Source of the DNA: Alcaligenaceae bacterium
Lineage (GTDB): Bacteria; Pseudomonadota; Gammaproteobacteria; Burkholderiales; Burkholderiaceae_B
Assembly: GCA_013416405.1 (NCBI GenBank)
Contig: JACCET010000007.1
Coordinates: forward strand, 1-64,000
Length of the DNA stretch: 64,000 nt
Direction: 5' to 3'
Within the stretch, counting starts at the first letter, position 1, and each line of letters begins with the position of its first letter. This document shows positions 1 to 64,000 of this stretch, piece by piece. A program made the position numbers and the translations under genes. The notes beneath the pieces are model-generated. The model was not told the DNA's origin. It searched no databases and saw only the letters and a program-made list of their open reading frames with translations.

Positions 1-127
1 GCTCGAACGATTGCCGGCGGCTAAAACAGTTGACGAAATCGAGGCACTACTCCCATGGAATGTAGATATCCAACAGGTTGCCATGGACCTCGCTGCCTGA
101 ATACCCTGTGGTTAATGGATCGCTTAC
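1..127 (+). mobile_element. Right end of an IS66-like insertion sequence (transposase C-terminus plus terminal repeat)
   Basis: An open frame enters from the left edge and stops at 98-100. It encodes about 32 residues including LERLPAAKTVDEIEALLPWN, which resembles the C-terminal tail of IS66-family transposases. At 121-127 the sequence CGCTTAC is the reverse of the GTAAGCG terminus typical of this family, so the element probably ends at 127. Its body and left end lie outside the window. The adjacent 8 bases, GAGAAAAC at 128-135, would be the candidate target duplication. The family call rests on a short stretch and is an inference. Confidence 0.6.
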
Positions 128-642
128 GAGAAAACTTGATTGAGCCATCCCTCAGAATGAGTCAATTGTGACGGACTTATCGGCCGGATTATGATTTTTC
201 CTGTATAACACGGCGCTTGGGCGAACTGTCGCCAAATCTCTTTCGGCTTCGGAAGGATCTTCGTCGGTTCCCTTGTGGGAAACACGCCTTTCAATCCTCT
301 CGCTGCCGCCAATTCAAGGATGCATGCATAAAGTGTCGGACCGTAGCCAGGTTTGGCTCCGATATTTTGCACCGATAGCGCCTTGCCAACCTCACAAACT
401 TTTGCACCACCAACAAAATCCACGTCTAACTCGGACGGCATGCCCTCAAGTTTCCGGGACGGCCATAACCATCCCAACGGTCTCGTCCGTGCTTTCTGAA
501 CAGCCTCATCCCACTGCCTTAACCGCTCGTAGGACGGTGCAAGATAAATGCCCACAAAGAAACACTCATCGAAATATCCAGCATGCTCGTCGTCTTTGCG
601 TTCAGCAAAGAAAAGCAGGTTTGACGATCTCAATAATGCCAT
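124..642 (-). pseudogene. Hypothetical protein cut at its 3' end by the IS66-like element
   Basis: I take the ATG at 642 as start because GGGAG lies about 10 bases upstream; longer starts are possible. The product is about 172 residues. It contains a stretch GYGPTLYACILELAAARGL near residue 117 that is reminiscent of small acetyltransferase-like proteins of phages and plasmids ('GYGPxLY...A...G'). That similarity is weak and I do not assign a function. The TAA stop at 124-126 lies inside the IS terminal sequence GTAAGCG, so the original C-terminus appears lost and the last residues may not be native. Its base composition is lower in GC than the core genes, fitting accessory DNA. Confidence 0.5.
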
Positions 643-831
643 GAAAGGGCTGCTCCCTGTGATACATAAAATACAAAACCAAAGCCAACTCCGATAGTCT
701 TGTTGACAGCAACGTTTTCGTGATCCGAGCACGCTTCGTGCTGTTATATTGTCTGCGGACGAAATTAACTGAAAATCATGTATCGACTCAGTGTCGCATC
801 ATACACATTGAGAAGAAACAAGCTTAGCGAA

Positions 832-2070
832 CTATTTTATCCCTGCTGCAAATAACATCGCATCGGTCGCAGTTTGCACAGACTGCCGAACCGGATCCAA
901 GTTTAATCGAGCATATATCTTTGTTGCATCAATTGATTTTTGATTTAACGACTTACCAATGATCGACAAAGAAGCGCCGGTCATTGCTTGCCAACTACCC
1001 AAAGTTCGCCGCAAATCATGGATTCTTAAATCGTGCAGCTCAGCATTTTTTAACAATGTTGCCCAAGATTTTTTAGGCTCGACCAAATGCCCTGTTTTTC
1101 CCGTACCAGGAAACACGTATGGAGATCGCTGTACTTTAGCGTCATCTCCAATCTTTGCTAGTTCGTTTTGCCACTGGTTAATTGCCCGCTCTTCCAGCCC
1201 GCTAAGAACTGCTAAACACTCGGGGGATAGCGTAACGTTTTGTGGTGTGCCATTCTTTGTGTTTGAAATTCGCCAAATTGCCGCATCGACATCAATATCG
1301 CACCACGCCATCGCCTGCACGTTGGAGCGACGAACCCCAGTAAACAGACAAATAAGAAAAAAGTCCCGTAAATCTGGATTTATAGTGTTCAAAGCAGCGA
1401 AAAAACGACGCAGTTCTTCACCGCTCATAAATCGGTCACGGGACTCCTCAACAAATGCCTTACCCACAGCAGCTACCGGATTAACCCCGACTTTTTTCGA
1501 CATTACCGCCCAGGCAAAAACGCTGGACAGCATTGCCCGAGTTTTGTTTGCTTGAGCTGCCGATCGTTTCCCAACATTATGATATATGCGGCTAATATCA
1601 TCGCTCGAGATTTCTGGTAGTCGCTTATTCGCAATACTGGGACAATTTCTAGTAAAGACGTCACGATAGTCAGCTTGTGTTCGTGCACTCAATGGTGCCC
1701 CACGCTTAGAGCGCTTGTTCTTAATGAATTGCTCGAATACCGTGGAGAACGTCTCTGAACCGCGCAAAACGCGTCTTTCCTCAGTGGGGTCTTCACCGAC
1801 AGAAATCTTAGCAAGTAAATCCAACGCCCGGATCTTTGCTTGCTCAGGAGTGATCGTAGGATAATCACCAATTTTCTGGCGGATCATTTTACCGCCACGC
1901 ATGCGAGCGAGGACATAGAAACTCCGCCTGCCTGCTCGGGATATGCGAAGTGTCAGCCCTCGCGGATGTTCGAAATGATAGTCTTTCTGGGCTTTAACAA
2001 GAGGAACTGCTGCTGCTTTAATATCCGCCACACGTAACTTGAGTTTACCTGCTGGAGCTGATGTAGACAT
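832..2070 (-). CDS. P4-type tyrosine recombinase / integrase
   Basis: This site-specific recombinase of 412 residues would integrate and excise a genomic island at a tRNA gene. The N-terminus (residues 1-90) has the DUF4102-type integrase arm-binding fold (LTLRISRAGRRSFYVLARM, GDYPTITPEQA). The catalytic half shows the first Arg in LFTGVRRSNVQAM, a Lys in the TKNG turn, the HxxR box in HDLRRTLGSW and the Tyr nucleophile in ATKIYARLN. The position usually held by His in LGHKS reads LNQKS, so this conserved His is replaced by Gln. I chose the ATG at 2070 because the protein then begins at the conserved N-terminal domain; a longer in-frame start at 2181 lacks homology-like sequence. It lies about 140 bases from a tRNA-Thr 3' fragment, its likely attachment site. 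Confidence 0.9.
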   Translation of the reverse strand: MSTSAPAGKLKLRVADIKAAAVPLVKAQKDYHFEHPRGLTLRISRAGRRSFYVLARMRGGKMIRQKIGDYPTITPEQAKIRALDLLAKISVGEDPTEERRVLRGSETFSTVFEQFIKNKRSKRGAPLSARTQADYRDVFTRNCPSIANKRLPEISSDDISRIYHNVGKRSAAQANKTRAMLSSVFAWAVMSKKVGVNPVAAVGKAFVEESRDRFMSGEELRRFFAALNTINPDLRDFFLICLFTGVRRSNVQAMAWCDIDVDAAIWRISNTKNGTPQNVTLSPECLAVLSGLEERAINQWQNELAKIGDDAKVQRSPYVFPGTGKTGHLVEPKKSWATLLKNAELHDLRIHDLRRTLGSWQAMTGASLSIIGKSLNQKSIDATKIYARLNLDPVRQSVQTATDAMLFAAGIK

Positions 2071-2212
2071 TAGATGATATTCCAATCTTAGGTAGCATAT
2101 AGGTAGCAGAATTGATGAATTCTGAGGTATTATTATGTTACTACGCATACTCGATTGAATCAATAATTGCTTATAAATCAATGCTTAATAAACATGGTGA
2201 ATCATAAGGAAA

Positions 2213-2272
2213 CGTTAGAGCATCTAATTCGTAATGAGAAGGTCGGGGGTTCGACTCCTCTCATCGGCACCA
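2213..2272 (+). other. tRNA-Thr(CGT) 3' fragment, probable attachment site (att) of the integrase element
   Basis: From about 2213 the sequence follows a tRNA-Thr: end of the D arm (GTTAGAGC), anticodon loop with CGT at 2230-2232, variable loop, T arm (GGGGGTTCGACTCC) and the acceptor 3' strand CATCGGC followed by A-CCA. The expected 5' acceptor strand GCCGATG is absent at the matching distance, and the anticodon stem carries a mismatch (TCTAA against TGAGA). It therefore cannot fold as a complete tRNA. A 3' tRNA fragment next to an integrase is the usual footprint of island insertion. The intact tRNA gene would lie to the left, beyond the window. Confidence 0.75.
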
Positions 2273-2290
2273 TGATATTCAATTAAAACA

Positions 2291-2325
2291 ACGCATTACA
2301 CATTGCAGTGTGATGCGTTTTTTTG
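2291..2325 (+). terminator. Rho-independent terminator downstream of the tRNA fragment
   Basis: The hairpin ACGCAT-t-ACAC / GTGT-g-ATGCGT is followed by a run of seven T. It sits 20 bases after the tRNA CCA end, where a tRNA transcript would terminate, so it probably belonged to the original tRNA-Thr gene. Confidence 0.75.
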
Positions 2326-2337
2326 CGTTATTGAGCA

Positions 2338-2541
2338 ATGCTTGTGTGGCAGGCCATCAAGTTCCGGATGGAGCAGGCCAGCCTCACGCCGAAGGATCTG
2401 GAGCCCATGATCGGCCGCCGCAACCGCGTGTATGAGGTTCTGAACCGCAAGCGTTCCCTGACACTGCCGATGATTTGGAAGCTACATAAAGAACTGGGCA
2501 TCCCTGCTGAGAACCTAATTCAGCCGCCGGCCCACACCTGA
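2338..2541 (+). pseudogene. C-terminal remnant of a HigA-type antitoxin
   Basis: The 67 codons encode the helix-turn-helix and tail of the HigA/COG5499 antitoxin family: IKFRMEQASLTPKDLEPMIG, NRVYEVLNRKRSLTLPMI and LHKELGIPAENLI. Full-length members have about 120-140 residues with an N-terminal region before this domain, which is missing here. The frame begins directly behind the tRNA fragment and its terminator, and I see no ribosome site or partner toxin. I read it as a 5'-truncated leftover of a toxin-antitoxin pair, possibly cut by the island insertion. A short expressed DNA-binding protein starting at 2338 cannot be excluded. Confidence 0.6.
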
Positions 2542-2544
2542 CCC

Positions 2545-2568
2545 AAAAAATAACCCACCGAAGTGGGC
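2545..2568 (-). terminator. Rho-independent terminator for hipBA
   Basis: Read on the minus strand, CCCAC-TTCG-GTGGG (a UUCG tetraloop closed by C-G) is followed by TTATTTTTT. It lies about 200 bases downstream of the hipA stop codon. The stretch 2569-2767 in between holds no gene that I can see. Confidence 0.6.
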
Positions 2569-2767
2569 AACCATCGTCAACAGGGATCGAGTTTTGGATG
2601 CCTGTCTAGCAGGCACGGGTTACGGCTTACGTGGAATATAATCCTCGGGCCGGTCATGCTTACTGGGGAAATCAGAGGGCCATCGCATAGCGTTTTTCGT
2701 AAGTTCCAATAACTATTTGAAACATATAATAACGCGCCAGCCATAATATAGCTAGGCGGTTTTAGCC

Positions 2768-4204
2768 TTAGTCCGCTTGCGAGTTGAAAGGCGTTAGGGC
2801 ATCAGTAGGAAAATCGCTGGCCAGTTCAGCCACGTGATTCAACCAATCGGCTTGGCGAATCACAAAATCCACGATCCGTTGCACAAACAGTTGTTCTTCA
2901 GGCAGGTACGCCGCACCATCCAACACCGCTTGGGCCGATTTCCTGGCCAATTTGCACAGCCGCGTCGCCTCACGGGCCACAAAACGCGGATTGATGTCGC
3001 ACGCGACGGCGAACTGAGCCAGCTCCATGCCCGACAGATCGTCCAACGTGAATGCATCGCCAAACGCCATGGCCAGCTCGTTGGTAAACGTCGGGTATTG
3101 CGCCACGCTCACCAAGTCGTACCATGGGGCCGGCTGCAAGCCGGCCGGCATCATGTAGAACGAAAAATTTTTGCCGTGCGCATCGTAATTGCCAATCAGT
3201 AATTGAAATAAAGCCCATTGCAACAACACCCGCTTGGTGGGCGCCGGACTGATGGCAGCGGTTCGGGCCAGTTTGAAAAGCCGGGGCAAACTCATGCCGT
3301 CTCGGATGTGGGCTACATCCCGGCCACTGCCGAAGTTGCGCTCGTATTTGAAACTGACCGGCAAGTCGTAGGCCTGGCAGGCATCAATGATATGCAGACG
3401 CTCCACCGGCCTGAGCGTTTCTTGGCCGGGCAAGTCGGTTGACACAATTCCGGGTACTTGTTCCGATGCCAGCTTGCGGTCAAAGCGCTTAACCACCAGC
3501 ACCGGCGTGGGCGTACGCAAGATCGCCACCTGGCCTACCGGCAGCCCCATGGCCTTGGCCAGCGTCATGCAGTAGTGCTCATTGACGACCATGTAGTCGA
3601 TCCCGGGGGGCTGCGGCTTGAGGATGTGGGTCGAAGCCAGCGGGTAATCGGGCAAGAACAGGACGACCTCCGTGCCCGTGCCCGGTTCCCCGTGAAGGTA
3701 CAGCGGCAGCTTGTCTTGTAAGCCTGCCACCGACATGCGGATCTTGCCATCCCATTCCAGCAGGGGCCGGAGCTCACGACTCGCAATGCGCTCGTGCAGC
3801 TCTTCAAGCGTGACCCTTCTGGGCGGCGTGTCGGGTTCGGCGCCGACGCCTGCCTCATTCGGGGTCAGATATCGGAACGCTCCAGTCGATTCCGCCCCGA
3901 TCGTTCGAATGAGACCAAATATGTTGTTCTTGGACACCCGCTCAGATGCCGCCACCGCGTCCAGGGCATGCCCCTCGGGCAGCAAGTTTTCAAGGAATCG
4001 CTTGATTGCGCCCGAACGATACGGGATCGCTTCGGACTGGCTTGGCTCAGGCATGGGCAGACTGGGGCTCAACGCAAAACTGTCCACACGACGGCACCAA
4101 TCTGGTGAATACGTCAGAGCCCATGCGTCCTGGCGGGCATCATGCGCAATGTCGGCCACATGAACCTCGTTCGCCCAGAGCGATAGCACGTGTTGCTCAG
4201 CCAT
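2768..4204 (-). CDS. hipA: HipA-family serine/threonine kinase toxin
   Basis: HipA toxins phosphorylate targets such as glutamyl-tRNA synthetase and cause growth arrest; the target of this homologue is unknown. The 478-residue protein has an N-terminal subdomain (residues 1-110), the substrate/ATP region around SVAGLQDKLPLYL and HILKPQPPG, VVKRFDRK, and the kinase catalytic box GNYDAHGKNFSF (Asp near residue 341) followed by WYDLVS. All expected kinase motifs are present, so it is probably active. The ATG at 4204 overlaps the end of hipB by 8 bases, pointing to translational coupling. Longer in-frame starts run into the hipB gene and are not credible. Expression is probably controlled by HipB at the operators at 4510-4626. 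Confidence 0.92.
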   Translation of the reverse strand: MAEQHVLSLWANEVHVADIAHDARQDAWALTYSPDWCRRVDSFALSPSLPMPEPSQSEAIPYRSGAIKRFLENLLPEGHALDAVAASERVSKNNIFGLIRTIGAESTGAFRYLTPNEAGVGAEPDTPPRRVTLEELHERIASRELRPLLEWDGKIRMSVAGLQDKLPLYLHGEPGTGTEVVLFLPDYPLASTHILKPQPPGIDYMVVNEHYCMTLAKAMGLPVGQVAILRTPTPVLVVKRFDRKLASEQVPGIVSTDLPGQETLRPVERLHIIDACQAYDLPVSFKYERNFGSGRDVAHIRDGMSLPRLFKLARTAAISPAPTKRVLLQWALFQLLIGNYDAHGKNFSFYMMPAGLQPAPWYDLVSVAQYPTFTNELAMAFGDAFTLDDLSGMELAQFAVACDINPRFVAREATRLCKLARKSAQAVLDGAAYLPEEQLFVQRIVDFVIRQADWLNHVAELASDFPTDALTPFNSQAD

Positions 4205-4493
4205 GCGTCCTGCCCTGTTGAACCAGTCCCCGCAAGCCGGCGTGTCCCTTGGGTGCCACAAACAGCTCCAGGCCCAGGCCGGCCAGCACCTGCAGCACTT
4301 TGTCCGTGCCCACACTGCCTTTTCCGTTCTCCAGTCTGGATAGCAAGTCGACGGAAACGCCGCACAAACTGGCGGCGTCATCAATGCGCAGCGCTAGCCT
4401 TCGACGTGCAGCGCGAATCTGCGCACCGATGTCGCGCAATGCCTGGACAGGCTGCACGCACGGTAAGGCGGGGGATGAAGATGGCTTGGCCAT
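4197..4493 (-). CDS. hipB: HipB antitoxin / helix-turn-helix repressor
   Basis: This 98-residue protein has an HTH_3 domain at residues 20-75 (IGAQIRAARRRLALRIDDAA, SVDLLSRLENGKGSVGTDKV), the standard shape of HipB-type antitoxins. It should bind HipA and repress the hipBA operon. It is the first gene of the pair and its last codons overlap the hipA start. Three similar inverted repeats lie immediately upstream, which supports autoregulation. A -35-like TTGATA and AT-rich -10 region lie between the first and second repeats on the minus strand. Confidence 0.9.
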   Translation of the reverse strand: MAKPSSSPALPCVQPVQALRDIGAQIRAARRRLALRIDDAASLCGVSVDLLSRLENGKGSVGTDKVLQVLAGLGLELFVAPKGHAGLRGLVQQGRTHG

Positions 4494-4509
4494 GTCGATC
4501 TTTTCTATA

Positions 4510-4626
4510 ATTTCTGATATGCCGAAATTAGCACTTATTTATTCATGTATCAATAAATATTTCTGTTTATCCGAAATAAATAAATGAATAGGCTTTTTTT
4601 GACCATTATTTCGATATACCAGAAAC
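4510..4626 (-). promoter_or_regulatory. Three phased operator-like inverted repeats upstream of hipBA
   Basis: Three copies of ATTTC-N9-GAAAT are present at 4510-4528, 4559-4577 and 4608-4626; the third ends in GAAAC. Their centres are 49 bases apart in both intervals. The first lies between hipB and its probable promoter. This arrangement resembles the multi-operator control regions of hipBA loci. The motif ATTTC-N9-GAAAT differs from the E. coli TATCC-N8-GGATA operator. The rest of the interval 4494-4735 is AT-rich and has no gene. Confidence 0.65.
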
Positions 4627-4735
4627 AATAGAGCACAGTACAGTCCATGATGGGCCGCAGCGCCCAGTGCTATAGATACGGTGCGACATTCGTGTTCGTG
4701 ACCACTTGTCCGGCAGTACCTGAAGAGCCAAAGTA

Positions 4736-5815
4736 GTGATTTCTGCTCATACAGAACGCTACATGCCACAAAAACACGCGACTCACTGCCAGACACAAAG
4801 CCACATGAAACCGGCCATCATCGCCTGGCAGGCGTATATCAAGGCGCGATCCCACAGATGGAGCGCCCGCAGCCTGCTTGAACATGAGCGCCTATGCGAT
4901 GCGGGTGGCAGAACAAAAGCCAGGGGTCGCAAGCCAGGCACGGCAAACACCACACAGCCTGGGCCGCTGTATGACTTGCTGCAGTTGCCCTTGTCCAACA
5001 TCAATGCCGATGTCGTAGAGCGCTGGCTGATTCAGCAGCGCCACCGGCCAGCCGTCGCACGTGCCGGCTTTGTTCGCTTGCGGGCATTCATCAATTGGTG
5101 TGCCGGCCGTCCCGCCTACGAAAGGCAAGTCGTGCCAGCAGCTTGCACCAAGTCCTACGTTAAAGATGAAGTGCCCAGGGCCAAGGTCAGACAAGATGCG
5201 CTGGAACGCCAGCATTTGCGGCTATGGTTTGAACAGGTGCGCAAGCTGAAGAACCCGGTGCAGGCGGCGTACTTACAGACCGTGCTGCTGACAGGCGCCC
5301 GCCGCGAGGAAATCGCTGCCCTGACGTGGGCGAATGTCGACTTTACTTGGCGTCGCATGACGATTGCCGACAAGGTGGCGGGCATACGAGTCATTCCATT
5401 AACACCTTATGTGGCTGCACTGCTGATCGAGCTGAAACGCCGACCTGACATCCACCCTGATGATCCCTGGGTGTTCAGCAGCCCCACTGCGGCCAGTGGG
5501 CGCATACAAGAGCCGCGCGCCGCTCACGACAAAGTACTGCGGCAGGCCGGCATTCCGCACGTTTCCATACACGGCTTGCGCAGAAGCTTTGGCAGCCTGG
5601 CGCAATGGCTGGAAATTCCCTCAGGCGTCATCCCGCAAATACAAGGCCACAAACCCAGCGCAACGGCGGAAAGGCATTATCGGGTACGCCCGATCGACCT
5701 GCTGTATATGTGGCATGCCAAATATGAAGGCTGGATACTGGAGCAAGCTGGTATTGAGCAGCCTTCGATCGCTTTGCAGGAAATGAGCGTTACGAGGCGC
5801 TGCGCGCGGCCTTGA
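4736..5815 (+). CDS. Tyrosine recombinase / phage-type integrase
   Basis: About 359 residues. The first 120 residues form a probable SAM-like core-binding domain. The catalytic half holds Arg in LLTGARREEIAALTW, Lys in IADKVAGIRV, HxxR in HGLRRSFGSL, His in QIQGHKPSA and Tyr in ERHYRV, so the active site is complete. The start is uncertain: GTG at 4736 (AAGAG upstream), ATG at 4763 or ATG at 4805 are all possible. The 3' end overlaps the 3' end of the convergent thioesterase gene by 26 bases, which suggests that this recombinase's element used the end of that gene as its target. It differs from the integrase at 0.8-2 kb by lacking the DUF4102 N-terminus. Confidence 0.85.
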   Translation: MISAHTERYMPQKHATHCQTQSHMKPAIIAWQAYIKARSHRWSARSLLEHERLCDAGGRTKARGRKPGTANTTQPGPLYDLLQLPLSNINADVVERWLIQQRHRPAVARAGFVRLRAFINWCAGRPAYERQVVPAACTKSYVKDEVPRAKVRQDALERQHLRLWFEQVRKLKNPVQAAYLQTVLLTGARREEIAALTWANVDFTWRRMTIADKVAGIRVIPLTPYVAALLIELKRRPDIHPDDPWVFSSPTAASGRIQEPRAAHDKVLRQAGIPHVSIHGLRRSFGSLAQWLEIPSGVIPQIQGHKPSATAERHYRVRPIDLLYMWHAKYEGWILEQAGIEQPSIALQEMSVTRRCARP

Positions 5816-6272
5816 ACTTTTTCTCCATTTCACGCCGCACTTCCCGGCGGATTTCAGCAGCGGCAAAGCGGCGATGCTCGTCTGCCGTGGCGGGCGTCAG
5901 CACCGGAACCTTGGTTGGTTTACCGTCGTCGTCCATGGCGATCATGGTGAAAAAGCAGCTGTTGACATGGCGTACGACCTTGTCCCGGATGTCTTCGGCA
6001 ATGACCTTGATGCCTATCTCCATCGAAGAGTTGCCGGTATGGTTCACCGAGGCCAGAAAGGTCACTAGTTCACCCACCTTGATGGGCTGGCGAAACATCA
6101 CCTGATCCACGCTCAGGGTCACCACATAACTGCCCGCATATCGGCTGGCGCACGCATATGCGACCTGATCCAGGAGCTTCAGGATGGCACCACCGTGTAC
6201 TTTGCCTGAAAAATTGGCGGTATCGGGGGTCATCAACACAGTCATCGTCAGTTGATGTGCAGGCAGGTCCAT
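5790..6272 (-). CDS. Acyl-CoA thioesterase, hotdog fold (YciA-like)
   Basis: This cytoplasmic enzyme of 160 residues is predicted to hydrolyse acyl-CoA thioesters. The hotdog core is visible: MTPDTANFSGKVHGGAILKL contains the N..G.vhGG loop and catalytic Asn/Asp region, followed by LLDQVAYACASRYAG and the strand VTLSVDQVMFRQPIKVGELV. The C-terminal 40 residues are charged and helical. I start at the ATG at 6272 with GGA about 10 bases upstream; the longer frame to 6380 adds non-homologous residues. It faces the recombinase gene tail-to-tail with a 26-base overlap. Confidence 0.87.
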   Translation of the reverse strand: MDLPAHQLTMTVLMTPDTANFSGKVHGGAILKLLDQVAYACASRYAGSYVVTLSVDQVMFRQPIKVGELVTFLASVNHTGNSSMEIGIKVIAEDIRDKVVRHVNSCFFTMIAMDDDGKPTKVPVLTPATADEHRRFAAAEIRREVRREMEKKFKAARSAS

Positions 6273-6380
6273 GGATGGTGTTCCAGTTAGGAATGAGGAA
6301 TATGTCAGTGTACGCTTTACTGTTGCGTCATCCCTGACTGGCCGGACAGTGTTCAACGGATTGAAGGCGGTTTCTGCCAC

Positions 6381-8477
6381 CTACCAATTAAGCTGCACGC
6401 CGGCAAAAATCGTCCTGGTCTGACCCGGATAAAACACGTCCCTGGCTTGACGCCGAGCATCCACCATATAGTCGGATGATGTGGCGTAGTACTTATTGGC
6501 CAGGTTACGGGCATCCATAAAAACCCGATACCGGCCTTTGGGTTCTGCATAGCCCAGCGTAAAGTTAATGATTCCGTAGCCTGGTGCCACAAGGGTATTG
6601 GCCTGATCCACTTTCCAGCCAGAGGCAAACTCGAAATTCGGTCCGCCGTGGTAGCCTGAAGGATGGCGGTAGACGAGATCGAGTCTGGCCAAGTGCTCGG
6701 GAATACCCGGCAGCACATTATTGCCATAGCGGTCATTATTATGGAATCTGAAGTGGTTCCACGTATAGGCCAGATTCCAGGCGATGTTCCCGGGGACGAC
6801 TCCTAACTTCAGTTCACCGTGCAAGCCCAGTTCCAGGCCCATATGCCGGGTCGACGCAACATTGTAGGCCAGAGGCGGAGCAGCAGGATTACCCGGCACC
6901 GGCATTTCCAGCAACTCGTCTTTCAACCAACTTTTATATAGCGCCAGATCCCAACCGAAATCCGCATCGCCGCCGCGTGTACCGATCTCCAGGCTTGTTG
7001 CGCGCTGCGCCTTCAGGTTACCCGCTTGCGTATGAAACGCAACGCTGCTTGGTGGCTCGAAACTGCGGCTGATATTGGCAAATATTTGAGCATTGTCAGC
7101 GCCAACCTCCCAGACAACTCCCAACTTCGGATTAAAGCCAAAATAGCTGGCCGAAGCCTCGCCTCCAGGATAGCTGAGCGAGCCAAGTGGCGTAAGCGCC
7201 TTGTTATCAGTACGACGCCCGGCCCAGGTAGCTTGGGCGCCGGCAATCAAGGCCAGGCTGGGGCTTACCTTGAAGCTATTCTCGGCAAACACCTCTAGCG
7301 TGGCACGTGCGGCGTCAATTGACTCAAGCTGTACAGAATCGCCAGGCCAGTAATCGGGGGCATAGGACTGATTATGACTACTGCCTCGACTCAAACTTGC
7401 ACCCCACACAAACTGCTGATCGTGCCCGTTCAGATCGCGATTGAGCTCATGTCGCAGTGAAACGCCGTAGTCGATTGCATCATAGCGAACACGCAGCTGC
7501 GTCTGGGAATCGAATTGGGTACCGGTATTGAACACTGCGAGCGAAAACTTGTCAGATAGCCCCAGCAGCCATTCGTGCTGATAAGCCAGATGCCAGCGCG
7601 GCGTCGTGCGGATCTGGGCATGCGCCCTTAAGTTCGTCGAATTCGCGACCGATGGGTCGCTCTGCAGCTCATCCAAAGTGATAGCACCCGGCATCTCTAC
7701 GTGATAGCGCTCGAGGGTCAGGTGCAAACGCCCTTCGGACTCTGAGCTGAACCTGTAACCCACGTTGCCATAGAATCGCTCTACGGTGTGCGCGGAGTTC
7801 TGACGAAACCCATCGCCGTTAACCCGGGACACCGAGGCATACATATCCAACCCATTATCAAATACCTTGCTGGCCCGAAATTGCGCCCGCGTATAGTCGT
7901 TCAGACCACCATCTACCCGCAACTCATAACCAGGATGAGAGTATGCGGTAGGCGACACCAGATTAATGGCGCCGCCCAATGTAGCCGCGCCGTACCGCAA
8001 AGAGCTGGCACCTCGAAAAATCTCAATATAGCTGGCGCCAAAGGGATCGGCGTAAATGCTGTCTCCCAGATCGTCCAGGCGGCCCAGTGGAAGACCGTCG
8101 CGCAACAGGCGTATGCCCCGCATGCCGCTCGAAGCCGAGAGGCCAGAGCCCCGGATGGATACCTTGGCGCTTACCTGGCCTGACGGATTCTGAACATACA
8201 CCCCTGGGACACGGGACAAGGCATCACGCACACCCATTACCGCAGTCTCACGAAATTCACTTGCCGGCACAATCGATACATTGCCTGGCACATTTCTCAG
8301 ACTATGTTGGGCCGACATCAAATCGGCATCCGTACCATGCTGCAGACCCTGCACGAGCACCGGCTCGAAATTCGTGACGTCTTCCAGGTCCTGACCAACA
8401 CACAAGGATGTGAACACCGTCATCGCCGCACCGAGCACGATGGCAAAATCGTTAGGTGCTGAGCGGCACAACGTCAT
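6381..8477 (-). CDS. TonB-dependent outer-membrane receptor
   Basis: A 698-residue receptor likely to import an iron chelate or similar ligand across the outer membrane using TonB energy. It has a signal-like N-terminus (IVLGAAMTVFTSLCVGQ), a plug domain (SIVPASEFRETAVMGVRDAL, SRVPGVYVQNP, IRGSGLSASSGMRGIRLLRD, EIFRGASSLRYGAATLGGAI) and a 22-strand barrel ending in the terminal aromatic ...AGVQLNW. The ATG at 8477 is preceded by GAGGAGG at the ideal distance. This start lies inside the 3' end of the diguanylate cyclase gene (26-base overlap), so the two are probably co-transcribed and coupled. The ligand cannot be told from sequence. Confidence 0.93.
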   Translation of the reverse strand: MTLCRSAPNDFAIVLGAAMTVFTSLCVGQDLEDVTNFEPVLVQGLQHGTDADLMSAQHSLRNVPGNVSIVPASEFRETAVMGVRDALSRVPGVYVQNPSGQVSAKVSIRGSGLSASSGMRGIRLLRDGLPLGRLDDLGDSIYADPFGASYIEIFRGASSLRYGAATLGGAINLVSPTAYSHPGYELRVDGGLNDYTRAQFRASKVFDNGLDMYASVSRVNGDGFRQNSAHTVERFYGNVGYRFSSESEGRLHLTLERYHVEMPGAITLDELQSDPSVANSTNLRAHAQIRTTPRWHLAYQHEWLLGLSDKFSLAVFNTGTQFDSQTQLRVRYDAIDYGVSLRHELNRDLNGHDQQFVWGASLSRGSSHNQSYAPDYWPGDSVQLESIDAARATLEVFAENSFKVSPSLALIAGAQATWAGRRTDNKALTPLGSLSYPGGEASASYFGFNPKLGVVWEVGADNAQIFANISRSFEPPSSVAFHTQAGNLKAQRATSLEIGTRGGDADFGWDLALYKSWLKDELLEMPVPGNPAAPPLAYNVASTRHMGLELGLHGELKLGVVPGNIAWNLAYTWNHFRFHNNDRYGNNVLPGIPEHLARLDLVYRHPSGYHGGPNFEFASGWKVDQANTLVAPGYGIINFTLGYAEPKGRYRVFMDARNLANKYYATSSDYMVDARRQARDVFYPGQTRTIFAGVQLNW

Positions 8478-9690
8478 TTGCATCCTCCTCAATATGACCC
8501 GAGACAGTACCTGCGCCGTCAAGCATCACGCGGTTCCTGCCCTCTTTCTTTGCAGCATAAAGCATGGTATCGGTACGCCGGAACAAATCAGAGAGTGACT
8601 CGTTGGGCAATAGTTCGGCCACTCCAAAGCTGGCTGTCACCGGGTGTACCCCGGTCATGGCGGGGAAATTGGCGTCTGCCAGTTCCGCTCGTATCCGATC
8701 AGCGAGACGCGCCGCCCCAGCCAGGCTAGTATTGGGCATGAGCACGACGAACTCCTCGCCACCAAATCGGCCTGCAATATCGTTTTTTCGTATACAGCGC
8801 CGAATGATATTGCCGCACTCCATCAAGACCATATCACCTGCATGATGACCGAAACTGTCGTTAATCACCTTAAAGTGATCAAGATCACACAACACCAGGC
8901 AAATCGACTCATTGCGATGGGCAACCAGCTTGCGAAGACTGCGTTCTTCGAAGCTGCGGCGGTTATGCAGCTTTGTCAGGTCGTCAATGTTTCGATCATG
9001 CTGCAGCACACTAATGATGTCCAGCATGGCGGCGGCGAGCAGCACCATTGCCAGCAAAATTGCAAACAGCAGCAGCGACATTTGCAGGGCCAGCCAAAAC
9101 GGTGACGCTAAGAACGCAGACGCGCCGTTCGAAACCGCCTTGGTAACAGATAAGCTTGTGCGCACGATAAAACTGATGCCGAACAGCAGATAAACCCAAA
9201 AGAACGTGCGATCAATTAATGCCCCACGACTTATCGTGCGTATCCTGAATGCTGAAAGCAAGACCATGCCTGCCACACTGAAATTCAAAACATAGATGCG
9301 AACAACGACATCCGGCTGTTCATAATAAAAATAGGCAAGGGCCAGCAACGTTGCGATCACTGCCAACCCATGCAGAACGCCATCGAAATGTGCTCGATAA
9401 CGTTTGGTGACTCCGCTGGAAAGCAATAAAAGGCTAAACAGGAAAAGTCCGCCAGAGAACAAGGCGTTCAAACCAGAGTCGCGGGGAATATACAAAATTT
9501 GTGAAATGGCCGCCAAGGCATACACAAAGAAAGAAGCAGAAATTAACAGGAGATACTGAGCGCGCCGGCGCCCATAATTCCAGACGAGAACGAAGCCGAA
9601 TGAGAACAGTATGGAAACTGCCGGACTACCTAAAGTGAGAATTTGAGTGTCGGTCAAATGCAAGGCAAAAATCCCCGAACCATGGAGCAT
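8452..9690 (-). CDS. Membrane diguanylate cyclase (GGDEF domain)
   Basis: The 412-residue protein makes c-di-GMP from two GTP. Residues 1-220 contain about six or seven hydrophobic segments forming a membrane sensor region. The GGDEF domain follows (NIDDLTKLHNRRSFEERSLR, LCDLDHFKVINDSFGHHAGD). The active-site motif GRFGGEEF is intact, and an RxxD inhibitory site (RKND) lies five residues before it, so product feedback is expected. No EAL domain is present. It is the upstream partner of the TonB-dependent receptor gene, which it overlaps by 26 bases. Confidence 0.93.
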   Translation of the reverse strand: MLHGSGIFALHLTDTQILTLGSPAVSILFSFGFVLVWNYGRRRAQYLLLISASFFVYALAAISQILYIPRDSGLNALFSGGLFLFSLLLLSSGVTKRYRAHFDGVLHGLAVIATLLALAYFYYEQPDVVVRIYVLNFSVAGMVLLSAFRIRTISRGALIDRTFFWVYLLFGISFIVRTSLSVTKAVSNGASAFLASPFWLALQMSLLLFAILLAMVLLAAAMLDIISVLQHDRNIDDLTKLHNRRSFEERSLRKLVAHRNESICLVLCDLDHFKVINDSFGHHAGDMVLMECGNIIRRCIRKNDIAGRFGGEEFVVLMPNTSLAGAARLADRIRAELADANFPAMTGVHPVTASFGVAELLPNESLSDLFRRTDTMLYAAKKEGRNRVMLDGAGTVSGHIEEDANDVVPLST

Positions 9691-10070
9691 CTGACTGACC
9701 CCGATGATTACATATTGAAACCGCTAGCCCGCTAGTGCGTGTTTCGAGAGCGCATGTATAGTAATTTCACACCAATTCTATCATTTGAATACAAAAAAAC
9801 CGTGATTTTAAAAATATATGTCGCCCAGGACGATACCGGGGCAAGTAGCTTGCTTTTACGCTGAAGAGCCTTGATTGTCGGCGCCCGTCCAGGGTCAGAA
9901 GATGCTAATGGCGCTTGGCGCGACGGGCGCTCACGCTACCGACTCGGATGTCGTGGTCGCTGTCGACCAGGTGAATTGACCCGGGTACCGATATTGGGCA
10001 GAACATAAGGCCGCCGCCTTCGTAGGCATATTCGGACTTGTATTCCGGGCAAGGAGGCAATGCACTCACC
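9691..10070. other. Gene-free interval with a partial duplicate of the 10.86-11.07 kb region
   Basis: No convincing gene is present. From 9824 (CCCAGGACGAT, AGCTTGCTT) and again at 9899-9949 the bases closely match the leader and signal-peptide codons of the small exported protein at 10962 (the stretch encoding MLMALGATGAHATDSD is nearly identical). After that the copy diverges and reaches a stop, so it is a fragment. The AT-rich part at 9745-9825 is the likely promoter area of the minus-strand diguanylate cyclase gene, but I could not pick clear -35/-10 boxes. Confidence 0.55.
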
Positions 10071-10670
10071 TTAGTTCCTTATAGAGCCTTGGCTCCTGTC
10101 TTGCTCGCGCAGTATGGTCAACGCCGCTGCCGCCGCATTGGCCACATGCCGGGCCGCCGCATTGCGGGCGGCGGCAGCGTCTCGGTTGCCTGATCCTTTG
10201 AGCAGGCAGGCATACAGCTGGCTTTTCGCCGCCAGGCGATTGGCCGCACTGCTATTGGTGCGCGCCGTTTTTTTCAGACGCTTGAAACTGACCTGCAGCT
10301 CTTGCATGTCTGCATCAGTGGCGTGCGTGGTGAACAGTTCAGAGGCCAGCGACTCGAGCTCTGCCCGCACACGATATAACTGTTCGGCCTGTTCTGGCGG
10401 CAACTTGGCCACCGTGGCGCCCTGATGGGGCACCATATGGATCAAGCCTTCGATCTCCAGCTGCCGCATGGATTCCCGAACCAATGAACGGCTTACGCCC
10501 AGCAGCTCGCAAAGGTCTTTTTCCACCAGCCGCTCGCCAGGCGCGAATCGGCCGGTCGTAATGGTGTGACGCATGAGCTCGACCGCCTGCTGACGCATAG
10601 GTGCGGAGACTTTCTCGACTCGCAGGCTGTGGGCGTTGGCAAACAACGGATTCTTTATGGCTGTAGACAT
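10071..10670 (-). pseudogene. GntR-family (FCD subfamily) regulator with an internally deleted effector domain
   Basis: The N-terminal winged helix is complete (residues 10-90: MRQQAVELMRHTITTGRFAP, EKDLCELLGVSRSLVRESMR, LEIEGLIHMVPHQGATVAKL). The C-terminal FCD helical domain starts normally (VRAELESLASEL) but jumps from LYACLLKGSGN directly to RDAAAARNAAARHVANA. Roughly 40-50 residues carrying the middle helices and part of the metal/ligand pocket are therefore missing. The total is 199 residues against about 230-240 for the family. The reading frame stays open, so a DNA-binding protein could still be made. I use the ATG at 10670; the ribosome site is weak. Confidence 0.65.
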
Positions 10671-10679
10671 GCGCTGGTA

Positions 10680-10793
10680 GAACTGGGTCTGGAAGTCCGG
10701 CCATCCAGTCCGCAGGAATTGGCCACCTTGGTCAAAGCGCAGCAACAGGCATGGGGCGCAGCAATCCGCGGGGCCGACATGGCGCTGGAGTGA
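10680..10793 (+). pseudogene. C-terminal fragment of a Bug-type tricarboxylate transporter receptor
   Basis: In the plus direction the frame ELGLEVRPSSPQELATLVKA followed by QQQAWGAAIRGADMALE and a stop matches the last 35 residues of Bug/TctC periplasmic solute-binding proteins. These are very abundant in Alcaligenaceae and often sit beside GntR regulators. The rest of the gene is gone, because the gntR start lies where its body should be. It is a deletion scar, not a gene. The interval 10794-10961 holds the leader of the next gene. Confidence 0.6.
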
Positions 10794-10961
10794 TGGCTCA
10801 AGGCGCAATCAGAAAGTGTTGAACCACGTTGGCCCGCCATCAAAGCGGGTCAAACACCATTGGGCCAGGACGATTCCACCCCAGGCACGCAGCTTGCTTG
10901 AAAGCCAAGGCCAGAAGGCAATGACAACAAGTAATCCGCAGTTTAGATAAAGGAATCGACT

Positions 10962-11327
10962 ATGAACGTTAAAACATTTCAGCAAGCAATCCTTATTGGC
11001 TCGGCCTCGATGCTCATGGCACTTGGCGCGACTGGCGCTCACGCTACGGACTCGGATCATGTCAAATCGCAATACAAGTCCGAGATGAAGCAGTGCGACG
11101 CGCTCAACGGCAATGAAAAAGATGTGTGCGAAGAGAAGGCCAAAGCCAAGCGTGACACGGCCAAGGCTGACGCAGAAGCCAACAAAGAGGGTGCCGAGGC
11201 ACGCAAGGACGCTGCTGAGGACAAACGTGATGCCCAATACGACGTTGCCAAAGAGAAATGCGACGCAATGTCGGGCGATGCAAAAGATCAGTGCATGGCG
11301 CAGGCTAAGGCCCAGTTCAAGAAGTGA
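10962..11327 (+). CDS. Small exported Lys/Ala-rich protein with two Cys-pair repeats
   Basis: I do not recognise a named family. The 121-residue product has a signal peptide (residues 1-28, ending ATGAHA). Its mature part is highly charged and helical, rich in K, A, E and D. A motif occurs twice: MKQCDALNGNEKDVCEEKAK at about 44-63 and KEKCDAMSGDAKDQCMAQAK near the end, each with two Cys ten residues apart that could form disulphides in the periplasm. The region between is a probable coiled coil. AAAGGA precedes the ATG by 7 bases, and a terminator follows at 11356. Confidence 0.7.
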   Translation: MNVKTFQQAILIGSASMLMALGATGAHATDSDHVKSQYKSEMKQCDALNGNEKDVCEEKAKAKRDTAKADAEANKEGAEARKDAAEDKRDAQYDVAKEKCDAMSGDAKDQCMAQAKAQFKK

Positions 11328-11355
11328 ACGGTTAGGTTCAAATAGCTAGTCCCGG

Positions 11356-11379
11356 CTCTCCTTCTGGAGGGCGTTTTTT
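11356..11379 (+). terminator. Rho-independent terminator
   Basis: CTCTCC-TTCT-GGAGGG followed by CGTTTTTT lies 28 bases after the stop codon of the small exported protein gene. The stem includes one G-T pair. Confidence 0.6.
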
Positions 11380-11420
11380 CGTATGCGATATCGGTTCCAT
11401 GGCCCTGCCGCAGACAAGCA

Positions 11421-11543
11421 ATGGCTTTGCGCGATCAATGCTGAACCCCGGTATAAAGCCCCGGTAATTAGTGAAGACAATCGATGGGTGTAACCACTAC
11501 GCGCCGCTAACACGCGCTAACAGCATTGATCGCGCAAAGCCAT
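11421..11543. repeat. Perfect 23-bp inverted repeat with a 77-base spacer
   Basis: The arm at 11421-11443 (starting ATGGCTTTGCGCG) is exactly the reverse complement of 11521-11543 (ending CGCGCAAAGCCAT). The spacer has no gene. It could be a small transposon-like element (MITE), a structured RNA or a recombination remnant. The neighbouring genes converge here, so it is not in an obvious promoter. Confidence 0.75.
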
Positions 11544-11587
11544 CTGGCGATCAAGCTCAAGTGACTACATTTTATAGATATTTAAAC

Positions 11588-11620
11588 TCAAAATATTGTC
11601 AAAATATTGTCAAAATATTA
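11588..11620. repeat. Three tandem copies of an 11-bp AT-rich unit
   Basis: TCAAAATATTG occurs at 11588-11598 and 11599-11609, followed by TCAAAATATTA at 11610-11620. The tract lies in AT-rich DNA just downstream of the lipoprotein gene, in a convergent intergenic region. Function is unknown; slippage or a protein-binding tract are possible. Confidence 0.7.
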
Positions 11621-11647
11621 CAATAATATTCATATTACCCATGGTGG

Positions 11648-12808
11648 CTAGAAAGCGATGCGTACCACGCTTTCCTTGCTGCCCTCGGGTGCGTCTTTCC
11701 CATTCTTCACTGTCAAGAACATCGTTCCGGTCTTGGCCTGCAGGGCCAGAGTATTGGGGTGCACCGGCGTACTGATGGTATGCAGCTTGCGATAGTCCCT
11801 GCTATCGAAGACTGTGACCTCGCCAGACGCGCGATTGGTCACAAACAGGCGCTGACGAGCCGGGTCCAGCTTCAGGTTGACCGGACCGCCCGCCTTCAGG
11901 TCGGCTACGGTCTTCCCCGTGGCAAGGTCTATGGCAACCACCCGGCTGCCAGGGCGGCGGGACTCATAGCCCGGCATGTCCTTCTTCTGGAATTCAAGCA
12001 TCTTGGGATGCCCCTGGTCCACGGCCAGCAAGCGATGATTGATCTCGTCGTAGGCCAGATTCAACGGCTGTTCCGCGCCCAGGGCTAAGCGATTGACGAT
12101 TTCGTCTGATGTGGTATCGACAACGACGGCCTCGCCTTCCATATTGGACACGTAAAGACGGTTGTGCCTGGCATCAAGCGCAATGCCGGTCGCGGTATAG
12201 CCGAATCCGGGTATGATTTTTTCTATGCGTCCCGTCCGGGTGTTGATGACGAAAAGCTTGCTTTCTTTATCGTCGAATCCAGGCATATACAGTCGATTAT
12301 TGTCAGCGTCCAGCAGCAACTGCCGGAAATGATATTTGGGCCACTCACGGCCGTCTTCGCTTTTACGCTTGCCTACCAGCCGCAGGCTTTGCACGATCTG
12401 GCGACTCTGCGTATCGATGACGGTTACGGTGCCATCACCGGTGTTCCCGACATAAAGGCGATCGCCATCATCATCCAGCGCCAGGCTGAATGCCCTCAGG
12501 GGAAGCGCTATCTTGTCAACAACAGCAAGATCCGTCGGATTCACCACCAGGATTTCACGGGGCACCGATGCGTCCTTGAAATCCCCCGCAGAGGCCACGA
12601 ACAGAACATCTTGCTTATTGCTATAGACCAGTTCGTACAAGCCCTGTGCGATAGCGGAGCGTGTGACCTGTGGCTGGGCGCTGCTCGGGGCCAGGGCTTC
12701 GGCTACGGTCTGAGCCTGCAAGTTCTGGGTGGGTGTGCTGCACCCCAGCATGCTTGCGGCGGTCGCTATGCACAGCAACGCGGATGTGATGATACGGCTC
12801 ATGGGCAT
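11648..12808 (-). CDS. YncE-like beta-propeller lipoprotein
   Basis: The 386-residue protein begins with a lipoprotein signal (SALLCIATAASMLGC; lipobox LGC). It continues with repeated propeller blades recognisable by LYVGNTGDGTVTVIDTQSRQ, LYVSNMEGEAVVVDTTSDE and LFVTNRASGEVTVFDSRDY, as in the YncE/YVTN family. It should be anchored in the envelope; its substrate is not known. The ATG at 12808 has GGA five bases upstream; ATG at 12802 is an alternative. A Fur-box-like sequence upstream suggests iron-repressed expression, as is known for E. coli yncE. Confidence 0.85.
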   Translation of the reverse strand: MPMSRIITSALLCIATAASMLGCSTPTQNLQAQTVAEALAPSSAQPQVTRSAIAQGLYELVYSNKQDVLFVASAGDFKDASVPREILVVNPTDLAVVDKIALPLRAFSLALDDDGDRLYVGNTGDGTVTVIDTQSRQIVQSLRLVGKRKSEDGREWPKYHFRQLLLDADNNRLYMPGFDDKESKLFVINTRTGRIEKIIPGFGYTATGIALDARHNRLYVSNMEGEAVVVDTTSDEIVNRLALGAEQPLNLAYDEINHRLLAVDQGHPKMLEFQKKDMPGYESRRPGSRVVAIDLATGKTVADLKAGGPVNLKLDPARQRLFVTNRASGEVTVFDSRDYRKLHTISTPVHPNTLALQAKTGTMFLTVKNGKDAPEGSKESVVRIAF

Positions 12809-12865
12809 GGGTTTCCGATAGGATGGTTGACAAGAAAATTGCAAATTCAATCAGCCCACATATTA

Positions 12866-12884
12866 ACAACGATTCTCATTACGT
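12866..12884 (-). promoter_or_regulatory. Putative Fur box upstream of the YncE-like lipoprotein gene
   Basis: On the minus strand CGTAATGAGAATCGTTGTT matches the 19-base Fur consensus GATAATGATAATCATTATC at 13 of 19 positions, including the TAATGA and AATC cores. It lies about 60-80 bases before the start codon. The match was counted by eye. Confidence 0.55.
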
Positions 12885-13010
12885 TTCAACGAAATAGTGT
12901 CATACAGCCCAATAGACATGGGTGACAAACGCGCGATGCATGTTTAAGCTTGCATAACATTTTCGCGTCGTGCCTTATCCCGCCAACCACAACAACTGGA
13001 TTCAGCCTTT

Positions 13011-13601
13011 ATGGAAGCCATCGCACCACACCCCGACCAGCTCGTGCATATACGAATCATGTTGGGCGTGATCATGGGGCTTAGCCTGACACGCCTGCTT
13101 TCGGGCCTGGCATCGTTTGTGCAGCATGGAAATCGCGAGCGTATTTATCTGGTGCATCTGGGCTGGGTATTGTTTCTTTTTTCAGCAGTCATTCATTTCT
13201 GGTGGTTCCAGTTCGCACTGCACAATGTCGTGCGTTGGTCCTTCGAGCTTTATCTGTTTCTGATCTTTTATGCAGCCTTGTTTTTTCTGATTTGCACAAT
13301 ACTGTTTCCTGACCGCAAAGAAGAGCATCTGAACTTTGCGGACTATTTTCACGCAAGGCAAAAATGGTTCTACGGACTGCTTGCGGCACTATTCATGGTT
13401 GATGTCATTGACACCCTGTGGAAAGGCGTGGACCACTTCCATGCGCTCGGTATTGTCTATTTCATACGACAAAGCATCATGGTCGTGCTTTGCCTGATTG
13501 CCATATTTGTGCGTAACCGCAAGTTTCACCAGATCTTTGTCATCGCCGCACTGACCGCTCAAGTCCTCTGGATAGTGCGCTACTATCAATTTCTTTCTTG
13601 A
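13011..13601 (+). CDS. Integral membrane protein of unknown function
   Basis: I do not recognise the family. The 196 residues contain about five or six hydrophobic segments (for example IMLGVIMGLSLTRLLSGL, LVHLGWVLFLFSAVIHFWWF, LYLFLIFYAALFFLICTILF, WFYGLLAALFMVDVIDTL, SIMVVLCLIAIFV, IFVIAALTAQVLWIV) with short charged loops, so it should lie in the inner membrane. It precedes the 3-hydroxyacyl-CoA dehydrogenase-like gene by 29 bases on the same strand and may share its transcript. Confidence 0.75.
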   Translation: MEAIAPHPDQLVHIRIMLGVIMGLSLTRLLSGLASFVQHGNRERIYLVHLGWVLFLFSAVIHFWWFQFALHNVVRWSFELYLFLIFYAALFFLICTILFPDRKEEHLNFADYFHARQKWFYGLLAALFMVDVIDTLWKGVDHFHALGIVYFIRQSIMVVLCLIAIFVRNRKFHQIFVIAALTAQVLWIVRYYQFLS

Positions 13602-13630
13602 AACGGCTCAGAGCCACTAAAGGCTTGAAT

Positions 13631-14572
13631 ATGAACGATACCAACAAAAAAATTGCTGTCGTGGGCACGGGTGTGATCGGTGCCAGTTGGGCAGCCTGCT
13701 TTCTGTCCAAGGGCTACGATGTGGCGGCTACCGATCCTGCGCCCGGCGCTGAGGCGCGGCTACGCAAGCTGGTGCGAACTTATTGGCCCACGCTGGAACG
13801 TATGGGCATGGCTGATGACGCCTCCGTTGCGCGCCTGAGCTTTCATGAAAGCCCGGAAGTTGCCGTGCAAGATGCTATTTTCATACAGGAAAGTGGCCCC
13901 GAGCGGGTAGATGTCAAGCGCGCCACCCTGGCGCAGATAAGCGCGGCCGCGCCGGCAGATACACTGATTGCCACAAGCTCATCGGGGATCCCGGCCAGCC
14001 AGATTCAAGACGCCGCCGTGCATCCGGAACGTGTACTCATAGGCCATCCTTTCAATCCGCCGCACCTTATCCCGCTGGTTGAAGTCGTGGGCGGGCACCT
14101 GACTTCGGCCCAAGCCATAGAACAGGCCATGAGCTTTTATGAGTCGCTGGGAAAGAAAGCCATACATATACGCCGCGAAGTCAAAGGGCACGTGGCCAAT
14201 CGACTTCAGGCGGCACTATGGCGCGAAGCATTCCATTTGGTTCAGGAAGGGGTTGTCTCGGTCAGTGACATTGATGCCGCCATCGCCCACGGGCCGGGCC
14301 TGCGCTGGGCCTTGCTGGGCCCATTCCTGAATGTACACCTGTCGGGCGGCGAAGGCGGCATCCAGCATTTTCTTGAACACCTGGGCCCGCCGGTGGAAGA
14401 GTGGTGGGCCGATCTGGGTCAGATCAAGCTGAACCCCGAGTTGAATAAGCTGCTTGTCGCCGGTGTGGATCAAGAGTTGGGTACGGCTAACCTGGGCGAT
14501 ATGGTGGCACAGCGCGATGAGCTGCTGCTGACTCTGCTGAAGCTCAAGGCACAGGCCAACTTGCTGCCCTGA
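13631..14572 (+). CDS. 3-hydroxyacyl-CoA dehydrogenase family oxidoreductase
   Basis: A cytoplasmic NAD-dependent dehydrogenase of 313 residues. The N-terminal Rossmann fold shows IAVVGTGVIGASWAACFLSK. The catalytic region has TSSSGIPASQIQ and GHPFNPPHLIPLVEVVGG (the His-containing motif of the family), and the C-terminal helical domain includes GHVANRLQAALWREA. The short size and PPHLIPLVEV motif fit carnitine 3-dehydrogenase or L-gulonate dehydrogenase-like members better than fatty-acid oxidation enzymes; the substrate is not certain. AAAGG lies 8 bases before the chosen ATG. Confidence 0.85.
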   Translation: MNDTNKKIAVVGTGVIGASWAACFLSKGYDVAATDPAPGAEARLRKLVRTYWPTLERMGMADDASVARLSFHESPEVAVQDAIFIQESGPERVDVKRATLAQISAAAPADTLIATSSSGIPASQIQDAAVHPERVLIGHPFNPPHLIPLVEVVGGHLTSAQAIEQAMSFYESLGKKAIHIRREVKGHVANRLQAALWREAFHLVQEGVVSVSDIDAAIAHGPGLRWALLGPFLNVHLSGGEGGIQHFLEHLGPPVEEWWADLGQIKLNPELNKLLVAGVDQELGTANLGDMVAQRDELLLTLLKLKAQANLLP

Positions 14573-14589
14573 AGCCAGCCAGGCCGACG

Positions 14590-15714
14590 CTACAGCACAA
14601 TGGCGTCGCGCAGACTGCTGCCCGACGCCAGATGATCAAAGCCCTCGTTGATCTGATCCAGCGTAAAGGTTTCGCCCAAAAGCTTGTCGACCGGCAAGCG
14701 GCCGTTCTTGTACAGTTCGATGTAGCGTGTGATATCGATGGCCGGTACACCTGAGCCCAGGTAGCTGCCTTGTATTTCGCGCTCTTCACCCACCATTTGA
14801 GCCAGTGGTAGCTGAAAGCGCGCACCAGGATTGGGCAGACCCGATGTAATGGTGGAGCCGCCGCGCGCCGTCAGTTTGTAGGCGGTTTCAAATGCCGGCA
14901 CGGCACCCGCCATGTCGAAGCCGTAATCCACGGGCCCGCCTGCAGCCTCAAGCAAGTCGCCATCGCTGCTGATGTGGCGGGGATTGACCAGGTGAGTGGC
15001 GCCCATCTCGCGGGCCAGCTGCAGCTTTTCATCGGACAGATCGACCGCCACGATACGGCGCGCACCCGAGGCCGTCGCAGCCAGCAAGGCGCTCAGACCC
15101 ACACCGCCCAGGCCCACCACGGCAGCGGTATCACCCGCCTGCATGCGGGCACGGTTGATCACGGCCCCCGCCCCGGTCAGCACGGCACAACCAAACAAGG
15201 CGGCCTCGCGATGGCTGATATCGGTATTGATCTTTACGCACGAGCGGCGCGACACCACGGCATATTCAGCAAAGCACGACACGCCTGTGGCATGGTTAAG
15301 ATATTCATTGCCCAGGCGCAGGCGGCGCTTGCCAGACAGCAGTGTGCCCTGTGTATTGGCGAACGCGCCTGGCTCGCATAGCGCCGGGCGCCCTTTCATG
15401 CAAGGTGTGCAGCAGCCGCAGCTGGGCACGAATACCATCACCACATGGTCGCCCGCACGCAAGTCACTGACGCCTTCCCCTGTTTCCACCACTTCGGCCG
15501 AAGACTCGTGCCCCAGCACAATAGGCAGGGCCCGGGGACGGTCGCCATTGATGACCGACAGATCCGAGTGGCAAAGTCCGGCCACCTTGATCCGGATGAG
15601 CACTTCACCAGGCCCGGGCGGATCAAGCTCGACTTCAGTAATCACAACAGGCTTGGACTGGGCATAGGGGCCGGCAACCCCCATTTCTCGCAATAATGCG
15701 GCACGGGTTTTCAT
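14590..15714 (-). CDS. Zinc-dependent alcohol dehydrogenase (MDR family)
   Basis: 374 residues. It has the catalytic zinc ligands in AGLCHSDLS and GHESSAEVVE, a structural zinc loop with four Cys (CGCCTPCMKGRPALC), and a Rossmann motif AVVGLGGVGLSALLAA followed by VAVDLSDEKL (Asp for NAD preference). It should oxidise an alcohol or reduce an aldehyde in the cytoplasm; the substrate is unknown. The ATG at 15714 has AGGG 9 bases upstream; an ATG two codons earlier is an alternative. It lies just downstream of an outer-membrane protein gene on the same strand (11-base gap). Confidence 0.9.
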   Translation of the reverse strand: MKTRAALLREMGVAGPYAQSKPVVITEVELDPPGPGEVLIRIKVAGLCHSDLSVINGDRPRALPIVLGHESSAEVVETGEGVSDLRAGDHVVMVFVPSCGCCTPCMKGRPALCEPGAFANTQGTLLSGKRRLRLGNEYLNHATGVSCFAEYAVVSRRSCVKINTDISHREAALFGCAVLTGAGAVINRARMQAGDTAAVVGLGGVGLSALLAATASGARRIVAVDLSDEKLQLAREMGATHLVNPRHISSDGDLLEAAGGPVDYGFDMAGAVPAFETAYKLTARGGSTITSGLPNPGARFQLPLAQMVGEEREIQGSYLGSGVPAIDITRYIELYKNGRLPVDKLLGETFTLDQINEGFDHLASGSSLRDAIVL

Positions 15715-15725
15715 GAACATAATCC

Positions 15726-16517
15726 CTAGAATTTGTACTGCAAACCAGCGACCACGAAGTTGTAATGCTGGCGCCCCATCCCCACCTGCCAACTGGCCGT
15801 GGGCAAGTGCACACCCGGATAATCGGTAGACCCAAACGTATAGCTGGTAGAGCTGATAGAAAGATAGCGGTATTCGGTGAACAGGTATAGATTTTTAGAG
15901 ATTTCGCCCTTGACTCCAACCTTGAACTGCATGGCAAAAGCTGTATCGGACGCATCAGGGTCTGAGTTGAAGTGATTGATGCCGGGTTCGGACGGGTTGG
16001 CCGAGTCACTGCCCTTTACCGATGTAAAGGCAACCCCCGCCCCGACGCCCAGATACGGAAAGATCCTGTCTGAGTACGGCGTCTTGAAGGTAAAGACGGC
16101 ATTGGCCAGGACCACGCCGGCCGACATGGGAAAGTAGACATACTGGGTACCCAGGAAACGCGGCATGACAGGCATTTCGCCTACCGATGTATGCCGGCCG
16201 ATGTATAAGCCTTCGAGTTCGGCAGCCGGTTTCATGCCCCATTTGGACGACCCGAAATCCCAACGATTCCATTCATATCCGACCTGCGCACCTGCCATGT
16301 GAACACGGCTGCCGTCAGTGGCGCCGCGCGCATCGATGGGCAGCGAAAAGTGTTGATTCAGGTGGACTGCGCCTTTTTGCTGCATGCTTGCCGATGAGCT
16401 TGAGCCCAGGCCGCCGAATACACTCATGTAGGGGCCTGCTTCGCTTGCCCCGTCTTGCGCCATGCTGGGCGCCGCAGCGAACGCCCACAAACACACCACC
16501 AGAAAACAATGCCTCAT
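15726..16517 (-). CDS. Outer-membrane beta-barrel protein (OmpW/porin-like)
   Basis: 263 residues with a clear signal peptide (CLWAFAAAPSMA) and alternating amphipathic strands: PYMSVFGGLGSSSSASMQQ, HMAGAQVGYEWN, YLGVGAGVAFTSVKG, YLFTEYRYLSISSTSYTFG. It ends in FVVAGLQYKF, a C-terminal aromatic as in outer-membrane barrels. Eight to ten strands are expected. GGAGGGAG precedes the ATG at 16517. Specific function is unknown; it could be a small passive pore or a surface barrel. Confidence 0.8.
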   Translation of the reverse strand: MRHCFLVVCLWAFAAAPSMAQDGASEAGPYMSVFGGLGSSSSASMQQKGAVHLNQHFSLPIDARGATDGSRVHMAGAQVGYEWNRWDFGSSKWGMKPAAELEGLYIGRHTSVGEMPVMPRFLGTQYVYFPMSAGVVLANAVFTFKTPYSDRIFPYLGVGAGVAFTSVKGSDSANPSEPGINHFNSDPDASDTAFAMQFKVGVKGEISKNLYLFTEYRYLSISSTSYTFGSTDYPGVHLPTASWQVGMGRQHYNFVVAGLQYKF

Positions 16518-16662
16518 GCCAGCTCCCTCCACCCCATGACCGCGACATAAATAGTTACCAGCGAAATGGTAACGGCTACTCATCAGGATGCCAACCTTTT
16601 CCAAAAGCAGTCCGGCAACTGGTTTAAAATTACTTCCCATTTTCTACAGGGCCACGCCCATC

Positions 16663-17226
16663 ATGAACCTCACGCGCAAGCCTGCGCAACGCCGCATCAT
16701 AGCCATCGCGGATATCCGGGCCAGCCAGTCCGACAGCCCCATCAATACAACAGCCGGCATCCAAGCCGAAGTGCTTGCACCCGGCTCGCTGGCATCGCGG
16801 CGCAAGACGGCAGCCAACGACACCACTGCCTACAATCCATGCCTGAGCTGCGGCGCCTGTTGCGCGCATTTCCGCGTTTCCTTCTATTGCGGGGAAGTTG
16901 CCGGAGAAGGCGGTGGAATGGTCCCGCCCGAGTTCGTCAGCCAGGTGGGGCCTTTGCGTGCCTGCATGAAAGGCACAGAATATGGTGGCCAGCGCTGTGT
17001 GGCCCTGCGTGGCGAGCTGGGCCAGGATGGAATACATTGCGCCATCTACGCCCAACGCCCTTCGCCCTGCAGAGAGTTCTCGCCCTGGCTGGACGATGGC
17101 GAACCCAATCCGGATTGCCAGCGCGTGCGCAATGCAATCGGCCTGCCATCGCTGCCACGCCAACCCAGCGACGACGATGAAACACCCACGCATACGCCGC
17201 CGCGCCGCCAGGACATAGCCGCCTAG
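16663..17226 (+). CDS. YkgJ-family cysteine-cluster protein
   Basis: 187 residues. The cluster CLSCGACC near residue 63, with further Cys in GQRCVAL, IHCAIYAQRPSPCREF and PDCQRV, matches the CxxCxxCC zinc/iron-chelating domain of the YkgJ/UPF0153 family. Biochemical role is not established for the family. The start at 16663 is chosen because a longer frame from 16588 has no ribosome site; AGGG lies 12 bases upstream. The C-terminus is Pro/Thr rich and probably disordered. Confidence 0.82.
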   Translation: MNLTRKPAQRRIIAIADIRASQSDSPINTTAGIQAEVLAPGSLASRRKTAANDTTAYNPCLSCGACCAHFRVSFYCGEVAGEGGGMVPPEFVSQVGPLRACMKGTEYGGQRCVALRGELGQDGIHCAIYAQRPSPCREFSPWLDDGEPNPDCQRVRNAIGLPSLPRQPSDDDETPTHTPPRRQDIAA

Positions 17227-17303
17227 CAAACGCAGGGGCTGGTACGATAGGATGCAAGGCAAAAAAGGGGCAGCCCGCCTACCCTCTGTTTGAAGGACGT
17301 AAA

Positions 17304-18005
17304 GTGAGTGATCTTTCTGATTTTCCCATTACCCGGAAATGGCCGGCCCAGCACAGCGATCGTATCCAGCTCTATTCCTTGCCCACCCCCAACGGGGTCA
17401 AGGCATCCATCATGCTCGAGGAAACCGGCCTGGCTTACGAGCCGCACTTGGTCAGCTTCGATACCCAAGACCAGACGTCGCCTGAGTTCCTGTCACTAAA
17501 CCCCAACAACAAGATCCCCGCGATACTTGATCCCAACGGCCCGGGCGGCAAGCCCCTGGCACTGTTCGAATCGGGCGCGATTCTGGTCTACCTGGCCGAC
17601 AAGACCGGGCAGTTTATGCCGCAAGATCCCGCGCAACGCTATCAGACCCTGCAATGGCTGATGTTCCAGATGGGCGGCATAGGCCCGATGTTTGGACAAC
17701 TGGGTTTTTTCCACCGATTCGCCGGCAAGGAATACGAAGACAAGCGGCCCCGCGACCGTTATGTGGCCGAGTCCAAACGCTTGTTGGGCGTGCTGAATCA
17801 GCATTTGGCGGACCGGGCATGGATGATGGGTGATGACTACACCATCGCCGACATTGCCATCTTCCCTTGGGTGCGCAACCTCATCGGCTTCTACGAGGCA
17901 GGCGAACTGGTGGGTTTCCAGGACTTTCCGGAAGTAAACCGCGTGCTGCAGACATTTACCGCCCGCAAGGCCGTGGAAAAAGGCCTGCAGATTCCTGCTA
18001 CCTGA
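17304..18005 (+). CDS. Glutathione S-transferase (YfcG/YghU-like, Nu class)
   Basis: 233 residues. The thioredoxin-like N-terminal domain has LYSLPTPNGVKASIMLEETG and NPNNKIPAILDP with the glutathione-binding LFESGAILVYLADK. The helical C-terminal domain shows GDDYTIADIAIFPWV. The TPNG motif is typical of YfcG/YghU-type enzymes, which act as disulphide-bond reductases or peroxidases. It starts with GTG at 17304, preceded by AAGGA at 7 bases. A strong inverted repeat follows the gene. Confidence 0.9.
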   Translation: MSDLSDFPITRKWPAQHSDRIQLYSLPTPNGVKASIMLEETGLAYEPHLVSFDTQDQTSPEFLSLNPNNKIPAILDPNGPGGKPLALFESGAILVYLADKTGQFMPQDPAQRYQTLQWLMFQMGGIGPMFGQLGFFHRFAGKEYEDKRPRDRYVAESKRLLGVLNQHLADRAWMMGDDYTIADIAIFPWVRNLIGFYEAGELVGFQDFPEVNRVLQTFTARKAVEKGLQIPAT

Positions 18006-18040
18006 ATTTGCGCTGTCTCTTGCGCAAACGTCAATGCAGA

Positions 18041-18079
18041 AACCTGGCAGAGGTGGTTAGCACCATCCCGTGCCAGGTT
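18041..18079. terminator. Stem-loop between convergent GST and pirin genes
   Basis: AACCTGGCA (18041-18049) pairs with TGCCAGGTT (18071-18079), with an inner GGTG/CACC stem in the loop. It lies exactly between the two stop codons and could terminate both transcripts, although the T-run is short. Confidence 0.5.
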
Positions 18080-18090
18080 TAAAGCCAAAC

Positions 18091-18969
18091 TCAAGCGAAC
18101 TTGCCGGCCTGGTAATCGGCCACCGCCTGGAACAGTTCTTGCTGCGTGTTCATGACGAAGGGGCCATGCTGGGCGATTGACTCATTGAGCGGACGGCCTG
18201 CAATCACCAGTACACGCGCCGGGCCATTACTGCGTATCACCACGCCGTCGGCATCGGGGTCATTTTTCAGTATGGCCATGCGATGCAGTTCAACTACCTG
18301 GTCACCCAACTGCGCCTGGCCACGATATACATAGATAAAGGCATTGTGTGTAGCCGGCAGCGATTGCCTGAACTCGCCAGTGTCGTTAAAGTGCACGTCG
18401 ATGTACACCGGCTCGGTGAGCTCGCGCTGCATGGCACCGGCATGTCCGTGACTGTTGCCGGCGATGAGCCTGGCCACTACGCCGTTGCCGGCATCGATCT
18501 CGGGAATATCACTACTTTGGATATCCACATACCCAGGCTCGCACATCTTGTCCTTGGCCGCCAGATTCAGCCAGAGCTGAAACCCTTCCATCCGTCCTGC
18601 TTCCTGCTCGGGCAGTTCGGAATGCACCAGGCCACGACCAGCCGTCATCCACTGCACACCGCCGTTTTCCAGCAAGCCTTCGTTCCCGCCGCTGTCGCGA
18701 TGGCGCATACGGCCTTCTATCATGTAGGTGATGGTTTCAAAGCCGCGATGCGGATGGTCGGGGAAGCCGCCGATATAATCGTCGGGGTTGTCGGTGCCGA
18801 AGTTATCCAGCATCAGGAATGGATCCAGCCGATGCTGCAGATCACGCGTCAGTACACGCGTTAACTTTACACCCGCACCATCGGAAGTGGCCACGCCCTG
18901 CACAATGCGCTCTACCGAGCGCGACTGATTGACGGTATCCGCAATCGTGGAAGAAATGCTGGTAGCCAT
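18091..18969 (-). CDS. Pirin family protein
   Basis: 292 residues with two cupin folds. The N-terminal metal-binding motif is seen in DPFLMLDNFG, FPDHPHRGFETITYMIEG and HRDSGGNEG, followed by GRGLVHSELP. The C-terminal cupin has VYIDVHFNDTG and FIYVYRGQAQLG, and a pirin C-terminal domain ends the protein. Bacterial pirins bind iron and some act as quercetinase-like dioxygenases; the role here is unknown. AGGAG lies 6 bases before the ATG. Confidence 0.92.
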   Translation of the reverse strand: MATSISSTIADTVNQSRSVERIVQGVATSDGAGVKLTRVLTRDLQHRLDPFLMLDNFGTDNPDDYIGGFPDHPHRGFETITYMIEGRMRHRDSGGNEGLLENGGVQWMTAGRGLVHSELPEQEAGRMEGFQLWLNLAAKDKMCEPGYVDIQSSDIPEIDAGNGVVARLIAGNSHGHAGAMQRELTEPVYIDVHFNDTGEFRQSLPATHNAFIYVYRGQAQLGDQVVELHRMAILKNDPDADGVVIRSNGPARVLVIAGRPLNESIAQHGPFVMNTQQELFQAVADYQAGKFA

Positions 18970-19022
18970 AAGAATCTCCTGGAAACTGTTTAACTGTCAT
19001 TCATTATAATTAGTCTTTATTT

Positions 19023-19679
19023 TTGGAACTAGATGGCCAATATAAAATTCATTGTTCCATTTATAAATCCAATGAAGAAGCGCAGTACAATTTCGCCGAT
19101 TTGTACAACACCACTGGAAGCAGAAGTATCTTGGCCACTACTAGAAGCAAACGCTGGAACGGCGAACTCAGTTCGCTGTCACCGGACTTCCTTAAGGAAG
19201 TCATAGAAAAAATGAATTCTTATGGGGATAGAATTCAGTTCGAAATGCCGCATAAAAAAAATCGTGTCCCCAGTTATCAAGTTATCAATGCCCGCGATCA
19301 GAAAATGGGCTTTGACGACAGGCACTTGCTGATGCGCCTGAATGAGGGCGGAAATATTGGCGAGGAAATGAGCACAACGTATTCGCTGCAAGCCATCAAG
19401 GCGGCACTCGCAAACGATGGCCGCAAGACGGTAAGCCGCAGCACGTCGTCTTCACGCTCTTCTTCGCCACGCTCGTCATCTTCCCGCGCACCCAGCGCTC
19501 CGGCAGTGCCCGTGGATACGATTGAGCAGGACAAGTACGCTTACTTCAAGGCGAATCGCGAGTTCCTACCCGATGGTATTACCAAGCACTCTCAAGACAT
19601 CAGTCAAATGATGCGAGGTGGTATGTCGGCCGAGCAGGCTTTCGACGCCATCATCAAGGCGCATTTCCAGGACGTCTGA
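19023..19679 (+). CDS. Hypothetical protein with a Ser-rich linker
   Basis: I do not recognise this protein. The open frame gives 218 residues from a TTG codon at 19023. It consists of a mixed N-terminal part (1-130), a Ser/Arg/Pro linker at about 137-165 (RSTSSSRSSSPRSSSSRAPS) and a compact C-terminal helix pair (ISQMMRGGMSAEQAFDAIIK). The start is doubtful: no good ribosome site precedes the TTG, while an ATG at 19033 with GGA upstream opens a different, short frame. That could mean a frameshift near the 5' end. The 5' part is AT-richer than its neighbours, which hints at transfer. Confidence 0.5.
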   Translation: MELDGQYKIHCSIYKSNEEAQYNFADLYNTTGSRSILATTRSKRWNGELSSLSPDFLKEVIEKMNSYGDRIQFEMPHKKNRVPSYQVINARDQKMGFDDRHLLMRLNEGGNIGEEMSTTYSLQAIKAALANDGRKTVSRSTSSSRSSSPRSSSSRAPSAPAVPVDTIEQDKYAYFKANREFLPDGITKHSQDISQMMRGGMSAEQAFDAIIKAHFQDV

Positions 19680-19744
19680 GCGGATTTGCCTTGTGCAGCT
19701 ACTGGCTGCATGCGTGGCATTTGGCCTTTACTGGTTCTTAAGGC

Positions 19745-19964
19745 TGTGCAGGAGGTTCAGGCAGGCCTGCGCTCGAATCGCTGCGATCCCGTCTGCGACG
19801 GGATTTCCCGCGGCGCAAGCCTCAAACGGGGCGTGCGCGAACTCGCCGGTGGACAGCAGTGCTGTCCACCCACCGGCTCGAACAGCGCGCACTTGCCTCC
19901 CCGTTTGAAGCTTCCCCCACGGCGCGCTCAAATCTCGCTCCGGCCCGCCTGAACCCCCTGCACA
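19745..19964. repeat. Large imperfect palindrome (about 220 bp)
   Basis: The outer arms TGTGCAGGAGGTTCAGGC (19745-19762) and GCCTGAACCCCCTGCACA (19947-19964) pair with one mismatch. Inner segments GCCTCAAACGGGG and CCCCGTTTGAAGC also pair, and the centre at 19848-19870 is a perfect palindrome with 11-base arms (GGTGGACAGCA). Short frames across it are repeat shadows. It resembles interspersed palindromic elements of Burkholderiales genomes; that is recollection, not a search result. Confidence 0.7.
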
Positions 19965-20126
19965 GTCAAGATTCCGGTAATCGCCGACTACACTTTTGGT
20001 GCGCCTGTGTCGTGCGTGCACGTGCTTTGCATGGCAAGGTCAGCTTAAGAAGGACATCGCAGACTGCCGACCAAGCCACGACAACGCCAACGCCCACGGA
20101 CATGGGCACAGTAAATGGATTATTAA

Positions 20127-20348
20127 AGACGTGGTGTCTGGCACTGGATAGAGCGGGATTCGAGCACGCCGCTGGCAGTGAGTTCATCGAGGATGCAAGG
20201 CCGCAACTGTTTGAGTGCGCGTTTTCGGGCCACTGGCCCGAGCGCACGAGTTTTGCGGCCGCCTCGATGGAGTCACTGACAGTGGGAAATCACGGCGCAG
20301 CCGGGATCGTGCGAGCTTCCGCGGCATCCAGTGCCAGACACCACGTCT
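20127..20348. repeat. Second large palindrome bounded by a perfect 23-bp inverted repeat
   Basis: The 23 bases at 20127-20149 (AGACGTGGTGTCTGGCACTG...) are the exact reverse complement of 20326-20348. Inside, GAGTTCATCGAGG pairs roughly with CCTCGATGGAGTC, and the centre is TCGGGCCACTGGCCCGA at 20225-20241. No gene is credible here. The interval 19965-20126 between the two palindromes shows nothing I can name. Confidence 0.75.
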
Positions 20349-20365
20349 CTTAAAAACCATAAACC

Positions 20366-20437
20366 GTGCCAAGGAATGAATAAAGTGCCAATGAACGAAT
20401 AACGTGCCAAGAAATTATCCACATCAACTGTGCATAA
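20366..20437. repeat. Three 19-bp direct repeats with two adjacent DnaA-box-like 9-mers
   Basis: GTGCCAAGGAATGAATAAA (20366-20384), GTGCCAATGAACGAATAAC (20385-20403) and GTGCCAAGAAATTATCCAC (20404-20422) follow without gaps. The third runs into TTATCCACA (20415-20423), and TGTGCATAA (20429-20437) is its inverted partner; both fit the DnaA-box consensus TTATNCACA. The layout resembles iterons beside DnaA boxes in replicon origins. It could instead be an operator region for the gene at 20628. The AT-rich remainder to 20627 holds nothing else I recognise. Confidence 0.5.
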
Positions 20438-20627
20438 CCCTGCGTATAACCCTATAGCATGTTGCGCAAACGTAATAAATATGCCGAATTCCGACCCATG
20501 CGCCATAAATGACCAGCACCCGTAACGCACAGTTTCCCCTGGACAAGACTCCCCACAGAATACGCTTGTACTCACCCCGGATGCTGTCATCATAAAAGCT
20601 CATCCATGGCAATAGAAAGGAGATTGC

Positions 20628-21008
20628 ATGCACAAACGAATCACCACCGCGATATCGGCCGGCCTGCTTGCCATCAGCATCACCGGAGCCGGCGTGGCAA
20701 TGGCCCAGCAACCTACGGCCCAGCCCAACGCGCCCATGAACGTACCCACACCCGACTACTCGGACGCCCAGCTGAAACGCTTTGTCAGCGCGTCGGAAAA
20801 GGTCGCCATGATTTCCCAGGAATACACGCCCAAGCTGCAGGCCAGCAAAGACGAGGTAGCCCAGAAAAAAATGTTCGAAGAAGCCGACCAGAAAATGGTC
20901 AAGGCTGTTCACGACGAAGGCATGACGGTTGACCAGTTCAACGGCATAAACCAGTCATTGCAACAAGACCCCAACCTGGTCAAGCGCGTACAAGAAATAG
21001 CGCAATAA
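20628..21008 (+). CDS. Exported DUF4168-domain protein
   Basis: 126 residues: a signal peptide (1-26, cleaved after GVAMA), then the DUF4168 domain (DYSDAQLKRFVSASEKVAMI, DEGMTVDQFNGINQSLQQDP). The domain is helical, periplasmic and of unknown function. AAAGGAG lies 6 bases upstream of the ATG. It is a single gene: the repeat cluster precedes it and a convergent gene follows. Confidence 0.85.
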   Translation: MHKRITTAISAGLLAISITGAGVAMAQQPTAQPNAPMNVPTPDYSDAQLKRFVSASEKVAMISQEYTPKLQASKDEVAQKKMFEEADQKMVKAVHDEGMTVDQFNGINQSLQQDPNLVKRVQEIAQ

Positions 21009-21052
21009 ACATCAGGGCACGAAGGCGGATTCGCCTCGTGCCCTGAGCATCA

Positions 21053-22507
21053 TCACATCACAACACTGAAAACGCGCTGCATGAACTCAGGCACGGGCAT
21101 CGCCTGTCCGTTTACTGTGACACTGTTCTGTTCGTAAACCACAGCAGCCGTTGCGGCCTGTTCATCGGCCTTGACCAGACCCGCCATCTGCAAACGACTT
21201 ACATACTGATCGTAGATCATGGCGCCCAATATTTCCATTTCCAACTTTTTCTTGGCGTCACTTTCAGCCTGACTGAAGGCATGGATGAACATGGGCTTGG
21301 ACAAGTTCAAGTCAAACTTGATGAGTTTCAACCCTTGCATGAACAAGGCATCCACCGACGCTGCATCGGTGCCCTCGGGATTAGAAAAATTCACCTGCAG
21401 ACCGGCCTTGCTTTCGCCCTTGGCGTTCTTCCAGACCAAAGAATCAATGGCAATTGAAGGATCGGACGCCAGCACCGCGGCCAGACGATCACGTAGCAAC
21501 TGGCTATCTTCGCGGCTCAGCGCCTCTTGCTGGCCTATTTCACCGCCATGCTTGGTCGCAATCGCCTCGTAGTCGGAGGCCAGCGCAGTCAGGGCCACCG
21601 TATCCAGCTGCTGCACACGCGCATTCAAAGACAAACTGCCCAAATCTGTGGCACCCACCGCAATACGGCCAAAATCGTAACGCGCGGAGCCGTTCAGTAT
21701 TGCCTGGGCCTGTTCGCTATCAACACCAATATCGATTTGCTCAAGGCTGACATCGTCGCTGTCGGGGCTGCTCATGACCAGCGCGGCTATCGTTGCCGCA
21801 GTCTGGGTCTGGATCAAGTCTTTATCTTTGGTCTGAGTCTGGCTTTTAATGGAGAAGTCTTTGAATTGCAGAGTTTCGCCACTCTCGATATCTTTGACGG
21901 ACAAAGCCGAGAACTGGCCTGTAGAGTCCCCATTCTGGAAATCATCGCGCATGTCCACCACAACGGTGCCGCCGCTGAAGCTGAATTGGACTTCCTCGCT
22001 GCTTAGTTCCACGGGCTGGAAGTTCCAGGCCGACTGTCCCTTGCCGCCAAAGCCCACGCTGGTGTTGATCTGTAGCGGTGAGCCACCTTTCTGGCTATCC
22101 ACCCAGGCTTGCGTGGCCGGCGTCGCAACCAGCTGCGCTTGGCTATACGCCATCAGGGGCATGAAATGCCCATCGCGCAAGGCATCGATAGGAAACGGCC
22201 CATGCTGCAAATGATCTTTCAGCGCAATATCGACAGGAGCGCCGTCTTTATCTTTCATGCGCAAGGTATACAAGACATCAGAAGAAAAAAGCCGACGCTC
22301 GTACTGATCGATGTCCAGGCGTGCTGCGCCCGCTTGCAGCTCGGTGCCCGCTGCTTCGTTGTTCAACCAGGCAGCTAACTGCTCGTTGGCCTGCACAACA
22401 GCCGATTCTATGGTTTTCTGTGCTTGCATACCCACATACCAGCTTGTGCCTACGTAGGCTGCGCCCAGGATGACGACTACGCCAAGGACTCCCGTACTTT
22501 TCTTCAT
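21053..22507 (-). CDS. YdgA-like DUF945 family protein
   Basis: 484 residues. The N-terminal segment GVLGVVVILGAAYVGTSWYV is a membrane anchor or uncleaved signal, followed by MQAQKTIESAVVQANEQLA as in YdgA/DUF945 proteins. The rest is an elongated beta-rich periplasmic region ending in NSVTVNGQAMPVPEFMQRVF. E. coli YdgA is an inner-membrane-anchored protein of unknown function. I use the ATG at 22507; upstream in-frame codons lack the family N-terminus. Confidence 0.8.
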   Translation of the reverse strand: MKKSTGVLGVVVILGAAYVGTSWYVGMQAQKTIESAVVQANEQLAAWLNNEAAGTELQAGAARLDIDQYERRLFSSDVLYTLRMKDKDGAPVDIALKDHLQHGPFPIDALRDGHFMPLMAYSQAQLVATPATQAWVDSQKGGSPLQINTSVGFGGKGQSAWNFQPVELSSEEVQFSFSGGTVVVDMRDDFQNGDSTGQFSALSVKDIESGETLQFKDFSIKSQTQTKDKDLIQTQTAATIAALVMSSPDSDDVSLEQIDIGVDSEQAQAILNGSARYDFGRIAVGATDLGSLSLNARVQQLDTVALTALASDYEAIATKHGGEIGQQEALSREDSQLLRDRLAAVLASDPSIAIDSLVWKNAKGESKAGLQVNFSNPEGTDAASVDALFMQGLKLIKFDLNLSKPMFIHAFSQAESDAKKKLEMEILGAMIYDQYVSRLQMAGLVKADEQAATAAVVYEQNSVTVNGQAMPVPEFMQRVFSVVM

Positions 22508-22599
22508 TACATCACGCTCATATAAAGTTGATTGCCCATTTAAACATGAAAGCCAGTACGATATACGTAGTCCAACACCGCTAAAAGGCCGCAAAAATC

Positions 22600-23199
22600 A
22601 TGACCGATCCCATAGATTTCTATTTTGAATTTTCTTCGCCTTACGGCTACTTTGCCAGCACCCAAATCGAGTCGCTGGCTGCGGAATTCAATCGTCAGGT
22701 GTGTTGGCGCCCCATTTTGCTGGGCCCAATGTTCCAGGCCACGGGGTCGGCACCCTTGGTTGATATCCCCGTCAAGGGCCAGTATGCGGTCCACGACATT
22801 GAGCGCACGGCCCGGCTATTCAACATTCCCTACCGACACCCCGAGCCCTTCCCCATCGGTACAGTCAGCGCTGCCCGCGCCGTGCTTTATGTGCAGCAAC
22901 AAGACAGCGCGCTGGCCACCCGGCTGGCCAAGCGCCTGTACCATGCTTATTTCGCCGAAGGGCAAAACATCGGCAAGACCGAGGTGGTGCTTGCCGTAGC
23001 CGGCCAGGCTGGCCTGCCGGTGGCGGAACTGGAAGCGGGCATCGCCCAGGACGACATCAAGGCGCTGCTCAAGCAGCAAGTGAACGACGCCATGGCGCGC
23101 GGTGTTTTCGGCTCACCCTTCATGATTGTGGATGGCGAGTCCTTCTGGGGCTTCGACCGTTTCGATCACATCCGGCGCTGGCTGCAACAGCAAGCCTAA
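22600..23199 (+). CDS. 2-hydroxychromene-2-carboxylate isomerase-like protein (DsbA fold)
   Basis: 199 residues with the HCCA-isomerase/kappa-GST fold: IDFYFEFSSPYGYFASTQIE (the SSPYGYF motif binds glutathione at Ser), the helical insert, and GVFGSPFMIVDGESFWGFDR near the C-terminus. In naphthalene degraders the family isomerises HCCA; isolated copies like this one are often general glutathione-dependent enzymes. The gene is divergent from the DUF945 gene and followed by maiA on the opposite strand. Confidence 0.9.
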   Translation: MTDPIDFYFEFSSPYGYFASTQIESLAAEFNRQVCWRPILLGPMFQATGSAPLVDIPVKGQYAVHDIERTARLFNIPYRHPEPFPIGTVSAARAVLYVQQQDSALATRLAKRLYHAYFAEGQNIGKTEVVLAVAGQAGLPVAELEAGIAQDDIKALLKQQVNDAMARGVFGSPFMIVDGESFWGFDRFDHIRRWLQQQA

Positions 23200-23249
23200 G
23201 CGCACACGACACACGCCACCAACACACGCCGGAACCACATGCGCCCAGC

Positions 23250-23897
23250 TCAGCCCTCGCTGTCGGGCTGATTGGCCGGCTCGGCCTGTTCAAACGCCGG
23301 CAGCTCGCTGCATGCCTGGGCAATACGCACTATGGTCGGGAAGGCCGTGACATCGCAATCGAAACGGCGCGCATTGAACAGCTGCGGCACCAGGCAAAGA
23401 TCGGCCAGCGTGGGCTGGTCGCCATGGCAGTAGCGTCCGGTTGCGGGGTGATCGGCCAGCATGGCTTCAACACCGGCCAGCCCCACGGCTATCCAGTGCC
23501 TATACCAGTCGTCCTTGTCTTGCTCGCTGACTTTCAGGCCGTGTTTCAAATACTTCAGGACACGCAGGTTGTTCAGGGGATGGATATCGCAGGCTATGGT
23601 CTGCGCGATGGCGCGCACGCGCGCGCGGCCGGAGGCATCGGCGGGCAGCAACGCGGGCGATGGATACGTTTCCTCAAGATATTCCATGATGGCCATGGAT
23701 TGGCCTATGGCCAGGTCGCCATCGACCAGTGTGGGCACCAGTGCCGTGGGATTCAAGGCCAGATAGTCGTCTTTGAACTGCTGGCCACCCTCTTTCATCA
23801 AGTGCACCGACACGGTTTCGTAAGCCAGCCCTTTCAGGTTCAAGGCAATGCGCACGCGATAGGCAGCCGAGCTGCGAAAATAGCCATATAGTTTCAT
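23250..23897 (-). CDS. maiA: Maleylacetoacetate isomerase (zeta-class GST)
   Basis: 215 residues. The N-terminal motif SSAAYRVRIALNLKG, the substrate region NPTALVPTLVDGDLAIGQSM and the zeta-class signature NNLRVLKYL are present. It isomerises maleylacetoacetate or maleylpyruvate with glutathione in tyrosine or gentisate breakdown. No other gene of those pathways is nearby. Its ATG overlaps the ispH stop by one base (TGATG), so it is probably the third gene of fkpB-ispH-maiA. Confidence 0.88.
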   Translation of the reverse strand: MKLYGYFRSSAAYRVRIALNLKGLAYETVSVHLMKEGGQQFKDDYLALNPTALVPTLVDGDLAIGQSMAIMEYLEETYPSPALLPADASGRARVRAIAQTIACDIHPLNNLRVLKYLKHGLKVSEQDKDDWYRHWIAVGLAGVEAMLADHPATGRYCHGDQPTLADLCLVPQLFNARRFDCDVTAFPTIVRIAQACSELPAFEQAEPANQPDSEG

Positions 23898-24868
23898 CAG
23901 GTATCCCGTACTTTTCTGGACAATTCTTTGGGCAAGGGAAACGACACGTTCTCCGGCGTGCCCTCCAGGGTGCGCACCGAAGCCGCGCCCAGCTCTTTCA
24001 AGCGTGCTATGACCTGCTCGACTAATACCTCGGGCGCCGAGGCGCCTGCCGTAACCCCAACCCGTTTGGCATCATGCAACCAGGCCGGGTCTATCATGTC
24101 GGGCGTATCGATCAGATAAGCGGCAGCGCCCTTGCGCTCGGCCACTTCACGCAGCCGATTCGAGTTCGAGCTATTGGTGCTGCCCACCACCAGCACCAGA
24201 TCGCATTGCGGCGCCATGATTTTGACGGCATCCTGGCGGTTCTGGGTGGCGTAACAGATGTCGCTTTTCTTGGGCTCGACGATGGCAGGAAAACGCGTGC
24301 GCAAGGCCTGCGCCACGACGGCAGCGTCATCCACCGACAAGGTGGTTTGAGTTACAAAAGCCAAGTTGTTGGGATCAACAACCTGAAGGGCTGCGACGTC
24401 TTCGGGGGTTTCCACCAAATACATGCCACCACCGTCGGCTTGCCCCAGGGTGCCCTCGACCTCGGGATGGCCGCGATGGCCAATCATGATGATTTCTCGT
24501 CCGGCGGCCCGCATGCGGGCGACCTCGATGTGAACCTTGGTGACCAGCGGGCAAGTGGCGTCGAAGACCTTGAGTCCCATTTGCTCGGCTTCAGCCCGTA
24601 CCGCCTTGGCCACGCCATGCGCCGAGAACACCACGATGGCGCCGGCCGGCGCCTGATCCAACTCATCAATGAATATCGCCCCTTTCTGCCGCAAATCCTG
24701 GACAACATAACGGTTGTGCACAATTTCGTGGCGCACATAAATAGGCGCGCCATGCAGTTCCAGCGCCCTTTCGACGATATCGATGGCACGATCCACGCCC
24801 GCGCAAAATCCTCGAGGCTGAGCCAGGACGATCTCGGGACTATCGTGTAGCGGACTCTGCTCTGACAT
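23897..24868 (-). CDS. ispH: 4-hydroxy-3-methylbut-2-enyl diphosphate reductase
   Basis: IspH catalyses the last step of the MEP pathway, giving IPP and DMAPP with a 4Fe-4S cluster. The three cluster cysteines are visible in [23 protein letters not shown] and [10 protein letters not shown], along with [13 protein letters not shown] and [11 protein letters not shown]. The length of 323 residues is usual. The start codon overlaps the fkpB stop by one base (TAATG); fkpB-ispH is a widely conserved pair. Confidence 0.97.
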
Positions 24869-25344
24869 TACATGACTCCTAATATATGAACCTCAAGCTT
24901 CAAGTCTGCGCCCGCAAGCGGGTGGTTGAAGTCGAATAGCACGGAGCTGGCGCCAAATTCTTTCAGCACGCCTGAATAGTGCCCGCCGTTGGGAGCGGCA
25001 AACTCCACCATATCACCCAGCACCAGGGGCTTTTCGGGATCGGTATGCTGGTTCATTGTGGACTGGCTGATCCATTGCAGCAAATCAGGATTGCGCTCGC
25101 CATAGGCGTCTGCGGCAGGCAGATCGAAGCTGTGACGGCTGCCTTCTTCCAGGTTCAGCAAATGCTGCTCCATGCTGGGCGCCCACTGCCCCGCCCCCAT
25201 CTGCAAGGTGGCTGGCCGGCCATCAAACGTATTGGCAAAGACGGAACCCGCTGCGGGACCCGAGACGAGTTCAATCCGGTAATGCAGGGTCAGGTAGGAG
25301 TCGGGGCCGACTAGTGGATTTACTGAATCAGAGGCGGAAGTCAA
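24868..25344 (-). CDS. fkpB: FKBP-type peptidyl-prolyl isomerase (SlpA-like)
   Basis: 158 residues with the SlpA/FkpB layout: [10 protein letters not shown], a flap insert ([34 protein letters not shown]) and the return strand [11 protein letters not shown]. It should act as a cytoplasmic prolyl isomerase/chaperone. Translation appears to begin at a TTG (25344); the ribosome site is weak. It leads the fkpB-ispH-maiA run. Confidence 0.9.
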
Positions 25345-25430
25345 AATCTGTCACCGTAGGAAATGTTGCTGTTCCCCCTATTCTAGAACACATCAGCATC
25401 TCGTCCTTGGCAAGCCTGGCCAGTGCGGGC

Positions 25431-25487
25431 GCACCAATGTGGAGTCATCTGCAGACCGCATGACCACCATTCGCACCAATCTGGCGC
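25431..25487 (+). promoter_or_regulatory. Two NtrC-like binding sites upstream of urtA
   Basis: GCACC-AATGT-GGAGT (25431-25445) and GCACC-AATCT-GGCGC (25473-25487) match the NtrC consensus GCACC-N5-GGTGC at 8 and 9 of 10 positions. They start 42 bases apart, four helical turns, and lie about 75-130 bases before the sigma-54 promoter, a normal enhancer position. Confidence 0.65.
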
Positions 25488-25559
25488 AACTCGCCCTGTA
25501 TCAGCCCATTCAAGACCCCGACCATACGGGCGCACCCTTTAAAAACACAGCCACGAAGT

Positions 25560-25575
25560 TGGCATGGGTATTGCT
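25560..25575 (+). promoter_or_regulatory. Sigma-54 (RpoN) promoter of the urt-ure operon
   Basis: TGGCATGGGTATTGCT fits TGGCACG-N4-TTGCT with one change. The GG (25561-25562) and GC (25573-25574) are separated by exactly 10 bases, as required. Transcription would start near 25586, about 60 bases before the urtA ATG. Confidence 0.75.
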
Positions 25576-25647
25576 TTAGAAAGAAACGTGTTATCGACCC
25601 GGATCGCGCCCATAAGGCCATCCTCCTCTTCTTTCTCTGGAGCAAGC

Positions 25648-26898
25648 ATGAAACGCAGATTGGTACTCAAACAGCTGTCCGTCGTCAGTTTATTGGCCCT
25701 GTCGGGCTGGATGCCCCAGGCTTATGCGGCGCAAACCATTAAGGTCGGCATTCTGCATTCCCTGTCGGGAACCATGGCCATCTCGGAAACGTCGCTGAAA
25801 GATGTGGCCCTGATGACTATAGATGAAATCAACGCGAATGGCGGCGTGCTGGGCAAGCAATTGGAAGCTGTGGTGGTCGACCCCGCGTCGAACTGGCCGC
25901 TGTTTGCCGAGAAGGCCCGCCAGCTGCTGGCGCAGGACAAGGTATCGGTGGTGTTCGGTGCCTGGACATCGGTATCGCGTAAATCGGTACTGCCCGTATT
26001 CAAGGAGCTGAACGGCCTATTGTTTTACCCCGTGCAATATGAAGGCGAAGAGCTGGAGCGCAACGTTTTCTATACGGGCGCAGCACCCAACCAGCAGGCC
26101 ATTCCCGCAGTCGAATACCTGATGAGTGAAGACGGCGGTGGCGCCAAGCGCTTTGTGCTGCTGGGCACGGACTATGTTTACCCACGCACCACGAACAAGA
26201 TTTTACGCGCCTTCCTGCACTCAAAAGGCGTCAAGGACAGCGACATAGATGAGGTCTATACCCCCTTCGGGCACGCCGACTATCAAACCATTGTCGCCAA
26301 CATCAAGCAATTTTCCGCCGGCGGAAAAACCGCGGTGGTGTCGACCATTAACGGCGATTCGAATGTCCCCTTCTATAAAGAGCTGGGCAATGCCGGCCTG
26401 AAAGCGACCGATGTGCCGGTCGTGGCGTTCTCTGTGGGTGAAGAGGAACTACGCGGTGTGGATACCAAGCCTTTGGTGGGCCATCTTGCCGCATGGAACT
26501 ACTTCCAATCGATCAAGAACCCGATCAATGCCGATTTCATCGAAAAATGGAAAGCCTACGCCAAGGCAAAGAATCTACCCAATGCCGCCACCGTCGTGAC
26601 CAACGATCCCATGGAGGCCACCTATATTGGCATCCACATGTGGAAGCAGGCAGTCGAGCAGGCCAAGTCCACCGATGTGGACAAGGTCATAGACGCCATG
26701 GGTGGACAAACCTTCGAGGCGCCCAACGGCTTCACCGTCAAGATGGACCAGACCAATCACCACCTGCACAAGCCGGTCTATATCGGCGAGATCAATGGCA
26801 ATGGGCAATTCAACATAGTCTGGAAAACCCAAGGCCCGATACGCGCCCAGCCATGGAGCCCGTTCATCGCGGGCAACGAAAGTAAACAAGATAAATAA
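25648..26898 (+). CDS. urtA: Urea ABC transporter substrate-binding protein
   Basis: The periplasmic receptor that binds urea and delivers it to UrtBC. The 416 residues start with a signal peptide (VVSLLALSGWMPQAYA). The Leu/Ile/Val-binding-type fold follows: IKVGILHSLSGTMAISETSL, NANGGVLGKQLE, VFGAWTSVSRKSVLPVF, LLFYPVQYEGEELERNVFY, DYVYPRTTNKI, hallmark residues of the urea/amide subfamily. TGGAG lies 5 bases before the ATG at 25648. It is the first gene after a sigma-54 promoter and should be nitrogen regulated. Confidence 0.96.
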   Translation: MKRRLVLKQLSVVSLLALSGWMPQAYAAQTIKVGILHSLSGTMAISETSLKDVALMTIDEINANGGVLGKQLEAVVVDPASNWPLFAEKARQLLAQDKVSVVFGAWTSVSRKSVLPVFKELNGLLFYPVQYEGEELERNVFYTGAAPNQQAIPAVEYLMSEDGGGAKRFVLLGTDYVYPRTTNKILRAFLHSKGVKDSDIDEVYTPFGHADYQTIVANIKQFSAGGKTAVVSTINGDSNVPFYKELGNAGLKATDVPVVAFSVGEEELRGVDTKPLVGHLAAWNYFQSIKNPINADFIEKWKAYAKAKNLPNAATVVTNDPMEATYIGIHMWKQAVEQAKSTDVDKVIDAMGGQTFEAPNGFTVKMDQTNHHLHKPVYIGEINGNGQFNIVWKTQGPIRAQPWSPFIAGNESKQDK

Positions 26899-26913
26899 TC
26901 GAATGAGTTCACC

Positions 26914-28554
26914 ATGGGTTTAGCTGCTTTCTTACTTCTTTTGCGCCACGCGACGCTGGCCTTGGCATTGGCATGGCCAGCGTTGGCCGGTGCGCAGGCC
27001 ACAGGCGGCGCCGGCATCGATGCGGCGCTGCTGGCACCCCTGGTGGACAGTGACACCAACGCCAAGCTGCAAGTCATTGCGCAGCTTGGCCAAATGCCTG
27101 ATGGCCGGGCCGCCCGGATACTGGAGGCCATGGGCCAGGCCCGCCTGCACGCCACACCGGAAGGCCTTATCCTGATCCTGGACACAAACGGCCAGACCAT
27201 CGATGCCGTAAGCGGCCAGGCCACGCAGCTGCCCGCCAACGCAGACGCCGTCATCGTCAACAATCGCATGCGGCGTGCCATTTCCGGCGCCCTGGCTGTT
27301 TCGCAATTGCTGTCCGAAGATCCAGCGCAGCGCCTGACGGCAGCCAAACGTCTGCAGCAAGGCGGCGATATCTCCACCCTTTCCGTGATAGACCGTGCTT
27401 TGCGCCAGGAAACAGACACGGAAGTTCAGAACGCGCTGGAAACCGCCAAAGCCAGCCTGCAACTTAAGAGCACCGACACGGCCGAACGCATACAGGCCAT
27501 AGAGACCTTGGGAGCCACTGGCAGCGGCGCCTTCCGCCCGGTGCTGTCCGGCTTGCTGGCGCAGGACAACGGCGGCGCTTACGCAGAGCAGGACGAAGCC
27601 GTACGCAGCGCCGCTGCCAAAGCTGTGGCACGAATAGATAGTCATCTGAAAAAAATCGAATGGGCCGGCAATCTTTTCTATGGCCTGAGCCTGGGTAGCG
27701 TGCTGCTGCTGGCGGCCTTGGGCCTGGCCATTACCTTTGGCCTGATGGGCGTCATTAATATGGCGCACGGCGAGCTGCTGATGATAGGCGCTTACGTCAC
27801 CTACCTGACTCAACTGCTGTTCCGGCAGTACGCACCCGCCTGGACAGAAATGTATGTGATTGCAGCCCTGCCCCTGGCTTTTCTGGTTTCGGCTGTGGTG
27901 GGCATGATCCTGGAACGCAGCGTGATCCGGTGGCTGTACGGCAGACCGCTGGAAACCCTGCTGGCCACCTGGGGCATCAGCCTGATCCTGATGCAAGGCG
28001 TACGCTCACTGTTTGGTGCGCAGAACGTGGAAGTAAGCAATCCGCAATGGATGACGGGCAGCATGACCTTGATGGGTGGACTAGTGCTCAGCTACAACCG
28101 GATCGCCATCATTATCTTCGCCATGCTGGTGGTGCTCTTCGTATGGCTATTGCTGAACCACACCCGCCTGGGACTGTTCATCCGGGCCATCACGCAGAAC
28201 CGCAGCATGGCCGATTGCACCGGCGTACCGACTGGGCGCATCGACATGCTGGCCTTTGGCCTGGGGTCGGGCATTGCGGGCCTGGGCGGCGTGGCCTTGT
28301 CGCAACTTGGTAACGTCGGACCCGACCTGGGACGCAGCTACATCGTCGACTCGTTCATGGTGGTCGTGCTGGGCGGCGTAGGCCAATTGGCCGGCACCGT
28401 GATCGCTGCCCTGGGACTGGGCAGCGTCAGTAAATTCATCGAGCCCTGGACCGGGGCCGTCATCGCCAAAATAACCATTCTCATGCTCATCGTGCTATTT
28501 GTTCAAAAACGGCCGCAAGGCCTGTTTGCCCCGCGCGGAAGGAGTGTTGAATGA
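26914..28554 (+). CDS. urtB: Urea ABC transporter permease UrtB
   Basis: 546 residues: a signal-like N-terminus, a periplasmic extension of about 230 residues special to UrtB (repeat-like helices, EDPAQRLTAAKRLQQGGDIS), then a LivH-type permease with about eight membrane spans (GSVLLLAALGLAITFGLMGV, NMAHGELLMIGAYVTYLTQL, LGGVGQLAGTVIAALGLG). It forms the inner-membrane channel with UrtC. It begins 15 bases after urtA and overlaps urtC by four bases (ATGA). Confidence 0.95.
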   Translation: MGLAAFLLLLRHATLALALAWPALAGAQATGGAGIDAALLAPLVDSDTNAKLQVIAQLGQMPDGRAARILEAMGQARLHATPEGLILILDTNGQTIDAVSGQATQLPANADAVIVNNRMRRAISGALAVSQLLSEDPAQRLTAAKRLQQGGDISTLSVIDRALRQETDTEVQNALETAKASLQLKSTDTAERIQAIETLGATGSGAFRPVLSGLLAQDNGGAYAEQDEAVRSAAAKAVARIDSHLKKIEWAGNLFYGLSLGSVLLLAALGLAITFGLMGVINMAHGELLMIGAYVTYLTQLLFRQYAPAWTEMYVIAALPLAFLVSAVVGMILERSVIRWLYGRPLETLLATWGISLILMQGVRSLFGAQNVEVSNPQWMTGSMTLMGGLVLSYNRIAIIIFAMLVVLFVWLLLNHTRLGLFIRAITQNRSMADCTGVPTGRIDMLAFGLGSGIAGLGGVALSQLGNVGPDLGRSYIVDSFMVVVLGGVGQLAGTVIAALGLGSVSKFIEPWTGAVIAKITILMLIVLFVQKRPQGLFAPRGRSVE

Positions 28555-29684
28555 CATTCGATCACTCACCCGTTCCTGGCGAACTCATGCAAGCCCGGCG
28601 CCTGTTCTCCCCGAAGGCCTGGACCAGCCTGCTGCTGGCCGTTCTCGTACTGGCCTTGCTGCCCTTGCTCAATCTGGTCTTTTCCGCCGGCCACCCGCTA
28701 CATGTGTCGTCCTACGCCATAGGGCTGATGGGCAAATTCATGTGCTACGCGCTGGCCGCACTAGCCCTGGATCTGGTATGGGGTTATGCAGGCATACTCT
28801 CCCTGGGCCACGGTGTCTTCTTTGCCCTGGGCGGCTACGCCCACGGCATGTATTTGATGCGCTCCATAGGGAGCGACGGTGTGTATCAAAGCGAACTTCC
28901 CGACTTCATGGTCTTTCTGAACTGGAAGGAATATCCGTGGTACTGGGCGTTTACCGATCATTTCGCCTACGCCATGTTGCTGGTGGTGCTGGTGCCTGGC
29001 GCCCTGGCCTTTGTCTTCGGCTACTTTGCCTTTCGCTCGCGTATCAAGGGCGTGTACTTTTCCATCATCACCCAGGCCATGACCTTTGCCGCGATGCTGC
29101 TGTTCTTCCGCAATGAAACGGGCTTCGGCGGGAACAACGGCTTTACCGATTTCAAGCGCATTCTGGGCTTTGACATTACGGCGCCCACCACAAGGGCCGG
29201 CTTGTACTGGACCACACTGGCGGTCTTGCTCCTGTCGCTGATCGTAGCCCGTTGGCTGACGCAGTCCAAGCTGGGGCGCGTACTGACCGCCGTGCGCGAC
29301 GCGGAAAGCCGGCTGCGCTTTCTGGGCTATGACCCGCTGGGATACAAACTATTTGTCTGGACGGTGTCGGCCATCATGTGCGGCATCGCCGGCGCCCTGT
29401 ATGTGCCGCAGGTGGGGATCATCAACCCTGGCGAGATGTCGACCGAGAACTCGATAGAAATGGCGATCTGGGTGGCCACCGGCGGCCGCGGCACGCTGAT
29501 AGGCCCGCTCCTGGGTGCCGGCGTGGTCAATGGTCTGAAGACCTGGTTCACCAGCGTATTTCCGGAGTTCTGGCTGTACGCCCTGGGCCTTATCTTTGTC
29601 TTGACCACCTTGTTCCTGCCCCAAGGCATCGTCGGTCTGATACGCCGCCTGACTGCCCGGTTTAATGGAAAAAATCCAATATGA
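28551..29684 (+). CDS. urtC: Urea ABC transporter permease UrtC
   Basis: 377 residues, LivM-type permease with about nine or ten membrane spans. Recognisable stretches are LALDLVWGYAGILSLGHGVF, NEMTGFGG-like RNETGFGGNNGFTDF, the cytoplasmic coupling loop RVLTAVRDAESRLRFLGYDP and NSIEMAIWVATGGRGTLIG. It pairs with UrtB. ATGA overlaps join it to urtB and urtD. Confidence 0.95.
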   Translation: MTFDHSPVPGELMQARRLFSPKAWTSLLLAVLVLALLPLLNLVFSAGHPLHVSSYAIGLMGKFMCYALAALALDLVWGYAGILSLGHGVFFALGGYAHGMYLMRSIGSDGVYQSELPDFMVFLNWKEYPWYWAFTDHFAYAMLLVVLVPGALAFVFGYFAFRSRIKGVYFSIITQAMTFAAMLLFFRNETGFGGNNGFTDFKRILGFDITAPTTRAGLYWTTLAVLLLSLIVARWLTQSKLGRVLTAVRDAESRLRFLGYDPLGYKLFVWTVSAIMCGIAGALYVPQVGIINPGEMSTENSIEMAIWVATGGRGTLIGPLLGAGVVNGLKTWFTSVFPEFWLYALGLIFVLTTLFLPQGIVGLIRRLTARFNGKNPI

Positions 29685-30553
29685 AACGAGACCACGCACA
29701 TCAACTGGAACACCTGCAAGCGGCCATCGCTCAGAACACGGATCACGTGGCGAATGATGGAGGTAGCCCCTCTTATGGCCGCGTGGCTACGCCCGGCATG
29801 GACGCGCGTCACGGCGTCATTTTGTATCTGGATGAGATCACCGTGAACTTCGACGGATTCAAAGCACTGAACAAGCTCAGTCTGGACATCAGCGTGGGCG
29901 AACTGCGTTGCATCATAGGCCCGAACGGCGCGGGCAAGACGACCATGATGGACGTCATTACCGGCAAGACCGCGGCCAGCTCGGGCACCGCCTTTTTTGG
30001 TCAGAACATAGACCTGAGCAAGCTGAACGAGGCGCAAATCGCCCATGAGGGCATAGGCAGAAAATTCCAGCGCCCCACAGTATTCGAACACCATACCGTA
30101 TTCCAGAACCTTGAACTGGCCATGAAAACCGACAAGCGCGTCAAGCCCACGCTGTTTTCCAGGCTCACAGGCGAGCAGTCCGATGCCATCGGCGCCACGC
30201 TGGAACTGATCGGCCTGAAGCGTGAGGTCTGGCGCAGCGCCGGCCTGCTCTCGCACGGGCAAAAGCAATGGCTGGAAATAGGCATGCTGCTGATGCAGGA
30301 ACCGCTTTTGCTGTTGCTGGATGAACCCGTGGCAGGCATGACCGATGCCGAGACCGAGCGCACGGGTGAATTGCTCAATCAGCTCAAGGGCCGCCACTCA
30401 CTGATGGTAGTGGAGCACGACATGGATTTTGTGACCAGCATCGCTGGCAACAACAAGGTCACCGTGCTGCACGAAGGTTCCGTGCTGGCCGAAGGTTCGA
30501 TGACTCAGGTTCAGTCTGATCAACGCGTAATCGAAGTCTATCTGGGACGCTGA
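29681..30553 (+). CDS. urtD: Urea ABC transporter ATPase UrtD
   Basis: 290 residues, LivG-type ATPase. Walker A GPNGAGKTT, Q-loop region GIGRKFQRPTVFEHHTV, ABC signature LSHGQKQWLEIGMLL, Walker B LLLLDEPVAGMTDAE and H-loop VVEHDMDFV are all present. An N-terminal stretch of about 40 residues precedes the domain. It couples ATP hydrolysis to urea import. Confidence 0.95.
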   Translation: MKRDHAHQLEHLQAAIAQNTDHVANDGGSPSYGRVATPGMDARHGVILYLDEITVNFDGFKALNKLSLDISVGELRCIIGPNGAGKTTMMDVITGKTAASSGTAFFGQNIDLSKLNEAQIAHEGIGRKFQRPTVFEHHTVFQNLELAMKTDKRVKPTLFSRLTGEQSDAIGATLELIGLKREVWRSAGLLSHGQKQWLEIGMLLMQEPLLLLLDEPVAGMTDAETERTGELLNQLKGRHSLMVVEHDMDFVTSIAGNNKVTVLHEGSVLAEGSMTQVQSDQRVIEVYLGR

Positions 30554-30554
30554 C

Positions 30555-31253
30555 ATGCTGGATGTACAAGCTATCAATCAATACTACGGCGGCAGCCATA
30601 CTTTGCGCAGCGTCTCGCTGTCGTTGAAACAGGGCGAATGCCTGGCGCTGCTGGGTCGCAACGGGGTGGGCAAAACCACGCTGCTCAAATGCCTGATGGG
30701 CGTGCTGCCCGTCACCTCGGGCCGGATCCATTTCGACGGCCGCGACATCACCCGCCTGGCACCGCATCAGCGCGCCGCCGCCGGCATCGCCTATGTACCG
30801 CAAGGACGCGACATCTTTGCGCGTCTGACCGTCGAGGAAAACATATTGATGGGCATGGCGACCAAGCCTGCTGCGCACGCACGCCGCATCAAGAGTGAAG
30901 TATTCGAACTGTTCCCGGTGCTGGAAAGCATGCTGGGGCGTCGCGGCGGCGATCTATCAGGGGGGCAGCAACAGCAACTGGCCATCGCACGCGCCCTGGT
31001 GTCCGAACCCAGGCTGATCATACTTGACGAGCCGACCGAAGGGATACAGCCCTCCATCATCAAGGACATAGCCAAGGTCATACGCCTGCTGCGCGAACGG
31101 GGCGACATAGGCATTTTGCTGTGCGAACAGTATTTCGAGTTCGCCCGCGAGCTGGCCGATCAATTCGTGGTGCTGTCGCGTGGTGAAGTCGTCGCGGCCG
31201 GCGACCAGACGCAAATCGGCAGCGACGAAGTGCGCCGGCACCTGTCGGTATGA
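30555..31253 (+). CDS. urtE: Urea ABC transporter ATPase UrtE
   Basis: 232 residues, LivF-type ATPase and partner of UrtD. Walker A GRNGVGKTT, Q-loop GIAYVPQGRDIFARLTVEEN, signature LSGGQQQQLAIARAL, Walker B LIILDEPTEGIQPSI and H-loop GILLCEQYFEFA are intact. It starts one base after urtD ends and is followed three bases later by ureD, showing that import and urease genes form one operon. Confidence 0.95.
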   Translation: MLDVQAINQYYGGSHTLRSVSLSLKQGECLALLGRNGVGKTTLLKCLMGVLPVTSGRIHFDGRDITRLAPHQRAAAGIAYVPQGRDIFARLTVEENILMGMATKPAAHARRIKSEVFELFPVLESMLGRRGGDLSGGQQQQLAIARALVSEPRLIILDEPTEGIQPSIIKDIAKVIRLLRERGDIGILLCEQYFEFARELADQFVVLSRGEVVAAGDQTQIGSDEVRRHLSV

Positions 31254-31256
31254 ACT

Positions 31257-32111
31257 ATGCCTGACACCCTGAGCGACTGGCACGCCAGACTGGAGCTTGT
31301 GTTTTCCCGGCAAGGCCGGAGCAAGACTGTGCTTGCACACAATCGGCACGAAGGCCCCTTGCTGGTGCAAAAAGCCCTGTATCCGGAAGGGCCGGCCATT
31401 TGCCACGTCACCCTTCTGCATCCGCCCTCGGGCATTGCTGGCGGCGACAGCTTGTCGATGGACATCACGCTCAATGAAGGCAGCCATGCCGTACTGAGCA
31501 CTCCCGGGGCCAGCCGCTGGTACAAGTCCTTGGGGCGCCCTTCGGCGCAAGCGCTGCATATTCGCCTGGCCGCCAATAGCCGTCTGGACTGGCTGCCACA
31601 AGAAAACATTTTCTTCGAGCAAGCCCACGCATCCAGCCTGACCCGTCTGCACCTGCAGTCGGGTGCCTGCGCCATAGGGTGGGAAATCACACAGCTGGGC
31701 GGCATAGACAAGGCCGGCCATTGGAATGAAGGCCAGGTTCTGCTGGACACACAGTTGACACTGGACGGCCGGCTGATGTGGCTGGATGCCGGCGAGCTTC
31801 AGGCCAAGTGCCCCCTGCGCCATAGCAACAATGGACTGGCGGGCTTCCCGGTCATGGCGACCCTATGGGCTTTTGGCCCCCAGGTGAGCACCGGGCACAT
31901 GGAAAGCCTGGAAACCGGCCTGCCCTGGAGCGACACGCTGCGCGCCGGCATCACGCACTTGCCGCAAAAACAGGGGCAGAGCCTGAGCCTGCTTCGCGTC
32001 CTGGGCACCCATACACAAGACGTCAGGCAATTGCTTATCGCGTTCTGGATGCGCTTGCGCCCCGTGGTGCTGGGCACGCAAGGCACCTACCTGCGGCTTT
32101 GGAATACCTGA
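31257..32111 (+). CDS. ureD: Urease accessory protein UreD
   Basis: 284 residues. UreD binds apo-urease and, with UreF and UreG, channels nickel to the active site. Family motifs are seen in [69 protein letters not shown] and [12 protein letters not shown]. The start ATG is three bases after urtE. Confidence 0.95.
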
Positions 32112-32130
32112 GTTCTTAAAGGAATCGAAT

Positions 32131-32433
32131 ATGGAACTGACACCCAGAGAAAAAGACAAACTGCTGATCTTCACCGCCGCGCTGCTGGCCGAACGGCGCA
32201 AAGCACGTGGCGTCAAGCTGAACTACCCCGAGGCCATCGCCCTGATCACGGCACAAATCATGGAAGGCGCACGTGATGGACGCAGCGTTGCCGAACTGAT
32301 GCACGCGGGCACCACCATTCTGACCCGCGCCGACGTCATGGAAGGTATTCCGGAAATGATCCCCGACATACAGGTGGAGGCGACCTTTCCTGACGGCAGC
32401 AAGCTCGTCACTGTCCACAACCCCATCATCTGA
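32131..32433 (+). CDS. ureA: Urease gamma subunit
   Basis: 100 residues, the standard length for the gamma subunit. [60 protein letters not shown] and VTVHNPI are signature segments. It forms the (alpha-beta-gamma)3 urease trimer with UreB and UreC. GGAAT precedes the ATG. Confidence 0.97.
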
Positions 32434-32470
32434 ACGGCCTTACGCCCTCATTTCGCACTACGGAGTTTTC

Positions 32471-33085
32471 ATGTTCAAACCTACGCTACTACGCAATCGC
32501 GGCATTGCAGCTATCGCCTTGCCCGGACTCACGCTGGTATCGGGCATCGCACTGGCTCACCCCGGACACGCGCACGAAGCCGCAAGCCACACGCTGGCGG
32601 CCGGACTGCTGCATCCTCTGACGGGAGTGGATCACTTGCTTGCCATGCTAGCCGTGGGCTTGTGGGCGGCCATGTCCCATAAAACCTTGCCGCAGGCCCT
32701 ATGGACGCCATTTTGGTTTGCCTGCCTACTGCTGGTCGGCGCACTGGCCGGGCTGGCAGGTGTATGGCTGCCAGCCGTAGAGCCCGTCATCGTGGCGTCT
32801 TTGCTGGTGCTCGGCCTATTGCTGGCGGCGCGCATTACCTTGCCTCAAGCCGGCAGCGCCGCGCTGGTCGGCTTCTTTGCCGTATTTCATGGACTGGCGC
32901 ACGGCTCGGAGCTGTCACCAGGCGCCAGCGCCGCCGCCTTCGTCGCGGGGTTTATGTTGAGCACACTGGCCTTACATGCCCTGGGCCTGGCGGCCGGCTT
33001 TGTACTCAAGCATCACGCAGCATGGATTTCCCGCATTGCCGGAGCCGGTATCGCCGCATACGGCCTGGCCTTGTTTGCTGCCTGA
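32471..33085 (+). CDS. ureJ: HupE/UreJ family membrane protein, probable nickel permease
   Basis: 204 residues with six or so membrane spans and a cleavable-looking N-terminus (LTLVSGIALA). The HupE/UreJ motif HPLTGVDHLLAMLAVGLWAA contains the conserved His/Asp thought to bind nickel, and FHGLAHGSE is the second signature. It would supply Ni(II) for urease. Its place between ureA and ureB matches Bordetella-type urease clusters. Confidence 0.92.
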   Translation: MFKPTLLRNRGIAAIALPGLTLVSGIALAHPGHAHEAASHTLAAGLLHPLTGVDHLLAMLAVGLWAAMSHKTLPQALWTPFWFACLLLVGALAGLAGVWLPAVEPVIVASLLVLGLLLAARITLPQAGSAALVGFFAVFHGLAHGSELSPGASAAAFVAGFMLSTLALHALGLAAGFVLKHHAAWISRIAGAGIAAYGLALFAA

Positions 33086-33127
33086 CCGTCCGAAACCGCC
33101 CCTCCCACCTCTTTCAGGACTAGCCCT

Positions 33128-33433
33128 ATGATCCCTGGTGAAATTCTTGCCGAAGACGGCGATGTCGAATTGAACATCGGTCGCGTCACCTGCACAGTGG
33201 ATGTGATCAATACCGGCGATCGGCCGGTGCAAGTCGGTTCGCACTACCATTTTTATGAAGTGAACACTGCCCTGGACTATGACCGCGCGCAGGCCCGCGG
33301 CTTTCGCCTGAATATCGCCGCAGGCACCGCCGTGCGTTTCGAGCCGGGTCAAAAACGCACTGTGGAACTGGTGGCGCTGGCGGGCGATCGCAAGGTGTAT
33401 GGCTTTCACGGCAATATCATGGGAGCCCTGTAA
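33128..33433 (+). CDS. ureB: Urease beta subunit
   Basis: 101 residues. [59 protein letters not shown] and [20 protein letters not shown] are typical of UreB. Its stop codon overlaps the ureC start by one base (TAATG). Confidence 0.97.
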
Positions 33434-35148
33434 TGGTCAGTATTTCAAGGCAGGCTTATACGGAAATGTTCGGCCCCACCGTGATCAACGGAACAGGCGA
33501 CCGCATACGCCTGGCCGACACCCACTTATTGGCCGAAGTTGAAAAAGACTACACCGTATTTGGTGACGAGGTGAAGTTCGGCGGCGGCAAAGTCATACGC
33601 GACGGCATGGGCCAAAGCCAGCGTTCAAGCAAAGATTGCGCCGACACCGTGATCACCAATGCGCTTATCATCGATGCCGTCACAGGGATCGTCAAGGCCG
33701 ATATCGGTATCAAGTCGGGCCTGATTTCCGGCATAGGCAAGGCAGGCAACCCCGACATACAAGCCGGTGTCACCATAGTCATCGGGCCTGCAACCGAGAT
33801 CATCGCGGGCGAAGGCATGATTGTGACGGCGGGCGCTATAGACTCGCACATCCATTTCATTTGCCCTCAGCAAATCGACGATGCCATCGCCAGCGGGGTT
33901 ACCACCATGATAGGCGGCGGCACCGGCCCGGCCACGGGCACCCTGGCAACCACCTGCACGCCGGGGCCGTGGCATATCCATTCCATGCTATCGGCGCTGG
34001 ACGCCTTTCCCATGAATATCGGCCTGCTGGGCAAAGGCAATTCCAGCAGTCAGGAGCCTTTGATCGAGCAGGTCAACGCCGGCGCCATCGGCCTGAAGTT
34101 GCATGAAGACTGGGGCACCACCCCCGCCGCCATCGACACGTGCCTGAGCGTTGCGGACCAGACCGATGTGCAGGTGGCCATACATAGCGATACGCTGAAC
34201 GAGGCGGGCTTTGTCGAGGATACCTTCAAAGCCTTCAAGGGCCGCGTCATCCACTCCTTCCATACAGAAGGCGCAGGCGGTGGCCACGCCCCCGACATCA
34301 TCAAGGCGGCCGGCATGCCCAATGTGCTGCCGGCCTCGACCAATCCCACCATGCCTTTCACCACCAACACCATAGACGAGCACCTGGACATGCTCATGGT
34401 ATGCCACCATCTTGACTCATCCATTGCGGAAGATGTTGCCTTCGCCGAAAGCCGCATACGCCGCGAAACCATCGCAGCCGAAGATGTGCTGCATGACATG
34501 GGTGCCTTTTCCATCATGAGCTCGGACTCGCAGGCTATGGGGCGTGTTGGCGAAGTGGTGTTGCGCACCTGGCAAACCGCCGACAAGATGAAGATTCAGC
34601 GCGGCCAGCTGGAAGGCGATAGCGCCCGTTGCGACAACCGGCGCATAAAACGCTACATCGCCAAATACACCATCAATCCAGCCCTGGCGCACGGCATCAG
34701 CCATAAAGTGGGATCGCTCGAACCCGGCAAGCTTGCCGATATTGTCCTGTGGCGCCCGGCCTTTTTCGGCGTCAAGCCCAGCTTGATACTCAAAGGCGGC
34801 ATGATAGCCGCAGCATTCATGGGCGACCCCGGCGCATCGATTTCCACCCCGCAACCGGTGCATTTTCGGCCTATGTTCGGCAGCTTTGGCAAGGCACTCA
34901 AGACGTCACTGACCTTTGTCTCGCAGGCCGGTATGGATAATCCAGCGGTTCATGGCTTGGGCCTGGTCAAGACGCTGGAAGCCGTCCATGGCTGCCGAAG
35001 CCTGAGCAAGCGCGACATGCTGCATAACGACTGGCTGCCTCATATCAGCGTGGATCCTCAAACCTATCAAGTCATGGCTGACGGCAAGCTCTTGAGCTGC
35101 GACCCCGTCAGCATCCTGCCCATGGCGCAACGTTACTTTTTATTCTGA
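33433..35148 (+). CDS. ureC: Urease alpha (catalytic) subunit
   Basis: 571 residues. It hydrolyses urea to ammonia and carbamate with two nickel ions. The metal ligands His139 and His141 ([11 protein letters not shown]), the carbamylated Lys222 ([12 protein letters not shown]), the His of [15 protein letters not shown] and [15 protein letters not shown], the flap Cys324/His325 ([18 protein letters not shown]) and the Asp in [14 protein letters not shown] are all present, so the active site is intact. Confidence 0.98.
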
Positions 35149-35150
35149 TC

Positions 35151-35684
35151 ATGCGTATCGTACGAAAACATCTGCACGGGATCAGAGTCGCCCAGACCTT
35201 GATCCGCAACGCCCCCATCGCGGTCCTGCCCTTGGCCCAAAGACGCCGCAGCCGACAGCGCATCGTTCTGAATACCGGCGAATCCCTGGCCCTGATACTC
35301 CTGCAGGGAACGGTATTGCGTGATGGCGATATGCTGGTGGCCGATGACGGAGGTTTGATTCTTGTCCAGGCGGCCATCGAGCGTGTCCTGCGCGTAAGCG
35401 CCGACACCCCCTTGGCTCTGACCCGCGCCGCCTATCACCTGGGCAATCGCCACATCCTGGTCGAAATCGGACCCGATTACCTGCAACTTGAAGACGATGC
35501 CGTCCTGGTCGATATGCTGCGGCAACTGGGCGGCGTCAAGGTCGGGCACGTACATGCGCCGTTCGAGCCCGACGTGGGTGCTTATGGCAAAGGTCATAAG
35601 CATGGCCATGACGAGACCTTCGCCGAGGACTACGCCCTGGCTCAAGCCGCCTATGCCGCGCATGGCCACGACCACCACCATTAA
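35151..35684 (+). CDS. ureE: Urease accessory protein UreE (nickel metallochaperone)
   Basis: 177 residues. The N-terminal domain shows VLRDGDMLVADDGGLILVQA, and the metal-binding C-terminal domain has YHLGNRHILVEIGPDYLQLE and GGVKVGHVHAPFEPDVGAYG. The tail is His rich (HKHGHDE ... HGHDHHH), a nickel store. It is separate from UreF here, unlike the UreEF fusion reported in some Bordetella. Confidence 0.95.
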   Translation: MRIVRKHLHGIRVAQTLIRNAPIAVLPLAQRRRSRQRIVLNTGESLALILLQGTVLRDGDMLVADDGGLILVQAAIERVLRVSADTPLALTRAAYHLGNRHILVEIGPDYLQLEDDAVLVDMLRQLGGVKVGHVHAPFEPDVGAYGKGHKHGHDETFAEDYALAQAAYAAHGHDHHH

Positions 35685-35693
35685 GCCACCACC

Positions 35694-36383
35694 ATGCATG
35701 CTCACGCGCTAAGCGCCCTGTTGCAATTGTCGTCGCCGTCGCTGCCGATAGGCGGCTATAGCTATTCACAAGGTTTTGAAGCGGCGGTCGATGCGCAGCT
35801 GGTGCATGACGAAGCAAGCGCTCGCCAGTGGATACAGCAGCAATTGGAGCAGGTGATCGCGCAGTGTGAAGCCCCCATCTGGGCCTTGCTGTTCGATGGC
35901 TGGGCCCAGCAAGACTGGAGCGCGCTCAGCCTATGGAATGACTGGTTCCATGCCTCGCGCGAGACGCGGGAGATCCGCCAGGAGACCGAACAAATGGGCT
36001 GGTCGCTGGTCAAGCTGGCCACCAACCTGGACTGGGGCGATACGCAAGCGCGCAATTATCTGCTCGGGCTGGTCGTGGCAACCCTGCCCATAGCCCATTC
36101 CTACGCGGCGCACGCCATGGGCATAGATAAGCAGTCCGGCCTTGCCGCCTATCTTTTTTCCTGGCTGGAAAACCAGGTCATGGCCGCCATCAAAACCGTG
36201 CCATTGGGACAGATGGCCGGCCAGCGCATCCTGAACGAGGTGAGACGGCACATACCTGAGGTTTGTGAACTAGCCTGGGCCAGGGCCGCCTGCCAGCCAC
36301 CCCGTCTTCACACCCTGTCGCCCCAGTTCGCCATATTGTCATCCCGGCATGAATGCCAGTATTCCCGTCTATTCCGTTCCTGA
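35694..36383 (+). CDS. ureF: Urease accessory protein UreF
   Basis: 229 residues, helical. [60 protein letters not shown] and [17 protein letters not shown] match UreF. It bridges UreD and UreG in the activation complex. It starts nine bases after ureE. Confidence 0.94.
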
Positions 36384-36394
36384 AAGGCCATTGC

Positions 36395-37075
36395 ATGACT
36401 CGCATCGAAACATTCAGCCCGCCCACACGTCGAACCAAATCCCTGCCGCCGCTGCGCGTAGGCGTAGGAGGGCCGGTCGGCTCGGGGAAAACAACGCTGC
36501 TTGAAATGCTGTGCAAGAAAATGGCGGCGAAATATGAGCTCATTGCCATCACCAACGACATCTATACCAAGGAAGACCAGCGCCTGCTGACGGTATCGGG
36601 CGCACTGCCGGCCGAGCGCATCATGGGTGTTGAAACGGGCGGCTGCCCGCATACCGCGATCCGCGAAGATGCCTCCATCAACCTGGAAGCCATAGACCGC
36701 ATGTTGCAAAAGTTTCCCGACACCGACATTGTGTTCATCGAGTCCGGAGGCGATAACCTGGCCGCCACGTTCAGCCCGGAGCTTTCCGACCTGACCCTAT
36801 ACGTCATCGACGTTTCGGGTGGCGAAAAAATTCCGCGCAAGGGAGGACCCGGCATTACCAAGTCGGATCTGCTCATCATCAACAAAGCCGATCTGGCACC
36901 TTATGTCGGCGCCTCGCTCGAGGTGATGGAACAAGATACCCGGCGCATGCGGGGCGCGCGCCCTTACGTCATGGGCACGATCAAGGACGGCACCGGGCTG
37001 GAACAGGTTATCTCCTTTATTGAAAAGGAAGGGCTGCTGGCCATGCCCGACCGGGATGGGGCCGACCCTAGGTAA
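36395..37075 (+). CDS. ureG: Urease accessory GTPase UreG
   Basis: 226 residues. GTPase motifs: P-loop [30 protein letters not shown], the nickel-binding CPH motif in [29 protein letters not shown] and base-recognition [11 protein letters not shown]. It powers nickel insertion into urease. The ATG at 36395 (AAAGG upstream) is preferred over an earlier in-frame start that lies inside ureF. It is the last gene of the urea operon. Confidence 0.96.
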
Positions 37076-37173
37076 GAACCGCAGCGGATAAAAACCGTCT
37101 GCGGGCTGGATACAAGACTCTTGACCTGTCACTGTATAGGCAACTAACCGTTACCAACCTTCGGGGGCCTCTT

Positions 37174-37851
37174 ATGACACCGCTCAGTTCCAGCCCTAAA
37201 TCCGAACTGCCGCGCGAGCGCCTGCTTGCTCACGGCGCCCACGTACTGACCTCGGCCGAACTGCTGGCCATTATCCTGCGCACCGGCACCAAGGGCTGCG
37301 ACGCGGTCAGCCTGGGGCGCCGACTCATCGATCATTTCGACGGCTTGCGCACCCTGCTCTCGTCCGACGCGCAAACCCTTATGTCCATTCCGGGACTGGG
37401 TATGGCAAAAGCCTGCGAACTGATGGCTATCAATGAATTAAGCCGCCGCGCCCTGGAAGAAGGTCTGAAAACCGGGCACGCCATGAATCAGCCTCAACAC
37501 GTCAAGCATTACTGCACCGCCAAGCTGGGCCATCTGTCTGTCGAGCACTGCATGGCCTTGTACCTGGACAGCCAGTTTCGTCTTATCACCACCGAAGAGG
37601 TCTCACGCGGCACGCTCAGCCAGGCCTCGGTCTATCCGCGTGAAGTCATCAAGTCCGGTCTGAAGCATCACGCGGCGGCCTTGATACTGGCGCACAACCA
37701 TCCTTCGGGCGTTGCCGAACCCAGCGAGGCCGATCTGGCCCTGACTCGCCACCTGAAGCATGCCCTGGCCCTGGTCGACATCCGCCTGCTCGATCACCTT
37801 ATCGTGACCGGCACGGGGGCAATATCGCTGGCCGAAAGGGGGCAAATCTGA
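37174..37851 (+). CDS. radC: RadC family (JAMM/MPN) protein
   Basis: 225 residues. The N-terminal helix-hairpin-helix ([20 protein letters not shown]) and the JAMM metalloprotease-like site ([20 protein letters not shown]) are both present. Despite its name its role in DNA repair is disputed. The final residues [20 protein letters not shown] are typical. Confidence 0.93.
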
Positions 37852-37857
37852 ATCCGC

Positions 37858-37886
37858 TTGCGCGTCTATTTGCACTGCGGTAAAAT
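37858..37886 (+). promoter_or_regulatory. Candidate promoter of rpmE2
   Basis: TTGCGC (37858-37863), a 17-base spacer and TAAAAT (37881-37886) lie about 80 bases upstream of the rpmE2 ATG. The -35 match is moderate. Confidence 0.4.
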
Positions 37887-37963
37887 CCTTGGTTACCCTG
37901 GATACGTGGCCAGCAGAAATGCGCCTGGCTGGCGACCCGCCCTTTAAAACACAGGACACCACC

Positions 37964-38230
37964 ATGAAAGAAGGCATCCACCCTGAATACCGCGAAGTGG
38001 TATTTCTGGATCAGCAAACAGGCAACAAATTCATTTCGCGCTCTACGCTGCACACGCGCGAAACCGTTGAACTTGACGGCAAGACTTACCCCTTGTTCAA
38101 GTGCGACGTAACCTCGGAATCGCACCCTTTCTACACCGGCGCGCAAACCCGCATCGTTGAAACCGGCCGCGTCGAGAAATTCCGCGCCCGTTTTGCCCGC
38201 ACCGCCGGCACGACACGCAAGGCATCGTAA
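37964..38230 (+). CDS. rpmE2: 50S ribosomal protein L31 type B
   Basis: 88 residues. [20 protein letters not shown] and [16 protein letters not shown] identify L31; the zinc-binding CxxC motif of type A is absent, so it is the zinc-independent type B. AGGA precedes the ATG. In many bacteria type B is induced by zinc starvation alongside a type A copy; none is in this window. Confidence 0.94.
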
Positions 38231-38255
38231 ACTTCAGGGTTTCCCGTACGCTTGC

Positions 38256-38283
38256 AAAATGGCAGCCTTAAGGCTGCCATTTT
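38256..38283. terminator. Bidirectional-looking terminator after rpmE2
   Basis: A perfect 12-base stem AAAATGGCAGCC / GGCTGCCATTTT around a TTAA loop, with A- and T-rich flanks, lies 26 bases after the rpmE2 stop. Confidence 0.8.
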
Positions 38284-38327
38284 ACTTTAAGATACCCCCA
38301 TCATTCACTCTGAGTTAGTGCGACCCT

Positions 38328-40082
38328 GTGTCACCCAGCGATTCCTTATCCACCCCCGCCCGCCTCACCACCCATGCCACCGTCAAGCTGCCAAGGCTTT
38401 TTCTGCTGGGCGTGGGCCTGATCTATATATTGGCTGGCCTGTTTTTCCGGGATCCCTGGAAAACCGACGATGTGGTGGGGCTGGCAACCATGCTGACGGC
38501 CGTAAAGGAAGGCGGGCAAGCCTTGCTGCTGCCTCAGATCGGGGTGCTTGCGCATGCGCAAGATGGCCCGCTCATCACATGGGTGGGGGCCTTCTGCATA
38601 TGGCTGTTCTCACCTTTCTTCGAATTATTCGTCATACCACTCGACGCCGCCATCATTGCGTCGCGCCTGCCTAATTTCCTTTGGTTCGGCCTGCTGACCG
38701 CCTCGGTCTGGTACGGCACCTATCTGCTGGGGCGCCGCCCCGAGCCACAGCCGCTTGCCCTGCCTTTCGGGGGAGAGCCCACGCCGGCGGCTTATGGGCG
38801 CATGATCGCCGATGCCGCCTTGCTGCTGCTCGTGGCCACCGTAGGCATCATCTGGCGCATGCACGAAACGTCCGAAGTGCCCGCCCTGATCGCATTTCAG
38901 GCGCTGGCCTTTTATTCGGTGGCCCGCATGCTCGACCACCCGGCATCGGGCTCCATTACGCTGGGCCTGGCTCTGGCGGCCGCCTTTCTGACCCGTGGCT
39001 GGATAGGTTCTTTACCCATCATGTTGGCTGTGTTGTTCATCTTCATGCCTGGCAGTGCCTTATGGCGTCAGAAAAAGTGGCTGCTACTAACGGCTGCTCT
39101 AAGCACCTTCCTGATTTTGCTTTGGTGGATCCCGGCCAAAAACACCAGCGAATACTGGACGCTGAACTGGCTGCTCTGGAATACCACCGCATTTGGCTGG
39201 CCTGTTTACAAAGAGGCTCTAACGGCACTACGCGATCTGCCCTGGTTTCTGTGGCCCACCTGGCCGCTGGCCATACTGGCCATATGGCGCTGGCGCTCGT
39301 GGCTGACGGCGCCCCATATATGGCTGCCCCTGATGTTCGTCGTCTGGCCGCTCGTGGCCCTGGTATTCCTGGCCGACTCTTTCGAGCCTGAATACAGTCT
39401 GCTGGCTGTGCCATCGGCCATTCTGGCGGCCTTTTCATTGCCCACCTTGCGTCGCGGCATCGTCAACTCGCTAGACTGGTTTGCCGTGATGTGTTTTTCA
39501 CTGACCGCCGCCACAGTCTGGCTGGGCTGGATCGCCCTGCAAACGGGATGGCCGGAACAAATTTCCCACAATATTGCGCGCCAGACTCGCGGTTACGACG
39601 TGTATATTTCCTGGCCGTCGGTGTTTGTCGCCATTCTAGGCACGCTGGCCTGGGCAGCCCTGGTGCGCTGGCGTCTGTACAGCAAGCCGGCCGGCCTTTG
39701 GCGTGGCACGGTTCTGTCAGCTGGCGGGCTGATCGCAACCTGGCTGCTGCTAGTGACCTTATGGATGCCGGCCCTGGACTATGTGCGCAGCTATCGCACC
39801 GTATCGGGGCACCTGGCCGCTGCATTAAAAATTCATCAACAACCCGGAGAATGTGTACGCACACAAGGCCTGGGTACCGGCCAGCGCGCCTCGTTCCTGG
39901 TTTTTAACGATATCGATTTCACCTACAGCTCCGAATGCACGCTGGTCTTGCAACAGACCTCGCCGCAAGACCTCGCGGCAGGCACCGCGGCCTACTCGGG
40001 CACAGGCACGGTATTGTGGATGGGCCAGCGTGAACCCGAACGCTACGAGGTATTCCGCCTGCTGCGCCTTCGCAAGCAGTGA
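38328..40082 (+). CDS. Polytopic glycosyltransferase of the GT39/ArnT-like family
   Basis: 584 residues with about 11-13 membrane spans and a short periplasmic C-terminal domain (residues 500-584). An acidic pair near the first span (DPWKTDDVV, residues 42-50) corresponds to the catalytic Asp region of ArnT/PMT-type GT-C enzymes that use polyprenyl-phosphate sugars. The acceptor is unknown; lipid A or protein glycosylation are the usual options. It starts with GTG at 38328 and overlaps the MATE gene by four bases. Confidence 0.78.
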   Translation: MSPSDSLSTPARLTTHATVKLPRLFLLGVGLIYILAGLFFRDPWKTDDVVGLATMLTAVKEGGQALLLPQIGVLAHAQDGPLITWVGAFCIWLFSPFFELFVIPLDAAIIASRLPNFLWFGLLTASVWYGTYLLGRRPEPQPLALPFGGEPTPAAYGRMIADAALLLLVATVGIIWRMHETSEVPALIAFQALAFYSVARMLDHPASGSITLGLALAAAFLTRGWIGSLPIMLAVLFIFMPGSALWRQKKWLLLTAALSTFLILLWWIPAKNTSEYWTLNWLLWNTTAFGWPVYKEALTALRDLPWFLWPTWPLAILAIWRWRSWLTAPHIWLPLMFVVWPLVALVFLADSFEPEYSLLAVPSAILAAFSLPTLRRGIVNSLDWFAVMCFSLTAATVWLGWIALQTGWPEQISHNIARQTRGYDVYISWPSVFVAILGTLAWAALVRWRLYSKPAGLWRGTVLSAGGLIATWLLLVTLWMPALDYVRSYRTVSGHLAAALKIHQQPGECVRTQGLGTGQRASFLVFNDIDFTYSSECTLVLQQTSPQDLAAGTAAYSGTGTVLWMGQREPERYEVFRLLRLRKQ

Positions 40083-41488
40083 CCACCCCCGTCCCGCCCA
40101 CCGGGCTATGGCCACACGCCCGTGATATCCTGCGCCAGGCCTGGCCGGTACTGATCAGTTCGTGGGCCAGCGTCATCTTCGGCGTCATGGATACCGCCAT
40201 GGCGGGGCACGCCAGCGCGGCCGACCTGCAGACCATGGCGCTCGCCGCGTCCATCTACATTACGGTCTTTGTTGGCCTCATGGGCGTAGTGCATGCCCTC
40301 ATACCTATCATTGCCCAGCATTTTGGCGCGCAACGCTACGCCGAAGTGGGCCGAACCTGGGGCCAGGGTGTATGGATGGCGCTGGGCCTGTCATTGGTCG
40401 GCGCCGCCGCCATGCTGTTTCCCAATGCCTGGCTGGCCCTGTCCGGCGAAGTGGAGCCCGTGGTGCGCGAAGGCGTGACCTGGTACCTGCGCGCGCTGGT
40501 GCTGGCGCTGCCTGCCACGCTGGTGTTTCGCACCATCTATGCACTGGGAACTGCTGTTTCGCGCCCCAAAACCGTCATGGTGATCAATCTGTTGAGCGTA
40601 GGCTTCAAGTTCCTGTTCAACTGGATATTCATTTTTGGCAATCTGGGCATGCCGGCCCTGGGTGCGGCCGGCGCCGGCCTTTCCACGGCCTTGGTCGGCT
40701 GGATGACACTGCTGGCGGGCCTGTGGGCCATCCGGCACGATCCGTATTATTTGCGATTCCGGCCGCATCTCGGGCGGCCTCACGCAGCCAGCCAGAAGGA
40801 ACTGCTGCGCCTGGGAATACCCATGGGCGGGTCTTACCTGATTGAAGTGTGTGCCTTTACCTTCATGGCCCTGTTGATAGCCCGCGAAGGCATGTTTGTC
40901 ACGGGTGGACACCAGATCATGTCCAACCTGGCGGCCTTGAGCTATATGATGCCGATGGCTGTCGGCATTGCAACGGCCTCGCTGACCGCGCAAGCCATAG
41001 GCGCGCGCGACCTGCCGCGCGCCCGCAGCACAGGGCGGGCGGGTATATGCATAGTCGTACTGGGCGCGACGCTGACCGCCAGTTTTCTGGTGCTCGCCAA
41101 GCAGCCCATATTGCGGCTCTATACCGATGACGTGCAGGTTGCGATAGTCGCCGCCGCCTTGCTGCAGATACTGCCCTGGTTCCATCTGTGCGACGCGCTG
41201 CAATGCATAGGTTCGTATCTGCTGCGTGCCTACAAAGTGGCCGTCGTGCCCCTGATACTGCAAATTGTGGCGCTTACCGGCCTGGGCCTGATCGGCGGCT
41301 GGTGGCTGGGCTTCGGCCCCGCGGCCGGAACCCTGCAACCTTTGCTGGCACACCTGGCCCCGGGTGCGCCGGTAGGCGCCGGCAGCATGTGGCTGATGGC
41401 GTTTTCAGGGCTGGCCCTTTCAGCCATCCTGCTGTTTGCCTGGTATGGGCATGTGGTCAGGTCGCTGCTGCGTTCCAGCCGCGCCTGA
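40079..41488 (+). CDS. MATE family efflux transporter
   Basis: 469 residues and 12 predicted membrane spans in two similar halves. VLISSWASVIFGVMDTAMAG, HALIPIIAQHFGAQRYAEVG, LGTAVSRPKTVMVINLLSVG and MPMAVGIATASLTAQAIGAR are typical of NorM/MATE sodium- or proton-coupled exporters of cationic drugs. The GTG start overlaps the preceding stop (GTGA), so the two genes are coupled. Confidence 0.92.
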   Translation: MTTPVPPTGLWPHARDILRQAWPVLISSWASVIFGVMDTAMAGHASAADLQTMALAASIYITVFVGLMGVVHALIPIIAQHFGAQRYAEVGRTWGQGVWMALGLSLVGAAAMLFPNAWLALSGEVEPVVREGVTWYLRALVLALPATLVFRTIYALGTAVSRPKTVMVINLLSVGFKFLFNWIFIFGNLGMPALGAAGAGLSTALVGWMTLLAGLWAIRHDPYYLRFRPHLGRPHAASQKELLRLGIPMGGSYLIEVCAFTFMALLIAREGMFVTGGHQIMSNLAALSYMMPMAVGIATASLTAQAIGARDLPRARSTGRAGICIVVLGATLTASFLVLAKQPILRLYTDDVQVAIVAAALLQILPWFHLCDALQCIGSYLLRAYKVAVVPLILQIVALTGLGLIGGWWLGFGPAAGTLQPLLAHLAPGAPVGAGSMWLMAFSGLALSAILLFAWYGHVVRSLLRSSRA

Positions 41489-41506
41489 CGTGCCTGCGCA
41501 AGCCTG

Positions 41507-42733
41507 CTAGGCCGCGCTGGGGTTTGCGATGCTTTCGGAATTCTCCGCAAGATCACCTTCCAGAGCCGGCGTGACCAGCTCAACGACTTTACTGCGTGAC
41601 AGCATGCCCAGGAACTCGTCGTTGTCGCCGGTGACGGCCAGTGGCTCCGTACTACGCAGCAAACGGGCCAGTACTTCGTCCAGCCCCGCAGTTGCCGGCA
41701 CCGACGCCATGTCCTCGACATGGCGGGCGATGTCGCGCGTGCCTTCCTGTACCGCACGCTGCGCGGCGGAGCGAGTCAGGATGCCGGCCAACCGCTTGCC
41801 GTCAAGCACGGCGGCATAGTCGAAATCAAGTTCGGCCATACGCTCGATGGCATGCGCCGGACGCGAACGCATCGTCAGGGTCAGGGAAGGCGCGTTGCAG
41901 GCATGCGTGGCATTAAGCACCTTGCCGCGATTCACGTCCTGCAGGAAGGATTGGACATAGTCGTCGGCGGGCGCCAGCAGGATGTCTTCCGGAGTACCTT
42001 CCTGTATCAGTTCGCCGCCTTTCAGGATGGCGATGCGATTGCCCAGCCGCAGCGCCTCATCCAGGTCGTGCGTGATGAAGACTATGGTTTTGTTCAGCTG
42101 TGCCTGCAATTGCAGAAGCTGGTCCTGCATTTCGCGGCGTATCAAGGGGTCCAGCGCTGAAAAGGCTTCGTCCATCAGCAGAATCTCGGCATCGGTGGCC
42201 AGGGCCCTGGCCAGCCCGACGCGTTGTTGCATGCCGCCCGACAATTGATGCGGGTACTGATTCTCGAACCCGGCAAGGCCGACCTGCTCCAGCCAGTGCT
42301 GCGCTCGCTGGCGGCGTTCGGCTTTATTCATGCCCTGCACTTTCAGGCCGTAAGCCACGTTTTCAATAACGCTTCTATGAGGAAACAGGCCAAAGCGCTG
42401 GAACACCATGCTCATTTTTTGCTGGCGGAACTTTTCCAGCGCCGTTTTGCCCAGCGTGACCACATCAATGCCATCGACCAGTATCTGTCCGGCACTGGGT
42501 TCGATCAGACGATTGAAATGCCTGATGAGCGTGGACTTGCCTGATCCCGACAAGCCCATAATCACATAGATGCTGCCCTCTTCGATGGATAGGCTGATAT
42601 CGCGCAGGCCCAGCGTGTGTCCGCTTTTGGCAAGCAGCTCTTCCTTGCTCATGCCCTGGCGGGCCGAATCCAGCCAGCGTTCAGGCTTGGGGCCGAATAC
42701 CTTGTATATATTGCGTACTTCGATTTTGGTCAT
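41507..42733 (-). CDS. proV: Glycine betaine/proline ABC transporter ATPase
   Basis: 408 residues. ATPase motifs: Walker A GLSGSGKST, MVFQRFGLFPHRSVIENVAY, signature LSGGMQQRVGLARAL, Walker B ILLMDEAFSALDP, H-loop VFITHDLDEAL. Residues 280-400 form two CBS domains (FDYAAVLDGKRLAGILT, EPLAVTGDNDEFLGMLSRSK) that in homologues sense ionic strength. The ATG at 42733 lies one base after proW. Part of proXWV, uptake of osmoprotectants. Confidence 0.95.
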   Translation of the reverse strand: MTKIEVRNIYKVFGPKPERWLDSARQGMSKEELLAKSGHTLGLRDISLSIEEGSIYVIMGLSGSGKSTLIRHFNRLIEPSAGQILVDGIDVVTLGKTALEKFRQQKMSMVFQRFGLFPHRSVIENVAYGLKVQGMNKAERRQRAQHWLEQVGLAGFENQYPHQLSGGMQQRVGLARALATDAEILLMDEAFSALDPLIRREMQDQLLQLQAQLNKTIVFITHDLDEALRLGNRIAILKGGELIQEGTPEDILLAPADDYVQSFLQDVNRGKVLNATHACNAPSLTLTMRSRPAHAIERMAELDFDYAAVLDGKRLAGILTRSAAQRAVQEGTRDIARHVEDMASVPATAGLDEVLARLLRSTEPLAVTGDNDEFLGMLSRSKVVELVTPALEGDLAENSESIANPSAA

Positions 42734-42734
42734 G

Positions 42735-43586
42735 TCAGGCCCCCTTCTGCTGGCGACGGCCGAACTCTTGCGTAATCCGGTCAAACACAATGGCAATAAT
42801 GACGATGCCCATGCCGGCCAGCACGCCACGGCCTACTTGCAGGCGGTTGATGCCCTGCAACACCTCGTAGCCCAATCCCTTGACCCCTATCATCGAGGCA
42901 ATGACCACCATGGCCAAAGCCATCATGGTCGTCTGGTTGATGCCCGCCATGATATTGGGCATGGCCAATGGAAGCTGCACACCGAACAACTGCTTGACCC
43001 GGTTGGCGCCAAAGGCGCGCGAGGCCTCGAGGACTTCGGAATCAACCAGGCGTATGCCCAGGTCGGTCAGCCTGATGACAGGCGGGAGCGCGTAGATGAT
43101 GGTGGCGAAAAGTGCCGCTATCTTGCCCAGATTGAACAGCATGACTACCGGAATCAGATACACAAAACTTGGCATGGTCTGCATAACGTCGAGTACCGGC
43201 AGCATGATGCGTCGCAACCAATTGAAGCTGGCCATCAGTATGCCCGTGGGTATGCCTATGCCCACCGAAATGGCCACGGCCACTATCATCAATGACAGCG
43301 TCTGCATGGCAGCATCCCACAGCCCGATGAAACCGATCAGGCACAGCATGGCGCCAATAAAAATCGAAAATCCGATACGACGACTGGCCACCCAGGCCAG
43401 CCCCATGACAGCTAGCACCACCGCCCACCATGGCGAGTAGCGCACAATTTGGTCCATCCAGATCAGGAGATCCAGCAAAGGCTGGGTAAGTGCGCGCAGC
43501 AGCTCGGAATAGTTATTGACGATATTACCGACAAAATCATCTATGGGCGCGCGCAGCGCTCGGGGCGCTATGAACTCTGGAAACAT
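42735..43586 (-). CDS. proW: Glycine betaine/proline ABC transporter permease
   Basis: 283 residues with six or seven membrane spans. The coupling loop AFGANRVKQLFGVQLPLAMP NIMAG region and GIPTGILMASFNWL, MPSFVYLIPVVMLFNLGK match ProW. The ATG at 43586 has GGAG nine bases upstream; a TTG nine codons earlier is possible. Located between proX and proV. Confidence 0.94.
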   Translation of the reverse strand: MFPEFIAPRALRAPIDDFVGNIVNNYSELLRALTQPLLDLLIWMDQIVRYSPWWAVVLAVMGLAWVASRRIGFSIFIGAMLCLIGFIGLWDAAMQTLSLMIVAVAISVGIGIPTGILMASFNWLRRIMLPVLDVMQTMPSFVYLIPVVMLFNLGKIAALFATIIYALPPVIRLTDLGIRLVDSEVLEASRAFGANRVKQLFGVQLPLAMPNIMAGINQTTMMALAMVVIASMIGVKGLGYEVLQGINRLQVGRGVLAGMGIVIIAIVFDRITQEFGRRQQKGA

Positions 43587-43612
43587 AAAAATCAACTCCG
43601 TAAAACTCGTCA

Positions 43613-43640
43613 AGACAGTGAATCGAAAGATTCACTGTCT
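43613..43640 (-). other. Intercistronic stem-loop between proX and proW
   Basis: AGACAGTGAATC pairs perfectly with GATTCACTGTCT around a four-base loop. It lies in the 138-base gap between the proX stop and proW start. No T-run follows on the minus strand, so it is more likely an RNA-stabilising or attenuating hairpin than a full terminator. Confidence 0.65.
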
Positions 43641-43724
43641 GTGCAGCCGGCAGATAGCCGGCGATCCCGCTCAAGTATTCGCCCGCCCGGGCGGCTACAT
43701 GACGGGAACAATTAACGACAAGTC

Positions 43725-44792
43725 CTAAAGAGCCGCTTTTACACGCTCGGCAACGTCGGCGGGTACCCAGGCGCTCCAGACATCTGTTTGGTTCTGCAAG
43801 AACCACTTGGCCGTGGCATCGGGCTCGGCCTCGTTTTCTTCCATGTAGGCCATGGCCTGATTCATGATAGGCAAGGGTACGGCGACCTTGGACAGGAACT
43901 CGGTCAGTTTGGGCGCATCTTGCGTGAACTGAGTCGTTACGGCCGTAAAGACGGGATTGTCGGGGTAGGCGCTGGGCTCGGGATTGGCACAATTCGGATC
44001 AGTCAGGCAGGTTTGCTTTTCTTTGTCGTAGGCAGGCAGTTCGAGCTTGACCAGATCCATGGAACCAACCAGGGGCGTGGGATACCAATAATAGAAAACG
44101 ATGTTTTCCTTGCGTTGGTAGGCGGCGGTCAGGGCCGCTTTTTGGGTGGCGCCCGTACCCGGCGAGAACAGGGTGAAGGAGTCACCAAGCTTCAGGGCAT
44201 TGAACAGGTTGCCGCTGACGACTTCGCATCCCCAGCCGGCCGGGCAGCCATAGAAGCGGCCCTTGGTGGGCTCTTCGGGGTCCTTGAACTCGTCCTTGAA
44301 CTTGGGCAGATCGGACGCTTTTTTCAGGTCAGGCAGGCGTTCAGCCGTATATTTCGGAATAAACCAGGCTTCCCCACCCATATAGATGTCGCCTATGCGC
44401 TTTACTTTGCCGCTGGCCTCGGCTTTGGCCCAGGGCTCGCCAACGCTGTTCAGCCAGATTTCTGTGTTGATATCGAGATCACCGCGCTCCAGTGCGGCCA
44501 GGGCCGGCAGGGTTTCGGTGGGCAAGACTTCAGATTTGCAGCCGTAGCCCTTGTCAGCAATGAAACGCTCGACTTCAACGAGCACCAGGTTGGATTCCCA
44601 GTTCATGCCGCCAAACTTGACGGGACGATCGAGTTCGCAGGCGGGCGCGTCGGCTGCTTGCGCGACATTGACGCCGGCACTCAGGCCAAGCGCGGCTGCG
44701 GATAGACCCAGAACCAGGGTGGCTTTCTTGAAAGACGAGGAAATTGCGTTCATGCTGAACGCGCGATGTGAAGGATTCACATTTAAAGACAT
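43725..44792 (-). CDS. proX: Glycine betaine/proline ABC transporter substrate-binding protein
   Basis: 355 residues with a signal peptide (ATLVLGLSAAALGLSAGVNV, cleaved near AQAAD). The binding fold shows PVKFGGMNWESNLVLVEVER, DINTEIWLNSVGEPW, GWGCEVVSGNLFNALKLGD and ENIVFYYWYPTPLVG, the aromatic residues of the ligand cage. AGGAGG lies nine bases before the ATG at 44792. First gene of proXWV. Confidence 0.95.
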   Translation of the reverse strand: MSLNVNPSHRAFSMNAISSSFKKATLVLGLSAAALGLSAGVNVAQAADAPACELDRPVKFGGMNWESNLVLVEVERFIADKGYGCKSEVLPTETLPALAALERGDLDINTEIWLNSVGEPWAKAEASGKVKRIGDIYMGGEAWFIPKYTAERLPDLKKASDLPKFKDEFKDPEEPTKGRFYGCPAGWGCEVVSGNLFNALKLGDSFTLFSPGTGATQKAALTAAYQRKENIVFYYWYPTPLVGSMDLVKLELPAYDKEKQTCLTDPNCANPEPSAYPDNPVFTAVTTQFTQDAPKLTEFLSKVAVPLPIMNQAMAYMEENEAEPDATAKWFLQNQTDVWSAWVPADVAERVKAAL

Positions 44793-45121
44793 GGCTGTTT
44801 GCCTCCTAGTTACGTGGACGCATCACGACAACACGATGCGCCAGTGCTAAGGGGTGTGCGGAAGACGGGTGTGCCGCCGATACATACCGACACTAGCGTG
44901 AAGAGTACTAAGTACTCATTGACAGGTAATGGGGCCGAATTGACCCACCATACGCCAGGATTGAATAAAACAAGGCTTGGATCCCTAATAGAACCAAGCA
45001 GTTTGTGGCATTTTATAAGCTTTAAGCAGAAAATGTAAACGCGCACTAACCCGGTTGCCTGAAACGGCCTTTTGCTTTAATGCCATAAGCCGGGACATTG
45101 CCCGGCCATATGCCCAGGTTT
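44793..45121. other. Intergenic region: proX leader and cfa tail
   Basis: No gene seen. A perfect 15-base palindrome GAGTACTAAGTACTC at 44903-44917 lies about 110 bases upstream of the proX start and could be an operator. The part from 44950 to 45121 is the AT-rich tail between the two genes, both read leftward; I could not identify a clear promoter or T-run terminator. Confidence 0.45.
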
Positions 45122-46375
45122 CTATTGATAAATATAGTCGCGACGCCACGGATAAGCGATATCAGCGGGGTAGTCCAGTTCGTCGCTGCGCCCATGACCA
45201 CGCGGCTGTGCCAGGATTTGATGCAGCGCAATCCAGCCATGCTCGAAACCCATGGCGCAACCCGCTAGGTAGATGCGGTAGGCGCGTAATGAGCGTTCGC
45301 CCTGTTCGCTGGGCAAGGTCTGGCGCGCTTCGGGCAATTTGGACTCCAGCGCGTCGCTCCAGGCCCACAGGGTACGGGCATAATGCGGGCGCAGGTTTTC
45401 AATATCAAGATCTTCCAGCCCGCCGTTGGCCAGATGCCCCAGCACATGACTGATGTGGGTAAGCTCGCCCCCCGGAAAAATATACTTTTCGATGAATTCG
45501 CCCATGCCGGCACCCAGTTCGGCATTGTCGACACCGCCGGCCGTAATCCCATGATTCATGATGAGGCCACCGGAGTGCGTCAGACTTCTGAGCTTGGCAA
45601 AATAGCCGTCCAGCTGGGCACGGCCCACATGCTCGAACATGCCCACTGAAGCAATTTTGTCGTAAGGCTGGCTTGCCTGAAGCTCGCGATAATCGAGCAG
45701 ATCCATGCGCACCCGCCCACCCAAACCCTTTTCTTCGATCAGCCGGTTGACGTAGGCGTGCTGGTTTTTGGATAAGGTGACGCCTGTGGCATCAACGCCA
45801 TAATGCTCGGCCGCCCACAGCAGCAAGCCCCCCCACCCGGCACCCACATCAAGGAAGCGCTCGCCTTGACTCAGCCTGAGCTTGCGGCAGATGTGGTCCA
45901 GCTTGGCTTCCTGAGCCTGAGCCACGCTCATGTCAGGCGTCTTGAAGTAGCCGCAGGAATACACTCGGCGCGGATCCAGCCACAGACCATAAAAATCGTC
46001 GGACAAATCGTAATGAAACTGGATCTGGCGCGCGTCACGATCTATGGAGTGACGCCATACCGACACCAGGCGCCGGATCAGTTCGGTCAGCCTGCCCACA
46101 CGCGCCGCATCGATGGGCGAACCGGGCAGTATGGCCGCGGCCAGCCGCATCAGATCCCGCATGGAGCCATCTATATCGAACTTGCCTTCGACATAGTCTT
46201 CGCCCAATAGCCCGACCTGCCCTGTAGCCAGGTGCGCCAATGTGGAGCGATCTTTGACAATCAGGCGGATTTGGGCGTTGGGATCCCCGACTTTCTGGCC
46301 ATCGGGCATGATCAGCTGCACAGGCAGGGGCAGCGACGCCAATTTGGTTTCAACAACAGACAAGACCGAACTCAA
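45122..46375 (-). CDS. cfa: Cyclopropane-fatty-acyl-phospholipid synthase
   Basis: 417 residues. The SAM-binding motif FLDVGAGWGGLLLWAAEHYG and catalytic-region motifs YSCGYFKTPDMSVAQAQEAK, VGMFEHVGRAQLDGYFAKL and EKYIFPGGELTHI match Cfa/SAM-dependent cyclopropane synthases acting on membrane lipids. It begins with TTG (46375), preceded by AGGAG at six bases. It stands alone, divergent from the exporter gene. Confidence 0.93.
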   Translation of the reverse strand: MSSVLSVVETKLASLPLPVQLIMPDGQKVGDPNAQIRLIVKDRSTLAHLATGQVGLLGEDYVEGKFDIDGSMRDLMRLAAAILPGSPIDAARVGRLTELIRRLVSVWRHSIDRDARQIQFHYDLSDDFYGLWLDPRRVYSCGYFKTPDMSVAQAQEAKLDHICRKLRLSQGERFLDVGAGWGGLLLWAAEHYGVDATGVTLSKNQHAYVNRLIEEKGLGGRVRMDLLDYRELQASQPYDKIASVGMFEHVGRAQLDGYFAKLRSLTHSGGLIMNHGITAGGVDNAELGAGMGEFIEKYIFPGGELTHISHVLGHLANGGLEDLDIENLRPHYARTLWAWSDALESKLPEARQTLPSEQGERSLRAYRIYLAGCAMGFEHGWIALHQILAQPRGHGRSDELDYPADIAYPWRRDYIYQ

Positions 46376-46532
46376 GACTGACTCCTCTTAGTAAATAACG
46401 CCAATCATCACGGCGCTACAGTTCTCGGAAAAGCGAATTGGATACTGTTCAAGCATGCTAAGATGCCATTCGATACTACTATATAGATACGTCTTTTGCC
46501 CATGGTTGCAGCCATGGCGCAACACCCACTCG

Positions 46533-47738
46533 ATGCATCCTTCAAAAAGCTCCCTGACCACCATTCCGCCCTGGCTGATCCTGATGGGATTGCTGACAGC
46601 TATCGGGCCGCTGGCCATAGATATGTACCTGCCGGCCTTCTCGGCCATCACGCAGGGCCTGGACGCCGGGCCCGGGCAAGTCGAGCGCACGCTGGCCAGC
46701 TACCTGCTCGGACTTGCCACGGCGCAGCTGTTCTACGGACCGCTGGCAGATCGCTACGGTCGCAAAAAACCCTTGCTGCTGGGGCTGATCATTTTCACGA
46801 TTGCCTCTATAGGCTGCGGCTACACGGACAATATCGAGCACCTGACTTTATGGCGTATTGCCCAGGCCTTCGGAGGCGCTGCAGGCATCGTCATTCCGCG
46901 GGCCGTGATCCGCGACAACTTCGACACACGCGACGCCTCCAAGGCCCTGTCCTTGCTCATGCTGATCATGGGCGTCACGCCCATACTGGCGCCCATACTG
47001 GGCGGGCAAATCCTGGTTTACGGTAGCTGGCGCGGCATATTCGCCGTCATGACCGCCGGCAGCGCCATGCTGCTGATCGCGGTGGTGTTTACCATGCGCG
47101 AAACCCTCAAGCCCGAAAGAGTCCTTCTGCTGGGCGCGGGCACCATCGCTCGCAATTACCTGGCATTGCTGGGCCACAAGCGCTTTATGTGCTACACCCT
47201 GGCTGGCGGCTTCGGGGCCGCGGGTATGTTTGCCTATATTGCGGGCTCACCGCATGTCTTTCTGAACATCTACCAAGTTGACCCGCGCTACTTCGGCCTG
47301 CTGTTCGGCGCGAACGCCGCCGCGCTGATCATTGCGGCGCAAGTCAGCGCGCGCCTGCTTAACCGGCATACGCCCGAAACGCTCATGCGTCGCGCGCAAA
47401 TAACGCTGATGGGGGTCGCGCTGGTGGCGGTCGCCCTGACACTGCTCAATGTCATCAACCTCACCTTGCTCATGGCGTGCCTGCTCGTCTTCATGGCCAG
47501 CCAGGGTTTCGTGAATCCCAACTCGGCTGCGCTGGCGCTGCGCGAGCAAGGCCAGCGCCTGGGCTTCGCCTCGGCCATGATGGGCACGTTGCAAATGCTT
47601 TGTGGTGCGGCAGCCGGTCTGGCAGTCAGTATCTGGCAGTCGCCCACCCCTTTGTCCCTGACGGGAATCCTGGCCTTGTGCGCCTGCCTGTCGTGGCTAT
47701 TTGGGCGCATCGCGCTTAAGTCGGCCCAAACCGCTTGA
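46533..47738 (+). CDS. Bcr/CflA-type MFS drug exporter
   Basis: About 401 residues and 12 membrane spans. LLTAIGPLAIDMYLPAFSAI, the loop motif GPLADRYGRKKPLLLGLIIF and VIPRAVIRDNFDTRDASKAL are hallmark Bcr/CflA sequences. It should extrude drugs or metabolites by proton exchange. The start is not firm: the ATG at 46533 begins at the conserved region but lacks a strong ribosome site. Confidence 0.9.
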   Translation: MHPSKSSLTTIPPWLILMGLLTAIGPLAIDMYLPAFSAITQGLDAGPGQVERTLASYLLGLATAQLFYGPLADRYGRKKPLLLGLIIFTIASIGCGYTDNIEHLTLWRIAQAFGGAAGIVIPRAVIRDNFDTRDASKALSLLMLIMGVTPILAPILGGQILVYGSWRGIFAVMTAGSAMLLIAVVFTMRETLKPERVLLLGAGTIARNYLALLGHKRFMCYTLAGGFGAAGMFAYIAGSPHVFLNIYQVDPRYFGLLFGANAAALIIAAQVSARLLNRHTPETLMRRAQITLMGVALVAVALTLLNVINLTLLMACLLVFMASQGFVNPNSAALALREQGQRLGFASAMMGTLQMLCGAAAGLAVSIWQSPTPLSLTGILALCACLSWLFGRIALKSAQTA

Positions 47739-47764
47739 TTAGATTGCACTTTTTGTATTAGAAT
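47735..47764 (+). promoter_or_regulatory. Candidate promoter of rpmB-rpmG
   Basis: TTGATT (47735-47740), an 18-base spacer and TAGAAT (47759-47764) lie about 170 bases before rpmB. The following leader (47765-47936) is long and contains several short inverted repeats, but no riboswitch I can name. Confidence 0.4.
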
Positions 47765-47936
47765 ACTAGGCTTTCCGGCTTATGGCTGGACCTGGTATAT
47801 GCTTTGGCCAGGGCATGCATAGTGCGGGGGCGTACTTTATTTAACGCGCTACTGGGGCATTAGCTACCGGCACGTTAATGACAAGTTTTGCACCTTGCAT
47901 GTTTTTTAAGCACTACATTATTAAAGAGGTATGACC

Positions 47937-48173
47937 ATGGCACGCGTATGCCAAGTTACCGGCAAAGGCCCAATGGTGGGCAACAATGTTTCGCACGCAA
48001 ACAATAAAACCAAGCGTCGCTTTCTACCTAACTTGCAATCGCGCCGTTTCTGGGTCGAAAGCGAAAACCGCTGGGTTCGCCTGCGCGTTTCGACCAATGC
48101 GCTGCGTACCATCGACAAGAAAGGCATCGACGTCGTTCTTGCCGAACTGCGCGCCCGTGGCGAGCTGGCATAA
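47937..48173 (+). CDS. rpmB: 50S ribosomal protein L28
   Basis: 78 residues. [40 protein letters not shown] and [20 protein letters not shown] are diagnostic. AGAGG precedes the start. It is followed after 34 bases by rpmG, the usual pair. Confidence 0.97.
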
Positions 48174-48207
48174 AGCCCGCGCCAACGATCTAACTTAGGA
48201 GCTCATC

Positions 48208-48378
48208 ATGGCAACAAAAGGCGTTCGCGAGAAAATCAAGCTCGAATCCACCGCCGGTACCGGTCACTTCTACACGACCACCAAGAACAAACGCAACATG
48301 CCCGAAAAGATGCTGATCAAGAAATTTGATCCCGTCGTTCGCAAGCACGTTGATTACAAAGAAATCAAGCTCAAGTAA
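48208..48378 (+). CDS. rpmG: 50S ribosomal protein L33
   Basis: 56 residues (too short for a common length filter but certain): [40 protein letters not shown] and [16 protein letters not shown]. It lacks the zinc-binding Cys pairs and is thus a zinc-free form. TTAGGAG lies about eight bases upstream of the ATG. A strong terminator follows. Confidence 0.97.
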
Positions 48379-48426
48379 CGAGCCCGGAAAGGCGCAGGCC
48401 ACTAGAACGGCGTCGCCATCCCGCAA

Positions 48427-48450
48427 ACCCTGCCCCGGCAGGGTTTTTTT
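48427..48450 (+). terminator. Rho-independent terminator of rpmB-rpmG
   Basis: ACCCTGCC-CC-GGCAGGGT followed by TTTTTTT, 48 bases after the rpmG stop. Confidence 0.9.
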
Positions 48451-48574
48451 CTGCCCGCGCCATCAGGGCCGCAGCTCACAAGTCAGCCCGACTTGAGCCC
48501 GCTGGGCAGCCCCCTTGCCGATTGCATCCTATAATGTATGGTTGGCATAAACCTATTTACGAACACTGGATAAC

Positions 48575-51232
48575 ATGCAGGAACGCTACAGCCCCAACGA
48601 CGTTGAAAAAGCCTCACACGAAAACTGGCAGGCACGCGATGCATATCGCGTCACAGAACACGCCAAGGCGGCTGACGGCACCAGCAAACCCAAGTTCTAT
48701 GCATGTTCTATGCTGCCCTACCCCAGCGGCAAGCTGCATATGGGCCACGTGCGCAACTACACCATCAACGACATGATGGCGCGCCAATTGCGCATGCGTG
48801 GCTATAACGTGCTCATGCCCATGGGCTGGGACGCTTTCGGCATGCCCGCCGAAAATGCGGCCATCAAATCCCAGGTACCGCCAGCCAAATGGACGTACGA
48901 CAACATCGCGTACATGAAAAAGCAGATGCAATCCATGGGCCTGGCCATAGATTGGTCGCGCGAAATGTGCGCCTGCGACCCCAAATACTATAAATGGAAC
49001 CAATGGCTGTTCCTGAAGATGCTCGATAAAGGCATTGCCTATCGCAAAACTCAGGTCGTCAACTGGGATCCGGTCGACCAGACCGTGCTGGCCAACGAGC
49101 AAGTCATAGACGGGCGAGGCTGGCGTTCAGGTGCCTTGGTCGAAAAACGTGAAATCCCGGGCTATTACCTGCGCATTACAGATTATGCCGAAGAGCTACT
49201 AAGCCACGTCAAAGACGGCCTGCCCGGCTGGCCCGAGCGCGTGCGCCTGATGCAGGAAAACTGGATAGGGAAAAGCGAAGGCGTGCGCTTTGCCTTCACG
49301 CACAACATCAACGACGCGTCAGGCAAGCTGATACAAGACGGACGCATGTACGTGTTCACCACGCGCGCCGATACGATTATGGGTGTGACTTTCTGCGCGG
49401 TCGCTCCGGAACATCCACTGGCAACCCATGCAGCCCAGGGCAACCCCCAACTTGCCGCCTTCATCGAAGCCTGCAAGCAAGGCGGCACCACCGAGGCCGA
49501 AATGGCCGCGCGCGAAAAAGAAGGCCTGCCTACCGGATTGTCCGTCACCCATCCCATCACCGGTGAGCCCGTGCAAGTGTGGGTAGGCAACTACGTACTC
49601 ATGAGCTATGGCGACGGTGCCGTCATGGGCGTTCCCGCCCACGACGAGCGCGACTTCGCCTTCGCTAAAAAATACGACCTGCCCATCCAGGACGTAATCG
49701 CCGTTACCGGCAAGGCTTATTCCACCGATCAATGGCAAGACTGGTACGGCGACAAGCAACAGGGAACAACCGTCAACTCGGGCCGCTACGATGGCCTGAG
49801 CCCGGCCCAGGCAGTCGATGCGGTTGCCACCGACCTGGTTACCAAGGGTTTAGGCGAGAAACAGACCACCTGGCGCCTGCGCGACTGGGGCGTTTCGCGC
49901 CAGCGCTATTGGGGCACCCCCATACCCATCATTCACTGCCCCGATTGCGGGCCAGTGCCGGTGCCCGAAAAAGACCTGCCCGTGGTCTTGCCCGACGACC
50001 TCATTCCCGACGGCAGTGGCAACCCGCTGACCAAACATGAAGGCTTTCTGTCCTGCCACTGCCCCAAGTGCGGCACGCCGGCACGGCGTGAAACCGACAC
50101 CATGGACACCTTTGTGGATTCGTCCTGGTACTTCATGCGCTATACCTCGCCTGGCAACGACAACGCTATGGTCGATGAGCGCAACGATTACTGGATGCCC
50201 ATGGATCAGTACATCGGCGGCATCGAGCACGCTGTGCTGCACTTGCTCTACGCCCGCTTCTGGACACGCGTTATGCGCGACCTGGGCCTGCTCAAGTTCG
50301 ACGAACCCTTCACCAAGCTGCTGTGCCAGGGCATGGTGCTTAATCACATTTATTCGCGCAAGAACGCACAAGGCGGCGTTGAGTACTTCTGGCCCGAGCA
50401 GGTCGAGAACCAGCACGACGCCAAGGGCGCGATCATAGGCGCCAAACTCATCGCAGACGGCTCCGAGGTTCAGTACGGCGGCATCGGCACCATGTCTAAG
50501 TCCAAGAACAACGGCGTAGACCCTCAGTCGCTTATCGACACTATGGGCGCCGACACGGCCCGTTTGTTCGTCATGTTTGCCAGCCCGCCGGAACAGACCC
50601 TGGAATGGTCTGATTCAGGCGTGGACGGGTCGCACCGCTATCTGCGGCGCCTGTGGTCCTTCTGCTACAGCAATCAGGCTGCCGTGCAGCAAGGTGTCAG
50701 TGCGTCTACCGACTGGTCGGGCGCCGACAAGGCCTCGAAAGACCTGCGCCGCGAAATTTACAGCTTGCTGAAGATGGCTGATTACGATTATCAGCGTATT
50801 CAGTACAACACCGTGGTATCGACCTGCATGAAAATGCTCAATGCACTGGAATCGGCTTCGTTGCCCGACACCCCGGTTGCCCGAGCAGCACTGGCCGAAA
50901 CCACTTCGGTGCTGCTGCGCGTGCTCTACCCCATCGTGCCTCACATTACCTGGCAGCTTTGGCAAGACCTGGGCTATAGCCAGCTTTATGGCGATCTGCT
51001 CGACGCACCCTGGCCAGCTATCGATGAAGCCGCCCTGATTGCCGATGAAATTGAGCTCATGCTGCAGGTTAACGGCAAGCTGCGCGGTTCGCTACGCGTG
51101 CCCAACGGCACCGACAAAGCCCAGATCGAGCAGTTGGCCACCGCCCACGAGGCAGCCACCCGCTTTCTTGAAGGCCGACCGCCTAAACGGGTCATAGTCG
51201 TACCCGGCAAGCTGGTTAATATAGTCGGGTAA
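48575..51232 (+). CDS. leuS: Leucyl-tRNA synthetase
   Basis: 885 residues, usual length. The class I HIGH box is [15 protein letters not shown] near residue 50, the CP1 editing domain has [20 protein letters not shown], and the KMSKS box reads [13 protein letters not shown] near residue 640. A TATAAT sits at about 48531, some 40 bases upstream. The gene heads a leuS-lptE-holA-proA run. Confidence 0.98.
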
Positions 51233-51240
51233 AATCAAGC

Positions 51241-51924
51241 ATGCACAGTTCCAAGGTCAAGCCCGCATTTTTCGCCCTTACGCCAACGCAATGCTGGCGT
51301 GTCTTGGCCTGCATGGCGCTGTGCCTGCTACTGGTAGCCTGCGGCTTTCGCCTGAAAGGTGTATCGCCACTGCCATTCAACACGCTGTACACCAATATCA
51401 ACGACAATTCTGAATTTGGCTCCGGCCTGCTCAGAGCCATTGCCGCCAGTTCGCCCGGCATACGCTTTGTCAGTGATCCCACCGAAGCCCAGGCCAGACT
51501 GACCGAACTGCAAAACCGGCAATCGCTGCGCGAGCTGTCGATTGACGCCGAAGGTCAGGTCGAAGAATACGAATTGAATCTTGAGTTCATATTCCAGCTC
51601 ACCGACAGCAAGGGGCATCTGGTACTGCCGCCAACGATCCTGCGCTCGACCCGCGAGCTGCCCTACGATTCCACCATGGTGCAGGCCAAAGAAGGCGAAA
51701 TATCCATGGTCTTCAGAGAAATGCAGCAGTCGTTGATCAGCCAGATCGTGCGACGCTTGTCTTCCCCAGAAGTTACCCAAGCCTATGAAAATGCTGCAGC
51801 CCTGCCCATAGACGAAGATGCCCTGAAGCCGGCACCAGCGCCCGATCCGCAGTCGCCGCCAGTCAACCCGGGGCCCATGTCGCCACGCAGCCTGCCCAGC
51901 ATCAATCCCGCCAGTTCTTACTAG
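51241..51924 (+). CDS. lptE: LPS-assembly lipoprotein LptE
   Basis: 227 residues. A lipoprotein signal (MALCLLLVACGFRLKG; lipobox VAC) is followed by the LptE domain: PFNTLYTNINDNSEFG, ILRSTRELPYDSTMVQAKEG and EMQQSLISQIVRRLSS. It is the plug partner of LptD in LPS export to the outer leaflet. The Pro-rich tail of about 35 residues is probably disordered. It lies 8 bases after leuS, as in most proteobacteria. Confidence 0.94.
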   Translation: MHSSKVKPAFFALTPTQCWRVLACMALCLLLVACGFRLKGVSPLPFNTLYTNINDNSEFGSGLLRAIAASSPGIRFVSDPTEAQARLTELQNRQSLRELSIDAEGQVEEYELNLEFIFQLTDSKGHLVLPPTILRSTRELPYDSTMVQAKEGEISMVFREMQQSLISQIVRRLSSPEVTQAYENAAALPIDEDALKPAPAPDPQSPPVNPGPMSPRSLPSINPASSY

Positions 51925-51937
51925 GGCCTGTTCACGC

Positions 51938-53005
51938 ATGGGACGCCGCCTGGATGCCGACAGTCTTTTGAATCAACTCAAAAAGACGCCCACTCTTGAC
52001 CCGTTGTACATCGTATCGGGCGATGAGCCTTTGCTGGTCATTGAATCCTGCGATGCCTTGCGCGCGGCGGCCAGTCTGGCTGGCTATAGGGAAAGGGTCA
52101 GCCTGACGCTGGATGCCCGCAGCGATTGGTCTGCCGTGATTGGTGCCACACAGAATGTGTCGCTGTTTGGTGACCGCCGTCTGGTCGACTTATCCATTCC
52201 TGCTGGAAAGCCCGGCAAAACCGGCGCAGAAACCCTGCTCAAGTTGGCTGCCATGGCCCAGGCGCAGTCTCTGATCGACACAACCGTCATGATCAGCCTG
52301 CCACGGCTGGATAAAACCACACGCAGCAGCAAGTGGGCGCAAGGTCTGCTCGAGGCAGCGACATCCATCGAGGTAAGCAGTATTGCGCGTGCGGCGTTGC
52401 CGCGCTGGATAGGCCAGCGCCTGGCTCGCCAGGATCAACAGCTGGATCAGGCCACGCTTGAATGGATGTCTGACAAGGTCGAAGGCAATCTGCTGGCCGC
52501 CCACCAGGAAGTACAAAAACTGGGCCTGTTGTATCCACCCGGAAGAATCAGCGGTACCGATGTTGAACGCGCCGTGCTGAACGTGGCACGCTACGATGTA
52601 TTCGGTCTGCGCGACGCCATGCTGGCCGGCGATGCCGCCAGGGCATTGACCATGCTCTCGGGGCTGCGCGCCGAGGGCGAAGCCCTGCCCTTGGTACTTT
52701 GGGCGGTCGGCGATGAAGTGCGCATACTGGCACGCCTGGCTGGCAGTCAGGCCGCAGGCCACGATTTGGGTAGCGAAATGCGGCGTCAACGCGTTTTTGG
52801 CCCGCGTGAACAACTGCTGCGACAAACCCTGGGCAGGTTGGCACCACAAACCTGGCCCGCAGCCGTGCAGCATGCACACGACATCGATAGGCTGATCAAG
52901 GGCCTGAAAGTGGCCGGCAGGCTGGATGACCCCTGGGAAGAATTGGGCCGGCTGATCCTACGCATTGCACTGGTAAAAAAACCGGTTCGGCCCCGACCTG
53001 CCTGA
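51938..53005 (+). CDS. holA: DNA polymerase III delta subunit
   Basis: 355 residues of the clamp-loader delta subunit. It opens with DPLYIVSGDEPLLVIESCDA, followed by the degenerate AAA+ domain and the C-terminal collar (WAVGDEVRILARLAGSQAAG, DIDRLIKGLKVAGRLDDPWE). It opens the beta clamp. It follows lptE by 13 bases. Confidence 0.93.
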   Translation: MGRRLDADSLLNQLKKTPTLDPLYIVSGDEPLLVIESCDALRAAASLAGYRERVSLTLDARSDWSAVIGATQNVSLFGDRRLVDLSIPAGKPGKTGAETLLKLAAMAQAQSLIDTTVMISLPRLDKTTRSSKWAQGLLEAATSIEVSSIARAALPRWIGQRLARQDQQLDQATLEWMSDKVEGNLLAAHQEVQKLGLLYPPGRISGTDVERAVLNVARYDVFGLRDAMLAGDAARALTMLSGLRAEGEALPLVLWAVGDEVRILARLAGSQAAGHDLGSEMRRQRVFGPREQLLRQTLGRLAPQTWPAAVQHAHDIDRLIKGLKVAGRLDDPWEELGRLILRIALVKKPVRPRPA

Positions 53006-53092
53006 GTTTTACGACCCTGTGCCACGAAGGGGACAGGACACTAGTCCCGATAACTGGGATAATTCGTATCTGCAAGTCTACTGAATACCATC

Positions 53093-54385
53093 ATGACCGA
53101 AACTTCAATCGCAAGCGCAGCAACTTCCAACGCGCTTAACACCGAAATCACCAAGCTGGGCCAGCAGGCGCGCGTGGCCGCCCGTGTCATGCGCAACGCA
53201 TCAGGCCAGGCCAAGGCACAGGCCCTGCACGCAATGGCCAGGTTGCTGGAATTGGAAAAAGCCACACTGCAGACTGAAAATGCCAAGGACTTGGCCGCAG
53301 CGGAAAAGAACGGTCTTGAGCCCGCCTTGCTCGATCGCCTGAAGCTGTCCGACAAGGCGCTTGCCACCATGGCAACCGGCCTGCGGCAAATTGCCGACAT
53401 GTCCGATCCGGTCGGCAGCCTTACTGCAAGCAGCACCCGGCCTAACGGCATGCGCGTTGCACAGATGCGTGTACCACTGGGCGTGATTGGCATTATTTAT
53501 GAGTCCAGGCCCAACGTCACGATAGATTCGGCGGCGCTCTGCCTGAAGTCGGGCAATGCCACGATATTGCGCGGCGGCAGCGAAGCCTTCCATTCCAACG
53601 TTGCACTGGGCGCCATTATTAGCCGGGGGCTGGCCGAAGCAGGCTTGCCCTCCCATGCCGTTCAGGTGGTCGGCACGACCGACCGCGCCGCTGTAGGCCA
53701 ACTGATTACCCTGACCGACTACATCGATGTCATTGTGCCGCGTGGCGGCAAGGGATTGATCGCCCGCCTGGCCAAGGAAGCCAAGGTGCCGCTGATCAAG
53801 CATCTTGACGGCAACTGCCACGTCTATATCGATGCGGCCGCCGACCTCGACAAGGCACACGAGATCGCGGTCAATGCCAAGACCTATCGCTATGGTATTT
53901 GCGGAGCCATGGAAACCCTGCTGGTCCATGTCGATGTTGCGGCGGCGATTCTTCCCCGCCTGGGCAAAACCCTTGCTGACAAGGGTGTTGAACTGCGCGG
54001 CTGCGAACGCACTTGCGCCCTGCTGCCCCAGGCCTTGCCCGCCAGCCAGGAAGACTGGGAAACCGAATACCTGGCACCCATACTGGCCGTGCGTATCGTC
54101 GATACGCTGGATCAGGCCATGGATCACATCGCACGCTACAGCTCGGAACACACTGAAGCCATCGTGACTGAAAACCTGCACGCTGCCACCCGCTTTCAAC
54201 GTGAAGTCGATTCCAGCTCGGTCTATGTCAACCTGCCTACCTGCTTCGCCGATGGTTTTGAATACGGGCTGGGCGCCGAGATCGGCATTTCCACCAACCG
54301 CCTGCATGCACGCGGGCCGGTAGGCCTGGAAGGCCTGACCACCCTGAAGTGGGTACTGGCCGGAGACGGCCAGCTACGCGGCTGA
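53093..54385 (+). CDS. proA: Gamma-glutamyl phosphate reductase
   Basis: 430 residues. It catalyses the second step of proline synthesis with NADPH. Motifs: [40 protein letters not shown], the catalytic Cys region [15 protein letters not shown], and [20 protein letters not shown] near the C-terminus. Location after holA is typical of Alcaligenaceae. Confidence 0.97.
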
Positions 54386-54395
54386 CGGTAACTCC

Positions 54396-54812
54396 ATGCT
54401 CTGGATCAAAACACTACATATTCTTTTTGTCGTTGCGTGGTTCGCCGGCCTATTCTATCTGCCCCGCATCTATGTCAATCTGGCACAGGCCACCGATGCA
54501 TCCAGCACGGCAACGCTGCTGGGCATGGCGCAGCGTCTGTACCGCTTCATGACGCCGCTGGGCATATTGGCACTGGTATTCGGCCTGTGGCTGTTCCTGG
54601 GCTATGGCCTGGGGCAGGGCCAGGGCTGGATGCATGCCAAGTTGCTGGGCGTGGCGTTGCTGGTTATCTACCACCTTGTTTGCGCCCGCATGCTTACAAC
54701 CTTTAAGCAAGGCCGCAACACGCGCAGTCATCGCTATTACCGCTGGTTCAACGAAATCCCCGTTCTGTTGCTGCTGATCATCATTGCCCTGGTCGTCGTA
54801 CGACCCTTCTGA
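54396..54812 (+). CDS. HemJ/CopD-like membrane protein, possible protoporphyrinogen oxidase
   Basis: 138 residues with four membrane spans. WIKTLHILFVVAWFAGLFYL PRI-type start, HAKLLGVALLVIYHL and RYYRWFNEIPVLLLLIIIAL match HemJ (UPF0093), including the conserved His near residue 8 and the Arg/Asn of RWFNE. HemJ oxidises protoporphyrinogen IX in haem synthesis. Some annotations call such proteins CopD-like. It begins 10 bases after proA. Confidence 0.78.
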   Translation: MLWIKTLHILFVVAWFAGLFYLPRIYVNLAQATDASSTATLLGMAQRLYRFMTPLGILALVFGLWLFLGYGLGQGQGWMHAKLLGVALLVIYHLVCARMLTTFKQGRNTRSHRYYRWFNEIPVLLLLIIIALVVVRPF

Positions 54813-54821
54813 CACATACTC

Positions 54822-56285
54822 ATGACTGACAATAAATCAGGCAAAACCCTGACACTGAAAAAGAAAGTTGCCACACCCGATGCCAACAACGACGGCGAGC
54901 GCCGCAAGCGCGCCGGAGGCCGGGCACGGCAAGTGGCTCAGCTTGAGCGCGAACGGGGCAAGGTAAGCGCGGCCAGAGCCGTCACGCAAGAAAAGTCAGG
55001 CCTTGAAGCGTCTGAACAGGTACGCAGGCAAGACGCCGAACCAAGGCAGCGCAGGCGCAGGGAGTCCGATACAGTTCGGCAGGAGCCCGATACTCCTCGT
55101 ATTGCAGTACGCCAACCACGTCGGCCCGCGCAAGCCGAAATTTTTCCTGTTTTCACCCCTTGCCCCCAGGGCCTGGAAGAAGCGCTGGTCGCCGAGATGC
55201 AGGCCCTGGGCTTTGCCGATGCCGAGCCTGCCCGTGCGGGCTGCCGCTTCCATACCGACTGGACCGGCATACTGCGTGCCAATCTGTATTCCCGGCTGGC
55301 CACACGCGTACTGGTTCAAGTCGCCCATGCTCCGGTACGGCACGAAGACGACATCCTTGAGCTGGCTCGCCAAACACCCTGGGAGCGCTGGTTCGGCGCC
55401 GAACAAACCCTGCGGGTGGATACCTCTGCCATACGCAGCCCCATGCAAAGCCTGCAATATTGCAATCTGCGCGCGAAAGACGGCATCTGCGACCGTCTAC
55501 GCGAGCGCGAGGGCGAACGGCCTGATATCGACACCGTGCGCCCCGACGCCCGCGTACACCTGTTCCTTAGTGAAGACAGCGCCACACTGTATCTGGATAC
55601 CTCGGGCGAATCGCTATTCAAGCGTGGCTGGCGCCTGGACAAGGGCGAAGCGCCTTTACGGGAAAATCTGGCCGCCGGCCTACTGGCGCTTTCAGATTGG
55701 GATCCGTCTCAGGCCCTGCTTGATCCTTTCTGCGGCGGCGGCACCATACTGATAGAGGCGGCCTGGATCGCGCTGGGCGTGCCGGCAGGCATCTGGCGCC
55801 CTTTCGGGTTTGAGCGCCTGCGCAATCACGACGCCCGACATTGGCGCAATATCAAAGACGAGGCACGCTCACATATTGCCACCCGTCTTGATAGCCCCCT
55901 GGTCGGTTACGACCTAAATCCAGAAGCCATCGAAGCGGCCAAGGCAAATATGGAAAGGGCCTGGCTCACACCCGACTCCATACGCTTTGAAGTCGGCAAC
56001 GCCCGTTCTGTGCAACCGCCCGCATCCAGCGGCTGGCTGGTCACCAACCCACCTTACGGCGAGCGCATGCCCGACGACGACCCCGAGCTCTGGAGCGCCT
56101 GGGCGCAAAATCTGAAGCAGCATTACAGCGGTTGGCAAGTCGGCGTGATTACCAGCGATCACGACTTACCACGGCAAATGCGCCTGAAACCACGGCGCCG
56201 CCATCCCTTGTACAACGGCGCACTGGACTGCCGCCTGTTCATCTTTGAAATGGTGCAGGACAGCTACAGGAAAGAGAAGAAGTAG
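54822..56285 (+). CDS. THUMP-domain 23S rRNA methyltransferase (RlmL-like)
   Basis: 487 residues. The first 100 residues are Arg/Lys/Glu rich and probably disordered, perhaps RNA-binding. A THUMP domain begins near residue 106 (FPVFTPCPQGLEEALVAEMQ). The methyltransferase follows with LLDPFCGGGTILIEAAWIAL near 300 and the catalytic NPPYGERMPD near 408. It corresponds to the N-terminal m2G half of E. coli RlmL without the RlmK half. The exact target base is inferred. Confidence 0.88.
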   Translation: MTDNKSGKTLTLKKKVATPDANNDGERRKRAGGRARQVAQLERERGKVSAARAVTQEKSGLEASEQVRRQDAEPRQRRRRESDTVRQEPDTPRIAVRQPRRPAQAEIFPVFTPCPQGLEEALVAEMQALGFADAEPARAGCRFHTDWTGILRANLYSRLATRVLVQVAHAPVRHEDDILELARQTPWERWFGAEQTLRVDTSAIRSPMQSLQYCNLRAKDGICDRLREREGERPDIDTVRPDARVHLFLSEDSATLYLDTSGESLFKRGWRLDKGEAPLRENLAAGLLALSDWDPSQALLDPFCGGGTILIEAAWIALGVPAGIWRPFGFERLRNHDARHWRNIKDEARSHIATRLDSPLVGYDLNPEAIEAAKANMERAWLTPDSIRFEVGNARSVQPPASSGWLVTNPPYGERMPDDDPELWSAWAQNLKQHYSGWQVGVITSDHDLPRQMRLKPRRRHPLYNGALDCRLFIFEMVQDSYRKEKK

Positions 56286-56324
56286 CGCTTGCGCCACACT
56301 TATTTTGCGCTGCAATATAAAGCC

Positions 56325-56365
56325 TTGAAAATTACCCGGGTTAACCCTTATAATAGGGTTAACCC
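56325..56365 (+). promoter_or_regulatory. Promoter framed by two identical GGGTTAACCC palindromes
   Basis: TTGAAA (56325-56330), an 18-base spacer and a perfect TATAAT (56349-56354) form a strong promoter. The 10-base palindrome GGGTTAACCC occurs in the spacer (56338-56347) and again just after the -10 (56356-56365), centres 18 bases apart. A dimeric repressor bound at either would block RNA polymerase. Confidence 0.7.
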
Positions 56366-56403
56366 TTGAACGAAACGTTCAATTTTTTACAAGAGGCTTT
56401 ATA

Positions 56404-56589
56404 ATGATCAACGTAGCCAAAGATGTGCGTTTAACCGACGAACTCGAACGTCAACTGATGATGCAAGCCATCGAAGATCAGTACCGTTTCAAACCCGTCG
56501 AAGCAATTAAGAAATTGTTTGCCAAGTTGTTTGCAGCTGCCGACCGCGCCCAGGCTCCAGCCGGCAAAATGGTCGAATCCACCAACTAA
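56404..56589 (+). CDS. Small conserved-looking protein of unknown function
   Basis: 61 residues. I do not recognise a named family. It reads as two helices: an acidic N-terminal part (VAKDVRLTDELERQLMMQAI) and a basic/hydrophobic second part (PVEAIKKLFAKLFAAADRAQ), cytoplasmic. AAGAGG lies seven bases before the ATG, and a strong promoter with paired palindromes precedes it, so it is very likely expressed. Confidence 0.75.
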   Translation: MINVAKDVRLTDELERQLMMQAIEDQYRFKPVEAIKKLFAKLFAAADRAQAPAGKMVESTN

Positions 56590-56741
56590 GCATCTGTTCC
56601 CGACTTGCCTGCCAAACAGCAAGTCAGCACGGTAGACCCGCTCAGCCAGAGCCGCGTATAGCGGCTTTTCTTTTGCCCGGACGGTACAAAATTCGAAAGT
56701 GCGGGATAATAGCAGCCAGCATCAGAATTCCGGATACCGCA

Positions 56742-57254
56742 ATGCAACAATCGCCAGCCATCGAACTTACCAACACGCCCAGCAGGTGGCGCCGCTTCGC
56801 CTGCATGATGTACGAGGGCGTGCTGCTGTTCGGCGTGGTGTTTCTGGCCAGCTATCTGTTCGACACCCTGACACAAAGCCGTAGCGGAATGATGTTCCGG
56901 CACGGCCGCCAGGCCGTGCTGTTTGTTGCCATCGGGGTGTATTTCATACTGTGCTGGCGCAAGCGCGGCCAGACCTTGCCCATGAAAACCTGGAATATCA
57001 GGCTGGTAACACAAGACGGCCAAATACCCGGCCTGGGCATTCTGCTGCTGCGTTATATCCTGATCTGGCCGGTTCCATTGCTGGCTGCGCTCTTGGTGCT
57101 GACGGCCTCACACGCAACCGGCTATAGCTCAACCGACTTACTCATCGTCTTTGCGCCGTTTACATTGTTTTTATGGACCTGGTTTGACCCGCAAGGCCAG
57201 TTTCTGCACGACCGCCTGGCTCGTACCCGCCTGGTTCATGCACCGAAACCTTAG
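56742..57254 (+). CDS. RDD family membrane protein
   Basis: 170 residues. WRRFACMMYEGVLLFGVVF carries the Arg of the RDD motif; the downstream part has QTLPMKTWNIRLVTQDGQIP and the closing WFDPQGQFLHDRLARTRLV typical of RDD proteins. Three or four membrane spans. Function of the family is mostly unknown. The start at 56742 is chosen at the domain boundary; the ribosome site is weak. Confidence 0.85.
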   Translation: MQQSPAIELTNTPSRWRRFACMMYEGVLLFGVVFLASYLFDTLTQSRSGMMFRHGRQAVLFVAIGVYFILCWRKRGQTLPMKTWNIRLVTQDGQIPGLGILLLRYILIWPVPLLAALLVLTASHATGYSSTDLLIVFAPFTLFLWTWFDPQGQFLHDRLARTRLVHAPKP

Positions 57255-57384
57255 GCTCTGCCTAGTATAAACCCTAGTGTAAGTGGCTTTCTGAAACGTA
57301 AGGATTGCATAGATACCGCTAGTCGTTCATGCTTTGGGGGTAAAGTGGCTCGCCCCCTACTCGACCCATTGAATCAAAAAGACA

Positions 57385-58719
57385 ATGAACGACCAATACT
57401 CGGCGCTGTACCAGTCTTACCAGTGGTTAGTCCCTTCTCAATTCAATATTGCGCAAGCATGCGTGCACCGCTGGGCGCAGAGTCCCGTCGAAGGCAGGCG
57501 CATTGCCATTTTCCATGAAAATTCGCAGGGGCAACGCGAAGTCTGGACCTACACGCGGCTTTCAGATACCGCCAATCAACTTGCCAACGGCCTGATTAAA
57601 ATGGGCATCCAGGCCGGTGACCGCATTGCAGTCGTCACTGAGCAGCGACCTGAAACGGTTGCCGCCTTTATCGCCATATTCAGCGTGGGCGCAATCGCCC
57701 TGCCACTGTCTCCCGCCTTGGGCGAGAACGGACTGGCCACACGGCTACACGATGCCGAGGCGCGGGTCGCCATCGTCGACGACGCAGGCGCGGACTATTT
57801 ATTGCGGGCACAAGCCCAGTGCCCAACCCTGACGCAAATCATAGGCTTGAATTTCCAGCACGAAGCCATCATCCCCTGGCGCTCTTTGCTGGCGCGCCAG
57901 GAAACTCAGTTCCAGACCATGCATACCCGTTCCAGCAGCGCGGCACTGCTGCTTTATGCACCTAATAGCATTGCTGCGCCCAAAGGCACGCTGCTGGGCC
58001 ATCAAGCCCTGATCGGCATCCTGCCTGGCTTTGTTGCCGCACAAAACTGGTTTCCACAGTCGGGCGACATACTCTGGAGCCCCGTCGACTGGAACAGCGC
58101 CGGCGGCATCATGAACGCATTATTGCCCACGCTGTATTTTGGTCACGCCATCGTCAGCACAGCCGGCCAGTCCACGCCAGGCCGCGCCTTTGAAACGCTG
58201 GCACGCTACCAGGTCAGCAATGTTTTTCTGCCCGCCGACATGCTGCAAGCCATGATGCAACACACTCCCTTGCCGCGCGCGCAGTACCCACTGGCCTTGC
58301 GTGCCCTCATGACCGAGGTCAACCTGAACACCGATGTTTTCAATTGGTGCGCCGAGGCCCTGGGTGTCACGCCCAATGCAATGTTCGGCTGCACCGAAAT
58401 GAATCATCTGATAGGCAATAGCCACAAGAAATGGCCGACCCGGCCAGGCAGCATGGGGCGTCCTTATCCCGGCCATCAGGTCGCCGTGCTGGATAAGGAC
58501 GGCAAGCCCTGTCGGCCGGGCAGAACCGGTGAAATCGCCCTGAATCGCTACGACATACAAGGCCACCCCGACCCGGTGCTTTTCCTGGGCTATTGGCGCA
58601 ACGATTTGGCCACCCAGGCCAAATTCAAAGATGACTGGTGCCTGAGCGGCGAGTTGGCCAAGGTCGACGAACAAGGCTATTACTGGTACGCGGGGCACAG
58701 CGACGATACGCTGGCCTAG
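57385..58719 (+). pseudogene. AMP-binding acyl-CoA synthetase-like protein, C-terminally truncated
   Basis: 444 residues, against about 540-560 for acetyl/medium-chain acyl-CoA synthetases. The N-terminal domain is recognisable (AVVTEQRPETVAAFIAIFSV, NAMFGCTEMNHLIG, RPGSMGRPYPGHQVAVLDKD, DDWCLSGELAKVDEQGYYWY). The frame ends right after AGHSDDTLA, where the hinge and the C-terminal domain with the catalytic Lys should follow. The phosphate-binding loop is also changed: YAPNSIAAPKG where TSGTTGxPKG is expected. It is therefore unlikely to be a normal ligase. It may be a decayed gene or a protein with another use. Confidence 0.65.
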
Positions 58720-58745
58720 TTACAGTCATGGGCTAAAATTCAACC

Positions 58746-59669
58746 ATGACTGATGAACTTAAAAAATACCTGCTGTCCGATCACAGCACTCGAATCCAGG
58801 CCGTCAGGCTGAACCAGGCCTGGAAAACCGGGCTGGCTCACCAGCACTACCCGGCCTGCATACAAACACTGCTGGGCGAATTGGTCGCAGCGTCCATTCT
58901 GCTTACGTCCAACATCAAATTTGATGGCGCCCTGGTGCTGCAGCTGCAGGGCGACGGCCCTATCGCCTTGATCGTGGTCGAATGCACCACCGACCTGTCC
59001 ATACGCGCAACCGTAAGCGTGCGCGAAGGCCACGACATTCCCGCCGACGGCACCCTGCAATCCCTGCTCAACACGAATGGTACGGGGCGCTTTGTGGTCA
59101 CGCTGGATCCTGGCAGCAAGAATAATGACCTCAAGCCTTACCAAGGCATTATTCCCCTGGAAGGCGACTCCGTGGCCCATGTGCTTGAGCGCTATATGCG
59201 CGACTCCGAACAGCTGGACACCCGCTTGTGGCTGGCCTCCGACGCCGAACACGTGGCAGGCCTGCTGCTGCAACGCCTGCCTGCACATGGCGGTCATGAA
59301 AGCACCACGCCCGAGCAGCAAGCGGAAACCTGGACGCGTGCAGGCCATCTGGCCTCTACACTCAAGCACGAAGAACTGCTGACACTGGATATCGACACCT
59401 TGATCAAGCGGCTGTTCTGGGAAGAAGAGTTGCTGACTTTCGAACCGCAAAGTGTGCGCTGGTACTGCCCTTGCACCCGTGAACGGGTAGCCGGCATGCT
59501 GCAAGCCTTGGGCCGCGAAGAAGTTGAAGACATTCTCAGCGAACGACAGGAAATCGATATCCTGTGCAATTTCTGTGGCAAGCCCTATCAGTTCGATGCC
59601 GTAGACTGCGCCAGGCTTTTTGTGACGCAGCCCGGCACGACGCACGACACCGACGGCAGCGTGCATTAG
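58746..59669 (+). CDS. hslO: Redox-regulated chaperone Hsp33
   Basis: 307 residues. Holdase activated by oxidative unfolding. The four zinc-binding Cys are present: C241-x-C243 (WYCPCTRER) and C274-x2-C277 (ILCNFCGKP). N-terminal motifs LLGELVAASILLTSNIKFDG and LQLQGDGPIALIVVEC fit. It starts 26 bases after the truncated synthetase gene. Confidence 0.96.
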   Translation: MTDELKKYLLSDHSTRIQAVRLNQAWKTGLAHQHYPACIQTLLGELVAASILLTSNIKFDGALVLQLQGDGPIALIVVECTTDLSIRATVSVREGHDIPADGTLQSLLNTNGTGRFVVTLDPGSKNNDLKPYQGIIPLEGDSVAHVLERYMRDSEQLDTRLWLASDAEHVAGLLLQRLPAHGGHESTTPEQQAETWTRAGHLASTLKHEELLTLDIDTLIKRLFWEEELLTFEPQSVRWYCPCTRERVAGMLQALGREEVEDILSERQEIDILCNFCGKPYQFDAVDCARLFVTQPGTTHDTDGSVH

Positions 59670-59734
59670 GCCAGCTAAAAGTACGCAGTTTCCACACTCG
59701 ACATGTCTGGGGCTGTGGCGGCACACTAAGCGTC

Positions 59735-60796
59735 ATGTCGCCCTGCCTATTATCTTTTCCAGCCGTGGTCCGCCACGGTGCCCATACCTTGTCGCATACA
59801 GCCCGCTTAAACAAGGCGGGCAATCGGCGCCAGGGCGGCGCAGGCATGATTGAATTCTCTATCGTCGCCGTTCCCATACTGTTGCTGGGCTTGGGCAGCA
59901 TCGAAACCGCACACTGGCTACTGACCCGGCAGGTCGTCAGCCTGGCCTTGCTCGAAGCCAGTCGGGCTGGTGTCAGTGGGCACGCCAGGCCCGAAACCAT
60001 CACGGCCGCCTTTGAGCAGGCCCTATTACCGCTATTTCCAGCCTCGGCCAGCAACAGCGCCAGGCAGAATCAGCAACTAGCCTTCCACAAACGCACCCGC
60101 GACACCGCCGGCGCGCCCTGGCAGATGGCTGTCCTGTCGCCCACCACCGCCGCCTTCAACGATTTTTCCGATCCGCAACTCAGCCGCACATTGCAGGGCG
60201 GGCTGGCAGTCATCAACAATAATTATCTGCTCGAGCAAGACCAGCGCCGCCGCGCTCAGGGCTGGCTCCACGGCCTGGGGCCTGAGTCAAACATGTCCAT
60301 ATACCAAGCGAATACGCTTACACTGCGCCTGACCTATCTGCACGAACCCGTCGTGCCCGGCATGAAAGGCCTTATGCGTCTGCTGGGTAGATCAGGCGGC
60401 ACCTATGGCCAGCACGCCATGGCACACGGCTACTTGCCATTAAGTCGCGAAATCAGCCTGGTCATGCAGTCTCATCCGGTGCGCTGGCCCGGCCTTGTTG
60501 CTGCTGGTAATGTCATACAGCCGGGTCTGCCCACTCTTGCCGGCCCCGCGCCCATACTGCCTTGCACAGGCTTGTGGTGCATGGCGCCGCAGTCCACTAC
60601 CCTTGCTCCGGGTTCACCTGATGCGCCCTATCGGCCGCCAGGGTCAGTCCGTGCGCCACCCGCAGAACCTGCCACTCCAACCAGCCCCACAGCGCCTTTG
60701 CCCGGGCCAGCCGATACCAGCACCGACGGGCTGGCCGTCGCGCCCGACCACCCCGACTGCGGGCTGACTCTGTGTTGTGCCCCTGTGCAAGGCTAG
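59735..60796 (+). CDS. TadE-like pilus-assembly/pseudopilin family protein with Pro-rich tail
   Basis: 353 residues. Near residue 38, RQGGAGMIEFSIVAVPILLL GLG-type sequence matches the TadE/TadG N-terminal hydrophobic helix with the conserved Glu of pilin-like proteins. The remainder would be extracytoplasmic: a mixed domain to about residue 250, then a Pro/Thr/Ala-rich stretch and a Cys-rich end (CGLTLCCAPVQG). No other tad/flp genes are near, so its partner secretion system must be elsewhere or absent. The ATG at 59735 is the first sensible start. Confidence 0.65.
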   Translation: MSPCLLSFPAVVRHGAHTLSHTARLNKAGNRRQGGAGMIEFSIVAVPILLLGLGSIETAHWLLTRQVVSLALLEASRAGVSGHARPETITAAFEQALLPLFPASASNSARQNQQLAFHKRTRDTAGAPWQMAVLSPTTAAFNDFSDPQLSRTLQGGLAVINNNYLLEQDQRRRAQGWLHGLGPESNMSIYQANTLTLRLTYLHEPVVPGMKGLMRLLGRSGGTYGQHAMAHGYLPLSREISLVMQSHPVRWPGLVAAGNVIQPGLPTLAGPAPILPCTGLWCMAPQSTTLAPGSPDAPYRPPGSVRAPPAEPATPTSPTAPLPGPADTSTDGLAVAPDHPDCGLTLCCAPVQG

Positions 60797-60866
60797 CATC
60801 CGGTTTAGCTGCTGAACACTTAACGTCGGCGCCTGGAATCACCATGCAGCAAAGCAAATATACGAC

Positions 60867-61193
60867 TCAGTTGCCTTTTTTCTCTGGAATTTTGGGGGTC
60901 TTTACTTGCGGCTCATGCTCGTGCGGTGCAAGAATCTGTACATAGACCTCGCCTTCCTGGATCATGCCCAGCTCACCGCGCGCGCGCTCTTCTATGGCGT
61001 CGGTGCCCGATTTAAGATCGTGCACCTCGGCCTGCAAGGCGTTATTGCGTGCAACCAACGCATCGTTGGTTTCCTGCTGAGTGGCGACTTTTCTTTGTAG
61101 TTCCTGAACTCGCAGCCAGCCTCCCTTGCCCCACCACAAAGGGTATTGGGTAAGGATGGTGAGCACGGCCAGAACAATGAATAGCAGTCGCAT
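60867..61193 (-). CDS. ftsB: Cell division protein FtsB
   Basis: 108 residues: one membrane span ([20 protein letters not shown]) and a coiled coil ([33 protein letters not shown]) followed by [20 protein letters not shown], the FtsB signature. It acts with FtsQ and FtsL in the divisome. It lies directly downstream of eno, as in most proteobacteria. Confidence 0.94.
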
Positions 61194-61246
61194 TTTTTAC
61201 CAAAAAACAACCCGGCCGAGCCGGGCTGCTTCTGGGGCCCAGGTTT

Positions 61247-63066
<1,820 letters not shown>

Positions 63067-63074
<8 letters not shown>

Positions 63075-64000
63075 CGACAGGCTCCTTGACGGTCGGCTTG
63101 GCCAGGGTCGTGCGCGTGAACCGGATGACCGGCAGCCTGTACACCCAAAACAGGGCGATAAGCGCAATCAGCAGAGTAGTCATCAGGCCCGAATGCACGG
63201 CCTCGACCAAGGAAACACGGGCCAGGTCGATCAGCCTGCTGCCAGACAAACCCTGTAGCTGCAGCGTAGCCAGAAAATCAGCCTGAATGACGTCATTGAC
63301 CAGCATCTGCGGGTCTTCAAGCAGCTTCAGCCACGATGTGCCCTGGCCTTCGGGCGCCGCATGACGCACCCCTTCGATATAGTGATGCGTCACCATGGAT
63401 CCCACTACCGCGGTACCCAGCATGCCGCCTATCATGCGCACCGATTGCAGCATGGCAGTGGAAATCCCCAGCAAGGCACGCCCGGCCGTTTCCTGGGCGA
63501 AGACGGTCAGGTTGGGCATGACAAAACCCAGCCCTATACCGGCAAGTATCATGTAGGCCACCAACAGCCATCGGGAGGTATCCTGATGCGAGGTCACCAT
63601 GCCTATGCAGGACACCACCTGAAGGGCAAAACCAGCATAAAGCATGTAATTGGGCTTGGGCAGTCGTATGATAATGCGCGCATTGACGGCACTGCCCAAG
63701 GTGATGCACACCACTAAAGGCGTAATCAGCAAGCCTACCTGGCGCGGTGTCAGACCAAACCCGCCCTGCAACATCAGGGGCAAATAAAACAAAAGCCCGA
63801 ACAGGATAAAACCCGTAAACAACGACAGGCAGAACAGGGCTGCCAGGCTTTTGTTGCGGAACATGTCCAGCGGAATCAGAGGATGAGGGCAACGCTTTTC
63901 CCAGACGATAAGCCCGGCGAATATCAGGCACGAGAACACACCCAGTACCACCATGGGCATGCCGGCGCCGTAACGCGGCAATAGCTCAACAAAGAATTGC
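63067..64000 (-). CDS. DHA2-type MFS multidrug exporter (3' part; continues past the window)
   Basis: The frame is open to the right edge, so only the C-terminal 310 or so residues are seen. About seven or eight membrane spans of a 14-span exporter are visible (VLGVFSCLIFAGLIVWEKRC, FILFGLLFYLPLMLQGGFGL, VAYMILAGIGLGFVMPNLTV, MIGGMLGTAVVGSMVTHHYI). The motif FGLTPRQVGLLITPLVVCIT is typical of EmrB/QacA relatives. It precedes and overlaps marR, forming a drug-efflux unit upstream of eno. Confidence 0.88.

Follow-up and report, generated by a model that had tools for sequence, protein, structure and literature searches.

The sites that come closest to the element described here are the DnaA-reactivating (DARS) loci, which recharge the initiator protein DnaA by promoting ADP dissociation and so raise ATP-DnaA. 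In the literature we found, their experimental characterization is in E. coli, which has two of them, each a single locus. A DARS core contains three DnaA boxes at spacings that are identical in DARS1 and DARS2, box I having the opposite orientation to II and III, and it is the head-to-head arrangement of boxes I and II together with the equal spacing that defines the core (PMC5742627; PMC10380432). DARS1 has a regulatory flank of ~50 bp. It is active in vitro with no further factors supplied (PMC5742627). Conservation of the DARS2 core is described as specific to gamma-proteobacterial relatives of E. coli (PMC4245941), and reviews mention similar sequences in many proteobacteria (PMC10380432; PMC5742627). 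In the E. coli sequence, DARS1 (813107–813141) reads TAATACACA-TGG-TTATCCACA-GGAAT-AGTGGATAA and DARS2 (2969135–2969169) reads TTCTTCACA-ACT-CTATCCACA-GAAAA-GGTGAATAA. We infer from location and architecture that the trio between bioD and uvrB is the published DARS1; the location of DARS2 agrees with a published deletion primer, GAGGAAGGGGTGGATAGCCGTTT (PMC4585315), which adjoins the trio in the E. coli sequence. The literature searched yielded no report of DARS copies in the Alcaligenaceae or of oriented DARS sites; its coverage was incomplete, and earlier notice is possible.

The window analyzed here is a stretch of 64,000 nucleotides, part of a 209,891-bp contig from an Alcaligenaceae bacterium with a 3.66-Mb genome. 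The sequence-only reading of this DNA had pointed to three GTGCCAA repeats at 19-base intervals and an inverted pair of 9-mers 5 bp apart, and both patterns proved exact, with their coordinates confirmed. It had also called the 9-mers DnaA boxes, which was right but incomplete, as a third box on the same strand as box II, at 20441–20449, had been missed. The features of the DnaA-box element and its neighboring gene are as follows.

20414–20505, minus strand: complete dispersed element, facing dif; core with a conserved left flank of ~55 bp (family consensus TTGACCAnnGAACCnnAAnnCCGCGTGTTTATTGCGTTT...)
20415–20449, minus strand: DARS-like core, boxes III-II-I, TTATACGCA GGG TTATGCACA GTTGA TGTGGATAA
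20415–20423, plus strand: DnaA box I, TTATCCACA, in inverse orientation to II and III
20429–20437, minus strand: DnaA box II, TTATGCACA (TGTGCATAA on the plus strand)
20441–20449, minus strand: DnaA box III, TTATACGCA (TGCGTATAA in the window), one mismatch to TTATNCACA
20628–21008, plus strand: DUF4168 gene, downstream of the element (Pfam PF13767, E 4e-15)

Boxes III and II run in the same direction with a gap of 3 bp, and box I is inverted and lies 5 bp past box II; these spacings (3 bp for III–II, 5 bp for II–I) are common to the window, DARS1, and DARS2. The window element has the structure that defines a DARS core. Boxes I and II are perfect TTATNCACA sequences, compared with the single mismatch in box III. 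The inverted pair formed by TTATCCACA and TGTGCATAA, 5 bp apart, occurs once in the 64 kb, with 0.00 expected in shuffles. TTATNCACA alone is found twice in the window against 1.15 expected; therefore, it is the pairing that is non-random. A core matrix from which the orthologous copies were left out scored 47 bits at the window core and below 0 at the next best place in the window, and the element at 20414–20505 matched models R1 and R2 at 80.8 and 65.9 bits, respectively. A protein-coding reading of the element is not conserved, with stops in several copies.

For comparison with E. coli, a core matrix built solely from relatives of the window element was run over a control of ~104 kb (209,004 positions), including oriC, datA, and the dif region. 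DARS1 ranked first of all 209,004 positions with 25.7 bits; datA scored 13.4 bits and the DARS2 core 8.4, and oriC gave no match to the matrix. In a search of 14.5 kb, model R2 matched DARS1 with E 2.5e-6. In register, the DARS1 flank of ~70 bp fell in the top 0.06% of background, whereas the DARS2 flank did not.

Relatives were searched with positions 20350–20640 of the window. The block from TTATCCACA onward was present at the orthologous DUF4168 locus, where the element is kept upstream of the gene in several genera, and also at unrelated places in several genera; the dispersed copies align gap-free over 92 columns. The sequence-only reading had suggested an operator for the DUF4168 gene, and such a role is possible; it would be secondary, given that the gene is not adjacent to most copies. 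At a threshold of E ≤ 1e-7, R1, a model built on sequence only, matched ~100 copies in 53 of the 268 genomes of the family, with strong copies at one to six unrelated, apparently intergenic sites per genome. In an alignment of 91 copies, the core GGGTTATCCCCAGGGTTATTCACAGnnnnTGGGGATAAGT is strongly conserved, the ~55-bp left flank is moderately conserved, and nothing is conserved outside them. Box II differs from TTATNCACA at no more than one position in 91/91 aligned copies and box I at no more than two; the commonest form of box I is TTATCCCCA, which is a weak DnaA box, and box III is degenerate in most family members (two to three mismatches).

Two copies compared between G224 and G026, which are different species, are 92–93% identical, whereas the flanking DNA is ~76–86% identical, and this difference points to selection on the element. 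An empty-site comparison of the same two genomes placed the copies in larger variable stretches with no readable insertion boundary. Within-genome, lineage-specific subfamilies were found in three genomes (G003, G133, and G238), which shows that copies do spread by duplication. The core can also form tandem arrays, with six cores at ~160- to 260-bp spacing in G012, four in G123, and further arrays in genomes of genus g4. The G012 array (L208 9186–10200; G012:C1:1509185–1510199) holds its six cores within 1 kb, on the same strand and mostly ~160 bp apart. It lies near a hexapeptide-transferase gene (serine acetyltransferase-like), and the same gene is near a pair of cores in G008 (L196). Outside the family, a DARS-like core sits between hemE and priA in two genomes of two other families of the order (L195 5451–5956; L197 4777–4860).

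The family consensus gave only ~30-bp, chance-level matches in plasmids and phages, and matches to the IHF consensus in the flank were no better than in shuffles. An oriC-like cluster of DnaA boxes was sought beside dnaA in five family genomes (L198, L199, L201, L205, and L206), and one perfect TTWTNCACA box was the only one found. That box is TGTGGATAA, just upstream of dnaA.

The copies are oriented with respect to dif. We located dif by pattern and scored a copy as pointing toward it when its core end was the nearer one. Among strong copies on contigs with dif (E < 1e-7), 31/33 point toward it (P = 1e-7, a copy-level value that treats copies as independent, which related genomes are not), and the proportion is 47/53 when weaker copies are included. 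With one vote per genus, which is the safer figure, 12/13 point toward dif (P = 0.003). Most strong copies lie no further from dif than one third of the ori–ter half-distance, and in six single-chromosome or near-complete genomes (G002, G005, G021, G022, G123, and G233), all strong copies are within 0.56 of that half-distance. Both replichores of G021 and G022 carry copies, which converge on dif. Exceptions are strong copies at G019 C3:186173 and G033 C1:306237 and those of genus g24 (G026 and G224), where a contig that lacks dif has copies oriented toward each other. The orthologous copy of the window element in G002 faces dif. GC skew on the plus strand is negative throughout the window; therefore, the strand of the element is likely to be the leading strand. 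Local GC skew around 23 copies agrees with their orientation for most but not all of them.

We conclude that the DnaA-box structure is probably a DARS-like element, and the best reading of the dispersed copies is a multi-copy, terminus-proximal, polar DARS-like family. Several observations count against the DARS reading: the degenerate box III of most family members, the weak sequence that box I most often has, the lack of IHF-site enrichment in the flank, which sets the element apart from DARS2, the opposed copies of genus g24, and a polarity and copy number that the E. coli pair does not share. The element may release ADP from DnaA. In the proposed scheme, boxes I and II would be occupied head-to-head by DnaA-ADP, and the complex would be stabilized through box III; the ADP would then leave, and apo-DnaA, once released, would load ATP. 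The dosage of copies in the terminus half would rise relative to oriC only late in the round, and recharging would be delayed until replication is near completion; late-replicating, oriented copies would in this way couple the recharging of DnaA to the completion of a replication round. Polarity is not explained by the dosage scheme; it might stem from a clash of the fork with the bound complex in one direction of travel, from an additional function at the terminus, or from spread with a strand bias. More tentatively, the Alcaligenaceae could possess a strand-oriented, terminus-half DARS family in which either recharging or an orientation-dependent interaction of DnaA complexes with the fork is coupled to the end of replication.

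An alternative is that the copies are polar fork barriers or terminus-organizing sites akin to Ter/Tus, which forks moving toward dif would pass and which would hinder forks leaving the terminus. The near-uniform orientation on each replichore, the terminus-half location, and the one to six strong copies per genome, similar to Ter sites in number and layout, would all fit. We nevertheless consider this unlikely: the conserved core is a trio of DnaA boxes matching DARS1, the E. coli Ter consensus AGNATGTTGTAACTAA has 0 matches in the window at up to three mismatches, and no adjacent terminator gene was seen near the clusters examined. Tus, moreover, has been described for Enterobacterales and a few other groups (PMC8707476), and a few strong copies face the wrong way for a barrier (G019, G033, and G026/G224).

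A DnaA sink of the datA or titration type, which would lower free DnaA without reactivating it, is quite unlikely. DnaA boxes in several copies per genome, the tandem arrays of some genomes, and the partial match of datA to the core matrix noted above are consistent with a sink, but the head-to-head box I conserved at a fixed spacing is characteristic of DARS and is lacking from the aligned datA stretch, and titration alone would require neither fixed spacing nor polarity. The DnaA-titration site proposed in the sequence-only reading holds as far as DnaA boxes are concerned; what they form is a DARS-like three-box core rather than a plain titration site.

Orientation bias is known for elements that target the lagging strand, and the family could be a dispersed repeat with strand-biased insertion, its polarity a by-product of replication-strand targeting. 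The subfamilies within G003, G133, and G238 fit such an origin. We regard it as very unlikely, given that no terminal repeats or target duplications were identified, that the core is conserved across genera at the DUF4168 locus, and that the copies are more conserved than the DNA around them.

The 19-bp repeats lie at the edge of a large palindrome, with a second palindrome upstream.

19744–19965, no strand: second giant imperfect palindrome, 222 bp (z-score −8.5)
20105–20370, no strand: imperfect palindrome, 266 bp, the right end of which bears the 19-bp tandem repeat
20366–20415, plus strand: 19-bp tandem repeat, 2.6 copies (three GTGCCAA), abutting the DnaA-box element and outside it

Both palindromes sit between an upstream gene and the DARS-like element. 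The 266-bp palindrome has 52-nt arms that are 81% complementary, and the region folds as a single long hairpin (z-score −11.2) with the first GTGCC of the triple repeat as the base of its stem. GTGCCAA starts at 20366, 20385, and 20404, an exact 19-bp period with a triple span of 20366–20410; this three-copy pattern occurs once in the 64 kb, with 0.00 expected in shuffles. An Rfam search of 19500–20800 gave chance matches only. Partial copies of the 266-bp palindrome are found elsewhere in the source genome, and related internal palindromic segments occur in at least five other places there. The congener G003 has the same palindrome in the same place; one side of it bears 20-bp repeats that differ in sequence from those of the window, and the other side bears a perfect 19-bp duplication (L016 1704–1761 and 2002–2039). 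At the DUF4168 locus of that genome (L016 1660–1760), the DnaA boxes have given way to the palindrome with its repeats, and this copy of the element is lost. In a second copy of the palindrome in the source genome, the repeats at the same edge are 23 bp long and have a third, different sequence (L004 1741–1795). Palindrome copies thus carry 19- to 23-bp tandem repeats at their edges, the unit of which is unrelated from locus to locus. At the orthologous loci of four relatives (G001, G002, G021, and G023; L014, L015, L017, and L019), the boxes are kept and no such repeats lie beside them.

Because sister palindromes bear unrelated repeats at the same edge and relatives keep the boxes without repeats, the 19-bp repeats are locus-specific local duplications at a palindrome edge and not iterons. 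The triple repeat and the DnaA boxes, which had been read as one joined structure, are two separate ones. The best explanation is that the palindrome whose edge is the 19-bp repeat was inserted beside the DnaA-box element; the repeats might, as a guess, have arisen by slippage at the hairpin base. The 19-mers were also considered as IS21-like terminal repeats, a candidate rejected given that the locus has no transposase and palindrome edges account for the repeats. A relic iteron-type origin of a plasmid or phage, proposed on account of 19-bp periodic repeats beside DnaA boxes, is extremely improbable, as the 19-mer spacing pattern has no second occurrence in the 3.66-Mb genome and no plasmid or phage match, the eight neighboring genes tested have no Rep or DnaA domain, sister palindromes differ in their repeats, and the locus is chromosomal in the relatives that keep the element without them.

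A family with up to six cores in 1 kb (in one genome), located for the most part in the terminus half and almost always facing dif, would be a natural system for two questions: what makes the chromosomal position of DnaA-control sites important, and whether fork direction affects DnaA complexes. Its sequence could also guide searches for sites of this kind in other bacteria. If true, an oriented, terminus-half DARS family would mean that a single repeated DNA element connects the control of initiation with termination.

Compared with known systems, plasmid iteron origins share with the locus ~19-bp tandem repeats near DnaA boxes, but the locus has no rep gene or plasmid relatives, and its repeats belong to the palindrome. 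datA resembles the element as a cluster of DnaA boxes with two same-strand boxes 3 bp apart and differs in that the aligned stretch has no inverted third box at 5 bp. Like the family, Tus-Ter is oriented to the terminus on both replichores and clustered in the terminus half; its sequence is unrelated, with a Tus site where the family has DnaA boxes, and the family has no known fork arrest. DARS2 (rppH–mutH, 455 bp) has the same core orientation and spacing as the element but depends on IHF and Fis sites within a regulatory region of ~400 bp, whereas the element's flank shows no IHF enrichment. DARS1 (bioD–uvrB, 101 bp) shares the order III-II-inverted I, the 3- and 5-bp gaps, and a similar total length; of the two, DARS1 is the one with demonstrated ADP release. 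DARS1 differs in its better conserved box III and in being a single copy in E. coli that does not face dif. DARS1 and DARS2 are on opposite replichores and the same strand, so that one only faces dif; with two sites facing opposite ways relative to dif in E. coli, the polarity and copy number of the family are not DARS features.
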